Of a stretch of 35,839 nucleotides of DNA, positions 1 to 35,839 are shown one piece after another; position 1 is the stretch's first letter; each line of letters opens with the position of its first letter. The DNA is taken from assembly GCA_018064505.1 (NCBI GenBank), contig JAGHVC010000182.1:1-35839 (forward strand), written 5' to 3'. The position numbers and the translations under genes were made by a program. This stretch comes from Candidatus Minthosoma caballi (GTDB taxonomy: Bacteria; Bacteroidota; Bacteroidia; Bacteroidales; Bacteroidaceae). A model generated the notes under the pieces. That model ran no database searches, was not told where the DNA came from, and was given only the letters and a program-made list of their open reading frames with translations.

Positions 1-87
1 CTGAACTTTTTCTTCAAAAATTTTTATCATTTCTATTTTTTCAGCCAAAAAATGCTATTTATGGCACTATCAAATTGGAAAAAAATG

Positions 88-95
88 TACCTTTG
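88..95 (+). promoter_or_regulatory. Bacteroidetes -7 element (TACCTTTG)
   Basis: TACCTTTG matches the TAnnTTTG -7 consensus of the Bacteroidetes primary sigma factor. Transcription would start near 102, upstream of the ATG at 139 and downstream of the possible ATG at 52. This supports 139 as the start of the first gene. No well-spaced -33 TTG is visible. Confidence 0.6.
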
Positions 96-138
96 TAGCG
101 ATTTAACGATTAGCTTATTTATAGAAAAACTTATTAAC

Positions 139-1401
139 ATGGATTTTAGATTATTCAGAAATGCCTTGCTGGCTATTTCTGTGGCAGTTTTGCCAACAAA
201 GAGCTTAGTGGCTCAGCAAGCCCTATTTTCCGCGCCTCCAGGCAAGGAGATTTACATTCCAAAAGACTTGAGAGAGAATGATTTCAGCAATGCTGAGTCG
301 CAGTGGAGCTACTCCCGAATGGCTTACACTGATGACATTGTGGTGTTTTGGGAAAAGCCTTTTGGCGAAGATCTGAGCAAGGCTCCCAATCTTGAAGGAC
401 AGAACATGAAGGTGGACATGGACAACCTCCTCAATCGTCTGCAATCATTCTACGACTACTTCAAAAACGACCTCAGATTTATCCACTCAGGCTCAAAGGC
501 GGAGAAATACCGTATGATGGTCATGCTCAATTATTCACTTGAGGGAACCGCCTACGGAGGTGATTACGACAACACCATTGGCGCTCTCTGGATTGCGCCT
601 AACCGTGTGCAAGACAAAAAGTTGAATTGTATCGCTCATGAACTTGGCCATTCGTTCCAAAGCCAGATTGGATGTGACGGCACAGGAGAGTCATGGGGCG
701 GTGGAGGCATCTTCGAAATGGCAAGTCAATGGATGCTGTGGCAAGTCAATCCAGAGTGGCCTACTGACGAGAACTACCATTGGAAAGCATTCATAGAGCA
801 TGCCAATCTGAGATTCCTTGACATCGAGAACATTTACCACTCCCCTTACCTGCTGGAATACTGGAGCACAAAGCACGGAGTGACAGTAATAGGCGACCTC
901 TTCAGAGCAGGAAAAAGAGGAGAAGATCCTGCTGCAACATACATGAGAATGTTTGACATCAGCAACGAAGATTTTGCAAAAGAAGCTGTGGATTGCTACT
1001 CGCGACTCATCACTTTCGACTTTCCAAGCAAGCATGAGGCAAATAAGAAGTATGCCAACGAATTTATCAACGATAAAGAGCTTCAGACTTTCGGGGCTAA
1101 TGTAGTGAAGCTTGACACAAAGGGCAAGAGGAAAATTGCTGTCAAGTTTGAAGGAGCAGATGCAAACGATGGATATGCCTATCGACTTGTATCCACAAAC
1201 GGAAATGCAGAAGCTACTTACGGTGAAATCTGCACCAAACAGAAAGGCTCGCTAAAGATGACATTGCCCAATGATGCTGTGAATGCATACCTCGTTGTGA
1301 CAGGTTATCCTAAAGGTGAATACAAGCCCTACACTTTCAATCCATACGAAGGAGAATCAAAACCAGAGCAACAACATATTTATAAATATTCCATCAAATG
1401 A
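139..1401 (+). CDS. Secreted HExxH metalloprotein, DUF6055-like
   Basis: This predicted exported protein is 420 aa. The frame is open from 52, but the promoter at 88-95 and a good signal peptide (hydrophobic stretch ending near SLVAQQ) place the start at 139. Residues 167-171 read HELGH, the HExxH zinc-binding and catalytic motif of many metallopeptidases. The following stretch (GESWGGGGIFEMASQWMLWQ) is Gly/Trp-rich, and its Glu is a candidate third ligand. The layout resembles the DUF6055 family, from memory only. A beta-rich C-terminal part follows from about residue 310. The stop overlaps the start of the GH97 gene (ATGA at 1398-1401), so the two are translationally coupled and probably act on the same extracellular or periplasmic material, perhaps a glycoprotein. 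Peptidase activity is inferred from the motif; the substrate is unknown. Confidence 0.7.
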   Translation: MDFRLFRNALLAISVAVLPTKSLVAQQALFSAPPGKEIYIPKDLRENDFSNAESQWSYSRMAYTDDIVVFWEKPFGEDLSKAPNLEGQNMKVDMDNLLNRLQSFYDYFKNDLRFIHSGSKAEKYRMMVMLNYSLEGTAYGGDYDNTIGALWIAPNRVQDKKLNCIAHELGHSFQSQIGCDGTGESWGGGGIFEMASQWMLWQVNPEWPTDENYHWKAFIEHANLRFLDIENIYHSPYLLEYWSTKHGVTVIGDLFRAGKRGEDPAATYMRMFDISNEDFAKEAVDCYSRLITFDFPSKHEANKKYANEFINDKELQTFGANVVKLDTKGKRKIAVKFEGADANDGYAYRLVSTNGNAEATYGEICTKQKGSLKMTLPNDAVNAYLVVTGYPKGEYKPYTFNPYEGESKPEQQHIYKYSIK

Positions 1402-3407
1402 AAAACATAATTATTCTACTTTCTTTTGTCGCGTTTACTCTATCTGCAAAGGCACAAATTGCCACAAGCGTCACTTCTCCTAACGGAAAACTAAAGATTG
1501 AAGTAAATGCTGACAAACAATTGAAATACAGTGTTATTGATAATGGAAACACACTAATCAAAGAGAGTGTTGCCGATCTTGTCATGACAGGAAAGAAGGA
1601 TGGTAAATTCACCGCTGCCTCAAAGCAAAAACTGGTGAAGGAAACGACAGATGCCCCACTCTACAAGATGGCATCTGTGAGTGATGAATACAACCAAATA
1701 GTATTGAAAAACAGCAACGGAATGAGTGTGGAGCTTCGTGCTTACAACTCGGGAGTGGCATACAGATGGATTACCTCCAATAAGGGTGAATGGACAATAG
1801 ACAACGAGGTGGCTGATTTCAATTTTGCTGACGACTATCCTGCTTACATGGCCTACTCTACCAATGAGAAGAATCCGAAAGCTATGGCTTTTCAAGCCAC
1901 ATATGAGATTGCCCCACTCTCTCAAAGCAAAGACTTAGAAGCGTTTCTTCCTATCACTGTTGACTGTGGCTCAGCTAAGGTCACAATACTTGAAAGCGAT
2001 GTGGAAGCGTACCCTGGCATCTTCGTGAAGGGCAAAGGACAAAGCGCAAAGAGCGAGTTTGCCAAGTACCCTAAGGCTTTTGATTTCTATCCTTGGAGAG
2101 TGCAGAAGTATGTCACTGAGAACGAGCCGTATATAGCCAAAGGAAAAGGCGCAAGGAATTTCCCTTGGAGAGTGATGGTCGTGACTCACGACGACACCGA
2201 AATGCCAACAAACACTCTGGTTTACTCGCTTGCTTCGCCTAACAGAATCGGCAAAGACCTATCGTGGATAAAGCCTGGCAAAGTGGCTTGGGACTGGTGG
2301 AACGACTGGGGAGTGAGCGAGGTAAGTTTCAAGGCAGGAATCAATCAAGACACATACAAATACTACATAGATTTCGCTGCTAAGAATGGCCTTGAATACA
2401 TCATTCTTGACGAAGGATGGTATGACCCAAAGAGTGGCGATATGCTCACAGTGATTAATGACATCAATCTGCCTGCTCTGGTTGAATACGGAAAGAGAAA
2501 GAATGTAGGAATCATCCTCTGGACAGTATTCAATGTGCTAGACTCTCAGCTTGACGAGGCATGCGAAAAATATGCAGCAATGGGCATTAAGGGATTCAAG
2601 GTGGACTTCCTCGACCGCTTCGACCAAGAAGGCGTAGAGATGATTTACCGCATTGCTGACAGATGTGCAAAGAGCAAGCTAATGCTCGACTATCACGGTA
2701 TTTTCCCACCAGCAGGAATCAACCGCACTTATCCAAATGTCATCAATTTCGAGAGTGTTTTTGGCATGGAAGAGGTGAAATGGACACAGCGTTTCAAAGG
2801 CACGAAGAATGGCAAGCAGGTGGATGAGCCTGAGCAAGACATGCCAAAGTATGATGTCACATTCCCATACATTCGCATGATGGCGGGGTATGTTGACTTC
2901 ACTCCAGGAGGCATGAGAAATGCTACTGCTGCAGACTTCCAGCCAGTGTATAACAACCCAATGACAATGGGCACTCGATGCCATCAGCTTGCTCACTACA
3001 TTGTGCATGATTCACCACTCACAATGCTTGCTGACAATCCTACAATCTACATGAAAGAGAAGGAATGTACAGATTTTATTTGCTCTTTGCCAACTGTATA
3101 TGACGAAATGAGGTGCATCAAGGGCAAGATGGGCGAATACATTGTCATTGCACGCCGACAAGGCAACGACTGGTATGTTGCTGGCGAGACAAGCTGGGAT
3201 GCTCGAGACATTGAGCTAAGCAGCGACTTCCTTCCTGTTGGAACATACGAGATTACAGCATTCATGGATGGCGTAAATGCCGAAAAGAATGCCTCTGACT
3301 ATCAAACCTTTAGCATGACTGCCTACTTAGGCCATGATCCTCGAGAACGCATCACTGTGCATCTTGCTAGTGGTGGCGGCTTTGCAGCAAAGCTTATCAA
3401 GCAGTAA
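1398..3407 (+). CDS. Glycoside hydrolase family 97, retaining-type signature
   Basis: This is a 669-aa exported GH97 enzyme with a signal peptide ending ...SAKAQ (cleavage near residue 20). The N-terminal beta-sandwich begins with SPNGKLKIEV, followed by a (beta/alpha)8 barrel (about 270-560, with WDWWNDWG, LDEGWYD and GFKVDFLDR) and a C-terminal beta domain. GH97 contains inverting alpha-glucosidases (SusB) and retaining enzymes such as the alpha-galactosidase BtGH97b. Asp403 in KVDF and the first Glu of GMEE (458) lie 55 residues apart, as I recall for the nucleophile and acid/base of BtGH97b (415/470). I therefore favour a retaining enzyme, perhaps an alpha-galactosidase, over a SusB alpha-glucosidase. 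It overlaps the upstream metalloprotein gene by 4 bp. The family call is firm and the specificity is inferred. Confidence 0.93.
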   Translation: MKNIIILLSFVAFTLSAKAQIATSVTSPNGKLKIEVNADKQLKYSVIDNGNTLIKESVADLVMTGKKDGKFTAASKQKLVKETTDAPLYKMASVSDEYNQIVLKNSNGMSVELRAYNSGVAYRWITSNKGEWTIDNEVADFNFADDYPAYMAYSTNEKNPKAMAFQATYEIAPLSQSKDLEAFLPITVDCGSAKVTILESDVEAYPGIFVKGKGQSAKSEFAKYPKAFDFYPWRVQKYVTENEPYIAKGKGARNFPWRVMVVTHDDTEMPTNTLVYSLASPNRIGKDLSWIKPGKVAWDWWNDWGVSEVSFKAGINQDTYKYYIDFAAKNGLEYIILDEGWYDPKSGDMLTVINDINLPALVEYGKRKNVGIILWTVFNVLDSQLDEACEKYAAMGIKGFKVDFLDRFDQEGVEMIYRIADRCAKSKLMLDYHGIFPPAGINRTYPNVINFESVFGMEEVKWTQRFKGTKNGKQVDEPEQDMPKYDVTFPYIRMMAGYVDFTPGGMRNATAADFQPVYNNPMTMGTRCHQLAHYIVHDSPLTMLADNPTIYMKEKECTDFICSLPTVYDEMRCIKGKMGEYIVIARRQGNDWYVAGETSWDARDIELSSDFLPVGTYEITAFMDGVNAEKNASDYQTFSMTAYLGHDPRERITVHLASGGGFAAKLIKQ

Positions 3408-3411
3408 AGAG

Positions 3412-3444
3412 AAAAGCGTCGATACAATAATCGGCGCTTTTTTT
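3412..3444 (+). terminator. Intrinsic terminator after GH97 gene
   Basis: AAAAGCG (3412-3418) pairs with CGCTTTT (3435-3441). The stem continues through a T-G wobble and CGAT/ATCG around a 6-nt loop, then a T-run. It ends only about 15 nt before the next gene's start, so that gene depends on read-through or on a promoter I cannot recognise. Confidence 0.8.
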
Positions 3445-3458
3445 CGTTATTGTATAAT

Positions 3459-5840
3459 ATGAGAAAGATATTATACACTACCATATTGTTTTTTTGCTTT
3501 GCCATCGGTGTGAATGCCCAGAGCGTGCTGATAAAAGGCAAGGTGATTGATGACCAGAAATCTCCCCTTGAATTGGCACAAGTGAAGGTGGAAGGCACTG
3601 CACTAGGCACAGTTTGCAACCTAAAGGGCGAATACCGACTCACTTGTGAGAGCAGCGACTCTGTAGTGGTGGTGTTCTCTATGATTGGATACCAAACAAG
3701 AAAACGAGTGCTCAAGAATCCTACCGATTCGGTGACTTTGAATGTGATGCTGCCTAATCTTGGCATTGAGCTCGGCGAGGTGCAAGTGAGTGAAATCAGA
3801 AGGCAAACAAGCACCATGACCGATGTGAACATGAGTGACATGAAGCACATGGGAAATGCAAGCGGAGGAGGAGTGGAGCGACTCATTACGAGCCAAGCTG
3901 GCGTGAGCACACACAATGAACTGAGTTCACAATACAATGTCCGAGGAGGTTCATTCGACGAAAACTCTGTGTATATAAACGGCATAGAGGTGTACCGTCC
4001 TCTCCTTATCCGCAGCGGACAGCAAGAGGGACTGAGCATCATCAACCCTGACATGGTGGAAAGCATCGGTTTCTCTGCTGGAGGATTCGAAGCTAAATAT
4101 GGAGAAAAGATGTCAAGCGTGCTGGATATCAAATACAAGAAAGTGAAAGGATTTGAGGGAAGTGTCTCGGCAAGCATGCTTGGTGCAAGTGCTTACCTAG
4201 GTTTTGGAAACGAGAAATTCTCTATGACACATTCACTTCGCTACAAAACCATGAAGAACTTGCTTGGCACTCTTGACACAAAGGGTGAATATGACCCGAA
4301 AGACTTTGACTATCAGACCTATTGGAGCTGGAGCCCAAACAAGAGGTGGACTATCGATTTGATGGGTGTGATTAGCACAAACGACTATAGTTTCAAGCCA
4401 AGCGACCGTACAACTAAATTTGGAACTGCGGAAGATGTGAAGGAGTTCAAGGTGTATTTTGATGGCAGCGAGGAAGATAAGTTTCACACTTATTTCGGAG
4501 CTTTTTCTGCCACACACAATTTCAACGCTAACAACTCACTCACCTTCAACCTCTCTGCTTTCAAAACAACAGAAAGAGAGACTTACGACTTAAACGGAGA
4601 GTATTGGCTCAATAATGACACTGAGGAAAGTCTTGGCATTGGAACATATCATGAGCATGCACGAAACAGGCTGAACGCCAGTGTGGTAAGTATGGGAATT
4701 GCCGGGCAAAGCAGATTCACATCTCACAACATTCGCTATGGAGCATTGATGAAAATGGAGAAAGTGGATGAGCGCATGAGAGAATGGGAAATGCGAGACT
4801 CTGCAGGGTATTCTCTTCCCCACTCTAACGAGCGACTCGACTTGATATACAACATGGCATCTGTGAACGATGAAAAATCAAAGCATTTCGAGTTCTATCT
4901 GCAAGATACTTGGAGAAAGGAGTTCACTGAGGGTGAGCTCGTGTTGAATTATGGTGCTCGTCTCACTCACTGGGACTGGAACAAAGAAACGCTCTTCTCG
5001 CCTCGAGCTACAGTGGCTTTCACTCCCGCAATCAATGACAACATCACTTACCGATTCTCTACCGGCTTGTATTACCAAACACCGTTCTACAAAGAAATGC
5101 GCGACACCGTTACTGTGAACGGCAATACTGTTGCTATGCTGAACAAGAAAATCAAATCTCAGCGTTCAATTCATTTCTTACTCGGAATGGAGTATAAGTT
5201 CAGAGTGAACCAGCGGCCATTCAAATTCACTGCAGAAGCATACTACAAAGCACTCAGCAACCTTGTGCCATACAATGTTGATAATGTTCGAGTTGTTTAC
5301 TATGGAGGTAACATTGCAAAAGGATATGCTGCAGGGTTAGATATGAAGCTGTATGGTGAATTTGTGCCAGGAACTGACTCATGGGTGAGCTTTGGACTTA
5401 TGAAGACAGAGGAAAAGATAAACGGCAGTGGCTATGTACCTCGCCCTACCGACCAACGACTCAATCTCGGCGTATTCTTCAGCGATTATTTCCCTAACAC
5501 AGACAAATGGAAGGTTACTGTTCAAGGTCATTACGCAGGAGGTTTGCCATTCGGTCCTCCTCACTCAGGGCGCGAGAAACAAGTATTCAGAATGTCATCA
5601 TATCGCCGTGTTGACCTCGGTCTCAGCTACCGATTGCTTAAGAATGAAGACCGCCACATCATGAACGGAGCAGGCATGGCTTTCCGCAACATATGGCTTG
5701 GCGTAGATGCATTCAATATCCTCGGTATCAGCAATGTGAATTCTTATTATTGGGTAACCGACATTACAAACAACCAGTATGCAGTGCCAAATTACCTCAC
5801 AGGAAGGCAAATTAATGCTCGTTTGTTACTTGAATTCTAA
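3459..5840 (+). CDS. TonB-dependent outer-membrane receptor
   Basis: This 793-aa outer-membrane receptor imports a ligand using TonB energy. The frame opens at a TTG (3450), but the ATG at 3459 gives a clean signal peptide ending ...GVNAQ. Next comes a carboxypeptidase-regulatory-like beta-sandwich (VLIKGKVIDDQKSPLELAQV to GYQTRK, about 22-90), then the plug (ITSQAGVSTHNELSSQYNVR and SIGFSAGGFEAKYGEKMSS, about 115-225), then a barrel ending in aromatic LLLEF, the usual outer-membrane insertion signal. It is shorter than typical SusC proteins and has no SusD partner beside it, so it is better called a general receptor than SusC. A terminator separates it from the GH97 gene. The ligand is unknown; the neighbouring glycosidase suggests a sugar, only weakly. 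Confidence 0.93.
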   Translation: MRKILYTTILFFCFAIGVNAQSVLIKGKVIDDQKSPLELAQVKVEGTALGTVCNLKGEYRLTCESSDSVVVVFSMIGYQTRKRVLKNPTDSVTLNVMLPNLGIELGEVQVSEIRRQTSTMTDVNMSDMKHMGNASGGGVERLITSQAGVSTHNELSSQYNVRGGSFDENSVYINGIEVYRPLLIRSGQQEGLSIINPDMVESIGFSAGGFEAKYGEKMSSVLDIKYKKVKGFEGSVSASMLGASAYLGFGNEKFSMTHSLRYKTMKNLLGTLDTKGEYDPKDFDYQTYWSWSPNKRWTIDLMGVISTNDYSFKPSDRTTKFGTAEDVKEFKVYFDGSEEDKFHTYFGAFSATHNFNANNSLTFNLSAFKTTERETYDLNGEYWLNNDTEESLGIGTYHEHARNRLNASVVSMGIAGQSRFTSHNIRYGALMKMEKVDERMREWEMRDSAGYSLPHSNERLDLIYNMASVNDEKSKHFEFYLQDTWRKEFTEGELVLNYGARLTHWDWNKETLFSPRATVAFTPAINDNITYRFSTGLYYQTPFYKEMRDTVTVNGNTVAMLNKKIKSQRSIHFLLGMEYKFRVNQRPFKFTAEAYYKALSNLVPYNVDNVRVVYYGGNIAKGYAAGLDMKLYGEFVPGTDSWVSFGLMKTEEKINGSGYVPRPTDQRLNLGVFFSDYFPNTDKWKVTVQGHYAGGLPFGPPHSGREKQVFRMSSYRRVDLGLSYRLLKNEDRHIMNGAGMAFRNIWLGVDAFNILGISNVNSYYWVTDITNNQYAVPNYLTGRQINARLLLEF

Positions 5841-5858
5841 TATAAAAGTATATCTTTG
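5830..5858 (+). promoter_or_regulatory. panB promoter
   Basis: The -7 element TATCTTTG (5851-5858) is preceded by TTG at 5830-5832 with an 18-nt spacer. The upstream element overlaps the last codons of the receptor gene. Confidence 0.65.
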
Positions 5859-5896
5859 CAGCGATTTCAAATTTTTCGTTTTAATTTTAATTAAAA

Positions 5897-6718
5897 ATGG
5901 CAGGATATTTAGTAGAAGACCAAAGAAAGGTTACGACACATAGACTGATACAAATGAAGGCAGAAGGCAAGAAGATTGCCATGCTGACATCATACGACTA
6001 CACAACAGCCTCTATCACAGACGGCGCAGGAGTGGATGTAATTCTTGTTGGTGACTCCGCAAGTAATGTGATGGCAGGAAACTGGACAACACTCCCTATT
6101 ACTCTCGACCAAATGATTTACCATGCTAAATCTGTTGTCCGTGGAGTGAAACGCGCACTTGTCGTTTGCGACATGCCTTTCGGCACATACCAGGTGAACG
6201 AAACTGAGGCTGTCAGCAATGCTATCCGCATCATGAAGGAAACTCATTGCGACGCTTTGAAGCTTGAAGGCGGAGTGGAAATTCTTCCTGCTGTGAAGAA
6301 AATTCTTGATGCTGGAATCCCTATCTGCGGTCACCTCGGCCTAACTCCACAGGCAATTAACAAGTTTGGCACATACACTGTTCGCGCCAAAGAAGAAGCA
6401 GAAGCACAGAAGCTCATAAGTGATGCACATGCACTCGAAGATGCAGGATGTTTTGCAATTGTGCTTGAGAAAATCCCTGCTAAACTTGCTGCTAGAGTAG
6501 CAAGTGAGCTCACTATTCCTATCATTGGCATTGGTGCTGGCTGTGGCTGTGACGGACAGGTACTTGTTATTGCCGACATGCTTGGCATGACTAAGGGATT
6601 CTCTCCTAAGTTCTTGCGCAGATATGCCGATCTTCACACTATCATGACTGATGCAATTGGCCACTATGTGGAAGATGTGAAGAACTGTGACTTCCCTAAT
6701 GAGAACGAACAGTATTAA
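5897..6718 (+). CDS. panB: 3-methyl-2-oxobutanoate hydroxymethyltransferase
   Basis: PanB transfers a hydroxymethyl group from 5,10-methylenetetrahydrofolate to 2-oxoisovalerate, giving ketopantoate, the first committed step of pantothenate and CoA synthesis in the cytoplasm. At 273 aa it is close to E. coli PanB (264 aa). Visible family signatures are [18 protein letters not shown] (metal-binding Asp53), CDMPFGTY (Asp92), KLEGG (Glu124) and LEKIP (Glu191, the catalytic Glu equivalent of E. coli 181). The ATG follows an A/T-rich leader without a Shine-Dalgarno sequence. It has its own promoter, and no other pan gene is in the window. Confidence 0.97.
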
Positions 6719-6745
6719 GTTTTTGGCTTTTTTCGACAATAATTG

Positions 6746-6776
6746 TTGCTGATAACCACTTTTTTCATTATCTTTG
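6746..6776 (+). promoter_or_regulatory. pgk promoter and A-rich leader start
   Basis: TATCTTTG (6769-6776) is preceded by TTG (6746-6748) with a 20-nt spacer, close to the Bacteroidetes consensus. The mRNA would start near 6783, leaving a leader of about 100 nt, A-rich next to the start codon, as in highly translated Bacteroidetes genes. I see no riboswitch-like structure in it. Confidence 0.7.
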
Positions 6777-6884
6777 CAACGATTATGCGACTCATTTATT
6801 GATTATTACATTGTCGCACGAAAGAAATTACACAAACTATCAACGAAACTATTTGTTTAACAACATAAAAAACAATTCACAATT

Positions 6885-8153
6885 ATGACAATTAATGAAT
6901 ACAACTTTGCCGGCAAAAAGGCAATTGTACGCGTAGACTTCAATGTGCCTATCCAGGATGGCAAGATCACAGACATGACTCGTATCAATGGTGCTCTCCC
7001 AACTCTCAAGCTCATCCTTGAGAAGGGCGGTTCACTCATCATCATGTCTCACATGGGCAAGCCAAAGGGCAAAGTTAAGCCAGAGCTTTCACTCTCTCAG
7101 ATTGTTGACGCTGTTTCTACAGCTCTCGGCACTCCTGTTCAGTTCTGCAACGACTGCCAGAAGGCTGACGAGCAGGCTGCAGCTCTCAAGCCAGGTGAAG
7201 TTCTCCTTCTCGAAAACCTCCGCTACTACCCAGAAGAGGAAGGCAAGCCAGTTGGCATCGATAAGGAAGATCCTGCATACGACGAGGCTAAGAAGGCAAT
7301 GAAGGCAAGCCAGAAGGAGTTCGCTAAGAAGCTCGCTTCTTACGCTGACTGCTGGGTAATGGACGCATTTGGTACTGCACACCGCAAGCACGCTTCTACA
7401 GCTGTTATCGCTGACTACTTCGACAAGGAGAATGTAATGCTCGGTCTCCTCATGGAGAAGGAGGTTACTGCTGTTGACAATGTACTCTCTAACATCAAGC
7501 GCCCATTCGTTGCTATCATGGGTGGCTCTAAGGTATCTTCTAAGATCGGCATCATCGAAAACCTCCTCGGCAAGGTTGACAAGCTCATCCTCTGCGGTGG
7601 TATGACTTATACATTCTCTAAGGCTCATGGTGGTGAAATCGGTGACTCTATTGTAGAGCTCGATAAGCTTGATGTTGCTCTTGGCGTTGAGAAGATGGCT
7701 AAGGAAAATGGCGTTGAGCTCGTTCTCGGTGAGGACTCTGTATGCTGCACAGGCTATGACTTCAAGACATTCTCAGTTAAGGAAGGTGCTCAGATCAAGG
7801 TATTCCCTTCTAACGCTATCGAAGCTGGTTGGGACGGTCTCGATGCTGGTCCTATCTCTCGTGAGAAGTTCGCTAAGGCTCTCGAAGGCGCTAAGACTAT
7901 CCTCTGGAACGGTCCTGCTGGATGCTTCGAGTGCGAGGAGTTCACTCCAGGTTCACGCGCTATCGGTGAGGCTGTAGCTAAGGCAACTGCTGAGGGCGCA
8001 TTCTCTCTCATCGGTGGTGGTGACTCTGTTGCTTGTGTAAACAAGTTCGGTCTCGCAGACAAGGTTTCTTACATCTCTACAGGTGGTGGTGCTCTCCTCG
8101 AGGCTATCGAGGGCAAGGTTCTCCCAGGCATCGCAGCTGTTAAGGGCGAATAA
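6885..8153 (+). CDS. pgk: Phosphoglycerate kinase
   Basis: Pgk transfers the acyl phosphate of 1,3-bisphosphoglycerate to ADP in glycolysis, in the cytoplasm. At 422 aa it is slightly longer than most bacterial enzymes because of a charged insertion ([20 protein letters not shown], near residues 112-131). Family motifs are RVDFNVP (16-22), [37 protein letters not shown] and the nucleotide-loop GGGDSV with STGGGALLE near the end. Codon use is strongly biased (CTC, AAG, ATC and GCT preferred), unlike the panB or lipoprotein neighbours, which fits very high expression. It is transcribed alone, from the promoter at 6746-6776 to the terminator at 8214-8259. Confidence 0.98.
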
Positions 8154-8213
8154 TATAAGATATAGAAAAGCTCATATTTCCTCAAGAGCTTTACATTATC
8201 TATCCAGAACTAC

Positions 8214-8259
8214 GGACAACTTGTTTCCGACTTTATGCGAGAAGCAAGTTGTCCTTTTT
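8214..8259 (+). terminator. pgk terminator
   Basis: A perfect 10-bp inverted repeat (GGACAACTTG at 8214-8223, CAAGTTGTCC at 8245-8254) has a 21-nt loop and is followed by TTTTT. A weaker hairpin lies just upstream, AAAGCTC (8167-8173) with GAGCTTT (8186-8192). Confidence 0.85.
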
Positions 8260-8291
8260 AATAAAGCAAATTCTCTTTTCAACAAAAAAGA

Positions 8292-9188
8292 ATGAAGAAG
8301 CTACTATACATATTCTCTCTACTGATTGCAACAGGCTTGTTTGGAGCTTGTAGCCAAACAAACAACAACACAAATGAAGAAGACTCAACTGCTATCCGTT
8401 TAGGATTATTACCTACAATGGATTGCTTGCCTTTCTATTATGCTGACTCTTTAGGCATGTTCGATTCACTTGGCGTAAACATACGACTTATCACTTTTGA
8501 TGCTGCAATGGATGCAGACACTGCATTTATGAATGGTGACATTGATGGCATCGTGAGCGACCTCGTGAAGACTTGTCTATGGAGAACAAAGGGTGACTCT
8601 GTCTTCATGGCAATGGGAGCAGACATGAATATGTGGCTTATCACAGCCAAAAGCGCCAGACTGCTTAAGACTGAAAGCATAAAGGACAGAATCATTGGCA
8701 TAAGCAGGCATTCTGCTGAAGACATGTTTGCCGACAAGATTCTTGAATCTGTAAAGTTACAATCAATAGACCTTAACAAACCACAGATTAATAATCTAAA
8801 GTTGCGCACCCTCATGGTTGACCAGAACCAATATGATGGGGCATTGTTGCCTGAGCCTTTTGCGAGTGAGGCTGTAGCAAGAGGTGCAAAACGGCTTATA
8901 GGAATAAACTCTCTCAACTTACCAACCCTAATGACTGTGCTTTTCAATGACTCTATTGCCAAAGCACGCAAGACAGAAGTTGAGAAGATTGCAAACATAT
9001 ATGACATGGCAGTTGATGCTATCAATGCTGATACAACAAGCATGCTTGATTTTCTACCAAAAAATCACAGTATGTATCTCCCCGACACATTATACACTCC
9101 GCAAAAATACAAGCATTCTGACATGCCAACAGATTCTATGACACAAATTGTCAAGAATTGGCTTAAAGGGCGCGGACTCATTAAATAA
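8292..9188 (+). CDS. Lipoprotein resembling NitT/TauT-type substrate-binding proteins
   Basis: This is a 298-aa predicted lipoprotein. The signal sequence MKKLLYIFSLLIATGLFGAC has its lipidated Cys at residue 20, followed by an Asn/Thr/Glu-rich linker. The mature part (IRLGLLPTMDCLPFYYADSLGMFDSLGVNIRL...) has the alpha/beta pattern of NMT1/THI5-type periplasmic binding proteins, and DGALLPEPFASEAVARGAKRL resembles their second lobe. Such proteins normally deliver nitrate, sulfonates, thiamine precursors or similar ligands to an ABC importer. No permease or ATPase gene is adjacent; a TPR gene follows 13 nt after the stop. The ligand is unknown, and the protein could serve a distant transporter or act as a sensor. 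Confidence 0.75.
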   Translation: MKKLLYIFSLLIATGLFGACSQTNNNTNEEDSTAIRLGLLPTMDCLPFYYADSLGMFDSLGVNIRLITFDAAMDADTAFMNGDIDGIVSDLVKTCLWRTKGDSVFMAMGADMNMWLITAKSARLLKTESIKDRIIGISRHSAEDMFADKILESVKLQSIDLNKPQINNLKLRTLMVDQNQYDGALLPEPFASEAVARGAKRLIGINSLNLPTLMTVLFNDSIAKARKTEVEKIANIYDMAVDAINADTTSMLDFLPKNHSMYLPDTLYTPQKYKHSDMPTDSMTQIVKNWLKGRGLIK

Positions 9189-9201
9189 AACACATTTCTT
9201 T

Positions 9202-11430
9202 ATGCAATATACTGAATTACGCGAAGAGCTGCGTGCAGGGAAACTTTCCGAAGCATTTCCTCACATTAGTGAGAAAGCATCTTCTATTGGCAATTGGGAA
9301 CTAAGCCAAGAAATTGACAATATGTGGATGACTTACAAGCAGATGCTCACATTCATGCTCAATGGCATAAACGACCCCCATGCTCTCAAACTCAGAAACG
9401 ATATTGCAAACAAACTATCACTCTGTACATATAGGCTGGAACGACACGAAAGGTTGAAGATGCATGGCGAGGAAAAGTATGTTAGCACTCAAAAGAGTCT
9501 TGCGAACATTCCTTCTCTTGAAAACATTGCAACAAATCTTGAAAACATTTGCTTAGAGATAGCCAATGTAAATGCTGACAATTTGATTCGTCCTTCAATT
9601 AAAGAACATACTCTTTCAAATCTGAATTCACAGCACGAGGCATATCTTCTCAATCTCTTCAACTGGACATGGACCTGTGACCAATGGCAAAACATTGATG
9701 CAGACCTAGCAAATAGAATCATGTTCTCAGATTCCATAAACGAGAACGACAAATGCGTGTTTGTCAGTGCTGTAACGCTTTCACTGCTCGAGTTTTTTGA
9801 TATTAAGAAAATGCTCTTCTTGCTTGATTGTTATCTTTTACCAGAATCACAAGTGGCAGAAAGAGCTATTGTTGGCATTGCCCTCATAATGTACATGCAT
9901 CATGATGAAATGAAGAACGATGAAAGCATTTGTCAACGAATGCTTATCTATCGTGACGATCCAACATTTGTGCATGAGCTCTACTCTGCATCAATGCAGC
10001 TTCAGCTTAGCTGCACAACAGACAAGGTCAGCCAGAAAATGCGGAACGACATCCTCCCTACCCTTATGATGGGGCACATGATGAAGCAAAATGATAAAAG
10101 CGACATAAAGGATAAAATTCAAGAAGCTCTGAACGAACTGACCAAGAACGGAGAGAACCCAGAGTGGATTGATATTGACAGCGACAAGGTAGATAAGAAA
10201 GTGCAGGAAATGGCAAATCTGCAGTTAGATGGCTCAGATGTATACTATGGCACATTTGCTATGATGAAAGGCTATTCTTTCTTTACGCCAATGCCCCATT
10301 GGTTCTACCCATTCGACATGTCTTCTCCTCTTGTTCCTGAGGTGAATCAATTGCTAAACAGCAATATAGGCAGAATAATAAAACTTATGCTCAACGGCGC
10401 ACCATTCTGCAATAGCGACAAATACTCACTCTGCTTCACGCTTAACATGATGACTAGTAGTCAGGACATTATCGAACAGCAGATAATGAGCCAATTACCA
10501 GACGGAGAAAGCATTAATGATCTTATCGATGCTGCCGACAATAAGGATGTACAGAAAATTGACATTAGAAGACAATACATCTTCGATCTCTATCGTTTCT
10601 ACTATTCTTTCCCATACCATTTGCAGTTTGTTAATCCTTTCGCAAAGATGAAGGAGCAGCCAATCTCGCCAATTTGCAACTCATTGTTCCAAAGCATCTC
10701 TGCTAACAAAGAAGAACTGGCGCAATATGCTGATTTCCTTATGCGAAAAGAGTTTTATCGTGCTGCACTAGATATTTTCCTGAAAATCAACCCTGACGAG
10801 TTTGACAACGCTAATGCAAGCATGTGGCAAAAGATTGGCTTCTGCCACCACAAACTTGGCAATAGCAAAGAAGCTATACATGCGTACCACACAGCTAACA
10901 CGCTAAAACCAAACTCAAAATGGACATTGAGTCATCTTGCGTCTTTGGTTTACAGCATGGACTTGTATGAGGATGCTATCATTTATTATAACAACTTGCT
11001 TGAGATTGAGCCAGAGAACAAGAAATATTTAAGCAACATTTCAAAAGCATTAATGCAAGCAGGCAGACATACTGAAGCAATACAGGCGCTTTTCAAACTC
11101 AGCTATATAGGCAAAGCTACCAACAAGGATATTGCCACATTGGCTTGGTGCTTAGTGCTCGATGGGAAAAATGACAAGGCAATGGTGCAACTGCAAGAAA
11201 TCAAAGGTGATGATTCCTTCAAGTCGGAAGCTAACATTTTGCTTGCTATGATGATGCTAACAGATGGAAATATTAGACAAGCATACGAGATTCTGCATTC
11301 GGAGATTGCTGATGATAAAGATGTTGCTACATCCATTAGCGAGATGCTAACAATGTTGGCAAATCACGGAAGAATCGACAGCAACTTTGTGCCTCTTTTC
11401 TGCGACGCATTGATACTAAATATTGAATAA
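9202..11430 (+). CDS. TPR-repeat protein
   Basis: This is a 742-aa protein without a signal peptide, so probably cytoplasmic. The frame is open from 9148, but the ATG at 9202 (MQYTELREELRAGKL) avoids overlapping the lipoprotein gene and lies 13 nt after its stop. The first 500 residues are helical and match no family I recognise. Tetratricopeptide-like repeats occupy roughly 525-690: WQKIGFCHHKLGNSKEAIHA, HLASLVYSMDLYEDAIIYY, YLSNISKALMQAGRHTEAIQ and TLAWCLVLDGKNDKAM. TPRs are protein-binding scaffolds. The 4-nt gap to the helicase gene suggests co-translation and possibly a physical partnership. No enzymatic motif is visible. Confidence 0.8.
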   Translation: MQYTELREELRAGKLSEAFPHISEKASSIGNWELSQEIDNMWMTYKQMLTFMLNGINDPHALKLRNDIANKLSLCTYRLERHERLKMHGEEKYVSTQKSLANIPSLENIATNLENICLEIANVNADNLIRPSIKEHTLSNLNSQHEAYLLNLFNWTWTCDQWQNIDADLANRIMFSDSINENDKCVFVSAVTLSLLEFFDIKKMLFLLDCYLLPESQVAERAIVGIALIMYMHHDEMKNDESICQRMLIYRDDPTFVHELYSASMQLQLSCTTDKVSQKMRNDILPTLMMGHMMKQNDKSDIKDKIQEALNELTKNGENPEWIDIDSDKVDKKVQEMANLQLDGSDVYYGTFAMMKGYSFFTPMPHWFYPFDMSSPLVPEVNQLLNSNIGRIIKLMLNGAPFCNSDKYSLCFTLNMMTSSQDIIEQQIMSQLPDGESINDLIDAADNKDVQKIDIRRQYIFDLYRFYYSFPYHLQFVNPFAKMKEQPISPICNSLFQSISANKEELAQYADFLMRKEFYRAALDIFLKINPDEFDNANASMWQKIGFCHHKLGNSKEAIHAYHTANTLKPNSKWTLSHLASLVYSMDLYEDAIIYYNNLLEIEPENKKYLSNISKALMQAGRHTEAIQALFKLSYIGKATNKDIATLAWCLVLDGKNDKAMVQLQEIKGDDSFKSEANILLAMMMLTDGNIRQAYEILHSEIADDKDVATSISEMLTMLANHGRIDSNFVPLFCDALILNIE

Positions 11431-11434
11431 AGCC

Positions 11435-13408
11435 ATGCAGAATTCCACATTATATATACAGCGCCTGCGCCATCTCTTGCAAATGGAATACGACAACGAG
11501 AAGGAGGAGTTTCGTCTTCAAACAGAGAAGATGGGCATTAGGAGGAAAATTCGCCGTGGCATCTGTTGGTATCCCGTTGAAGCAGGAAGAAGCTACTACA
11601 ATTCTCTGAATCAATTTGTCGTAGAAATTATTCGTACAACCACTAACAAAGAAGACTCTGATGATGATATTGAGCATCTTTTTGAATATGGCAAGCCTGT
11701 GCAATTTTTCAGTTTCAATGCGCAGTATGTAAATGACGACATAAAAGACAAGAGCGATATAAAATATTATCCATTTTCTTCCACTGTTTCTTTTGTTGAT
11801 GGTAACCGGATGGTCGTCACTCTTCCTTCATCTCAGTCACTGATAGATTTGCAAAACGCTGAGAATCTCGGAGTTCAATTGTACTTCGACGAAACATCAT
11901 ACAAGACAATGTTCCATGCATTAGACGATGTTATGAATGCTAAGAACAATCGTCTTGCAGACCTTAGGGATATTGTTGCAGGACAAATTAATCCTCAAAA
12001 ACGCAACATAACTCCAATGCTTTTCCCCTGGCTTAACAAGACCCAGGAAGAAGCCGTGAATGAAGTGTTGGCAGCGAAGGATGTGCAGATTGTTCATGGC
12101 CCTCCAGGAACAGGTAAGACAACCACTCTCGTAGAAGCTATATATGAGACTCTTCGTCGAGAGACTCAGGTGATGGTATGCGCACAAAGCAACATGGCTG
12201 TCGATTGGATTAGCGAAAAGCTTGTTGATCATGGCATTCCTGTGCTCCGTATTGGCAATCCAAGCAGAGTGAATGACAAGATGTTGTCTTTTACTTATGA
12301 GCGCAAGTTTGAGTCACACCCTGACTATCCTGAACTTTGGAGTATTCGTAAGGCAATAAGACAGATAAGAGAAAACCGCAAGAAGGGCGAGAACACTCAT
12401 CAGAAGATTGCGCGTCTGCGTGATAGAGCTCAAGAAATCGAGATGAGCATCAATGCCCAGCTATTTGACGAAGCACGAGTCGTTGCATGCACACTGGTGG
12501 GCTCTGCTAACAAGATTCTTGTTCGCCAACGCTACTCCACTCTATTCATAGACGAAGCTGCTCAAGCCTTAGAGCCTGCATGCTGGATTGCTATACGCAG
12601 AGCAAGCAGAGTTGTCTTTGCAGGAGACCACCAGCAATTACCTCCAACTATCAAGTGCTACGAAGCAATGAAGCAAGGGCTTGGAAAAACTCTGATGGAA
12701 AGAATTGTTGACAATCAGCCATCTGCAGTAAGCCTTCTCAAAGTACAATACCGCATGAACGATGCCATCATGAAGTTCTCTTCTGATTGGTTCTATAACG
12801 GTAAGGTAGAAAGCGACAAGAGTGTACAAAACCGCTCAGTTCTCGACTTTGAGAATCCAATCATGTGGATTGATGGCAATGAACTGCAGAATGAGTTGAA
12901 GAAAAACTATCTTAATGAAATCAATGAAGAAAACGCAGAAGAACATGAGGAGATTGATTTTAAGGAACATTTTGTTGGAGAGAATCATGGAAGAATAAAC
13001 AAAGCAGAAGCAGAATTAGTTCTTGCAACCCTAAACGATTACATCAACAAAATCGGAAAAGAACGCTTCCTCGAAGAAAGGCTTGATGTAGGCATTATCT
13101 CTCCATATAAAGTACAGACACAATATTTGCGTCAACAAATCCGCAAACGAGAAGAGTTTCGTCCTTTCCGCAATGTAATCAGCGTTAACACTGTCGATGG
13201 TTTTCAAGGGCAAGAGCGTGATATTATCCTCATCAGTCTCGTACGCAGCAATGATAATGGCCAAATAGGTTTCCTTAATGACCTTCGCCGAATGAATGTA
13301 GCCATGACCAGAGCCAGAATGAAGCTAATAATCTTCGGAAGCAAATCAACCCTCAGCCATCATGCTTTCTATCGAAAACTGATTGAGTATGTAGAGAAGT
13401 ACGAATAA
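11435..13408 (+). CDS. Superfamily I DNA/RNA helicase, UPF1/IGHMBP2-like
   Basis: This is a 657-aa ATP-dependent helicase of the AAA_11/AAA_12 (UPF1-like SF1B) type. The open frame begins at a TTG (11423), but the ATG at 11435 starts 4 nt after the TPR stop and is preferred. Motif I is GPPGTGKT (222-229). Motif II is DEAAQ (373-377), the form typical of UPF1-like enzymes rather than DEAD or UvrD-like DEAD/DExx forms. Motif III is GDHQQLPPT, motif IV/V VDGFQGQERDIILISLVRS, and motif VI VAMTRARMKLIIFG. The N-terminal 200 residues form the family's accessory beta domain. Homologues unwind DNA or RNA; the bacterial role is not established. It is last in a three-gene run and ends at a strong terminator. 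Confidence 0.92.
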   Translation: MQNSTLYIQRLRHLLQMEYDNEKEEFRLQTEKMGIRRKIRRGICWYPVEAGRSYYNSLNQFVVEIIRTTTNKEDSDDDIEHLFEYGKPVQFFSFNAQYVNDDIKDKSDIKYYPFSSTVSFVDGNRMVVTLPSSQSLIDLQNAENLGVQLYFDETSYKTMFHALDDVMNAKNNRLADLRDIVAGQINPQKRNITPMLFPWLNKTQEEAVNEVLAAKDVQIVHGPPGTGKTTTLVEAIYETLRRETQVMVCAQSNMAVDWISEKLVDHGIPVLRIGNPSRVNDKMLSFTYERKFESHPDYPELWSIRKAIRQIRENRKKGENTHQKIARLRDRAQEIEMSINAQLFDEARVVACTLVGSANKILVRQRYSTLFIDEAAQALEPACWIAIRRASRVVFAGDHQQLPPTIKCYEAMKQGLGKTLMERIVDNQPSAVSLLKVQYRMNDAIMKFSSDWFYNGKVESDKSVQNRSVLDFENPIMWIDGNELQNELKKNYLNEINEENAEEHEEIDFKEHFVGENHGRINKAEAELVLATLNDYINKIGKERFLEERLDVGIISPYKVQTQYLRQQIRKREEFRPFRNVISVNTVDGFQGQERDIILISLVRSNDNGQIGFLNDLRRMNVAMTRARMKLIIFGSKSTLSHHAFYRKLIEYVEKYE

Positions 13409-13424
13409 GGATTTCACATTGGAG

Positions 13425-13474
13425 ATAAAACAAAAACTCCAGATGACTATTGCCATCTGGAGTTTTTGTTTTAT
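13425..13474. terminator. Bidirectional intrinsic terminator
   Basis: The arms at 13425-13445 and 13454-13474 are perfectly complementary over 21 bp around an 8-nt loop. The outer stem is A-rich on one side and T-rich on the other (AAAACAAAAA/TTTTTGTTTT), giving U-tracts in both directions. It separates the convergent helicase gene (+) and rnfA (-). Confidence 0.92.
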
Positions 13475-13494
13475 CAGTATTTATATTCTTCTTA

Positions 13495-14106
13495 TTAAAT
13501 ACCGAACAAAATCTTCAAGCCGCCATCCACGCCACTGAAGCCCATAAATGCCATAGCGAGAAGTGAAGCTGTTACAAGGGCAATTGGAACGCCTTCAAAT
13601 GATTTTGGAACATTTGAGAGCTCAAGTTGCTCACGCATACCTGCAAAAAGAACCATTGCAAGAAGGAATCCAATACCTGTTGAGAGGGCATAAACGATGC
13701 CTTCGAGAAGATCATAGTCTTTCTGAATTACAAGGATTGCAACACCGAGGATACAGCAGTTTGTGGTAATGAGTGGAAGAAAAACACCAAGAGCTTGATA
13801 GAGAGCTGGCATTGTCTTCTTGAGAATAATCTCAATCATCTGCACGAGTGCTGCAATGACAAGGATGAATGCAATTGTCTGAAGATATTCAAGACCAAGA
13901 GTGTTGAGAACATAAGTCTGAATGAGATATGTCACGATTGTAGCAACTACGAGCACTGCTGTTACTGCCATGCCCATGCCGCTTGCTGTGTCAACCTTCT
14001 TAGAAACGCCAAGGAATGGACAGATGCCAAGGAACTGCGCCAACACAACATTGTTAACGAAGATTGCTGTGATGATAATCAAAATAAGGCTTAATACATA
14101 ATCCAT
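13495..14106 (-). CDS. rnfA: Rnf complex subunit A
   Basis: RnfA is an integral membrane subunit of the ferredoxin:NAD+ oxidoreductase that pumps Na+ or H+. At 203 aa it is hydrophobic with about six membrane segments. It carries both conserved family signatures: NNVVLAQFLGICPFLGVSKK near the N terminus and TTNCCILGVAIL in the middle, which provide Cys ligands for the intramembrane iron-sulfur site shared with RnfE. It is the last gene of the cluster, 12 nt after rnfE, and has an unusually strong Shine-Dalgarno sequence for this lineage. It is homologous to NqrE, but the flanking rnfB and rnfC identify it as Rnf. Confidence 0.97.
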   Translation of the reverse strand: MDYVLSLILIIITAIFVNNVVLAQFLGICPFLGVSKKVDTASGMGMAVTAVLVVATIVTYLIQTYVLNTLGLEYLQTIAFILVIAALVQMIEIILKKTMPALYQALGVFLPLITTNCCILGVAILVIQKDYDLLEGIVYALSTGIGFLLAMVLFAGMREQLELSNVPKSFEGVPIALVTASLLAMAFMGFSGVDGGLKILFGI

Positions 14107-14112
14107 AATCTA

Positions 14113-14120
14113 TCCTCCTT
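14113..14120 (-). promoter_or_regulatory. Strong Shine-Dalgarno of rnfA
   Basis: On the minus strand AAGGAGGA lies 6 nt before the rnfA ATG and overlaps the rnfE stop codon. Most starts in this window have no such sequence, so it stands out. It may set rnfA stoichiometry or allow re-initiation by ribosomes finishing rnfE. Confidence 0.7.
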
Positions 14121-14706
14121 ATGCTTTCTTAATGAATTTGTTGAATAATACAATGAGGTAGCCAAGCACGAGGAATGCACCTGGTGCAAGGACGAAGAGA
14201 AGCATACCGTAGTTCTCTCCCCAAAGCGTGCAACCAAATATTGCACCTGTGCCGAGAAGCTCACGCACTGCACCAAGACTTGTAAGGCCGAGAGTGAAGC
14301 CAAGACCTATGCCTATACCATCGAAGATAGAAGCGATAGGACCATTCTTTGCAGCAAATGACTCTGCACGACCAAGGATGATACAGTTTACTACGATGAG
14401 CGGGATAAAAAGACCGAGGCTCTTATCGATGTCTGGAGCATATGCCTTAATACACATCTGAAGCACAGTCACGAGGCTGGCAATTACAACAATGTATGAA
14501 GGGATGCGAACAGCATCAGGAATGAGCTTCTTAATGCAAGAAATGATAAGGTTGCTGACAATGAGGACACACATAGTAGCAAGTCCCATTGACATGCCAT
14601 TGAGAGCTGAAGATGTGGTACCGAGTGTTGGACACATACCTAAAAGAAGGACGAATGTAGGATTCTCCTTAATGATACCATTCAGCAAAACTTTGAAGTT
14701 ATTCAT
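14119..14706 (-). CDS. rnfE: Rnf complex subunit E
   Basis: RnfE is the membrane subunit that pairs with RnfA across the bilayer in inverted topology. It is 195 aa with about six hydrophobic segments. The family signatures ENPTFVLLLGMCPTLGTTSS near the start and VNCIILGRAESFA in the middle provide the Cys residues for the shared intramembrane cluster. The C terminus is short and basic (LFNKFIKKA). It sits 27 nt after rnfG and 12 nt before rnfA, in the order typical of Rnf clusters. Confidence 0.97.
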   Translation of the reverse strand: MNNFKVLLNGIIKENPTFVLLLGMCPTLGTTSSALNGMSMGLATMCVLIVSNLIISCIKKLIPDAVRIPSYIVVIASLVTVLQMCIKAYAPDIDKSLGLFIPLIVVNCIILGRAESFAAKNGPIASIFDGIGIGLGFTLGLTSLGAVRELLGTGAIFGCTLWGENYGMLLFVLAPGAFLVLGYLIVLFNKFIKKA

Positions 14707-14733
14707 AATTTTGTTTCCTTTCTTTTTGTGTTA

Positions 14734-15459
14734 TTACTCGATTACTTCTGGTGTGCCAAGATCGCTTGCAGTGCAGCAATCTTTCTTAGCATTATCCTTC
14801 TCACACTTACCGCGGCACTCTTCTGACTGCTCACCTTCACACTTGCCACAGCACTCTTCCTTCGAAGAAGTCTGAGTAGTTGCGCTTGTCGTTGCGTCAG
14901 TTCCTGCAATCACTTTATTGTAAGCATTCTGAATTGCAAGAAGGAATGCACGGCTTGTGATTGTTGAAGCTGTTATTGCGTCAACATCGCCACCGTCTTT
15001 GCTAACTGTGAAGTTGCATGTGCCAGGGTTCTTGCCGATGATGTCGCCCTTCTGGCCTTTCTGGAACCAATCTGCGGCTTTTGCACCAAGACCAGGAGTC
15101 TCTGCATGAGCAAGAATTGTATAGCCAAGAATTGTGCCTTCCTTATCGAAACCAACGAGCACCTGAAGAGGACCTCCGAAACCATTTGTTGTAGAAGAAA
15201 CGGCTGTGCCAAGGTATGTGCCCTGAGCATCAGACACTGAGTATGCAGTAAAACCGCCTTCAATCTCCTGTGGGTCTGCAACTGTAATCTGATCAGCACC
15301 CATTACAGCCTTAATACCTGCAGCGAGATTTTCAGCATTAATTTTTTCAATCTGTGGAGCAGTGACAGCATTTACGGATGCCAGCACACCTGCAGCCACG
15401 ATGGCGATGAGCGTAAGCACCACCAACATATTTGTCAAAGATGATTTAAGCTTTTCCAT
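14734..15459 (-). CDS. rnfG: Rnf complex subunit G with Cys-rich tail
   Basis: RnfG is a single-span, periplasm-facing flavoprotein of the Rnf complex with covalently bound FMN. It is 241 aa. The N-terminal anchor spans about residues 10-32. The FMN attachment motif, usually SGAT(I/L)TS, reads TASTITS here, with Thr166 as the expected attachment residue; ETPGLG (120-125) is also characteristic. The unusual part is the C terminus after about residue 185: a Thr/Ser linker followed by seven cysteines (203, 204, 207, 215, 219, 228, 229) among Glu and Lys residues. I know of no such extension in standard RnfG, which ends soon after the FMN domain. The tail could bind metal or form disulfides. It is 2 nt downstream of rnfD. 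Confidence 0.95.
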   Translation of the reverse strand: MEKLKSSLTNMLVVLTLIAIVAAGVLASVNAVTAPQIEKINAENLAAGIKAVMGADQITVADPQEIEGGFTAYSVSDAQGTYLGTAVSSTTNGFGGPLQVLVGFDKEGTILGYTILAHAETPGLGAKAADWFQKGQKGDIIGKNPGTCNFTVSKDGGDVDAITASTITSRAFLLAIQNAYNKVIAGTDATTSATTQTSSKEECCGKCEGEQSEECRGKCEKDNAKKDCCTASDLGTPEVIE

Positions 15460-15461
15460 AA

Positions 15462-16475
15462 TTATTTCTTTGCTGGCACTTCACCGAAGCGCTTTGGTTT
15501 AAACTTATTATTGATAAGAGGCACAAATGCATTCATGATGAGAATTGCGAAGGACATTCCTTCAGGATAAGCACCGTAAGTACGGATGATTACAGTCAGA
15601 ACACCAATAGCCACACCATAAACGAGCTGTCCCTTTGGCGACATTGGAGATGTGACATAATCTGTTGCCATGAAGATTGCACCAAGAAAGAGACCACCGC
15701 TGAGGAGTTCTACTGGAGCACTTGCGTATGCTGTTGGATTAGAAACATATAGAATACTTGAAAGAACAGCTACTGTAGCAATGATGCTAACTGGAATGTG
15801 CCAAGTAATTACCTTCTTCACGAGCAAGATAATAAGACCAAGGATAAGCGCAGCTGCACAAACCTCTCCAAGACAGCCGCCTCTATTGCCGAAAAACATA
15901 TCTGACCACTCAAGAGAAGTAATCTGTCGGAGAGCCTCTTCATGCTGAGCACCTGTAGTCTTAAAGAGCTGCTTTGCTAAAGCGAGAGGTGTTGCGCCTG
16001 TCTCTGCATCAAGGTAAGTGCCGAAGCCCTGACCAGGATTTGGCCATGTAGTCATATCCACAGGGAACGAAATAAGCAAGAATGCACGACCAGCGAGAGC
16101 TGGGTTGAAGAGGTTGCATCCAAGACCACCGAATGTCATCTTCACAACACCAATTGCAAAGAGAGCTCCAACAATGATAATCCAAGGCTGAATATTGCTT
16201 GGCATATTGAATGCAAGAAGAATACCTGTGAGGATTGCGGAGCCATCACACACAGTGCACTTTGGGTTCTTTAGCATGAACTTGTTGATTGCCCACTCAA
16301 AGAACACACACGCAGCTACAGAAATAGCTGTAGTTATGATTGCACCAACGCCAAAGCTGATGAACGAGCAGAGAAGAGCAGGGATAAGTGCTATGCACAC
16401 CCAGTACATATTCTTCTGCACAGAGTCACCGCTGTGAACATGTGGTGAAAGTGATACTATTAATTTGTTAGCCAT
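15462..16475 (-). CDS. rnfD: Rnf complex subunit D
   Basis: RnfD is the large membrane flavoprotein subunit, homologous to NqrB, thought to be central to ion translocation. It is 337 aa with about nine or ten membrane segments. The covalent FMN attachment motif appears as ETGATPLA in the loop after FLLISFPVDMTTWP. SPHVHSGDSVQKNMYWV at the N terminus and AIFMATDYVTSPMSPKGQ further on are family signatures. The C terminus is basic (NNKFKPKRFGEVPAKK). Gaps to rnfC (13 nt) and rnfG (2 nt) indicate a single transcript. Confidence 0.97.
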   Translation of the reverse strand: MANKLIVSLSPHVHSGDSVQKNMYWVCIALIPALLCSFISFGVGAIITTAISVAACVFFEWAINKFMLKNPKCTVCDGSAILTGILLAFNMPSNIQPWIIIVGALFAIGVVKMTFGGLGCNLFNPALAGRAFLLISFPVDMTTWPNPGQGFGTYLDAETGATPLALAKQLFKTTGAQHEEALRQITSLEWSDMFFGNRGGCLGEVCAAALILGLIILLVKKVITWHIPVSIIATVAVLSSILYVSNPTAYASAPVELLSGGLFLGAIFMATDYVTSPMSPKGQLVYGVAIGVLTVIIRTYGAYPEGMSFAILIMNAFVPLINNKFKPKRFGEVPAKK

Positions 16476-16488
16476 AATATACTAATCA

Positions 16489-17850
16489 TTATTTTTTAGG
16501 TGCAGCAGCTGCCTGTCGTGCACGAATAATACCCATAACAGTTTGTTTGCCCATACGGATGAGGTCGAGCATTGGGCGGTTAGAAGGACAAGTGAACTGG
16601 CAAGAACCACATTCAATACAAGAAGTGATTTCCTCTGCCTCCACCTTTTCCCACATCTGCTTGCCAGAGCAAGTAGCGAGGAGGTATGGCTCAAGTCCCA
16701 TTGGGCAAGCGCCTACACACTTAGCACAACGGATACATGGCAGAGGCTCGCCACGACGAGCTTCCTTGTTATTCATGATGAGAACGCCAGAAGAGCCCTT
16801 ACAGATTGGCACCTCTATGTTCACGAGTGCCTTACCCATCATAGGACCACCGCCTATCACCTTGCCAGTGTCTTCAGGGAGGCCACCGCAAGCATCGATG
16901 AGCTGGCTCATAGGAGTACCCATACGAGTGAGGAAGTTACTTGGCTGCTTAAGGCTCTTGCCCGTTACTGTAACAATGCGTTCAAAGAGAGGTTTATTCT
17001 TCATAACTGCCTCATATACAGCATATGCAGTACCTACATTCTGAACAATTGCTCCTACATTGACTGGAATTGCAGGTGGAGCTGGAACCTGACGAGCCAC
17101 AACTGCGTCAATGAGCTGTTTCTCACCGCCTTGAGGATACTTTGTCTTCAAAGGAACAACCTCAATGTTTGGATAGTTTGCCTTGCACTTCTCTGTGAGA
17201 AGGGCGATAGCGTCAGGCTTATTTTCCTCAATACCAATAAAGCCTTTTGTTACCTTGCCGCCCTTCATGAGGAGATCTACGCCAACGAGAATTTCATCTG
17301 CCTTCTCAAGCATGAGTCTATGGTCGGCAGTAAGGTATGGCTCACATTCTACTGCATTGATAATAACCCACTCTGGCTTTGCACCCGGAGGAGGGCAAAG
17401 CTTGACATGAGTTGGGAAGCATGCACCACCCATACCAACAACGCCAGCAGCCTTGATTTTGTTCACAATATCCTCAGGAGTAAGCTCAGGCTTGTCCTTC
17501 AGAGTGACAAGCGCCTCGCTGCGATCGATGGTAGGTTCCCATTCGTCGCCTTCCACTGTGATATACACAGCAGGCTTAGCGTAGCCGCTTGCGTCGATAA
17601 CAGTGTCAACCTTCAGCACTGTGCCGCTGACACCAGAGAAAATAGGAGCAGAAACGAATCCACCAGCCTCAGCTATCATCGTACCTACCTTCACCTTGTC
17701 ACCCTTTGCGACGATGCACTTGGCAGGAGCACCGATGTGCTGACCCATAGGATATACTGCAACCTTAGGAAGTTCAGCCACCTTGATTGGCTGATTCGCT
17801 GAGAGTTTGTTCTCTGCAGGGTGTACACCACCTATTCTAAATGTTTTCAT
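16489..17850 (-). CDS. rnfC: Rnf complex subunit C
   Basis: RnfC is the cytoplasmic, membrane-associated subunit carrying FMN and the NAD(H) site. It is 453 aa. It begins with the RnfC barrel-sandwich domain (TFRIGGVHPAENK), followed by the Gly-rich NADH/FMN region GVVGMGGACFPTHVKL (136-151) and an SLBB-like domain. Two [4Fe-4S] sites follow: C372/C375/C378 with C382, and C411/C414/C417 with C421. The C-terminal extension seen in some proteobacterial RnfC proteins is absent. It is 17 nt from rnfB and 13 nt from rnfD. Confidence 0.97.
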   Translation of the reverse strand: MKTFRIGGVHPAENKLSANQPIKVAELPKVAVYPMGQHIGAPAKCIVAKGDKVKVGTMIAEAGGFVSAPIFSGVSGTVLKVDTVIDASGYAKPAVYITVEGDEWEPTIDRSEALVTLKDKPELTPEDIVNKIKAAGVVGMGGACFPTHVKLCPPPGAKPEWVIINAVECEPYLTADHRLMLEKADEILVGVDLLMKGGKVTKGFIGIEENKPDAIALLTEKCKANYPNIEVVPLKTKYPQGGEKQLIDAVVARQVPAPPAIPVNVGAIVQNVGTAYAVYEAVMKNKPLFERIVTVTGKSLKQPSNFLTRMGTPMSQLIDACGGLPEDTGKVIGGGPMMGKALVNIEVPICKGSSGVLIMNNKEARRGEPLPCIRCAKCVGACPMGLEPYLLATCSGKQMWEKVEAEEITSCIECGSCQFTCPSNRPMLDLIRMGKQTVMGIIRARQAAAAPKK

Positions 17851-17867
17851 ATAATCCTTTCTTGTGT

Positions 17868-18977
17868 TTATTTAAGACCAAGCAGAATCATCTGGCTTGG
17901 TGGGAGTGGAGCGTCCGTACGCTTTGATTCGAATGTTTCTTCCTTACCAGCAGGAACAGGGTTGCTGATGTCCTTAGGACCTGCGAGAAGAATCTGCTGA
18001 GAAGGCATGAGAGGAGCGTTATAGTTGATTTCTATTGGCTTCCACTCCTTTGCCGGCTTAGCTGGCGCAGCAGCTGTTGTAGCAGCCTTTGCTGCTGGTT
18101 TCGCAGCGGCAGGCGTCTTTTTCTCAATCTTCTTGCGCTGAATGCCCTTAATACTCAAGCTTGCGATAGAGCCTCGTGAACATGCATCGAAGCATTGACC
18201 GCAGAGGGTGCAAGCCTCAGGGTTGATATAGGCAACATTGCCCTCAACATGGACTGCATCACTTCCGCAGACATTCTCGCACTTCTTGCAGGCAATACAT
18301 GAAACGCCACAAGCCTTCATTGCCAGAGCGCCCTTGTCCTTATTCACGCACTCCACCACGAATGCATCCTTGTTTTCGCCGCTAACTGCACGAATCTCAA
18401 TAATGCTGCGAGGGCAAGCCTTTGCGCATGCACCACAAGCCGTACACTTAGTAGCATCAACCTCAGGAAGACCTGTTGCTGGGTTCATCTTGATGGCCCC
18501 GAACTGACATGCTGCAACACAGTCACCACAGCCAAGACAGCCGTATGCACACTGAGTCTCGCCCATGCAAGTGGAGTTAGCCACCTTACAACTCTTCACT
18601 CCGTCGTAAGTCACAACTTTTGGACGGTTTTCACATGTACCGTTGCATCGCACCACTGCCAGCTTAGGAGCAGAAGCAGCAACCTCCATGCCAAGAATGC
18701 CCGCGATTTGCCCCATGCAAGCCGCACCGCCAACAGGGCAGTTAAGGCCTTCAAGAGAACCAGCATCAGCAGCTTTCACACATGCAGCAGCCATACCACC
18801 GCATCCAGGGAAGCCACATCCGCCACAGTTTGCACCAGGAAGTACCTCTGCAACCTGTCCGATTCGCGGATCTTCTTTAACTGCAAACTTCTTTGACACA
18901 ACGAAAAGCAACACTGCAAGCAATAAGCCCAGTGCAGCCAAAGAAGCAACAGCAATAAGAATTACTGAAAAATCCAT
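17868..18977 (-). CDS. rnfB: Rnf complex subunit B, polyferredoxin
   Basis: RnfB is the entry point for electrons from reduced ferredoxin. It is 369 aa. After an N-terminal membrane anchor (residues 3-28) comes the four-Cys site of the Fe-S domain (ANCGGCGFPGCGG), then ferredoxin-type motifs (CLGCGDCVAAC, CTACGACAKAC, CIACKKCENVC, CTLCGQCFDAC), so up to four further [4Fe-4S] clusters. The tail is unusual: a Lys/Pro/Ala-rich linker (about 285-310), then two near-copies of APLxPSQxILL at 321-332 and 356-366, the second at the very C terminus. The copies may be a docking or membrane-contact motif. The gap to rseC is 78 nt, and I see no internal promoter in it. Confidence 0.97.
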   Translation of the reverse strand: MDFSVILIAVASLAALGLLLAVLLFVVSKKFAVKEDPRIGQVAEVLPGANCGGCGFPGCGGMAAACVKAADAGSLEGLNCPVGGAACMGQIAGILGMEVAASAPKLAVVRCNGTCENRPKVVTYDGVKSCKVANSTCMGETQCAYGCLGCGDCVAACQFGAIKMNPATGLPEVDATKCTACGACAKACPRSIIEIRAVSGENKDAFVVECVNKDKGALAMKACGVSCIACKKCENVCGSDAVHVEGNVAYINPEACTLCGQCFDACSRGSIASLSIKGIQRKKIEKKTPAAAKPAAKAATTAAAPAKPAKEWKPIEINYNAPLMPSQQILLAGPKDISNPVPAGKEETFESKRTDAPLPPSQMILLGLK

Positions 18978-19055
18978 AAAAATGTGTTATTTAATTTGAT
19001 ATTCGTTAACAAATATGTTTAGTTAGATTTAAAGAATCATCTATTCAAATTGCTA

Positions 19056-19481
19056 TCAGGATTTTTCAATCCAAAAAGCAAATTTGCGAGCCATCTTGTC
19101 TTTGTTACAATAAAGGGCAAAGAAATAAATTGCAAGGATTGCTGCCAAGACACCAGCACTAAGCAACTCTGTCATTTTCAAAAATATCAAGGCTAACATC
19201 ATCCACACAACCATAATTGCCAAAGGAATTCCAAATGCAAGCACCACAGCTTGCTTACCCATGCTCAATGCTCCACAAACTCGAACTGTATCTCCAATGC
19301 GGTATTTCCCGTCGGCTCCTGGCTCATACACATCTATCATCTTCTCCTTACTCTCGCTTGATGAGCACATCGATCTTGCCTTGCAACCGTTGCATGCTGC
19401 ATGCTGAACAATCTTCACGATCACATGTTCGCCCACAACACTATCAACTATACCTGCATGTTCAATTTTTTCCTTCATCAA
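19056..19481 (-). CDS. rseC: RseC/MucC-family membrane protein
   Basis: This is a 141-aa membrane protein of the RseC/MucC family, usually found at the head of Bacteroidetes rnf clusters; in E. coli relatives contribute to SoxR reduction. The N-terminal part carries a CxxCx5C motif (C30, C33, C39; AACNGCKARSMC). Two hydrophobic segments follow (about 75-97 and 103-122), and the C terminus is basic. Initiation could be at either of two adjacent Met codons. Context suggests a role in assembly of, or electron transfer to and from, the Rnf complex. The family is clear but the molecular function is poorly known. Confidence 0.88.
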   Translation of the reverse strand: MMKEKIEHAGIVDSVVGEHVIVKIVQHAACNGCKARSMCSSSESKEKMIDVYEPGADGKYRIGDTVRVCGALSMGKQAVVLAFGIPLAIMVVWMMLALIFLKMTELLSAGVLAAILAIYFFALYCNKDKMARKFAFWIEKS

Positions 19482-19517
19482 CTTTATTTTGCAAAGTAAA
19501 GATTACAAAATCACATG

Positions 19518-19525
19518 CAAAAGTA
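19518..19525 (-). promoter_or_regulatory. Candidate promoter of the rseC-rnf operon
   Basis: On the minus strand TACTTTTG matches TAnnTTTG about 37 nt upstream of the rseC start. No -33 TTG is visible at the usual distance, so this is tentative. It is back to back with the rpsP promoter. Confidence 0.45.
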
Positions 19526-19593
19526 ACACTTTTTATTCACATTATATATAAATACAAAAGAAAAAACACTTCAACGACGAAAAGTTTCATGAT

Positions 19594-19628
19594 TTTCATT
19601 AAAAATGAAATAAAAAACCGTAACTTTG
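19594..19628 (+). promoter_or_regulatory. rpsP promoter with palindrome in spacer region
   Basis: TAACTTTG at 19621-19628 is a consensus -7 element. Just upstream, 19594-19610 is a perfect inverted repeat (TTTCATT, 3-nt loop, AATGAAA), where an operator or an AT-rich activating element could lie. Transcription would start near 19634. Confidence 0.65.
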
Positions 19629-19634
19629 CAGTGT

Positions 19635-19673
19635 CGTTACGAGATAACGATAGTTCAACGGCATCACGAGATG
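19635..19673 (+). other. Two small hairpins in the rpsP leader
   Basis: CGTTA/TAACG (19635-19649) forms a 5-bp stem at the predicted 5' end of the mRNA. CATC/GATG (19662-19673) forms a second, short one. Both loops contain ACGA. They may protect the 5' end or take part in control of ribosomal protein synthesis; the second stem is weak. Confidence 0.35.
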
Positions 19674-19746
19674 GTGTCATAAATCAATTATTAACCCCAA
19701 CGGACAGAGGTTGAATACCCCACTCCGTACTAAAACATTTTACAAA

Positions 19747-20277
19747 ATGGCAACAAGAATTCGTTTGCAGCGTCATGGCCGTAAGAACTATGCATTCTAC
19801 AGCATCGTAGTAGCTAACTCAGACGCAAAGCGTGATGGTCGCTTCATTGAGAAGCTCGGTACTTACAACCCTAACACTAACCCTGCAACAATTGATCTGA
19901 ACTTTGAGCGCGCACTCTACTGGGTACTCGTAGGCGCTCAGCCAACAGACACAGTTCGCAACATCCTCTCTGAGGAAGGCGTTTACCTCATGAAGCACCT
20001 CAAGGGCGGCGTGAAGAAGGGCGCATTTGACGAGGCTGCTGCTGAGTCAAAGTTTGCTGCTTGGAAGGCTGAGAAGGCTGCTAAGGCTGCTAAGGCTGAG
20101 GACAAGAAGGCTGCAGACAAGAAGGCTGACGCTGCTGCTCGTCTCGCTGCTGAGAAGAAGGTTAACGAGGCTATCGCTGCTAAGGTTGCAGAGAAGAAAG
20201 CTGCTGCCGCTGCTGCCGCAGCAGAAGCTGCTGCTGAGCCAGCTGCAGAAGCAGAAGAGACTCCAGCTGAAGCATAA
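19747..20277 (+). CDS. rpsP: 30S ribosomal protein S16
   Basis: S16 is an assembly protein of the small ribosomal subunit that binds 16S rRNA. The start at 19747 gives the canonical N terminus [14 protein letters not shown]; an in-frame ATG at 19711 would add 12 unrelated residues. The S16 core covers about residues 1-85. The protein is 176 aa, about twice the usual bacterial length, because of an Ala/Lys/Glu-rich, probably helical tail from about residue 90. Bacteroidetes S16 proteins commonly carry such tails. Codon use is strongly biased, as in pgk. It is monocistronic, with promoter and terminator close by; the rimM-trmD-rplS genes that often follow rpsP elsewhere are absent. Confidence 0.97.
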
Positions 20278-20312
20278 TTCAAGCAACACTGCTCAAATTT
20301 GCTTAGGAAATG

Positions 20313-20342
20313 AAGGGATGCATTTTTGCATCCCTTTTTTCA
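20313..20342 (+). terminator. rpsP terminator
   Basis: A 10-bp perfect stem (AAGGGATGCA at 20313-20322, TGCATCCCTT at 20327-20336) with a TTTT loop is followed by a T-run. Confidence 0.92.
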
Positions 20343-20344
20343 TG

Positions 20345-20430
20345 CATATTCACATTCTTCTTTCGTTCCATATTCGCATTCTCTTCCCATTTGCCATTCG
20401 TATTCTTTATTCATCTCACCATCGGTATTC
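20345..20430. repeat. Degenerate 24-25-bp tandem repeat
   Basis: Four copies of a unit starting CATATTCrYATTC end at 20357, 20381, 20405 and 20430, giving periods of 24, 24 and 25. Copies 3 and 4 are more diverged (CCATTCGTATTC, CCATCGGTATTC). Confidence 0.65.
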
Positions 20431-20439
20431 ATATCCCAT

Positions 20440-20610
20440 GCCAACTATAGCCTTGATGTCCATTAGACGCACGCCCTTCTCCCCTTTGGACTGTAGCCTT
20501 GCAGGCTCACGGAGGTGACGAGGTACAGTCTGCGAACTGCACGAGCATAAGTTTAACTTGGATTATTAACTAAGTCGAGTCCTACGGGGGGCTCTGAGTC
20601 TCCTGAGAAC
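20440..20610. other. Candidate structured RNA or remnant
   Basis: GACTGTA (20489-20495) and TACAGTC (20524-20530) form a 7-bp stem enclosing two hairpins, GCCT/AGGC (20496-20506) and TCAC/GTGA (20507-20518), a three-way-junction layout. A third hairpin, GAGTCC/GGGCTC (one wobble), is at 20577-20594. The segment is visibly richer in G+C than its flanks. On the minus strand a frame of about 50 codons runs through it and ends at 20416 with MDIKAIVGMGYEYRW, but it has no convincing upstream start. I cannot tell whether it is an RNA gene, a dispersed repeat or a decayed coding segment. Confidence 0.4.
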
Positions 20611-20619
20611 ACTGTGACG

Positions 20620-20765
20620 AAATTACAAATAAAATAAACAAAAACAAACAGGCAAATATCAAAATTACAGAATAAATAAAACAAAAGCGAACAAGAGAGG
20701 AGCAAAATTACAGAATAAATGGAATAAAAGCAAACAAAAGAGGATTAAAATTGCAGAATAGCATA
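20620..20765. repeat. 42-43-bp tandem repeat, about 3.5 copies
   Basis: Units begin at AAATTACA (20620), AAATTACAG (20662), AAATTACAG (20705) and AAATTGCAG (20748). Each continues with GAATAAAT-type and AAACAAAAG-type segments. The second and third copies are the most alike. Confidence 0.75.
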
Positions 20766-20840
20766 AAAACTTCAGTTCGCATTTAATAGGCTAAAATAGA
20801 AATATTTCTAATAATAAACAAAGGATGTGTGTATTAGTAG

Positions 20841-20991
20841 CAAAAATAGGTGTAGATGGTGTAGATGATTTCTTAGGAATGCGAAAAAAAAATAAAAAAA
20901 TACATTTTTCGAAAAAAAATTTTTTAAAGCATTTTTCTATTTATTTTTTAAAATCCATGGAAATCATCTACACCATCTACACCCCTTTTTG
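20841..20991. repeat. 151-bp inverted repeat with 9-bp repeats in its arms
   Basis: The arms at 20849-20872 and 20960-20983 are perfect inverted repeats of 24 bp. Beyond a 2-nt mismatch they continue with CAAAAA (20841-20846) and TTTTTG (20986-20991). Each arm contains two tandem copies of GTGTAGATG (or its complement). The 87-nt interior is almost pure A on the left and T on the right, so the whole element can fold into one imperfect hairpin. It resembles a miniature inverted-repeat element, but I see no clear target-site duplication. Confidence 0.85.
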
Positions 20992-21073
20992 TATGCATAG
21001 TGCTTTATTGTTTGCCTAAAAGAGAAATTTTTGATTTCGGATATGCAATACAAGACAACAAATCGGATAATTG

Positions 21074-22390
21074 CTATTTTTGTTTACCCCATTTTCCTAT
21101 ATGCATACCAATCTTCACTTCCATGTCGTATGCTTTGCCTAAATTAGCCTTCACATTATATCCCAAGTAGAAGGGCTGGAAAAACTTTGGATAATAACGC
21201 AAGCCTACAGTTTCATAGACAGGCACCTCATAAGTTTTTCCCACAGGCCCTGTCTTCTTAAACAAATATGTTCCAACGCTCATTGCTAATGACAATTGCT
21301 TATAGAACACCTCATGATGAGCAGCAATTGCCAAGATATGCTTGCTGTAGGTATAGCCGTGAATGCCTCTTACTTGCTCATTCACCATTTTGGCTCGAGA
21401 TGTATAGCCGGCGAATGTATATTCCAATCCTATACCCGATGCATGCACCTGATTATATCTATACATAGGCACAACATCTGTGCTCCAAACTGTGTGAAGC
21501 GCAAACTTTCCATCAAGGTATTTAGAATCGTCAGGAGTTGCCTCTTCTCTTCTATACAGCCATTCTTCATACAATGTACGGAATCCGCATGCTGCATTTA
21601 CATCAAGATAAAAATAGTCATCGAACTTTTCTCTTCGAAAACTTTGCAAACGGGCTAGCCTCTGCGAATAAGTCAAGCCTTTATCGTACTCTGGACGATT
21701 CAGGTCACATCTTGCCCTAAGCGCTAATCCGTAAGAATTAGCTCCTTTGTTGGGACGATCTGTTGCTCCATTAGAAAAATGCTTATATTCAAACGCCGCC
21801 CCAATTTCTATTTCAGGTGCAATCCTGTAGCTAGCAAACAAATCGCATCCAAAATACACAGACAGATGCTGTCCAATCAAGTCATCATCTATGTTATTAT
21901 TTTTCTCGTAAGTTCTTGAACTTAAAGACAAGCCGTTGCACAATCCATAGCCAAAAGCCCATTTTCTGTTGCGATACACATCACGGCGGAAGCCAATGTA
22001 AGCAGCCCACACCATTCCTACTGTCGAATAGTATGGAGCATCTCCTGTACGAAGCCTTGTGTGTGAAAAATCAGAAAGAAGCAAACCTGCCTCAAGCGTT
22101 GGAAATCCAAACACTCTGTCGTATATATTGATTGCGGTATCAGCTGGATTTGCCTGGCCATTAAAGAATATATTGTAATTACTCCCCCAGCCTCTCTTTA
22201 CGAGTTTCTCGCCTCTAACCTTAATATTCAAAAGATGATTTATAGCACCAGAACCACCTACAGAGAAAATATGACGAGGAGGAGGCGCTAAAGTGTCATT
22301 ACACGAAAAGGCAATGGTATCTTCTGCTCTTGCCAGAACAGAAAACACCATTGCTATGCTTAACAAAAATAGTCTAACGCGTATAATCAT
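21074..22390 (-). CDS. Outer-membrane protein, PagL-like acyloxyacyl hydrolase family
   Basis: This is a 438-aa exported protein whose signal peptide ends near ARAE. It is rich in alternating beta-strand patterns and aromatic residues, as in outer-membrane barrels. EYKHFSNGATDRPNKGANSYG (202-221 core) resembles the HxSN...PNxGxN active-site region of PagL-type lipid A 3-O-deacylases, with His204 and Ser206. As I recall, Pseudomonas PagL uses a Glu 12 residues after that Ser; here the position is Asn218, so activity is uncertain. The protein is over twice PagL length, and the C-terminal half adds about 200 residues of similar strand-rich sequence. It lies 9 nt after manC on the same transcript, consistent with an envelope role. 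Confidence 0.65.
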   Translation of the reverse strand: MIIRVRLFLLSIAMVFSVLARAEDTIAFSCNDTLAPPPRHIFSVGGSGAINHLLNIKVRGEKLVKRGWGSNYNIFFNGQANPADTAINIYDRVFGFPTLEAGLLLSDFSHTRLRTGDAPYYSTVGMVWAAYIGFRRDVYRNRKWAFGYGLCNGLSLSSRTYEKNNNIDDDLIGQHLSVYFGCDLFASYRIAPEIEIGAAFEYKHFSNGATDRPNKGANSYGLALRARCDLNRPEYDKGLTYSQRLARLQSFRREKFDDYFYLDVNAACGFRTLYEEWLYRREEATPDDSKYLDGKFALHTVWSTDVVPMYRYNQVHASGIGLEYTFAGYTSRAKMVNEQVRGIHGYTYSKHILAIAAHHEVFYKQLSLAMSVGTYLFKKTGPVGKTYEVPVYETVGLRYYPKFFQPFYLGYNVKANLGKAYDMEVKIGMHIGKWGKQK

Positions 22391-22399
22391 CCAATATAT

Positions 22400-23488
22400 T
22401 TACTCTGCAGAGAATTCTTTTATTCTCTGTTCCTCTTCAAGCTTGCAAATGAGCAATGTATTGCCTTTTTCTGCTACTATATAGCCATCCAAGCCTTGTA
22501 CTACCACCTTGCGCTCTTCTGTAGTATGAACAACGCAATTCTTTGTTTCGTAAAGCTTTACATTCTCGCCAATCACATTGTTATTATTAGCATCGCAATT
22601 AGCAATAGTGTGAAGCGAGCCCCAAGTTCCCACATCGCTCCATCCGAAGCTAGCAGGGAAAACAAATATCTCATCTGCCTTTTCCATGACAGCATAGTCA
22701 ATGCTGATGTTATTGCACTTTGGGAACAACTCGTTAATCTTCTCCTGCTCTTTATCTGTGCCATACACAGGCATCATGCTTTCGAAGATATTTGCAATGT
22801 CTGGCTCATAAATGCGTAGTGCATTAACTATTGTATGAACATTCCAAACAAAAATTCCTGAGTTCCAGAAATATTCATTCTTCTTCACATACTCCTTAGC
22901 TGTTGCCAAATCTGGTTTTTCCTTAAAAGCATCAACACGGAAAATCTCTTTGTTCCTCAACGAAGGCTCCTGCAAGTCAGCAAGAATATATCCATAACCG
23001 GTCTCTGGGCGAGTAGGCTTCATTCCTAAAGTCACGATTGCGTCAGTTTCTGCTGTGAATGAAAGAGCAGATGTCAATACTCTCTGAAACTCAACAACAT
23101 CGGTCACAAGATGATCACTTGGAGTGATAACAAGGTTTGCATTAGGGTTCTTAGCTTTAATACGCCAGCTCACATAAGCAATGCATGGAGCCGTGTTACG
23201 GCGGCAAGGCTCAAGCAATATATTACCTTTAGGAATGTCTGGCAACTGCTCAGCAACAATATCAGCATACTTTTCAGATGTCACAACCCACACATTCTCT
23301 GGCTCCACCATTCCTTTGAAACGGTCATAAGTCATCTGAATAAATGTGCGACCAGTGCCAAACACATCAATAAACTGTTTTGGCTTCTCTGTTGTACTCA
23401 TTGGCCAAAAGCGGCTGCCGACTCCTCCTGCCATAATGACAAGATTATTGTCTTTTGTTCCCTTTGCGCTACTCATAAAATATTGCAA
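22400..23488 (-). CDS. manC: Mannose-1-phosphate guanylyltransferase
   Basis: This enzyme converts mannose-1-phosphate and GTP to GDP-mannose and pyrophosphate, feeding O-antigen, capsule and glycan synthesis in the cytoplasm. It is 362 aa, so it has only the nucleotidyltransferase and left-handed beta-helix parts, without the phosphomannose isomerase domain of longer bifunctional ManC/AlgA proteins. The signature MAGGVGSRFWPMSTTEKPKQ (19-38), EPCRRNTAPCIAY, TPSDHLV, FKEKP and WNSGIFVW are visible. The first Met (23488) or the fifth (23476, MSSAKG) could be the start. A candidate -7 element lies at 23560-23567. Confidence 0.94.
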   Translation of the reverse strand: MQYFMSSAKGTKDNNLVIMAGGVGSRFWPMSTTEKPKQFIDVFGTGRTFIQMTYDRFKGMVEPENVWVVTSEKYADIVAEQLPDIPKGNILLEPCRRNTAPCIAYVSWRIKAKNPNANLVITPSDHLVTDVVEFQRVLTSALSFTAETDAIVTLGMKPTRPETGYGYILADLQEPSLRNKEIFRVDAFKEKPDLATAKEYVKKNEYFWNSGIFVWNVHTIVNALRIYEPDIANIFESMMPVYGTDKEQEKINELFPKCNNISIDYAVMEKADEIFVFPASFGWSDVGTWGSLHTIANCDANNNNVIGENVKLYETKNCVVHTTEERKVVVQGLDGYIVAEKGNTLLICKLEEEQRIKEFSAE

Positions 23489-23559
23489 TTTTTATAAATG
23501 TATAACTAAGCTCTATTGCAAACAATGCACTTCCTTACATTATGTAATCAAAAGAATTG

Positions 23560-23567
23560 CAAATTTA
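23560..23567 (-). promoter_or_regulatory. Candidate manC promoter
   Basis: TAAATTTG on the minus strand matches TAnnTTTG about 72 nt upstream of manC. A well-spaced -33 TTG is not evident. Confidence 0.4.
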
Positions 23568-23642
23568 GCAAGTTTAAAGTAATAAATGATGCTTTTGTTC
23601 TAAAAATAGGTTGAATATACGGGCAAAACGACGAAAAAGATG

Positions 23643-23650
23643 TATTTTTG
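23643..23650 (+). promoter_or_regulatory. Promoter of the BadF-type kinase gene
   Basis: TATTTTTG fits TAnnTTTG and lies 18 nt before the ATG at 23668, so the leader would be very short. Confidence 0.5.
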
Positions 23651-23667
23651 CATAAAAATAGATAGAT

Positions 23668-24534
23668 ATGACGATTTTAATTGCAGACAGCGGATCAACA
23701 AAAACTGCGTGGAGCGTGATTGAGACATCCTCAAAAACAAACACATGCATATTCACTCAAGGAATCAATCCTTTCCAACAAACAGAAGAAGAAATAGGCG
23801 GAATTCTGCAGCACGAACTTATTCCAAACATTGTACAGCGCACATTAATAGACATAGACGCTATACACTTCTACGGAGCTGGCTGCACAAAAGAGAAAGC
23901 CCCTATTGTTGCAGCCGCATTAAGAAGAATTATTTCATCAACAGGAAGAATATTTGTAGAGAGTGACATGCTGGGAGCTGCACGAGGATTGTGCGGACAC
24001 AATCACGGCATCGTTTGCATATTAGGAACAGGAAGCAATTCATGCTATTATGACGGAAAAGACATTGCAGCAAATGTCTCTCCGTTAGGCTATATACTTG
24101 GTGATGAAGGCAGTGGCGCATATATCGGGAAACGACTGGTTGGTGATATTCTTAAAAGACAATTTCCTAAAGAAATAAGAGATGCTTTTTTCGATGAAAC
24201 TCATGAAACCGCTGCTACGATAATTCAAAAAGTCTACAGAGAACAGCTACCTAATCGTTTCCTTGCAAGCCTTAGTCCATTCTGTGCTCGTCATCGCCAG
24301 CATCCTGCAATGAATGCATTTCTCATTGATTGCTTCACTCAATTCTTCAAACGCAACATTGACTTATATCCTTCTCTTGTTTCAAAAGGAGACTTCGGCA
24401 CTGTCAACTTCATTGGCAGTATTGCTTATTTCTACAAAGACGAAATCATCGCAGCGGCAAGCGCATGTGGTTATGAGATTGGAAAGATTCTGCAATCACC
24501 GCTCGAAGGCTTGATTGATTACCATACCGCATAG
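23668..24534 (+). CDS. BadF/BadG/BcrA/BcrD-family kinase, N-acetylglucosamine kinase-like
   Basis: This is a 288-aa ASKHA-fold ATPase. Phosphate-1 motif DSGSTKTAW (7-15), central ESD (98-100), phosphate-2 motif LGTGSNSC (119-126) and GYILGDEGSGAYIGK (141-155) match Bacteroidetes proteins annotated as N-acetylglucosamine kinases. Length and a lack of Cys ligands rule out the iron-sulfur-dependent dehydratase activators in the same Pfam family. It most likely phosphorylates an amino sugar salvaged from host glycans or peptidoglycan in the cytoplasm. It is divergent from manC, with a 179-nt shared upstream region. Substrate specificity is inferred. Confidence 0.85.
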   Translation: MTILIADSGSTKTAWSVIETSSKTNTCIFTQGINPFQQTEEEIGGILQHELIPNIVQRTLIDIDAIHFYGAGCTKEKAPIVAAALRRIISSTGRIFVESDMLGAARGLCGHNHGIVCILGTGSNSCYYDGKDIAANVSPLGYILGDEGSGAYIGKRLVGDILKRQFPKEIRDAFFDETHETAATIIQKVYREQLPNRFLASLSPFCARHRQHPAMNAFLIDCFTQFFKRNIDLYPSLVSKGDFGTVNFIGSIAYFYKDEIIAAASACGYEIGKILQSPLEGLIDYHTA

Positions 24535-24579
24535 GCTACTCAATAGCAATATACAAAGCAAAACTAAGATCTCAAGCTA

Positions 24580-24621
24580 CAATTAATAAAAAACAAAAAA
24601 GCATCTCGTAATGAGATGCTT
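24580..24621 (-). terminator. Terminator of the tRNA transcript
   Basis: AAGCATCTC (24599-24607) and GAGATGCTT (24613-24621) form a perfect 9-bp stem with a 5-nt loop. On the minus strand it is followed by TTTTTTGTTTTTT, so it ends the leftward tRNA transcript. Confidence 0.85.
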
Positions 24622-24629
24622 AAATTTAG

Positions 24630-24701
24630 TAGCGCCTACGGGAATCGAACCCGTGTTCCATGCGTGAGAGGCATGTGTCCTAGCCGCTAGACGAAAGCGC
24701 C
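24630..24701 (-). tRNA. tRNA-Glu (CTC)
   Basis: This 72-nt cloverleaf reads the GAG codon. The acceptor GGCGCTT/AGGCGCT includes two G-U pairs. The D arm is GTCT/GGAC, and the anticodon stem CATGC/GCATG has loop CTCTCAC, giving anticodon CTC. The T arm is ACGGG/CCCGT with loop TTCGATT. The discriminator is A and no CCA is encoded. It lies 11 nt downstream of tRNA-Ser on the same transcript. Confidence 0.93.
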
Positions 24702-24712
24702 AGACGAAGGAG

Positions 24713-24801
24713 CGGAAGGAGGGGGATTCGAACCCCCGGTACGAGTAAATTCGTACGTCAGTTTAGCAAACTGGTGGTTTCAGCCACTCACCCATCCTTC
24801 C
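24713..24801 (-). tRNA. tRNA-Ser (GCT)
   Basis: This 89-nt class II tRNA has acceptor GGAAGGA/TCCTTCC, anticodon loop TTGCTAA (anticodon GCT, reading AGC/AGU), a long variable arm with a GTACGA/TCGTAC stem, T arm GGGGG/CCCCC with loop TTCGAAT, and discriminator G. No CCA is encoded. Confidence 0.94.
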
Positions 24802-24898
24802 GGATCCTGTGTTCTGAAATTGCAAGACTTAGAGTTTTTCTCAGCTTTTCTGCTTAACAGAAATGCTATCGATAAGTATTCCTCCGTCAATTGCGGTG

Positions 24899-24930
24899 CA
24901 AAGGTAGAGAGTTTTTTTCATTCTCGCAAA
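24899..24930 (-). promoter_or_regulatory. tRNA promoter
   Basis: On the minus strand TTTG (24930-24927), a 20-nt spacer and TACCTTTG (24906-24899) form the best full Bacteroidetes promoter in the window, about 98 nt upstream of tRNA-Ser. It overlaps the region that drives mazG in the other direction. Confidence 0.8.
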
Positions 24931-24950
24931 CTTTTACAAGGAAATTTTCT

Positions 24951-24958
24951 TACCTTTG
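24951..24958 (+). promoter_or_regulatory. mazG promoter element
   Basis: TACCTTTG lies 39 nt upstream of the mazG ATG. The -33 position has T-rich sequence but no TTG. Confidence 0.6.
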
Positions 24959-24997
24959 CGGAAAAATTAAATAAATACGACTTTTCAATAAAGAATT

Positions 24998-25777
24998 ATG
25001 CATACAAGAGAAGAGAAACTTGAAGCATTCGGCAGATTGCTGGATGTCATGGACGATTTACGGGAGAAATGTCCTTGGGATAGAAAGCAGACTTTTGAAT
25101 CTTTGCGTCCTAACACCATTGAAGAGACATACGAACTTTGCGACGCTTTAATGAAGCACGATGAACTCAATATATGCAAAGAGTTAGGTGATGTTCTGCT
25201 CCATATTATATTCTATGCAAAGATAGGAAGCGAGAGCAACCAGTTCGACATTGCAGATGTTTGTAACAAGCTTTGCGACAAACTCATCTTCCGTCACCCT
25301 CATGTATATGGAGAAGCTGTTGCCAATACTGCTGGGGAAGTCGTGCAGACATGGGAACAAATCAAGCTCAAAGAGAAGGACGGCAACAAGACTGTGCTTT
25401 CAGGAGTGCCAGATGCACTCCCTTCTCTCATCAAAGCATACCGCATTCAAGACAAGGCTCGCAATGTTGGCTTCGACTGGGAAGAACGCGAACAAGTATG
25501 GGCCAAAGTGAAAGAAGAAATCAGTGAATTTGAAGCAGAGGTTGCCAACATGGACAAAGAAAAAGCAACTGCAGAATTCGGAGATGTGCTGTTCTCACTC
25601 ATCAATGCTGCGCGGCTCTACAAAATCAATCCTGACAACGCACTCGAGCACACAAACCAGAAATTCATCAAGCGCTTCAACTATGTCGAAGCAAAAGCAA
25701 AAGAAAAAGGTCAAGCCTTGAAAGACATGACCTTAGACGAAATGGATAAGTATTGGAATGAAGCAAAAGCCTTATAA
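24998..25777 (+). CDS. mazG: MazG nucleoside triphosphate pyrophosphohydrolase
   Basis: MazG hydrolyses (d)NTPs to monophosphates and pyrophosphate, cleaning the nucleotide pool in the cytoplasm. At 259 aa it is the two-domain form (E. coli MazG is 263 aa). The N-terminal metal site is EETYE (42-46) with KELGD (61-65). The second domain has EEISEFEAE with EFGDVLFS. CPWDRKQTFESL near residue 25 is characteristic of cellular MazG and distinguishes it from short phage-type MazG proteins. It has its own promoter and is transcribed alone, convergent with metH. Confidence 0.96.
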   Translation: MHTREEKLEAFGRLLDVMDDLREKCPWDRKQTFESLRPNTIEETYELCDALMKHDELNICKELGDVLLHIIFYAKIGSESNQFDIADVCNKLCDKLIFRHPHVYGEAVANTAGEVVQTWEQIKLKEKDGNKTVLSGVPDALPSLIKAYRIQDKARNVGFDWEEREQVWAKVKEEISEFEAEVANMDKEKATAEFGDVLFSLINAARLYKINPDNALEHTNQKFIKRFNYVEAKAKEKGQALKDMTLDEMDKYWNEAKAL

Positions 25778-25870
25778 AGACTCCTCCATGCCTCTCCTAT
25801 GGTATAAGCCCCATCCTAATGGGATTCCCCTACAATGAGGAGCAGAAGCATATATGTTAGTTAATAATTA

Positions 25871-25888
25871 AGTGATGATATCATCACT
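25871..25888. repeat. Perfect 18-bp palindrome at the metH stop codon
   Basis: AGTGATGATATCATCACT is a perfect palindrome covering the last bases of metH and its stop. No U-tract follows on either strand, so it is not a standard terminator. A nearby weak structure (CTCCTC near 25781, GAGGAG near 25840, enclosing CCCAT/ATGGG) is also seen. Confidence 0.7.
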
Positions 25889-28649
25889 AAAAGAAGTTAG
25901 GCTTTCTTTTCCTCGCTTCTTCCAATGATAATATGTCGGATTCCGCGTCTGATTTCTCAGAACGAAGTTCGGCATATTTCTTATTCAGCTGATTAACATA
26001 TTCATCATGAGCCTCAGGATTAAGCAGACGAGCAGATGCAATCACATTCTGAGAAGCATCTTTCATCCAAAGCACAGGGCCATTATACACAGGAGCTATC
26101 TTCAAGGCAGTATGCAATTCGCTTGTAGTTGCACCACCAATCATGATTGGAATGCTGACACCCTTCTCTTCCAAAGCACGAGCCACGGAAACCATCTCTT
26201 CAAGTGATGGAGTTATAAGACCCGACAATCCTATGATATCCACCTTTTCCTCAATGGCACGATTAACTATGTCCTCAGTAGGCACCATGACTCCCAAATC
26301 AATGATCTCGTAGTTGTTGCATGCAAGAATAACGCTCACAATGTTCTTTCCTATATCATGAACATCTCCTTTCACCGTTGCAAGCAACACTTTTCCAGCC
26401 TTAGCTGCACCCTCGCTTCTTGATGCTTCTATCAATGGCTGAAGCACTCCCACAGCCTTCTTCATTGTGCGCGCAGTCTTGACCACTTGCGGCAAGAACA
26501 TCTTACCCTCACCGAAAAGAACGCCAACTGTGTTCATTGCATCCATCAGTGGTCCCTCAATGATTCTCACTGGGTCGCCATAGAGCTGAACCGCTTCATC
26601 AAGATCTTTATCAAGATAGTCACCCGCTCCTTTCACAAGAGCATGTTTGAGCCTTTCATCCACTGATCCATTGCGCCATGAGTTCGCATCCGACTGCGGC
26701 AGCGTTCCACCATTCTTCAATGCTTCTTTCTCTGCATCTTTCTCAGCCTTGATACGGTCAGCAATCCCAATGAGCCTTTCTGTTGCATCCTCTCTTCTAT
26801 TCAAAAGAACATCATCAATGGCAACAAGCACATCTTCGGGGATATCACTGTAAATCACTTGGGTAGCAGGATTCACAATGCCCATATCCTGTCCTTTCTC
26901 TATCGTATGATAAAGGAACACAGCATGCATTGCTTCGCGAATATAGTTGTTGCCTCTGAAAGAGAATGACAAGTTGGACATTCCCCCTGAGACATGAGCA
27001 CCAGGAAGATTCTTTCTAATCCATTCCGTAGCTCGGATAAAGTCAATGCCATAATCATTGTGTTCCTCCATGCCCGTAGCCACAGCCAGCACATTAGGGT
27101 CGAAGATAATGTCATAAGGATTGAAACCTACCCTATCCACAAGCAACTTGTAAGCTCGTTCACATATCTCAATCTTTCTTTCGTAAGTAGTAGCCTGCCC
27201 TTTCTCATCAAATGCCATCACAACCGTAGCAGCTCCAAGCCTTTTTATTTCCTCTGCATGAGCAAGGAACTTCTCCTCTCCCTCTTTCAGCGAAATCGAG
27301 TTGACAATGCTCTTGCCTTGCACACATTTCAATCCCGCGCGAATCACTTCCCAGTCGCTCGAGTCAATCATTACTGGCACCTTGCTGATGTCAGGATCAG
27401 ACATAAGCAAGTTTAAGAAAGTCGTCATCTCGGCCTTCGCATCAAGCAGGCCATCATCCATATTAATATCTATCACGAGAGCCCCATCCTCCACTTGCTT
27501 TCGAGCAATAGAGAGTGCTTCATCATAGTTTTTCTCGTTGATTAAGCGAAGGAACTTACGCGAACCTGCCACATTGCATCTCTCGCCAACATTTATGAAA
27601 CGACGCTCAGGAGTAAGCTCCAGCAACTCCAACCCACTCAGCCACATTCTGTCGGGTTTTCCCACAGGCACATGAGGAGCCTTTCCTTCCACCAGCGAAG
27701 GATACTTTGCAATGAAAGCCTCTGTAGTGCCACAGCATCCACCAATGATGTTCACAAGTCCTTCATCCACAAACTCCTTGATTTGCTCTGCCATCATGTC
27801 CGGAGTTTGGTCATAGAGTCCCAAAGAGTTTGGCAAGCCTGCATTTGGGTGAGCAGTAATATAATATGGAGCCTTCTCTGCAAGCAGCTTAACAAAAGCC
27901 TTCAGCTGACGAGCTCCAAACGAGCAATTCAATCCCACAGAAAGAATATCAGCATGCTGGATAGAAGCGAGGAAAGCCTCCAGAGTCTGTCCCGACAGCG
28001 TTCTTCCTGCCGTGTCGCTCACCGTCACCGACAACATAATTGGCACCCTCTTGCCAATGCTTTTCATAGCCTCCTCTGCAGCATAAATTGCAGCCTTAGC
28101 ATTTAGAGTGTCAAAGATTGTCTCTATCAGCAGCGCATCCACCCCACCCTCTATAAGTGCTTCAATCTGTTCTACATACGCATCGGTCAGTTCATCAAAT
28201 GTCATATTGCGCAATGCAGGATTGTTCACATCAGGCGAGATTGACAAAGTCTTGTTCGTAGGTCCTATTGATGCAGCAACAAATCGCGGCTTCAGTGGAT
28301 TTTTCTTCGTATATTCATCAGCCATTTCACGAGCAATGCGAGCACCAGCCAAGTTCATCTCTCGGCAGTATTCCTGCACATTGTAGTCGGCCATCGATAT
28401 GCGCTGAGAAGAAAAAGTGTTTGTAGTAATTATATCAGCACCAGCCTCAAGATACTTGCGATGAATATCCTTAATCACATCTGGTCGAGTGATGCACAGA
28501 ATATCATTGTTACCCTTCATCAATCCAGGCACAACAGCAAAGCGGTCACCACGGAAATCCTGCTCCTTGAGACCGTAACGCTGAATCATTGTTCCCATTG
28601 CACCATCCAGCACAAGTATTCTATCTTTTATGATATCTTTCAGAGTCAT
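25887..28649 (-). CDS. metH: Cobalamin-dependent methionine synthase, without activation domain
   Basis: MetH moves a methyl group from methyltetrahydrofolate through cobalamin to homocysteine. It is 920 aa. The homocysteine domain (1-325) has zinc ligands C242, C305 and C306 (GLNCSFGA, GGCCGTT). The pterin-binding domain covers about 350-620 (RCNVAGSRKF, IDINMDDGLLD). The cap domain is about 660-750. The B12 domain has the DVHDIGKN motif (762-769), with His764 as lower cobalt ligand, followed by GLSGL and GGATTS. The protein stops after the B12 domain plus a charged tail (EEARKRKPNFF). The roughly 300-residue AdoMet-binding reactivation domain of E. coli MetH (1227 aa) is missing. Reactivation would need a separate protein, which is not in this window. 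I see no cobalamin riboswitch upstream. Confidence 0.96.
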   Translation of the reverse strand: MTLKDIIKDRILVLDGAMGTMIQRYGLKEQDFRGDRFAVVPGLMKGNNDILCITRPDVIKDIHRKYLEAGADIITTNTFSSQRISMADYNVQEYCREMNLAGARIAREMADEYTKKNPLKPRFVAASIGPTNKTLSISPDVNNPALRNMTFDELTDAYVEQIEALIEGGVDALLIETIFDTLNAKAAIYAAEEAMKSIGKRVPIMLSVTVSDTAGRTLSGQTLEAFLASIQHADILSVGLNCSFGARQLKAFVKLLAEKAPYYITAHPNAGLPNSLGLYDQTPDMMAEQIKEFVDEGLVNIIGGCCGTTEAFIAKYPSLVEGKAPHVPVGKPDRMWLSGLELLELTPERRFINVGERCNVAGSRKFLRLINEKNYDEALSIARKQVEDGALVIDINMDDGLLDAKAEMTTFLNLLMSDPDISKVPVMIDSSDWEVIRAGLKCVQGKSIVNSISLKEGEEKFLAHAEEIKRLGAATVVMAFDEKGQATTYERKIEICERAYKLLVDRVGFNPYDIIFDPNVLAVATGMEEHNDYGIDFIRATEWIRKNLPGAHVSGGMSNLSFSFRGNNYIREAMHAVFLYHTIEKGQDMGIVNPATQVIYSDIPEDVLVAIDDVLLNRREDATERLIGIADRIKAEKDAEKEALKNGGTLPQSDANSWRNGSVDERLKHALVKGAGDYLDKDLDEAVQLYGDPVRIIEGPLMDAMNTVGVLFGEGKMFLPQVVKTARTMKKAVGVLQPLIEASRSEGAAKAGKVLLATVKGDVHDIGKNIVSVILACNNYEIIDLGVMVPTEDIVNRAIEEKVDIIGLSGLITPSLEEMVSVARALEEKGVSIPIMIGGATTSELHTALKIAPVYNGPVLWMKDASQNVIASARLLNPEAHDEYVNQLNKKYAELRSEKSDAESDILSLEEARKRKPNFF

Positions 28650-28717
28650 AAAGCTATATCAATGAGTTTATGTTTTTTAATGCGGTTCAACAGAAATTTG
28701 CATGAAGTCAAAGTTTA

Positions 28718-28811
28718 TTTTTCAACACAGAGTTCACAGAGGACACAGAGGTTAAAAATATGAGACCCAAAGATAAAACTCTGAGTTCTCTGAGTCCTCT
28801 GTGTTGAAAAA
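28718..28811. repeat. 94-bp inverted repeat with three 9-bp repeats per arm
   Basis: The outer 15 bp are perfectly inverted (28718-28732 with 28797-28811). The left arm has CACAGAG at 28726, 28735 and 28744. The right arm has CTCTGAG at 28779 and 28788 and CTCTGTG at 28797. All have a period of 9. The whole can fold into one imperfect hairpin with a loop of about 25 nt. It lies between smpB and metH, both leftward, and lacks a U-tract. Confidence 0.88.
28768..28775 (-). promoter_or_regulatory. Candidate metH promoter inside the inverted repeat
   Basis: TATCTTTG on the minus strand is an exact -7 match within the loop of the 94-bp inverted repeat. Transcription would start near 28761, giving metH a leader of about 110 nt that includes the left arm. 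No -33 TTG is present; the right arm occupies that position. Confidence 0.5.
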
Positions 28812-28848
28812 AACATATAACGATAACGAAAAACGATAACTATAAAGA

Positions 28849-29322
28849 TCAATGCTTCATCGCTCTATCCATCTCTCTCCTATCCTCCTTCTCCTTCAGC
28901 GACTGTCGCTTGTCATACTCCTTCTTGCCTCGCGCCAGAGCAATGACCATCTTTGCCAATCCCTTCTCGTTGATGAAGATACGCACAGGCACAATAGTAA
29001 ATCCAGGAGCCTTCGTATCCTCTTGCAAATTGCGAATCTCCTTCTTGTTCAGCAAGAGTTTCCTCTCTCGCCTTTCCACATGGTTGTTATACGACCCCTG
29101 CATGTAGAGAGCCACATACATATTCTTCACCCACAGCTCTCCGTTGTTAATGTAGCAGAAAGTATCTACCAGACTCGCCTTGCCCTGACGGATAGACTTA
29201 ATCTCTGTGCCAGTCAGCACAATGCCAGCTGTGAAGGTGTCGATAAACTCATAGTCGAACGACGCCCTCTTATTCTTAATATTAACCTGCTGAGGTTTTG
29301 CTATTTTATTATTCTTCCCCAT
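28849..29322 (-). CDS. smpB: tmRNA-binding protein SmpB
   Basis: SmpB binds tmRNA and brings it to stalled ribosomes for trans-translation. At 157 aa it is close to the usual length (E. coli 160). Signature segments are [37 protein letters not shown] and the basic C-terminal tail ([20 protein letters not shown]) that enters the mRNA channel. It starts 2 nt after the stop of the HAD-fusion gene, so the two are almost certainly co-transcribed. The functional reason for this pairing is unknown. Confidence 0.97.
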
Positions 29323-29324
29323 AT

Positions 29325-30461
29325 TTACAAATATTTATTCAAATTACATGAAATCATTTTTGCCACTTTCGGAGTGACCTCCTCCTGACAATCATCCAAG
29401 AAGTCATCACCCAAATCATTCAGTTTCTCCTCCCGTTCATACAGAGCCATAAACTCATCATCATCCATATCGTGCGAGAAATCATCAATGTGCAAATGAT
29501 ACTGCTTCTTCGCCTCATACAGCAACTTCGAGAAATCCCTCATTCCCCACTCCTTCTTCACTACCATAGGGAATGGGCCCTCCAGCACATAAGGAGCATA
29601 GCCATTCAGAATCAGCTGAATAAAGCCGCCCTCCATCACTTCGTCAAGAATATACCGATAGCACAGCAACGAATGCTGATCAGCAGTCAGCCTATCCATA
29701 TTGTCAGCCGTAAGCGCACCTCCCACCTTCTCCAGATATCCATCAGTCACAGTCTCAATCAGCTGAGCAGGAGCCAGCTTAGCCATGCGGATCATTTCCA
29801 CCATGTCGAAAGTAAGACCCTCGAAATTCTTCATCACATGATCACACTTGTCAGCAATGTCCTCCTCGCTATTATATGTAGCCAAGCCAAAAGTGAAAAT
29901 GCCAGCCGACATACCAGCTTGCAGCCCAGTGAAGGCATCCTCAAACACCACGCACTCATCCAGCTCTGCGCCAAAAACGCTCGCCCCCTTCAGGTAGCAA
30001 TCGGGGTTAGGCTTGCTCGCCGCAAAATCCTCGCTCGTCAGCACCCTGTCAAACAAAGATCCAAACTCAGGCATCTGAGCTTCAACGCTCTGCATCTTCT
30101 TCGTGTTGGAGCTCGTCACCACGGCACACTTCACGCCCTTCGCCTTCAGCTCCCTCACAAACTCCAGAGCACCAGGCACAAACTCATACCTCATCTGCCT
30201 CTCCCACTCATCCAGTCCCGCCGTCAGCTCCCTCTGCCACTCCTCATCAGGAAAATAGCGCTCAAAAATCTGAGTCAGCGTAGTGCCCTTGATGATATTC
30301 TCCAGCCCAGGAACATCAGGTCTGTACTTCCTTGCCATCGCCCCCCAGAACACAGAATACTGTCCCTCAGTGTCGAAGAGCGTGCCATCCAAGTCAAACA
30401 AAGCCACCTTCAGCGGCTTCAATCTTTTCTCCAATATGTTTTCAGAACAAAAATCGTCCAT
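29325..30461 (-). CDS. HAD phosphatase fused to a DUF4375-like domain
   Basis: This is a 378-aa protein with two parts. Residues about 17-225 are a HAD-superfamily hydrolase of the beta-phosphoglucomutase/phosphatase type: nucleophile motif [11 protein letters not shown] (Asp23, Asp25), VTSSN, Lys150 in ASKPNPD, and acidic motif VVFEDAFTG (Asp175). Residues about 240-378 resemble DUF4375, the domain of the DNA-mimic protein DMP19, with [23 protein letters not shown] and Asn286, followed by a strongly acidic stretch ([17 protein letters not shown]). No frameshift or internal start is evident at the junction. The HAD part probably dephosphorylates a small sugar phosphate; the role of the C-terminal part is unknown. 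It is the first gene of an operon with smpB. Confidence 0.82.
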
Positions 30462-30495
30462 GCGTCTATTTCTAACTTATTTATCGAAAGTTTTG

Positions 30496-30503
30496 CAAAG
30501 ATA
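30496..30503 (-). promoter_or_regulatory. Promoter of the HAD-smpB operon
   Basis: TATCTTTG on the minus strand lies about 35 nt before the ATG at 30461. It has a perfect -7 element but no recognisable -33 TTG. Confidence 0.6.
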
Positions 30504-30532
30504 TGCATTTTCCCCGAAATAATCATAATAAC

Positions 30533-30568
30533 AAAATGAGAAAGTGAGAAAATGAGAAAATGAGAAAA
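30533..30568. repeat. 8-bp microsatellite (AAAATGAG)
   Basis: The units AAAATGAG, AAAGTGAG, AAAATGAG, AAAATGAG and AAAA follow each other without gaps. They lie just upstream of the HAD-smpB promoter, where copy-number change could alter spacing. Confidence 0.75.
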
Positions 30569-30618
30569 CAAACTAGTCTAATATAAAGTTCGTTTTGTTC
30601 ACTTACTATAATGACAAA

Positions 30619-30660
30619 GCGAAAAAGCCGCCTTCAATCACACAGACCGAAGGCAGCTTT
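30619..30660 (-). terminator. Terminator of the five-gene ligase/peptidase operon
   Basis: AAAGC-GCCTTC (30624-30635) pairs with GAAGGC-GCTTT (30649-30660) with one internal mismatch. On the minus strand a TTTTT tract follows, 22 nt after the last stop codon. Confidence 0.85.
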
Positions 30661-30681
30661 CATTATGCTGAGCCTATTATT

Positions 30682-31635
30682 CTATTTCCCGTTAGCCTTT
30701 ATCCTATACAGCATAGCATTCTGGAACACCATTGGACGATGATGAGAGAAGAAGATAAGTCCACCAGTATCGCTTCTCACCTCTTCAAGCACACTGCCGT
30801 TGTATGGATGAATGATGTGAGCAAGCACCTCCCCAGGAGCTACAAAGTCACCAGCAAATCGTCTTCTCACATACACGCCTGCATGATGAGCAACCACGGC
30901 TGTGAGCGAATCCTCGTCTATGTATGCCGAGTTGAATCCTGGAGACAATGTCGCCAACTCATCTGCACGAGGGCTCACCAAAGTCTGCGTGTTATATAGG
31001 AAACGCATCACAGCATCCACGGTTTGCCCAGAAGTAGTCGGGGCTATTCTATCTGTCAGTCCTGCATATATACTGAATGATGAAGTGTTCCATATTTGCC
31101 AGTTGTAGTTGAGCAAAGTTGTATCAAAAGGCAATGGTTTTCTTGTGGTTATATATGGGAATCCAAACAAGCGGGCTGTCTCCAAATCTTCGTATCCTGT
31201 GCTCAGCATTCTCACATGCGGCACAAACTCACCCGGCACATAGAACGATGCCAGCTGCATGCCATACTTGAATCCCTCAATGTGCTTGAACACCGCTGCT
31301 GCAATTCTCTGCGTTGTCTCTCCCTGATCGTAGCCAGGGAACATGCGGTTAATGTCGGTGCTGTCCATTGCCCAGAAACGCCTTCCCACATTCATAGAAA
31401 ATGGGTTGCACGACGGAATCACCAAAATACTCTTGCCGTCAGCGATCTCCCCACTGCTCTCTCGTTCCTGAAGAGCCTTAACAATTTGCGAGCAAATGTA
31501 TTGCTGCTGCACCTCATCACCACGCATAGGCCCCACAATACATGCTGTTTTTTCGCCACTGCCAAACCAGTAGCCCTCTATGCAGAAGTCATCGCGATAG
31601 GTTGACTTCATCTTGAATAATATCTCTTTTCTCAT
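30682..31635 (-). CDS. AstE/AspA-family protein with degenerate active site
   Basis: This 317-aa paralogue of the upstream gene belongs to the succinylglutamate desuccinylase/aspartoacylase (M14-like) family. The fold signatures SCNPF (75-79) and DINRMFPG (94-101) are intact, and the C-terminal domain aligns (LAHIIHPYNGSVLEEV...). The zinc and catalytic residues are not. The GxHGDE motif reads GPMRGDE with Arg38 in place of His, though Glu41 is kept. The DIH motif reads QLA (127-129), and the catalytic Glu of VVEMG is replaced by Tyr190 in SIYAG. It is therefore probably inactive as a zinc hydrolase and may be a binding or regulatory subunit. Its start overlaps the stop of the intact paralogue (ATGA, 31632-31635), suggesting a heteromeric partner made in equal amounts. 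It is the last gene of the operon. Confidence 0.85.
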   Translation of the reverse strand: MRKEILFKMKSTYRDDFCIEGYWFGSGEKTACIVGPMRGDEVQQQYICSQIVKALQERESSGEIADGKSILVIPSCNPFSMNVGRRFWAMDSTDINRMFPGYDQGETTQRIAAAVFKHIEGFKYGMQLASFYVPGEFVPHVRMLSTGYEDLETARLFGFPYITTRKPLPFDTTLLNYNWQIWNTSSFSIYAGLTDRIAPTTSGQTVDAVMRFLYNTQTLVSPRADELATLSPGFNSAYIDEDSLTAVVAHHAGVYVRRRFAGDFVAPGEVLAHIIHPYNGSVLEEVRSDTGGLIFFSHHRPMVFQNAMLYRIKANGK

Positions 31636-32621
31636 TGTTCTGCTGCTGATACTGCTTTCACTATTTCTGTTTCTTCTGCATTATATTGAAAAATACGAGC
31701 CATCAACGATCCCTCATACACAATTGGATAAGCTCGAATCGTAAAGAGGAAACCATCTATAGGAGACTTCACATCCGACAGAATCTCACCCGTCAGCGGA
31801 TTCACTATCTGCCCAATGCTTTGGCCCTTGTCCACAATCTTGCCAGAGCGCATCTCTGTCAAGAACACGCCCGAGCATTCCGCATTGAGGAAAGCCACCC
31901 TGTCACCCTTGCAGAATATTGGCTCCAAGAGCTCACCTGTCTCCATGTCAGTCAAATCCGTCTCTCCGTTCCAAATACCCATCTCCTTCATCAAGTTGAA
32001 TATACCCTTCACCAAGTGGCAGCACATTCTATGATTGATGCGTTGTCCCACACCCATCTCTACCACCAAGCAGCGAGTGCCAGTGCTGTTCAGCGAGTGA
32101 GCCAGCGTAGCCTCAAGAACCGTGGCAGCATCGTGTACCCACACGAAATCCACGCCCAAGTGCTTTGCATAAGGCACAAGCTCTTCCTCATTCAGCACAT
32201 TTATTCTCACCTGAGGCGATTCCCTCAGATACAGGTTTGACGAATGTATATCAAGTACCATGTCTGCCCCCTTCAAATCCTTGTAGATAGCAAAAGCCGT
32301 CTGCTCCACCATCGTGCCATGCTCATTGCCTGGGAAGATTCGGTTCATATCGAGGTCAAAATTAGGCACGCCACGCTGAATTGTGTCAATGCCTAAAGGA
32401 TTCAAAGCAGGATAAATCTCCACAGTGCCATCAAGCTGGTCAATATGCTTCTGCACCAGTCGCGCCATTTCGTAGCACACCATCTGGCCCTCCAGCTCAT
32501 CGCCATGAGTGCCAGTCACAATGCAGAATCTTCCTTTGCCCTTCCCATTGCTAATCACATTCTTGCGTATCAGCAATCGCTCCGCCACAGGAAGTGCGGT
32601 AGATACTATTGTCTTAATCAT
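31632..32621 (-). CDS. AstE/AspA-family zinc deacylase/carboxypeptidase, intact active site
   Basis: This is a 329-aa cytoplasmic enzyme of the succinylglutamate desuccinylase/aspartoacylase family. The frame is open from 32699, but the ATG at 32621 overlaps the upstream stop (ATGA) and starts at the conserved region, so 32621 is chosen. Zinc ligands are His39 and Glu42 (GTHGDE) and His126 (LDIHSS). Substrate-binding residues are in ALNPLG and DMNRIFPG, and the catalytic Glu188 is in LVVEMGVG. A C-terminal beta domain of the AstE type follows (CKGDRVAFLNAECSGVFL). The family removes acyl or amino-acid groups from small amides, so in this operon it may trim the amide product of the ATP-grasp ligase. 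No arginine-degradation (ast) genes are present, so AstE itself is unlikely. Confidence 0.9.
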   Translation of the reverse strand: MIKTIVSTALPVAERLLIRKNVISNGKGKGRFCIVTGTHGDELEGQMVCYEMARLVQKHIDQLDGTVEIYPALNPLGIDTIQRGVPNFDLDMNRIFPGNEHGTMVEQTAFAIYKDLKGADMVLDIHSSNLYLRESPQVRINVLNEEELVPYAKHLGVDFVWVHDAATVLEATLAHSLNSTGTRCLVVEMGVGQRINHRMCCHLVKGIFNLMKEMGIWNGETDLTDMETGELLEPIFCKGDRVAFLNAECSGVFLTEMRSGKIVDKGQSIGQIVNPLTGEILSDVKSPIDGFLFTIRAYPIVYEGSLMARIFQYNAEETEIVKAVSAAEQ

Positions 32622-33373
32622 ATTTCGTTCACTATTACTCTTATTTCTGTTTGTTGATTTATATTCATTCCTGTCACCGAGCCTCTGCTCACGGGACAAT
32701 CCTTGGCATCACGGCCATGAGCAAGCTTAATGTAGCCGTGCTCTATGCGGCAGTCATGCGTAGGGTCAAGTCCATACCAGCTGTTGCCTTCATGCACTTC
32801 TACCCATGCATGAGTAGCACCCTCGCCGACTATCAGCCCATTAACATAGCGCGCCAGCACGCCCTTTTGCCTCAGAACGGCTATCAGCACATGAGCAAAA
32901 TCCTGACACACGCCCTTTCTCTGTGCAAAAGCTTGAGCAGCAGTTGTGTGCATATCCGTCGAATTTGGCTCGTAGGCCATAATCTCATGCACAGCATGGC
33001 ACAATTCCTCTGCACTCGACGCGCTCTCTGCCAAAGCCTTCAGTTCTGCCGATGCCTCCGTCAGCGACGAAGCACAGCGGTAGTAAGGCGCAGGGCTACA
33101 GTCGGTCAGCATATACTCCGTCTGCTCTATCACTCCCGAGCTGATGTATGCCAGCGAGTCATGCTCAACAAGCGAGCTGCCTGTTATCACTCGATTGCCA
33201 AAAGCATCAGTGCCAAAATGAACGCTGAAGTCCGACGGATGCAGCACCACGCTTTCGTCCACGATGTGCTGACACTCATTGGCATAGGGCTGGCATCTGA
33301 GCTTCAAGAAGTGACGGCTCACTTGACCATAGAATCTCACGATTGTCTGATAGCTATACAAAAATCTCCTCAT
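32618..33373 (-). CDS. Transglutaminase-like cysteine peptidase
   Basis: This is a 251-aa protein with the bacterial transglutaminase-like N-terminal beta domain (FLYSYQTIVRFYG...) followed by a transglutaminase core. The triad is visible: Cys156 in KGVCQDFAHV, His188 in ATHAWVEV and Asp203 in YGLDPTHD. There is no signal peptide. Members next to alpha-E and ATP-grasp genes are predicted to act as peptidases or amide-exchange enzymes rather than classical protein cross-linkers. It overlaps the next gene by 4 bp (32618-32621). A 59-nt gap with a hairpin separates it from the alpha-E gene. Confidence 0.93.
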   Translation of the reverse strand: MRRFLYSYQTIVRFYGQVSRHFLKLRCQPYANECQHIVDESVVLHPSDFSVHFGTDAFGNRVITGSSLVEHDSLAYISSGVIEQTEYMLTDCSPAPYYRCASSLTEASAELKALAESASSAEELCHAVHEIMAYEPNSTDMHTTAAQAFAQRKGVCQDFAHVLIAVLRQKGVLARYVNGLIVGEGATHAWVEVHEGNSWYGLDPTHDCRIEHGYIKLAHGRDAKDCPVSRGSVTGMNINQQTEIRVIVNEI

Positions 33374-33388
33374 ATTTGTATTTTGACA

Positions 33389-33421
33389 ATAACGAGTTAC
33401 CGTACGGAAGCGTATCGTTAT
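33389..33421. other. Intercistronic hairpin between alpha-E and transglutaminase genes
   Basis: ATAACGA (33389-33395) pairs with TCGTTAT (33415-33421). The loop contains the self-complementary CCGTACGG (33400-33407). It is the largest gap in an otherwise tight operon and may mark mRNA processing or differential stability. Confidence 0.45.
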
Positions 33422-33432
33422 CGTTTGTTATC

Positions 33433-34131
33433 CTACACCAATACTAACTGATTAATATACTTCAGCACCTTGTTCTTATATTCAAAGTTGCTTGTGTCAT
33501 ACAGCTCTGGAGTCAGCAAGAAATCAAGCTGCGACTCAATCACGGTGTCAAACAGCCTCTTCATGCTCTGTCCGTAATTCTTAATCTCGTCATAAGCATG
33601 CTTGATGCGCTCAAATGGGTAGTCATACCTCATCAGCATGTCTATATACTCCACATTGCGACCAATGATAATCAGAGAAATAATCTTTGGGTTATGAAGC
33701 CTTTGAAACACCGAACCCCAGAATGCCAATCCCCAGTCCGTGATAGGCTGCATCAGCGTGATGTTCGATTCCTTATCCACCTTGCACATATTCATGTGAG
33801 CAATCGACATCTCAATAAATGACAGTGTTTCGCTCATGATGTCCTCACGCAACAAAATAGCATTATCCTTTGCGCAATTCATCTCCGAGATGATGCTATT
33901 CGGATTCTTCTCGTCATATAGCATTCCCAGCCTAAACTCATCAGGAGTGCTATAGCTGCCAGAAGCATCCAGTTTCTGCCAAAATTCCTCATAATCCTTA
34001 GCATCACCATCAATCATTTTGTCATAGCATTGCCTCAGCAAGTGCAATGTCATATACACTCTCTCTTCATATCGTCCAAGCCAATAAAGACGATTTGCCT
34101 TCATAGCCGAAATTGCATTAGATTTTACCAT
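33433..34131 (-). CDS. Alpha-E domain protein (DUF403)
   Basis: This is a 232-aa helical cytoplasmic protein of the alpha-E/DUF403 family. The N-terminal signature ANRLYWLGRYEERVYMTLHL (residues 12-31) is diagnostic, and AILLREDIMSETLSFIEMSI fits the family's second conserved region. Members elsewhere are about 300 aa, so this one is shorter. The alpha-E domain has no known catalytic activity but is almost always encoded next to a circularly permuted ATP-grasp ligase, either fused or adjacent, and is thought to work with it. Here it starts 34 nt after the ligase gene. Confidence 0.92.
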   Translation of the reverse strand: MVKSNAISAMKANRLYWLGRYEERVYMTLHLLRQCYDKMIDGDAKDYEEFWQKLDASGSYSTPDEFRLGMLYDEKNPNSIISEMNCAKDNAILLREDIMSETLSFIEMSIAHMNMCKVDKESNITLMQPITDWGLAFWGSVFQRLHNPKIISLIIIGRNVEYIDMLMRYDYPFERIKHAYDEIKNYGQSMKRLFDTVIESQLDFLLTPELYDTSNFEYKNKVLKYINQLVLV

Positions 34132-34165
34132 ATTTACGCTATTGAATTTTCTAGTTTATTTTTTA

Positions 34166-35497
34166 TTAATTCATCACCCAAGTATCCTTAAAACCACCTC
34201 CTTGCGAACTATTCACCACAAATGAGTCGGGGTTGCTTGCATACCTCGTCAAGCCAGATGCCCATACGCGGGTTTCCTTACCACTTACCACAAATGCACG
34301 CAAGTCTGCCTTACGCATTGAGCTATTGCCCTCAGCATCAAGCACCTCAAGATCCTTGAAATCTATCACCTCCTGCGCAATCCATCGACGAGGCTCATCC
34401 ACAATTAACTGCTTCAGTTCCTCCAGCTTCTCAGGCGTCAGTTCGTTACCAAACATCACGCCATAGCCTCCTGCCTCAGCAACATCCTTAATGACAAGCT
34501 TTTCTATGTTAGCCAATATATACTCATAATCCTCCTTGTAATAAGGCAAATAAGTAGGCGCATTCTGCAATATTGGCTCCTCATTCAGATAATATTTCAC
34601 CATCTTTGGCACGAAGTAGTAGATGCCCTTATCATCGGCCACGCCATTGCCTATGGCATTGATCAGAGCAACTCCCCCAGATTTGTAAGCCTCCATCACT
34701 CCTGGCACACCCAGCAAGCTCTCCGGCTCAAAAGTCAGAGGATCCATATATTCGTCACTCACTCTGCGATAAATGCATCCCACTCGTTGCTTCTCGTGAT
34801 ACAAGCCTTCATAGTACACCTTGCCATCCTCCACAATCAAGTCGCCAGGATAAGCAAGCGTGGCACCTGTCTTTTCTGCCAAATACGAATGCTCAAAGAA
34901 AGCTGAGTTATACCTGCCAGGAGTGAGAATCACGGCAATACCCCTATCCCCGTTCACATCATCCATCATCTGGCGCAACAGGTCGGCATAGTCACGATTG
35001 TCTGCCACGGCATTGTCTGCAAAAGCCTCTGGAGTCACCTTACGAGTCACCGTGCGTGCAATCATCGGATAGCTTGCACCGCTTGGAATGCGAAGATTGT
35101 CCTCCAGCACATACCACTCTCCGTTTTTCCCCTCAACGAGGTCAATGCCAGCTATGTGTGCATACACTCCTATAGCAGGGTCAATGCCCTCACACTCTGG
35201 CATATATCCCTTAGAAGCATAGACAAACTCCATTGGCACTATGCCGTCCTTCACAATCTTTTTCTCATGATAAATGTCCCACAAGAAGAGGTTAAGTGCC
35301 TTCACGCGCTGCTGCAATCCCTTCTCCAGATAGTTCCAGTCTTTCTTACTGATGATTCGAGGCACCGAGTCGAACGGAAACAGCTGTTCGCGAAAAACTC
35401 CTTTCTTATACACTCCGAATCGTACTCCAAAACGCTCCATCCACTTGTTGACGCTGTTTCTACTATCAACAAGAGCTTTAATGCTTACTTCTGCCAT
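34166..35497 (-). CDS. Circularly permuted ATP-grasp ligase (COG2308 type)
   Basis: This is a 443-aa ATP-grasp amide ligase of the circularly permuted type 2 family. The open frame extends to 35704, but the promoter at 35561-35591 lies inside that extension, so the ATG at 35497 (MAEVSIKALVDSRN) is the start. Family signatures are EGIDPAIG..YAHIAGIDLV, LEDNLRIPSG (131-140), ILTPGRYNSAFFEH, CIYRRVSDEYMDP, AIGNGVADDKGIYYFVPKM, KDVAEAGGYGVMFG and RAFVVSG. Related enzymes are predicted to form peptide-like bonds using ATP; no substrate is known. It is the first gene of the operon, followed by alpha-E and transglutaminase genes, the usual partners. I see no carrier or precursor peptide gene nearby. 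Confidence 0.92.
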   Translation of the reverse strand: MAEVSIKALVDSRNSVNKWMERFGVRFGVYKKGVFREQLFPFDSVPRIISKKDWNYLEKGLQQRVKALNLFLWDIYHEKKIVKDGIVPMEFVYASKGYMPECEGIDPAIGVYAHIAGIDLVEGKNGEWYVLEDNLRIPSGASYPMIARTVTRKVTPEAFADNAVADNRDYADLLRQMMDDVNGDRGIAVILTPGRYNSAFFEHSYLAEKTGATLAYPGDLIVEDGKVYYEGLYHEKQRVGCIYRRVSDEYMDPLTFEPESLLGVPGVMEAYKSGGVALINAIGNGVADDKGIYYFVPKMVKYYLNEEPILQNAPTYLPYYKEDYEYILANIEKLVIKDVAEAGGYGVMFGNELTPEKLEELKQLIVDEPRRWIAQEVIDFKDLEVLDAEGNSSMRKADLRAFVVSGKETRVWASGLTRYASNPDSFVVNSSQGGGFKDTWVMN

Positions 35498-35560
35498 GTG
35501 TTTGTGTCTTTGTGTTTGTGTTGTGACTATTTTTCTATCAAAATGGATTAATTTCCACTG

Positions 35561-35591
35561 CAAAGATATACATTTTGCAATACATATACAA
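35561..35591 (-). promoter_or_regulatory. Promoter of the ligase/peptidase operon
   Basis: On the minus strand TTG (35591-35589), a 20-nt spacer and TATCTTTG (35568-35561) form a full promoter. Transcription would start near 35554, leaving a leader of about 57 nt before the ATG at 35497. Confidence 0.75.
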
Positions 35592-35694
35592 TTTTCAAAA
35601 GCAAAATGTCGTAATATAATACTATTTTCTTTCGTTTTGACACAAAAATAAGCATTATGCGAAAGTTTTATCAACGAATCATGCCAACAAAGAC

Positions 35695-35743
35695 GCATCA
35701 TCAAGGGATCACATCATCAGGGGGGCTAAACCCTTGATGATGC
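35695..35743. repeat. 13-bp inverted repeat with a duplicated left arm
   Basis: GCATCATCAAGGG (35695-35707) is perfectly complementary to CCCTTGATGATGC (35731-35743). A near-copy of the left arm, CATCATCA followed by six Gs (35712-35725), lies in the loop and could pair with the same right arm. It may be a terminator or attenuator of a transcript entering from beyond the window. Confidence 0.7.
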
Positions 35744-35839
35744 ATGGGCAAATGGGAGGGCGAAAAAATGTTATTTTCTCATTTTCTATTTTGTGCCGCT
35801 CTGGGTATTATTTCTATATGATTACATGTAACCTTATAG

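Follow-up and report, generated by a model that had tools for sequence, protein, structure and literature searches.

Within the window, by which we mean the whole analysed stretch of 35,839 nucleotides, five open reading frames lie on the minus strand in the order A-B-C-D-E and span positions 30682-35497 in the window's ORF list. They encode a circularly permuted ATP-grasp ligase (A), an alpha-E protein (B), a transglutaminase-like protein (C) and two proteins of the AstE/AspA fold (D and E), and are confirmed as a single operon. The single promoter and terminator proposed by a previous sequence-only reading were found, namely a Bacteroidetes-type promoter TTG-N20-TANNTTTG at 35561-35591 (minus strand), 63 nt 5' of the A start codon, and an intrinsic terminator, a hairpin 3' of E with T's behind it, within 30610-30675 (minus strand; -32.1 kcal/mol, z -5.8). 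The promoter pattern, the spacing of which was set after sight of this very site, matches five times in the window versus 0.70 expected; a consensus promoter/terminator scan designed for other shapes listed neither signal. Gaps of 34 bp and 59 bp separate A from B and B from C, and the two predicted ATGA overlaps of 4 bp are present on the minus strand, joining the C stop to the D start (32618-32621) and the D stop to the E start (31632-31635). No carrier-peptide gene was seen among the window ORFs of at least 60 aa.

The upstream genes form a recognizable core. A (34166-35497, minus strand; 443 aa) is a type-2 ATP-grasp ligase that matches PF14403 with 466.7 bits (cut-off 32) and the structure 3n6x at 1e-116. 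B (33433-34131, minus strand; 232 aa) is a short alpha-E protein with 64.3 bits to PF04168 (cut-off 20.8), a match that spans only profile positions 6-163 of 294. This brevity is shared by all 69 rows from operons with D and E (213-250 aa), whereas in 16 other loci B has 308-356 aa. The predicted model of B is all-helical (pLDDT 91.9), and a fold search with it retrieved nothing from the PDB at an E value of 0.001 or lower. C (32618-33373, minus strand; 251 aa; PF01841, 60.3 bits) is a transglutaminase-like cysteine peptidase/amidase with the triad columns Cys156-His188-Asp203 intact in 69/69 rows. That these three families recur as a set, as claimed from the sequence, holds, the same set being known from the Anbu operon as summarised in the accessible parts of the literature; a substrate of the ATP-grasp/alpha-E core was not found named in the literature searched.

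The two downstream genes are of unequal kind. D (31632-32621, minus strand; 329 aa; PF24827, 81.3 bits) is an AstE/AspA zinc deacylase, the zinc and catalytic residues His39, Glu42, His126 and Glu188 of which are all present in 76/76 rows and intact in 8/8 further sequences. E (30682-31635, minus strand; 317 aa; PF24827, 34.0 bits) retains the overall AstE/AspA fold and, within its DxNRxFPG motif, the Asn96/Arg97 pair, but is a pseudoenzyme that lacks the zinc site. The zinc-histidine position is arginine (Arg38) in 79/79 rows, which all retain Glu41, and the position of the catalytic glutamate (Tyr190 in the window) is occupied by tyrosine in 76 and by phenylalanine in 3 of the 79. At the second zinc histidine the profile alignment shows a gap, the sole row L104 having a histidine at the neighbouring column 127. 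Wherever the contig extent allowed inspection, E adjoins its active paralogue D. Judged by these residues, E is more likely a binding partner than a zinc deacylase; of the two 'zinc-deacylase family proteins' initially described, D thus stands with its full site, while E does not. In a tree of both proteins the branch setting off D has support 95 and the branch setting off E support 0, whereby the tree is read without rooting, as of 14 outgroup rows 4 were dropped and 4 are short fragments. The same site lost in 79/79 E copies offers a clean case for the question of what role dead deacylases play.

The operon is common to many gut bacteria. A survey for the five-gene order, as suggested at the outset, recovered it complete in 66 of the best 80 relatives (out of 129), mostly from Bacteroidales and Clostridia, and contig ends could account for 12 of the 14 loci without the complete order. 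Named cultured-strain records, such as Succinivibrio dextrinosolvens DSM 3072 (L068), also carry it. Full-length A and E occurred in the identical 13 of 61 genomes, the window's own genome included, with an additional weak, partial A match in one genome (G050). Besides the window's own genome, its order was represented in the phylum sample by just five, four of these from its family. Co-occurrence in these 13 genomes, together with an order that recurs across phyla, is more than chance. The AstE/AspA genes are not confined to the neighbourhood of the ATP-grasp set in a single genome, the finding that was to speak against a joint pathway, and the widespread order thus supports a joint system. 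The residue counts rest on the rows retained after a length filter, window included (63 for A, 69 for B, 69 for C, 76 for D and 79 for E, with the E rows of L049 and L076 removed by length). A quickly computed, midpoint-rooted operon tree has 62 rows, the window plus 61 of the 80 loci, from which the other 19 were left out as a full-length gene was missing. No description of the five-gene set was met in literature searches, beyond the reach of which lay the original text of Iyer 2009.

Both halves of the operon also occur on their own. From the 152 genomes of the phylum that match CP_ATPgrasp_2, 20 further A loci of Bacteroidota were inspected, and none has D or E next to A; two of the Bacteroidota loci, L180 and L188, carry Anbu (PF00227) between B and C. 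On the other hand, in 7 of the 29 genomes from the Lachnospiraceae order of L075 that bear E, D-E is found with no full-length A, and one Mailhella genome possesses D-E with the CP_ATPgrasp_2 match absent. The operon is therefore a union of two modules, A-B-C and D-E, neither of which requires the other. The sequence-only reading had envisaged a joint pathway of synthesis, cutting and trimming; the operon shared across phyla favours such a link, while modularity weakens an obligate five-step pathway. Overall, the operon, its recurrent core and the AstE/AspA membership of its last two products were borne out, but E as a zinc deacylase was not.

The surroundings of the operon are less informative. 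Adjacency to AmtB is restricted to one clade, of which L037, L044 and L048 lack this adjacency, and as such may represent a single event. Outside one Prevotella-type clade the neighbour genes are mixed, so that reading them as a functional code was rejected. Clustering of the flanks of the best 80 loci gave no gene family retained alongside the operon, the largest cluster comprising 14 loci at scattered positions, and no conserved adjacent transporter was found beyond single loci or one clade. With respect to mobility, plasmid records gave no E match at 1e-10, and a mobile origin was rejected. Four unannotated 'Bacteriophage sp.' records from human faeces, of which the one inspected is flagged UNVERIFIED, match E at 1e-10 in two places each; these four may be bacterial DNA. 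An anti-phage defence system was likewise rejected, as PADLOC returned only C-NsnC at 13.7 bits, with no match for A, B, D or E.

Our preferred reading, held tentatively and at somewhat below even likelihood, is a nitrogen-responsive system of amide synthesis and hydrolysis with D as the hydrolase and E as its zinc-free partner. We infer its reactions, a D:E complex, the role in nitrogen metabolism and a small-molecule substrate as follows. A-B-C would be the amidoligase core of an Anbu-type operon, in which A would convert a carboxylate to an acyl phosphate using ATP and couple it to an amine, B would be a helical partner protein and C would act as a thiol hydrolase or acyltransferase on bonds of the kind A forms. 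D-E takes the position held by Anbu in some relatives; D, a putative zinc amidohydrolase of the DoeB/CphZ branch, would cleave an N-acyl or isopeptide amide to give a free amino acid, and E probably binds substrate or gates D within the complex. The system is likely to operate under nitrogen limitation, when a nitrogen-bearing amide or short isopeptide would be made and later reopened. According to the available portions of the reports, A-B-C relatives react to nitrogen limitation in Pseudomonas putida and in Burkholderia. Against this count that the nitrogen expression data stem from relatives without a known D-E, that the AmtB link is confined to one clade with other neighbours mixed, and that the modules are separable; in the part of PMC5666114 at hand, the nitrogen response of Anbu is interpreted as increased protein turnover, and Anbu expression is unaltered in several other conditions.

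A more specific proposal, a nitrogen-storage or buffering system of gut anaerobes distinct from both cyanophycin and protein tagging, is unlikely; in it A, controlled by nitrogen, would make a soluble amide or isopeptide to be reopened by a heteromeric hydrolase of catalytic D and substrate-sensing, zinc-free E. If it is true, the proteasome relative Anbu is one among several interchangeable hydrolases of the amidoligase core. We consider it equally unlikely that D-E scavenges by cleaving an N-acyl amino acid or isopeptide from diet or host in the gut, with A-B-C as a linked salvage or re-acylation activity. The genomes with D-E and no full A fit scavenging, as do the source-naming locus titles, which, judged by eye, include no free-living source, but a conserved transporter is missing beyond single loci or one clade and why the pair is joined to a ligase in 66 of the best 80 loci is left unexplained.

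Protein tagging, by which A would couple a short peptide or amino acid onto the side chains of proteins, to be trimmed or removed by C and D-E, draws on the core shared with the Anbu operon, to which a tagging function has been ascribed as a proposal in the literature as partially available. It appears quite improbable, however, as DoeB and CphZ, the closest characterised relatives of D, use small N-acyl amino acids or dipeptides, the ORFs of at least 60 aa revealed no carrier, and Anbu is absent, with no PF00227 match in the 88% complete genome of the window (the control was positive in 10/14). Slightly more doubtful still are two unrelated functions under one promoter, with the modules united merely for co-regulation: each module is found without the other, but the order is constant despite deep divergence (46-52% E identity between the window and Clostridia loci), and the 4-bp C/D overlap is frequent, occurring in 28/64 loci with mechanically called gene starts. 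ATP-grasp ligases from other families produce specialised metabolites and modified peptides. That A would make such a product, to be matured by C and D, is nevertheless the most improbable of these readings, as no gene family is kept with the operon across the best 80 loci and wide cross-phylum conservation would be atypical of such clusters.

Among characterised proteins, the N-acetyl-diaminobutyrate deacetylase DoeB/EutE (6twm) shares family and zinc site with D and the fold with E, which differs by the absent zinc site. As D scores 70.5 bits against TIGR02994, far under the cut-off of 402.7, it is not assigned to this enzyme. CphZ, the hydrolase of the cyanophycin dipeptide beta-Asp-Arg (8ein/8eip), is with DoeB among the closest characterised relatives of D. 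A cyanophycin system was rejected, as the synthetase model TIGR02068 was above cut-off in 0/13 operon genomes, with partial sub-cut-off matches in 13/13; the control gave a match in 14/14, above cut-off in one. Burkholderia cenocepacia I35_5080-83 (DUF404/407, DUF403, transglutaminase) comprises strongly NtrC-dependent genes of A-B-C type and differs by a second, large transglutaminase-like protein, the AstE/AspA pair not being named in the portion of the source available.

The closest known system is the Anbu operon of ATP-grasp, alpha-E, transglutaminase and Anbu (Iyer 2009 as cited in the accessible parts of PMC6376114 and PMC5666114). As far as PMC6376114 is available, none of the roles proposed for it had been confirmed as of 2017, only phosphate release from ATP had been demonstrated for the Yersinia ATP-grasp relative, and the Yersinia Anbu-operon proteins showed no specific contact in pull-downs; the two Yersinia results also weigh against our preferred reading. 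Compared with Anbu-type loci, A, B and C are of the same families and in the same order, B is shorter (213-250 versus 308-356 aa), and the D-E pair is present instead of Anbu. The operon is thus a variant of the Anbu-type amidoligase operon and not a separate category. As Anbu is here replaced by a hydrolase family the members of which act on small N-acyl amino acids and isopeptides, the search for the substrate narrows from proteins to small amides, for which D and E together offer a simple two-protein assay.

The five genes lie on the minus strand of the window, which is an entire contig (C36) from a genome of 3.2 Mb and 88% completeness, and encode a circularly permuted ATP-grasp ligase (A, 34166-35497), an alpha-E protein (B, 33433-34131), a transglutaminase-like protein (C, 32618-33373) and two AstE/AspA proteins, one with a zinc site (D, 31632-32621) and one without (E, 30682-31635). 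The ORFs fill the interval given in the sequence-only reading (30682-35497), its family names are borne out by Pfam matches, and the two ATGA overlaps that it mentioned are present, at C/D and D/E. It had also placed one promoter and one terminator around the unit; a promoter motif of the Bacteroidetes type, found with a search pattern fixed only after the site had been seen, does lie 63 nt 5' of A, and the unit closes after E with a hairpin (-32.1 kcal/mol) and trailing T's. Only 342 bases separate the start of A from the contig end, so that a gene upstream of it is not visible; an inverted repeat discerned by eye around 35694-35743, with an GCATCATCAAGGG-like arm and its complement, lies in this stretch close to the contig end. 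A HAD-type phosphatase-DMP19 fusion (PF13419 + PF14300) is encoded at 29325-30461 on the minus strand.

The operon is real, and its conservation exceeds what could be known to the author of the sequence-only reading, in which a survey of the gene order had been proposed. E occurs in 13 of 61 genomes (own included), the same 13 that carry a full-length A, and C is located between A and D on the same contig in all of them; in the same search, genome G050 gave an additional weak partial match to A (1.9e-5). A pattern-based scan of one genome per species (84,980 species) yielded 129 E relatives, and among the best 80 of these the order A-B-C-D-E is clean in 64 and complete in 66 if L058 and L106, where a single gene is split into two ORFs, are counted in, with all operon genes found on a single strand in 80/80. 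At L058:4203-5518 (Bacteroides mediterraneensis An793) it is A that is split. Contig ends can account for 12 of the 14 incomplete loci, an explanation which for L070 leans on relatives with a C-D spacing of 0.9-1.5 kb. Overlaps of 4 bp, counted approximately from mechanically assigned ORF starts, occur in the 64 clean loci at B/C (22), C/D (28) and D/E (22). An apparent transposase, recognized by eye, precedes the operon genes at L063.

In an operon tree of 62 rows (quick method, midpoint root), Bacillota and Bacteroidota form two blocks with support of 100; two gammaproteobacterial rows of Succinivibrio type fall within the Bacteroidota block, where their inner placement has weak support (82), and a single bin labelled Chloroflexota falls within the Bacillota block. 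L091, whose title reads Thermoflexaceae (Chloroflexota), clusters there with a record of Eubacteriaceae and is possibly a mislabelled bin. Sources named in the record titles of the best 80 of 129 relatives, read by eye, are animal gut, rumen or faeces. Among 395 genomes of the window's own phylum, E has matches at <=0.001 in 67 (own included), the best besides its own genome (5e-13, 25% identity) being no closer than generic AstE/AspA proteins, and CP_ATPgrasp_2 has a match in 152; as few Bacteroidales are included, the rarity of E is shown for the rest of the phylum. E therefore marks a subset that is apparently gut-associated.

A-B-C and D-E are separable modules, since A loci occur without D or E and D-E occurs without a full A. 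At 20 A loci of other Bacteroidota, hand-picked across many genera, neither D nor E was found (0/20); B was recognizable in 16, its 308-356 aa exceeding the 213-250 aa of the 69 D/E-operon rows, and was not recognized in four. At least two loci (L180 and L188) have an Anbu gene (PF00227) between B and C. In 295 genomes from the order of Brotaphodocola catenula (L075; Lachnospiraceae on the operon tree), E is present in 29 and full-length A in 23, two of these with one stop within the match; both occur together in 22, on a single contig in 20. Seven genomes have E without a full A, among them G751 with a 39-position A fragment, and G719 has A without E close to a contig end. D immediately precedes E in all eight loci inspected (these seven and one with A) and accompanies E wherever the contig is long enough, L049 and L102 beginning inside or at E. 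A Mailhella bin carries a D-E pair (L087:3712-5570) without A-B-C in the 3.7 kb visible upstream, and CP_ATPgrasp_2 had no match in its genome.

Apart from the following cases, neighbouring genes are mixed. In five loci (L033, L035, L036, L038 and L040) A is preceded at 23-58 bp by a gene for an ammonium transporter, and a POR-family ferredoxin oxidoreductase gene follows E in seven (L033, L034, L035, L037, L038, L040 and L041), with Pfam assignments made on the L033 copies; as those present on the tree belong to one clade, shared with members without the transporter, the transporter adjacency may be one event. A Peptidase_C26 gene follows E by 36 bp at L095 and a glutamine-amidotransferase-like gene by 3 bp at L036. 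Five Lachnospiraceae 'Lapin' bins (L064, L065, L066, L069 and L071) have an additional ORF of one family ahead of D or in the C-D interval, P-loop-like by eye, and at L214 a 285-aa ORF sits between C and D.

Among the core proteins, the single solved relative of A at <=0.01 is 3n6x, labelled a putative glutathionylspermidine synthase; B has a confident all-helical predicted model without a PDB match at 0.001 or better; and C keeps Cys156, His188 and Asp203 in 69/69. Endogenously produced cyanophycin is unlikely to be the substrate, as no cyanophycin synthetase exceeded the cut-off in any of the 13 operon-bearing genomes; isoaspartyl dipeptidases of Firmicutes and Bacteroidota are still undiscovered according to an excerpt of PMC10206079.

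For the Anbu operon, which has an A-B-C-type core (PMC6376114, PMC5666114), excerpts of PMC6376114 report phosphate release from ATP by the ATP-grasp protein and no peptidase activity of Anbu detected on the substrates tried. Nitrogen dependence is described in extracts of further studies: in Pseudomonas putida, PP_2685 (described as the beta subunit of a bacterial proteasome) and the ATP-grasp PP_2688 rise by 4.44 and 3.99 log2 on nitrate vs ammonium (PMC8050072), a P. putida response that a passage of PMC5666114 takes as protein turnover; a Burkholderia cenocepacia cluster of relatives falls by 6.0 to 9.4 log2 without NtrC (PMC5491218). In a study of marine metagenomes the domains are tied to urea metabolism (PMC3597751). 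For A-E we infer a chemistry, a D:E contact and a nitrogen role, all of which are testable. The five genes are an Anbu-type amidoligase operon in variant form: the A-B-C core is common to both, and Anbu's place is taken by D, a zinc amidohydrolase, and by E, the zinc-free paralogue of D.
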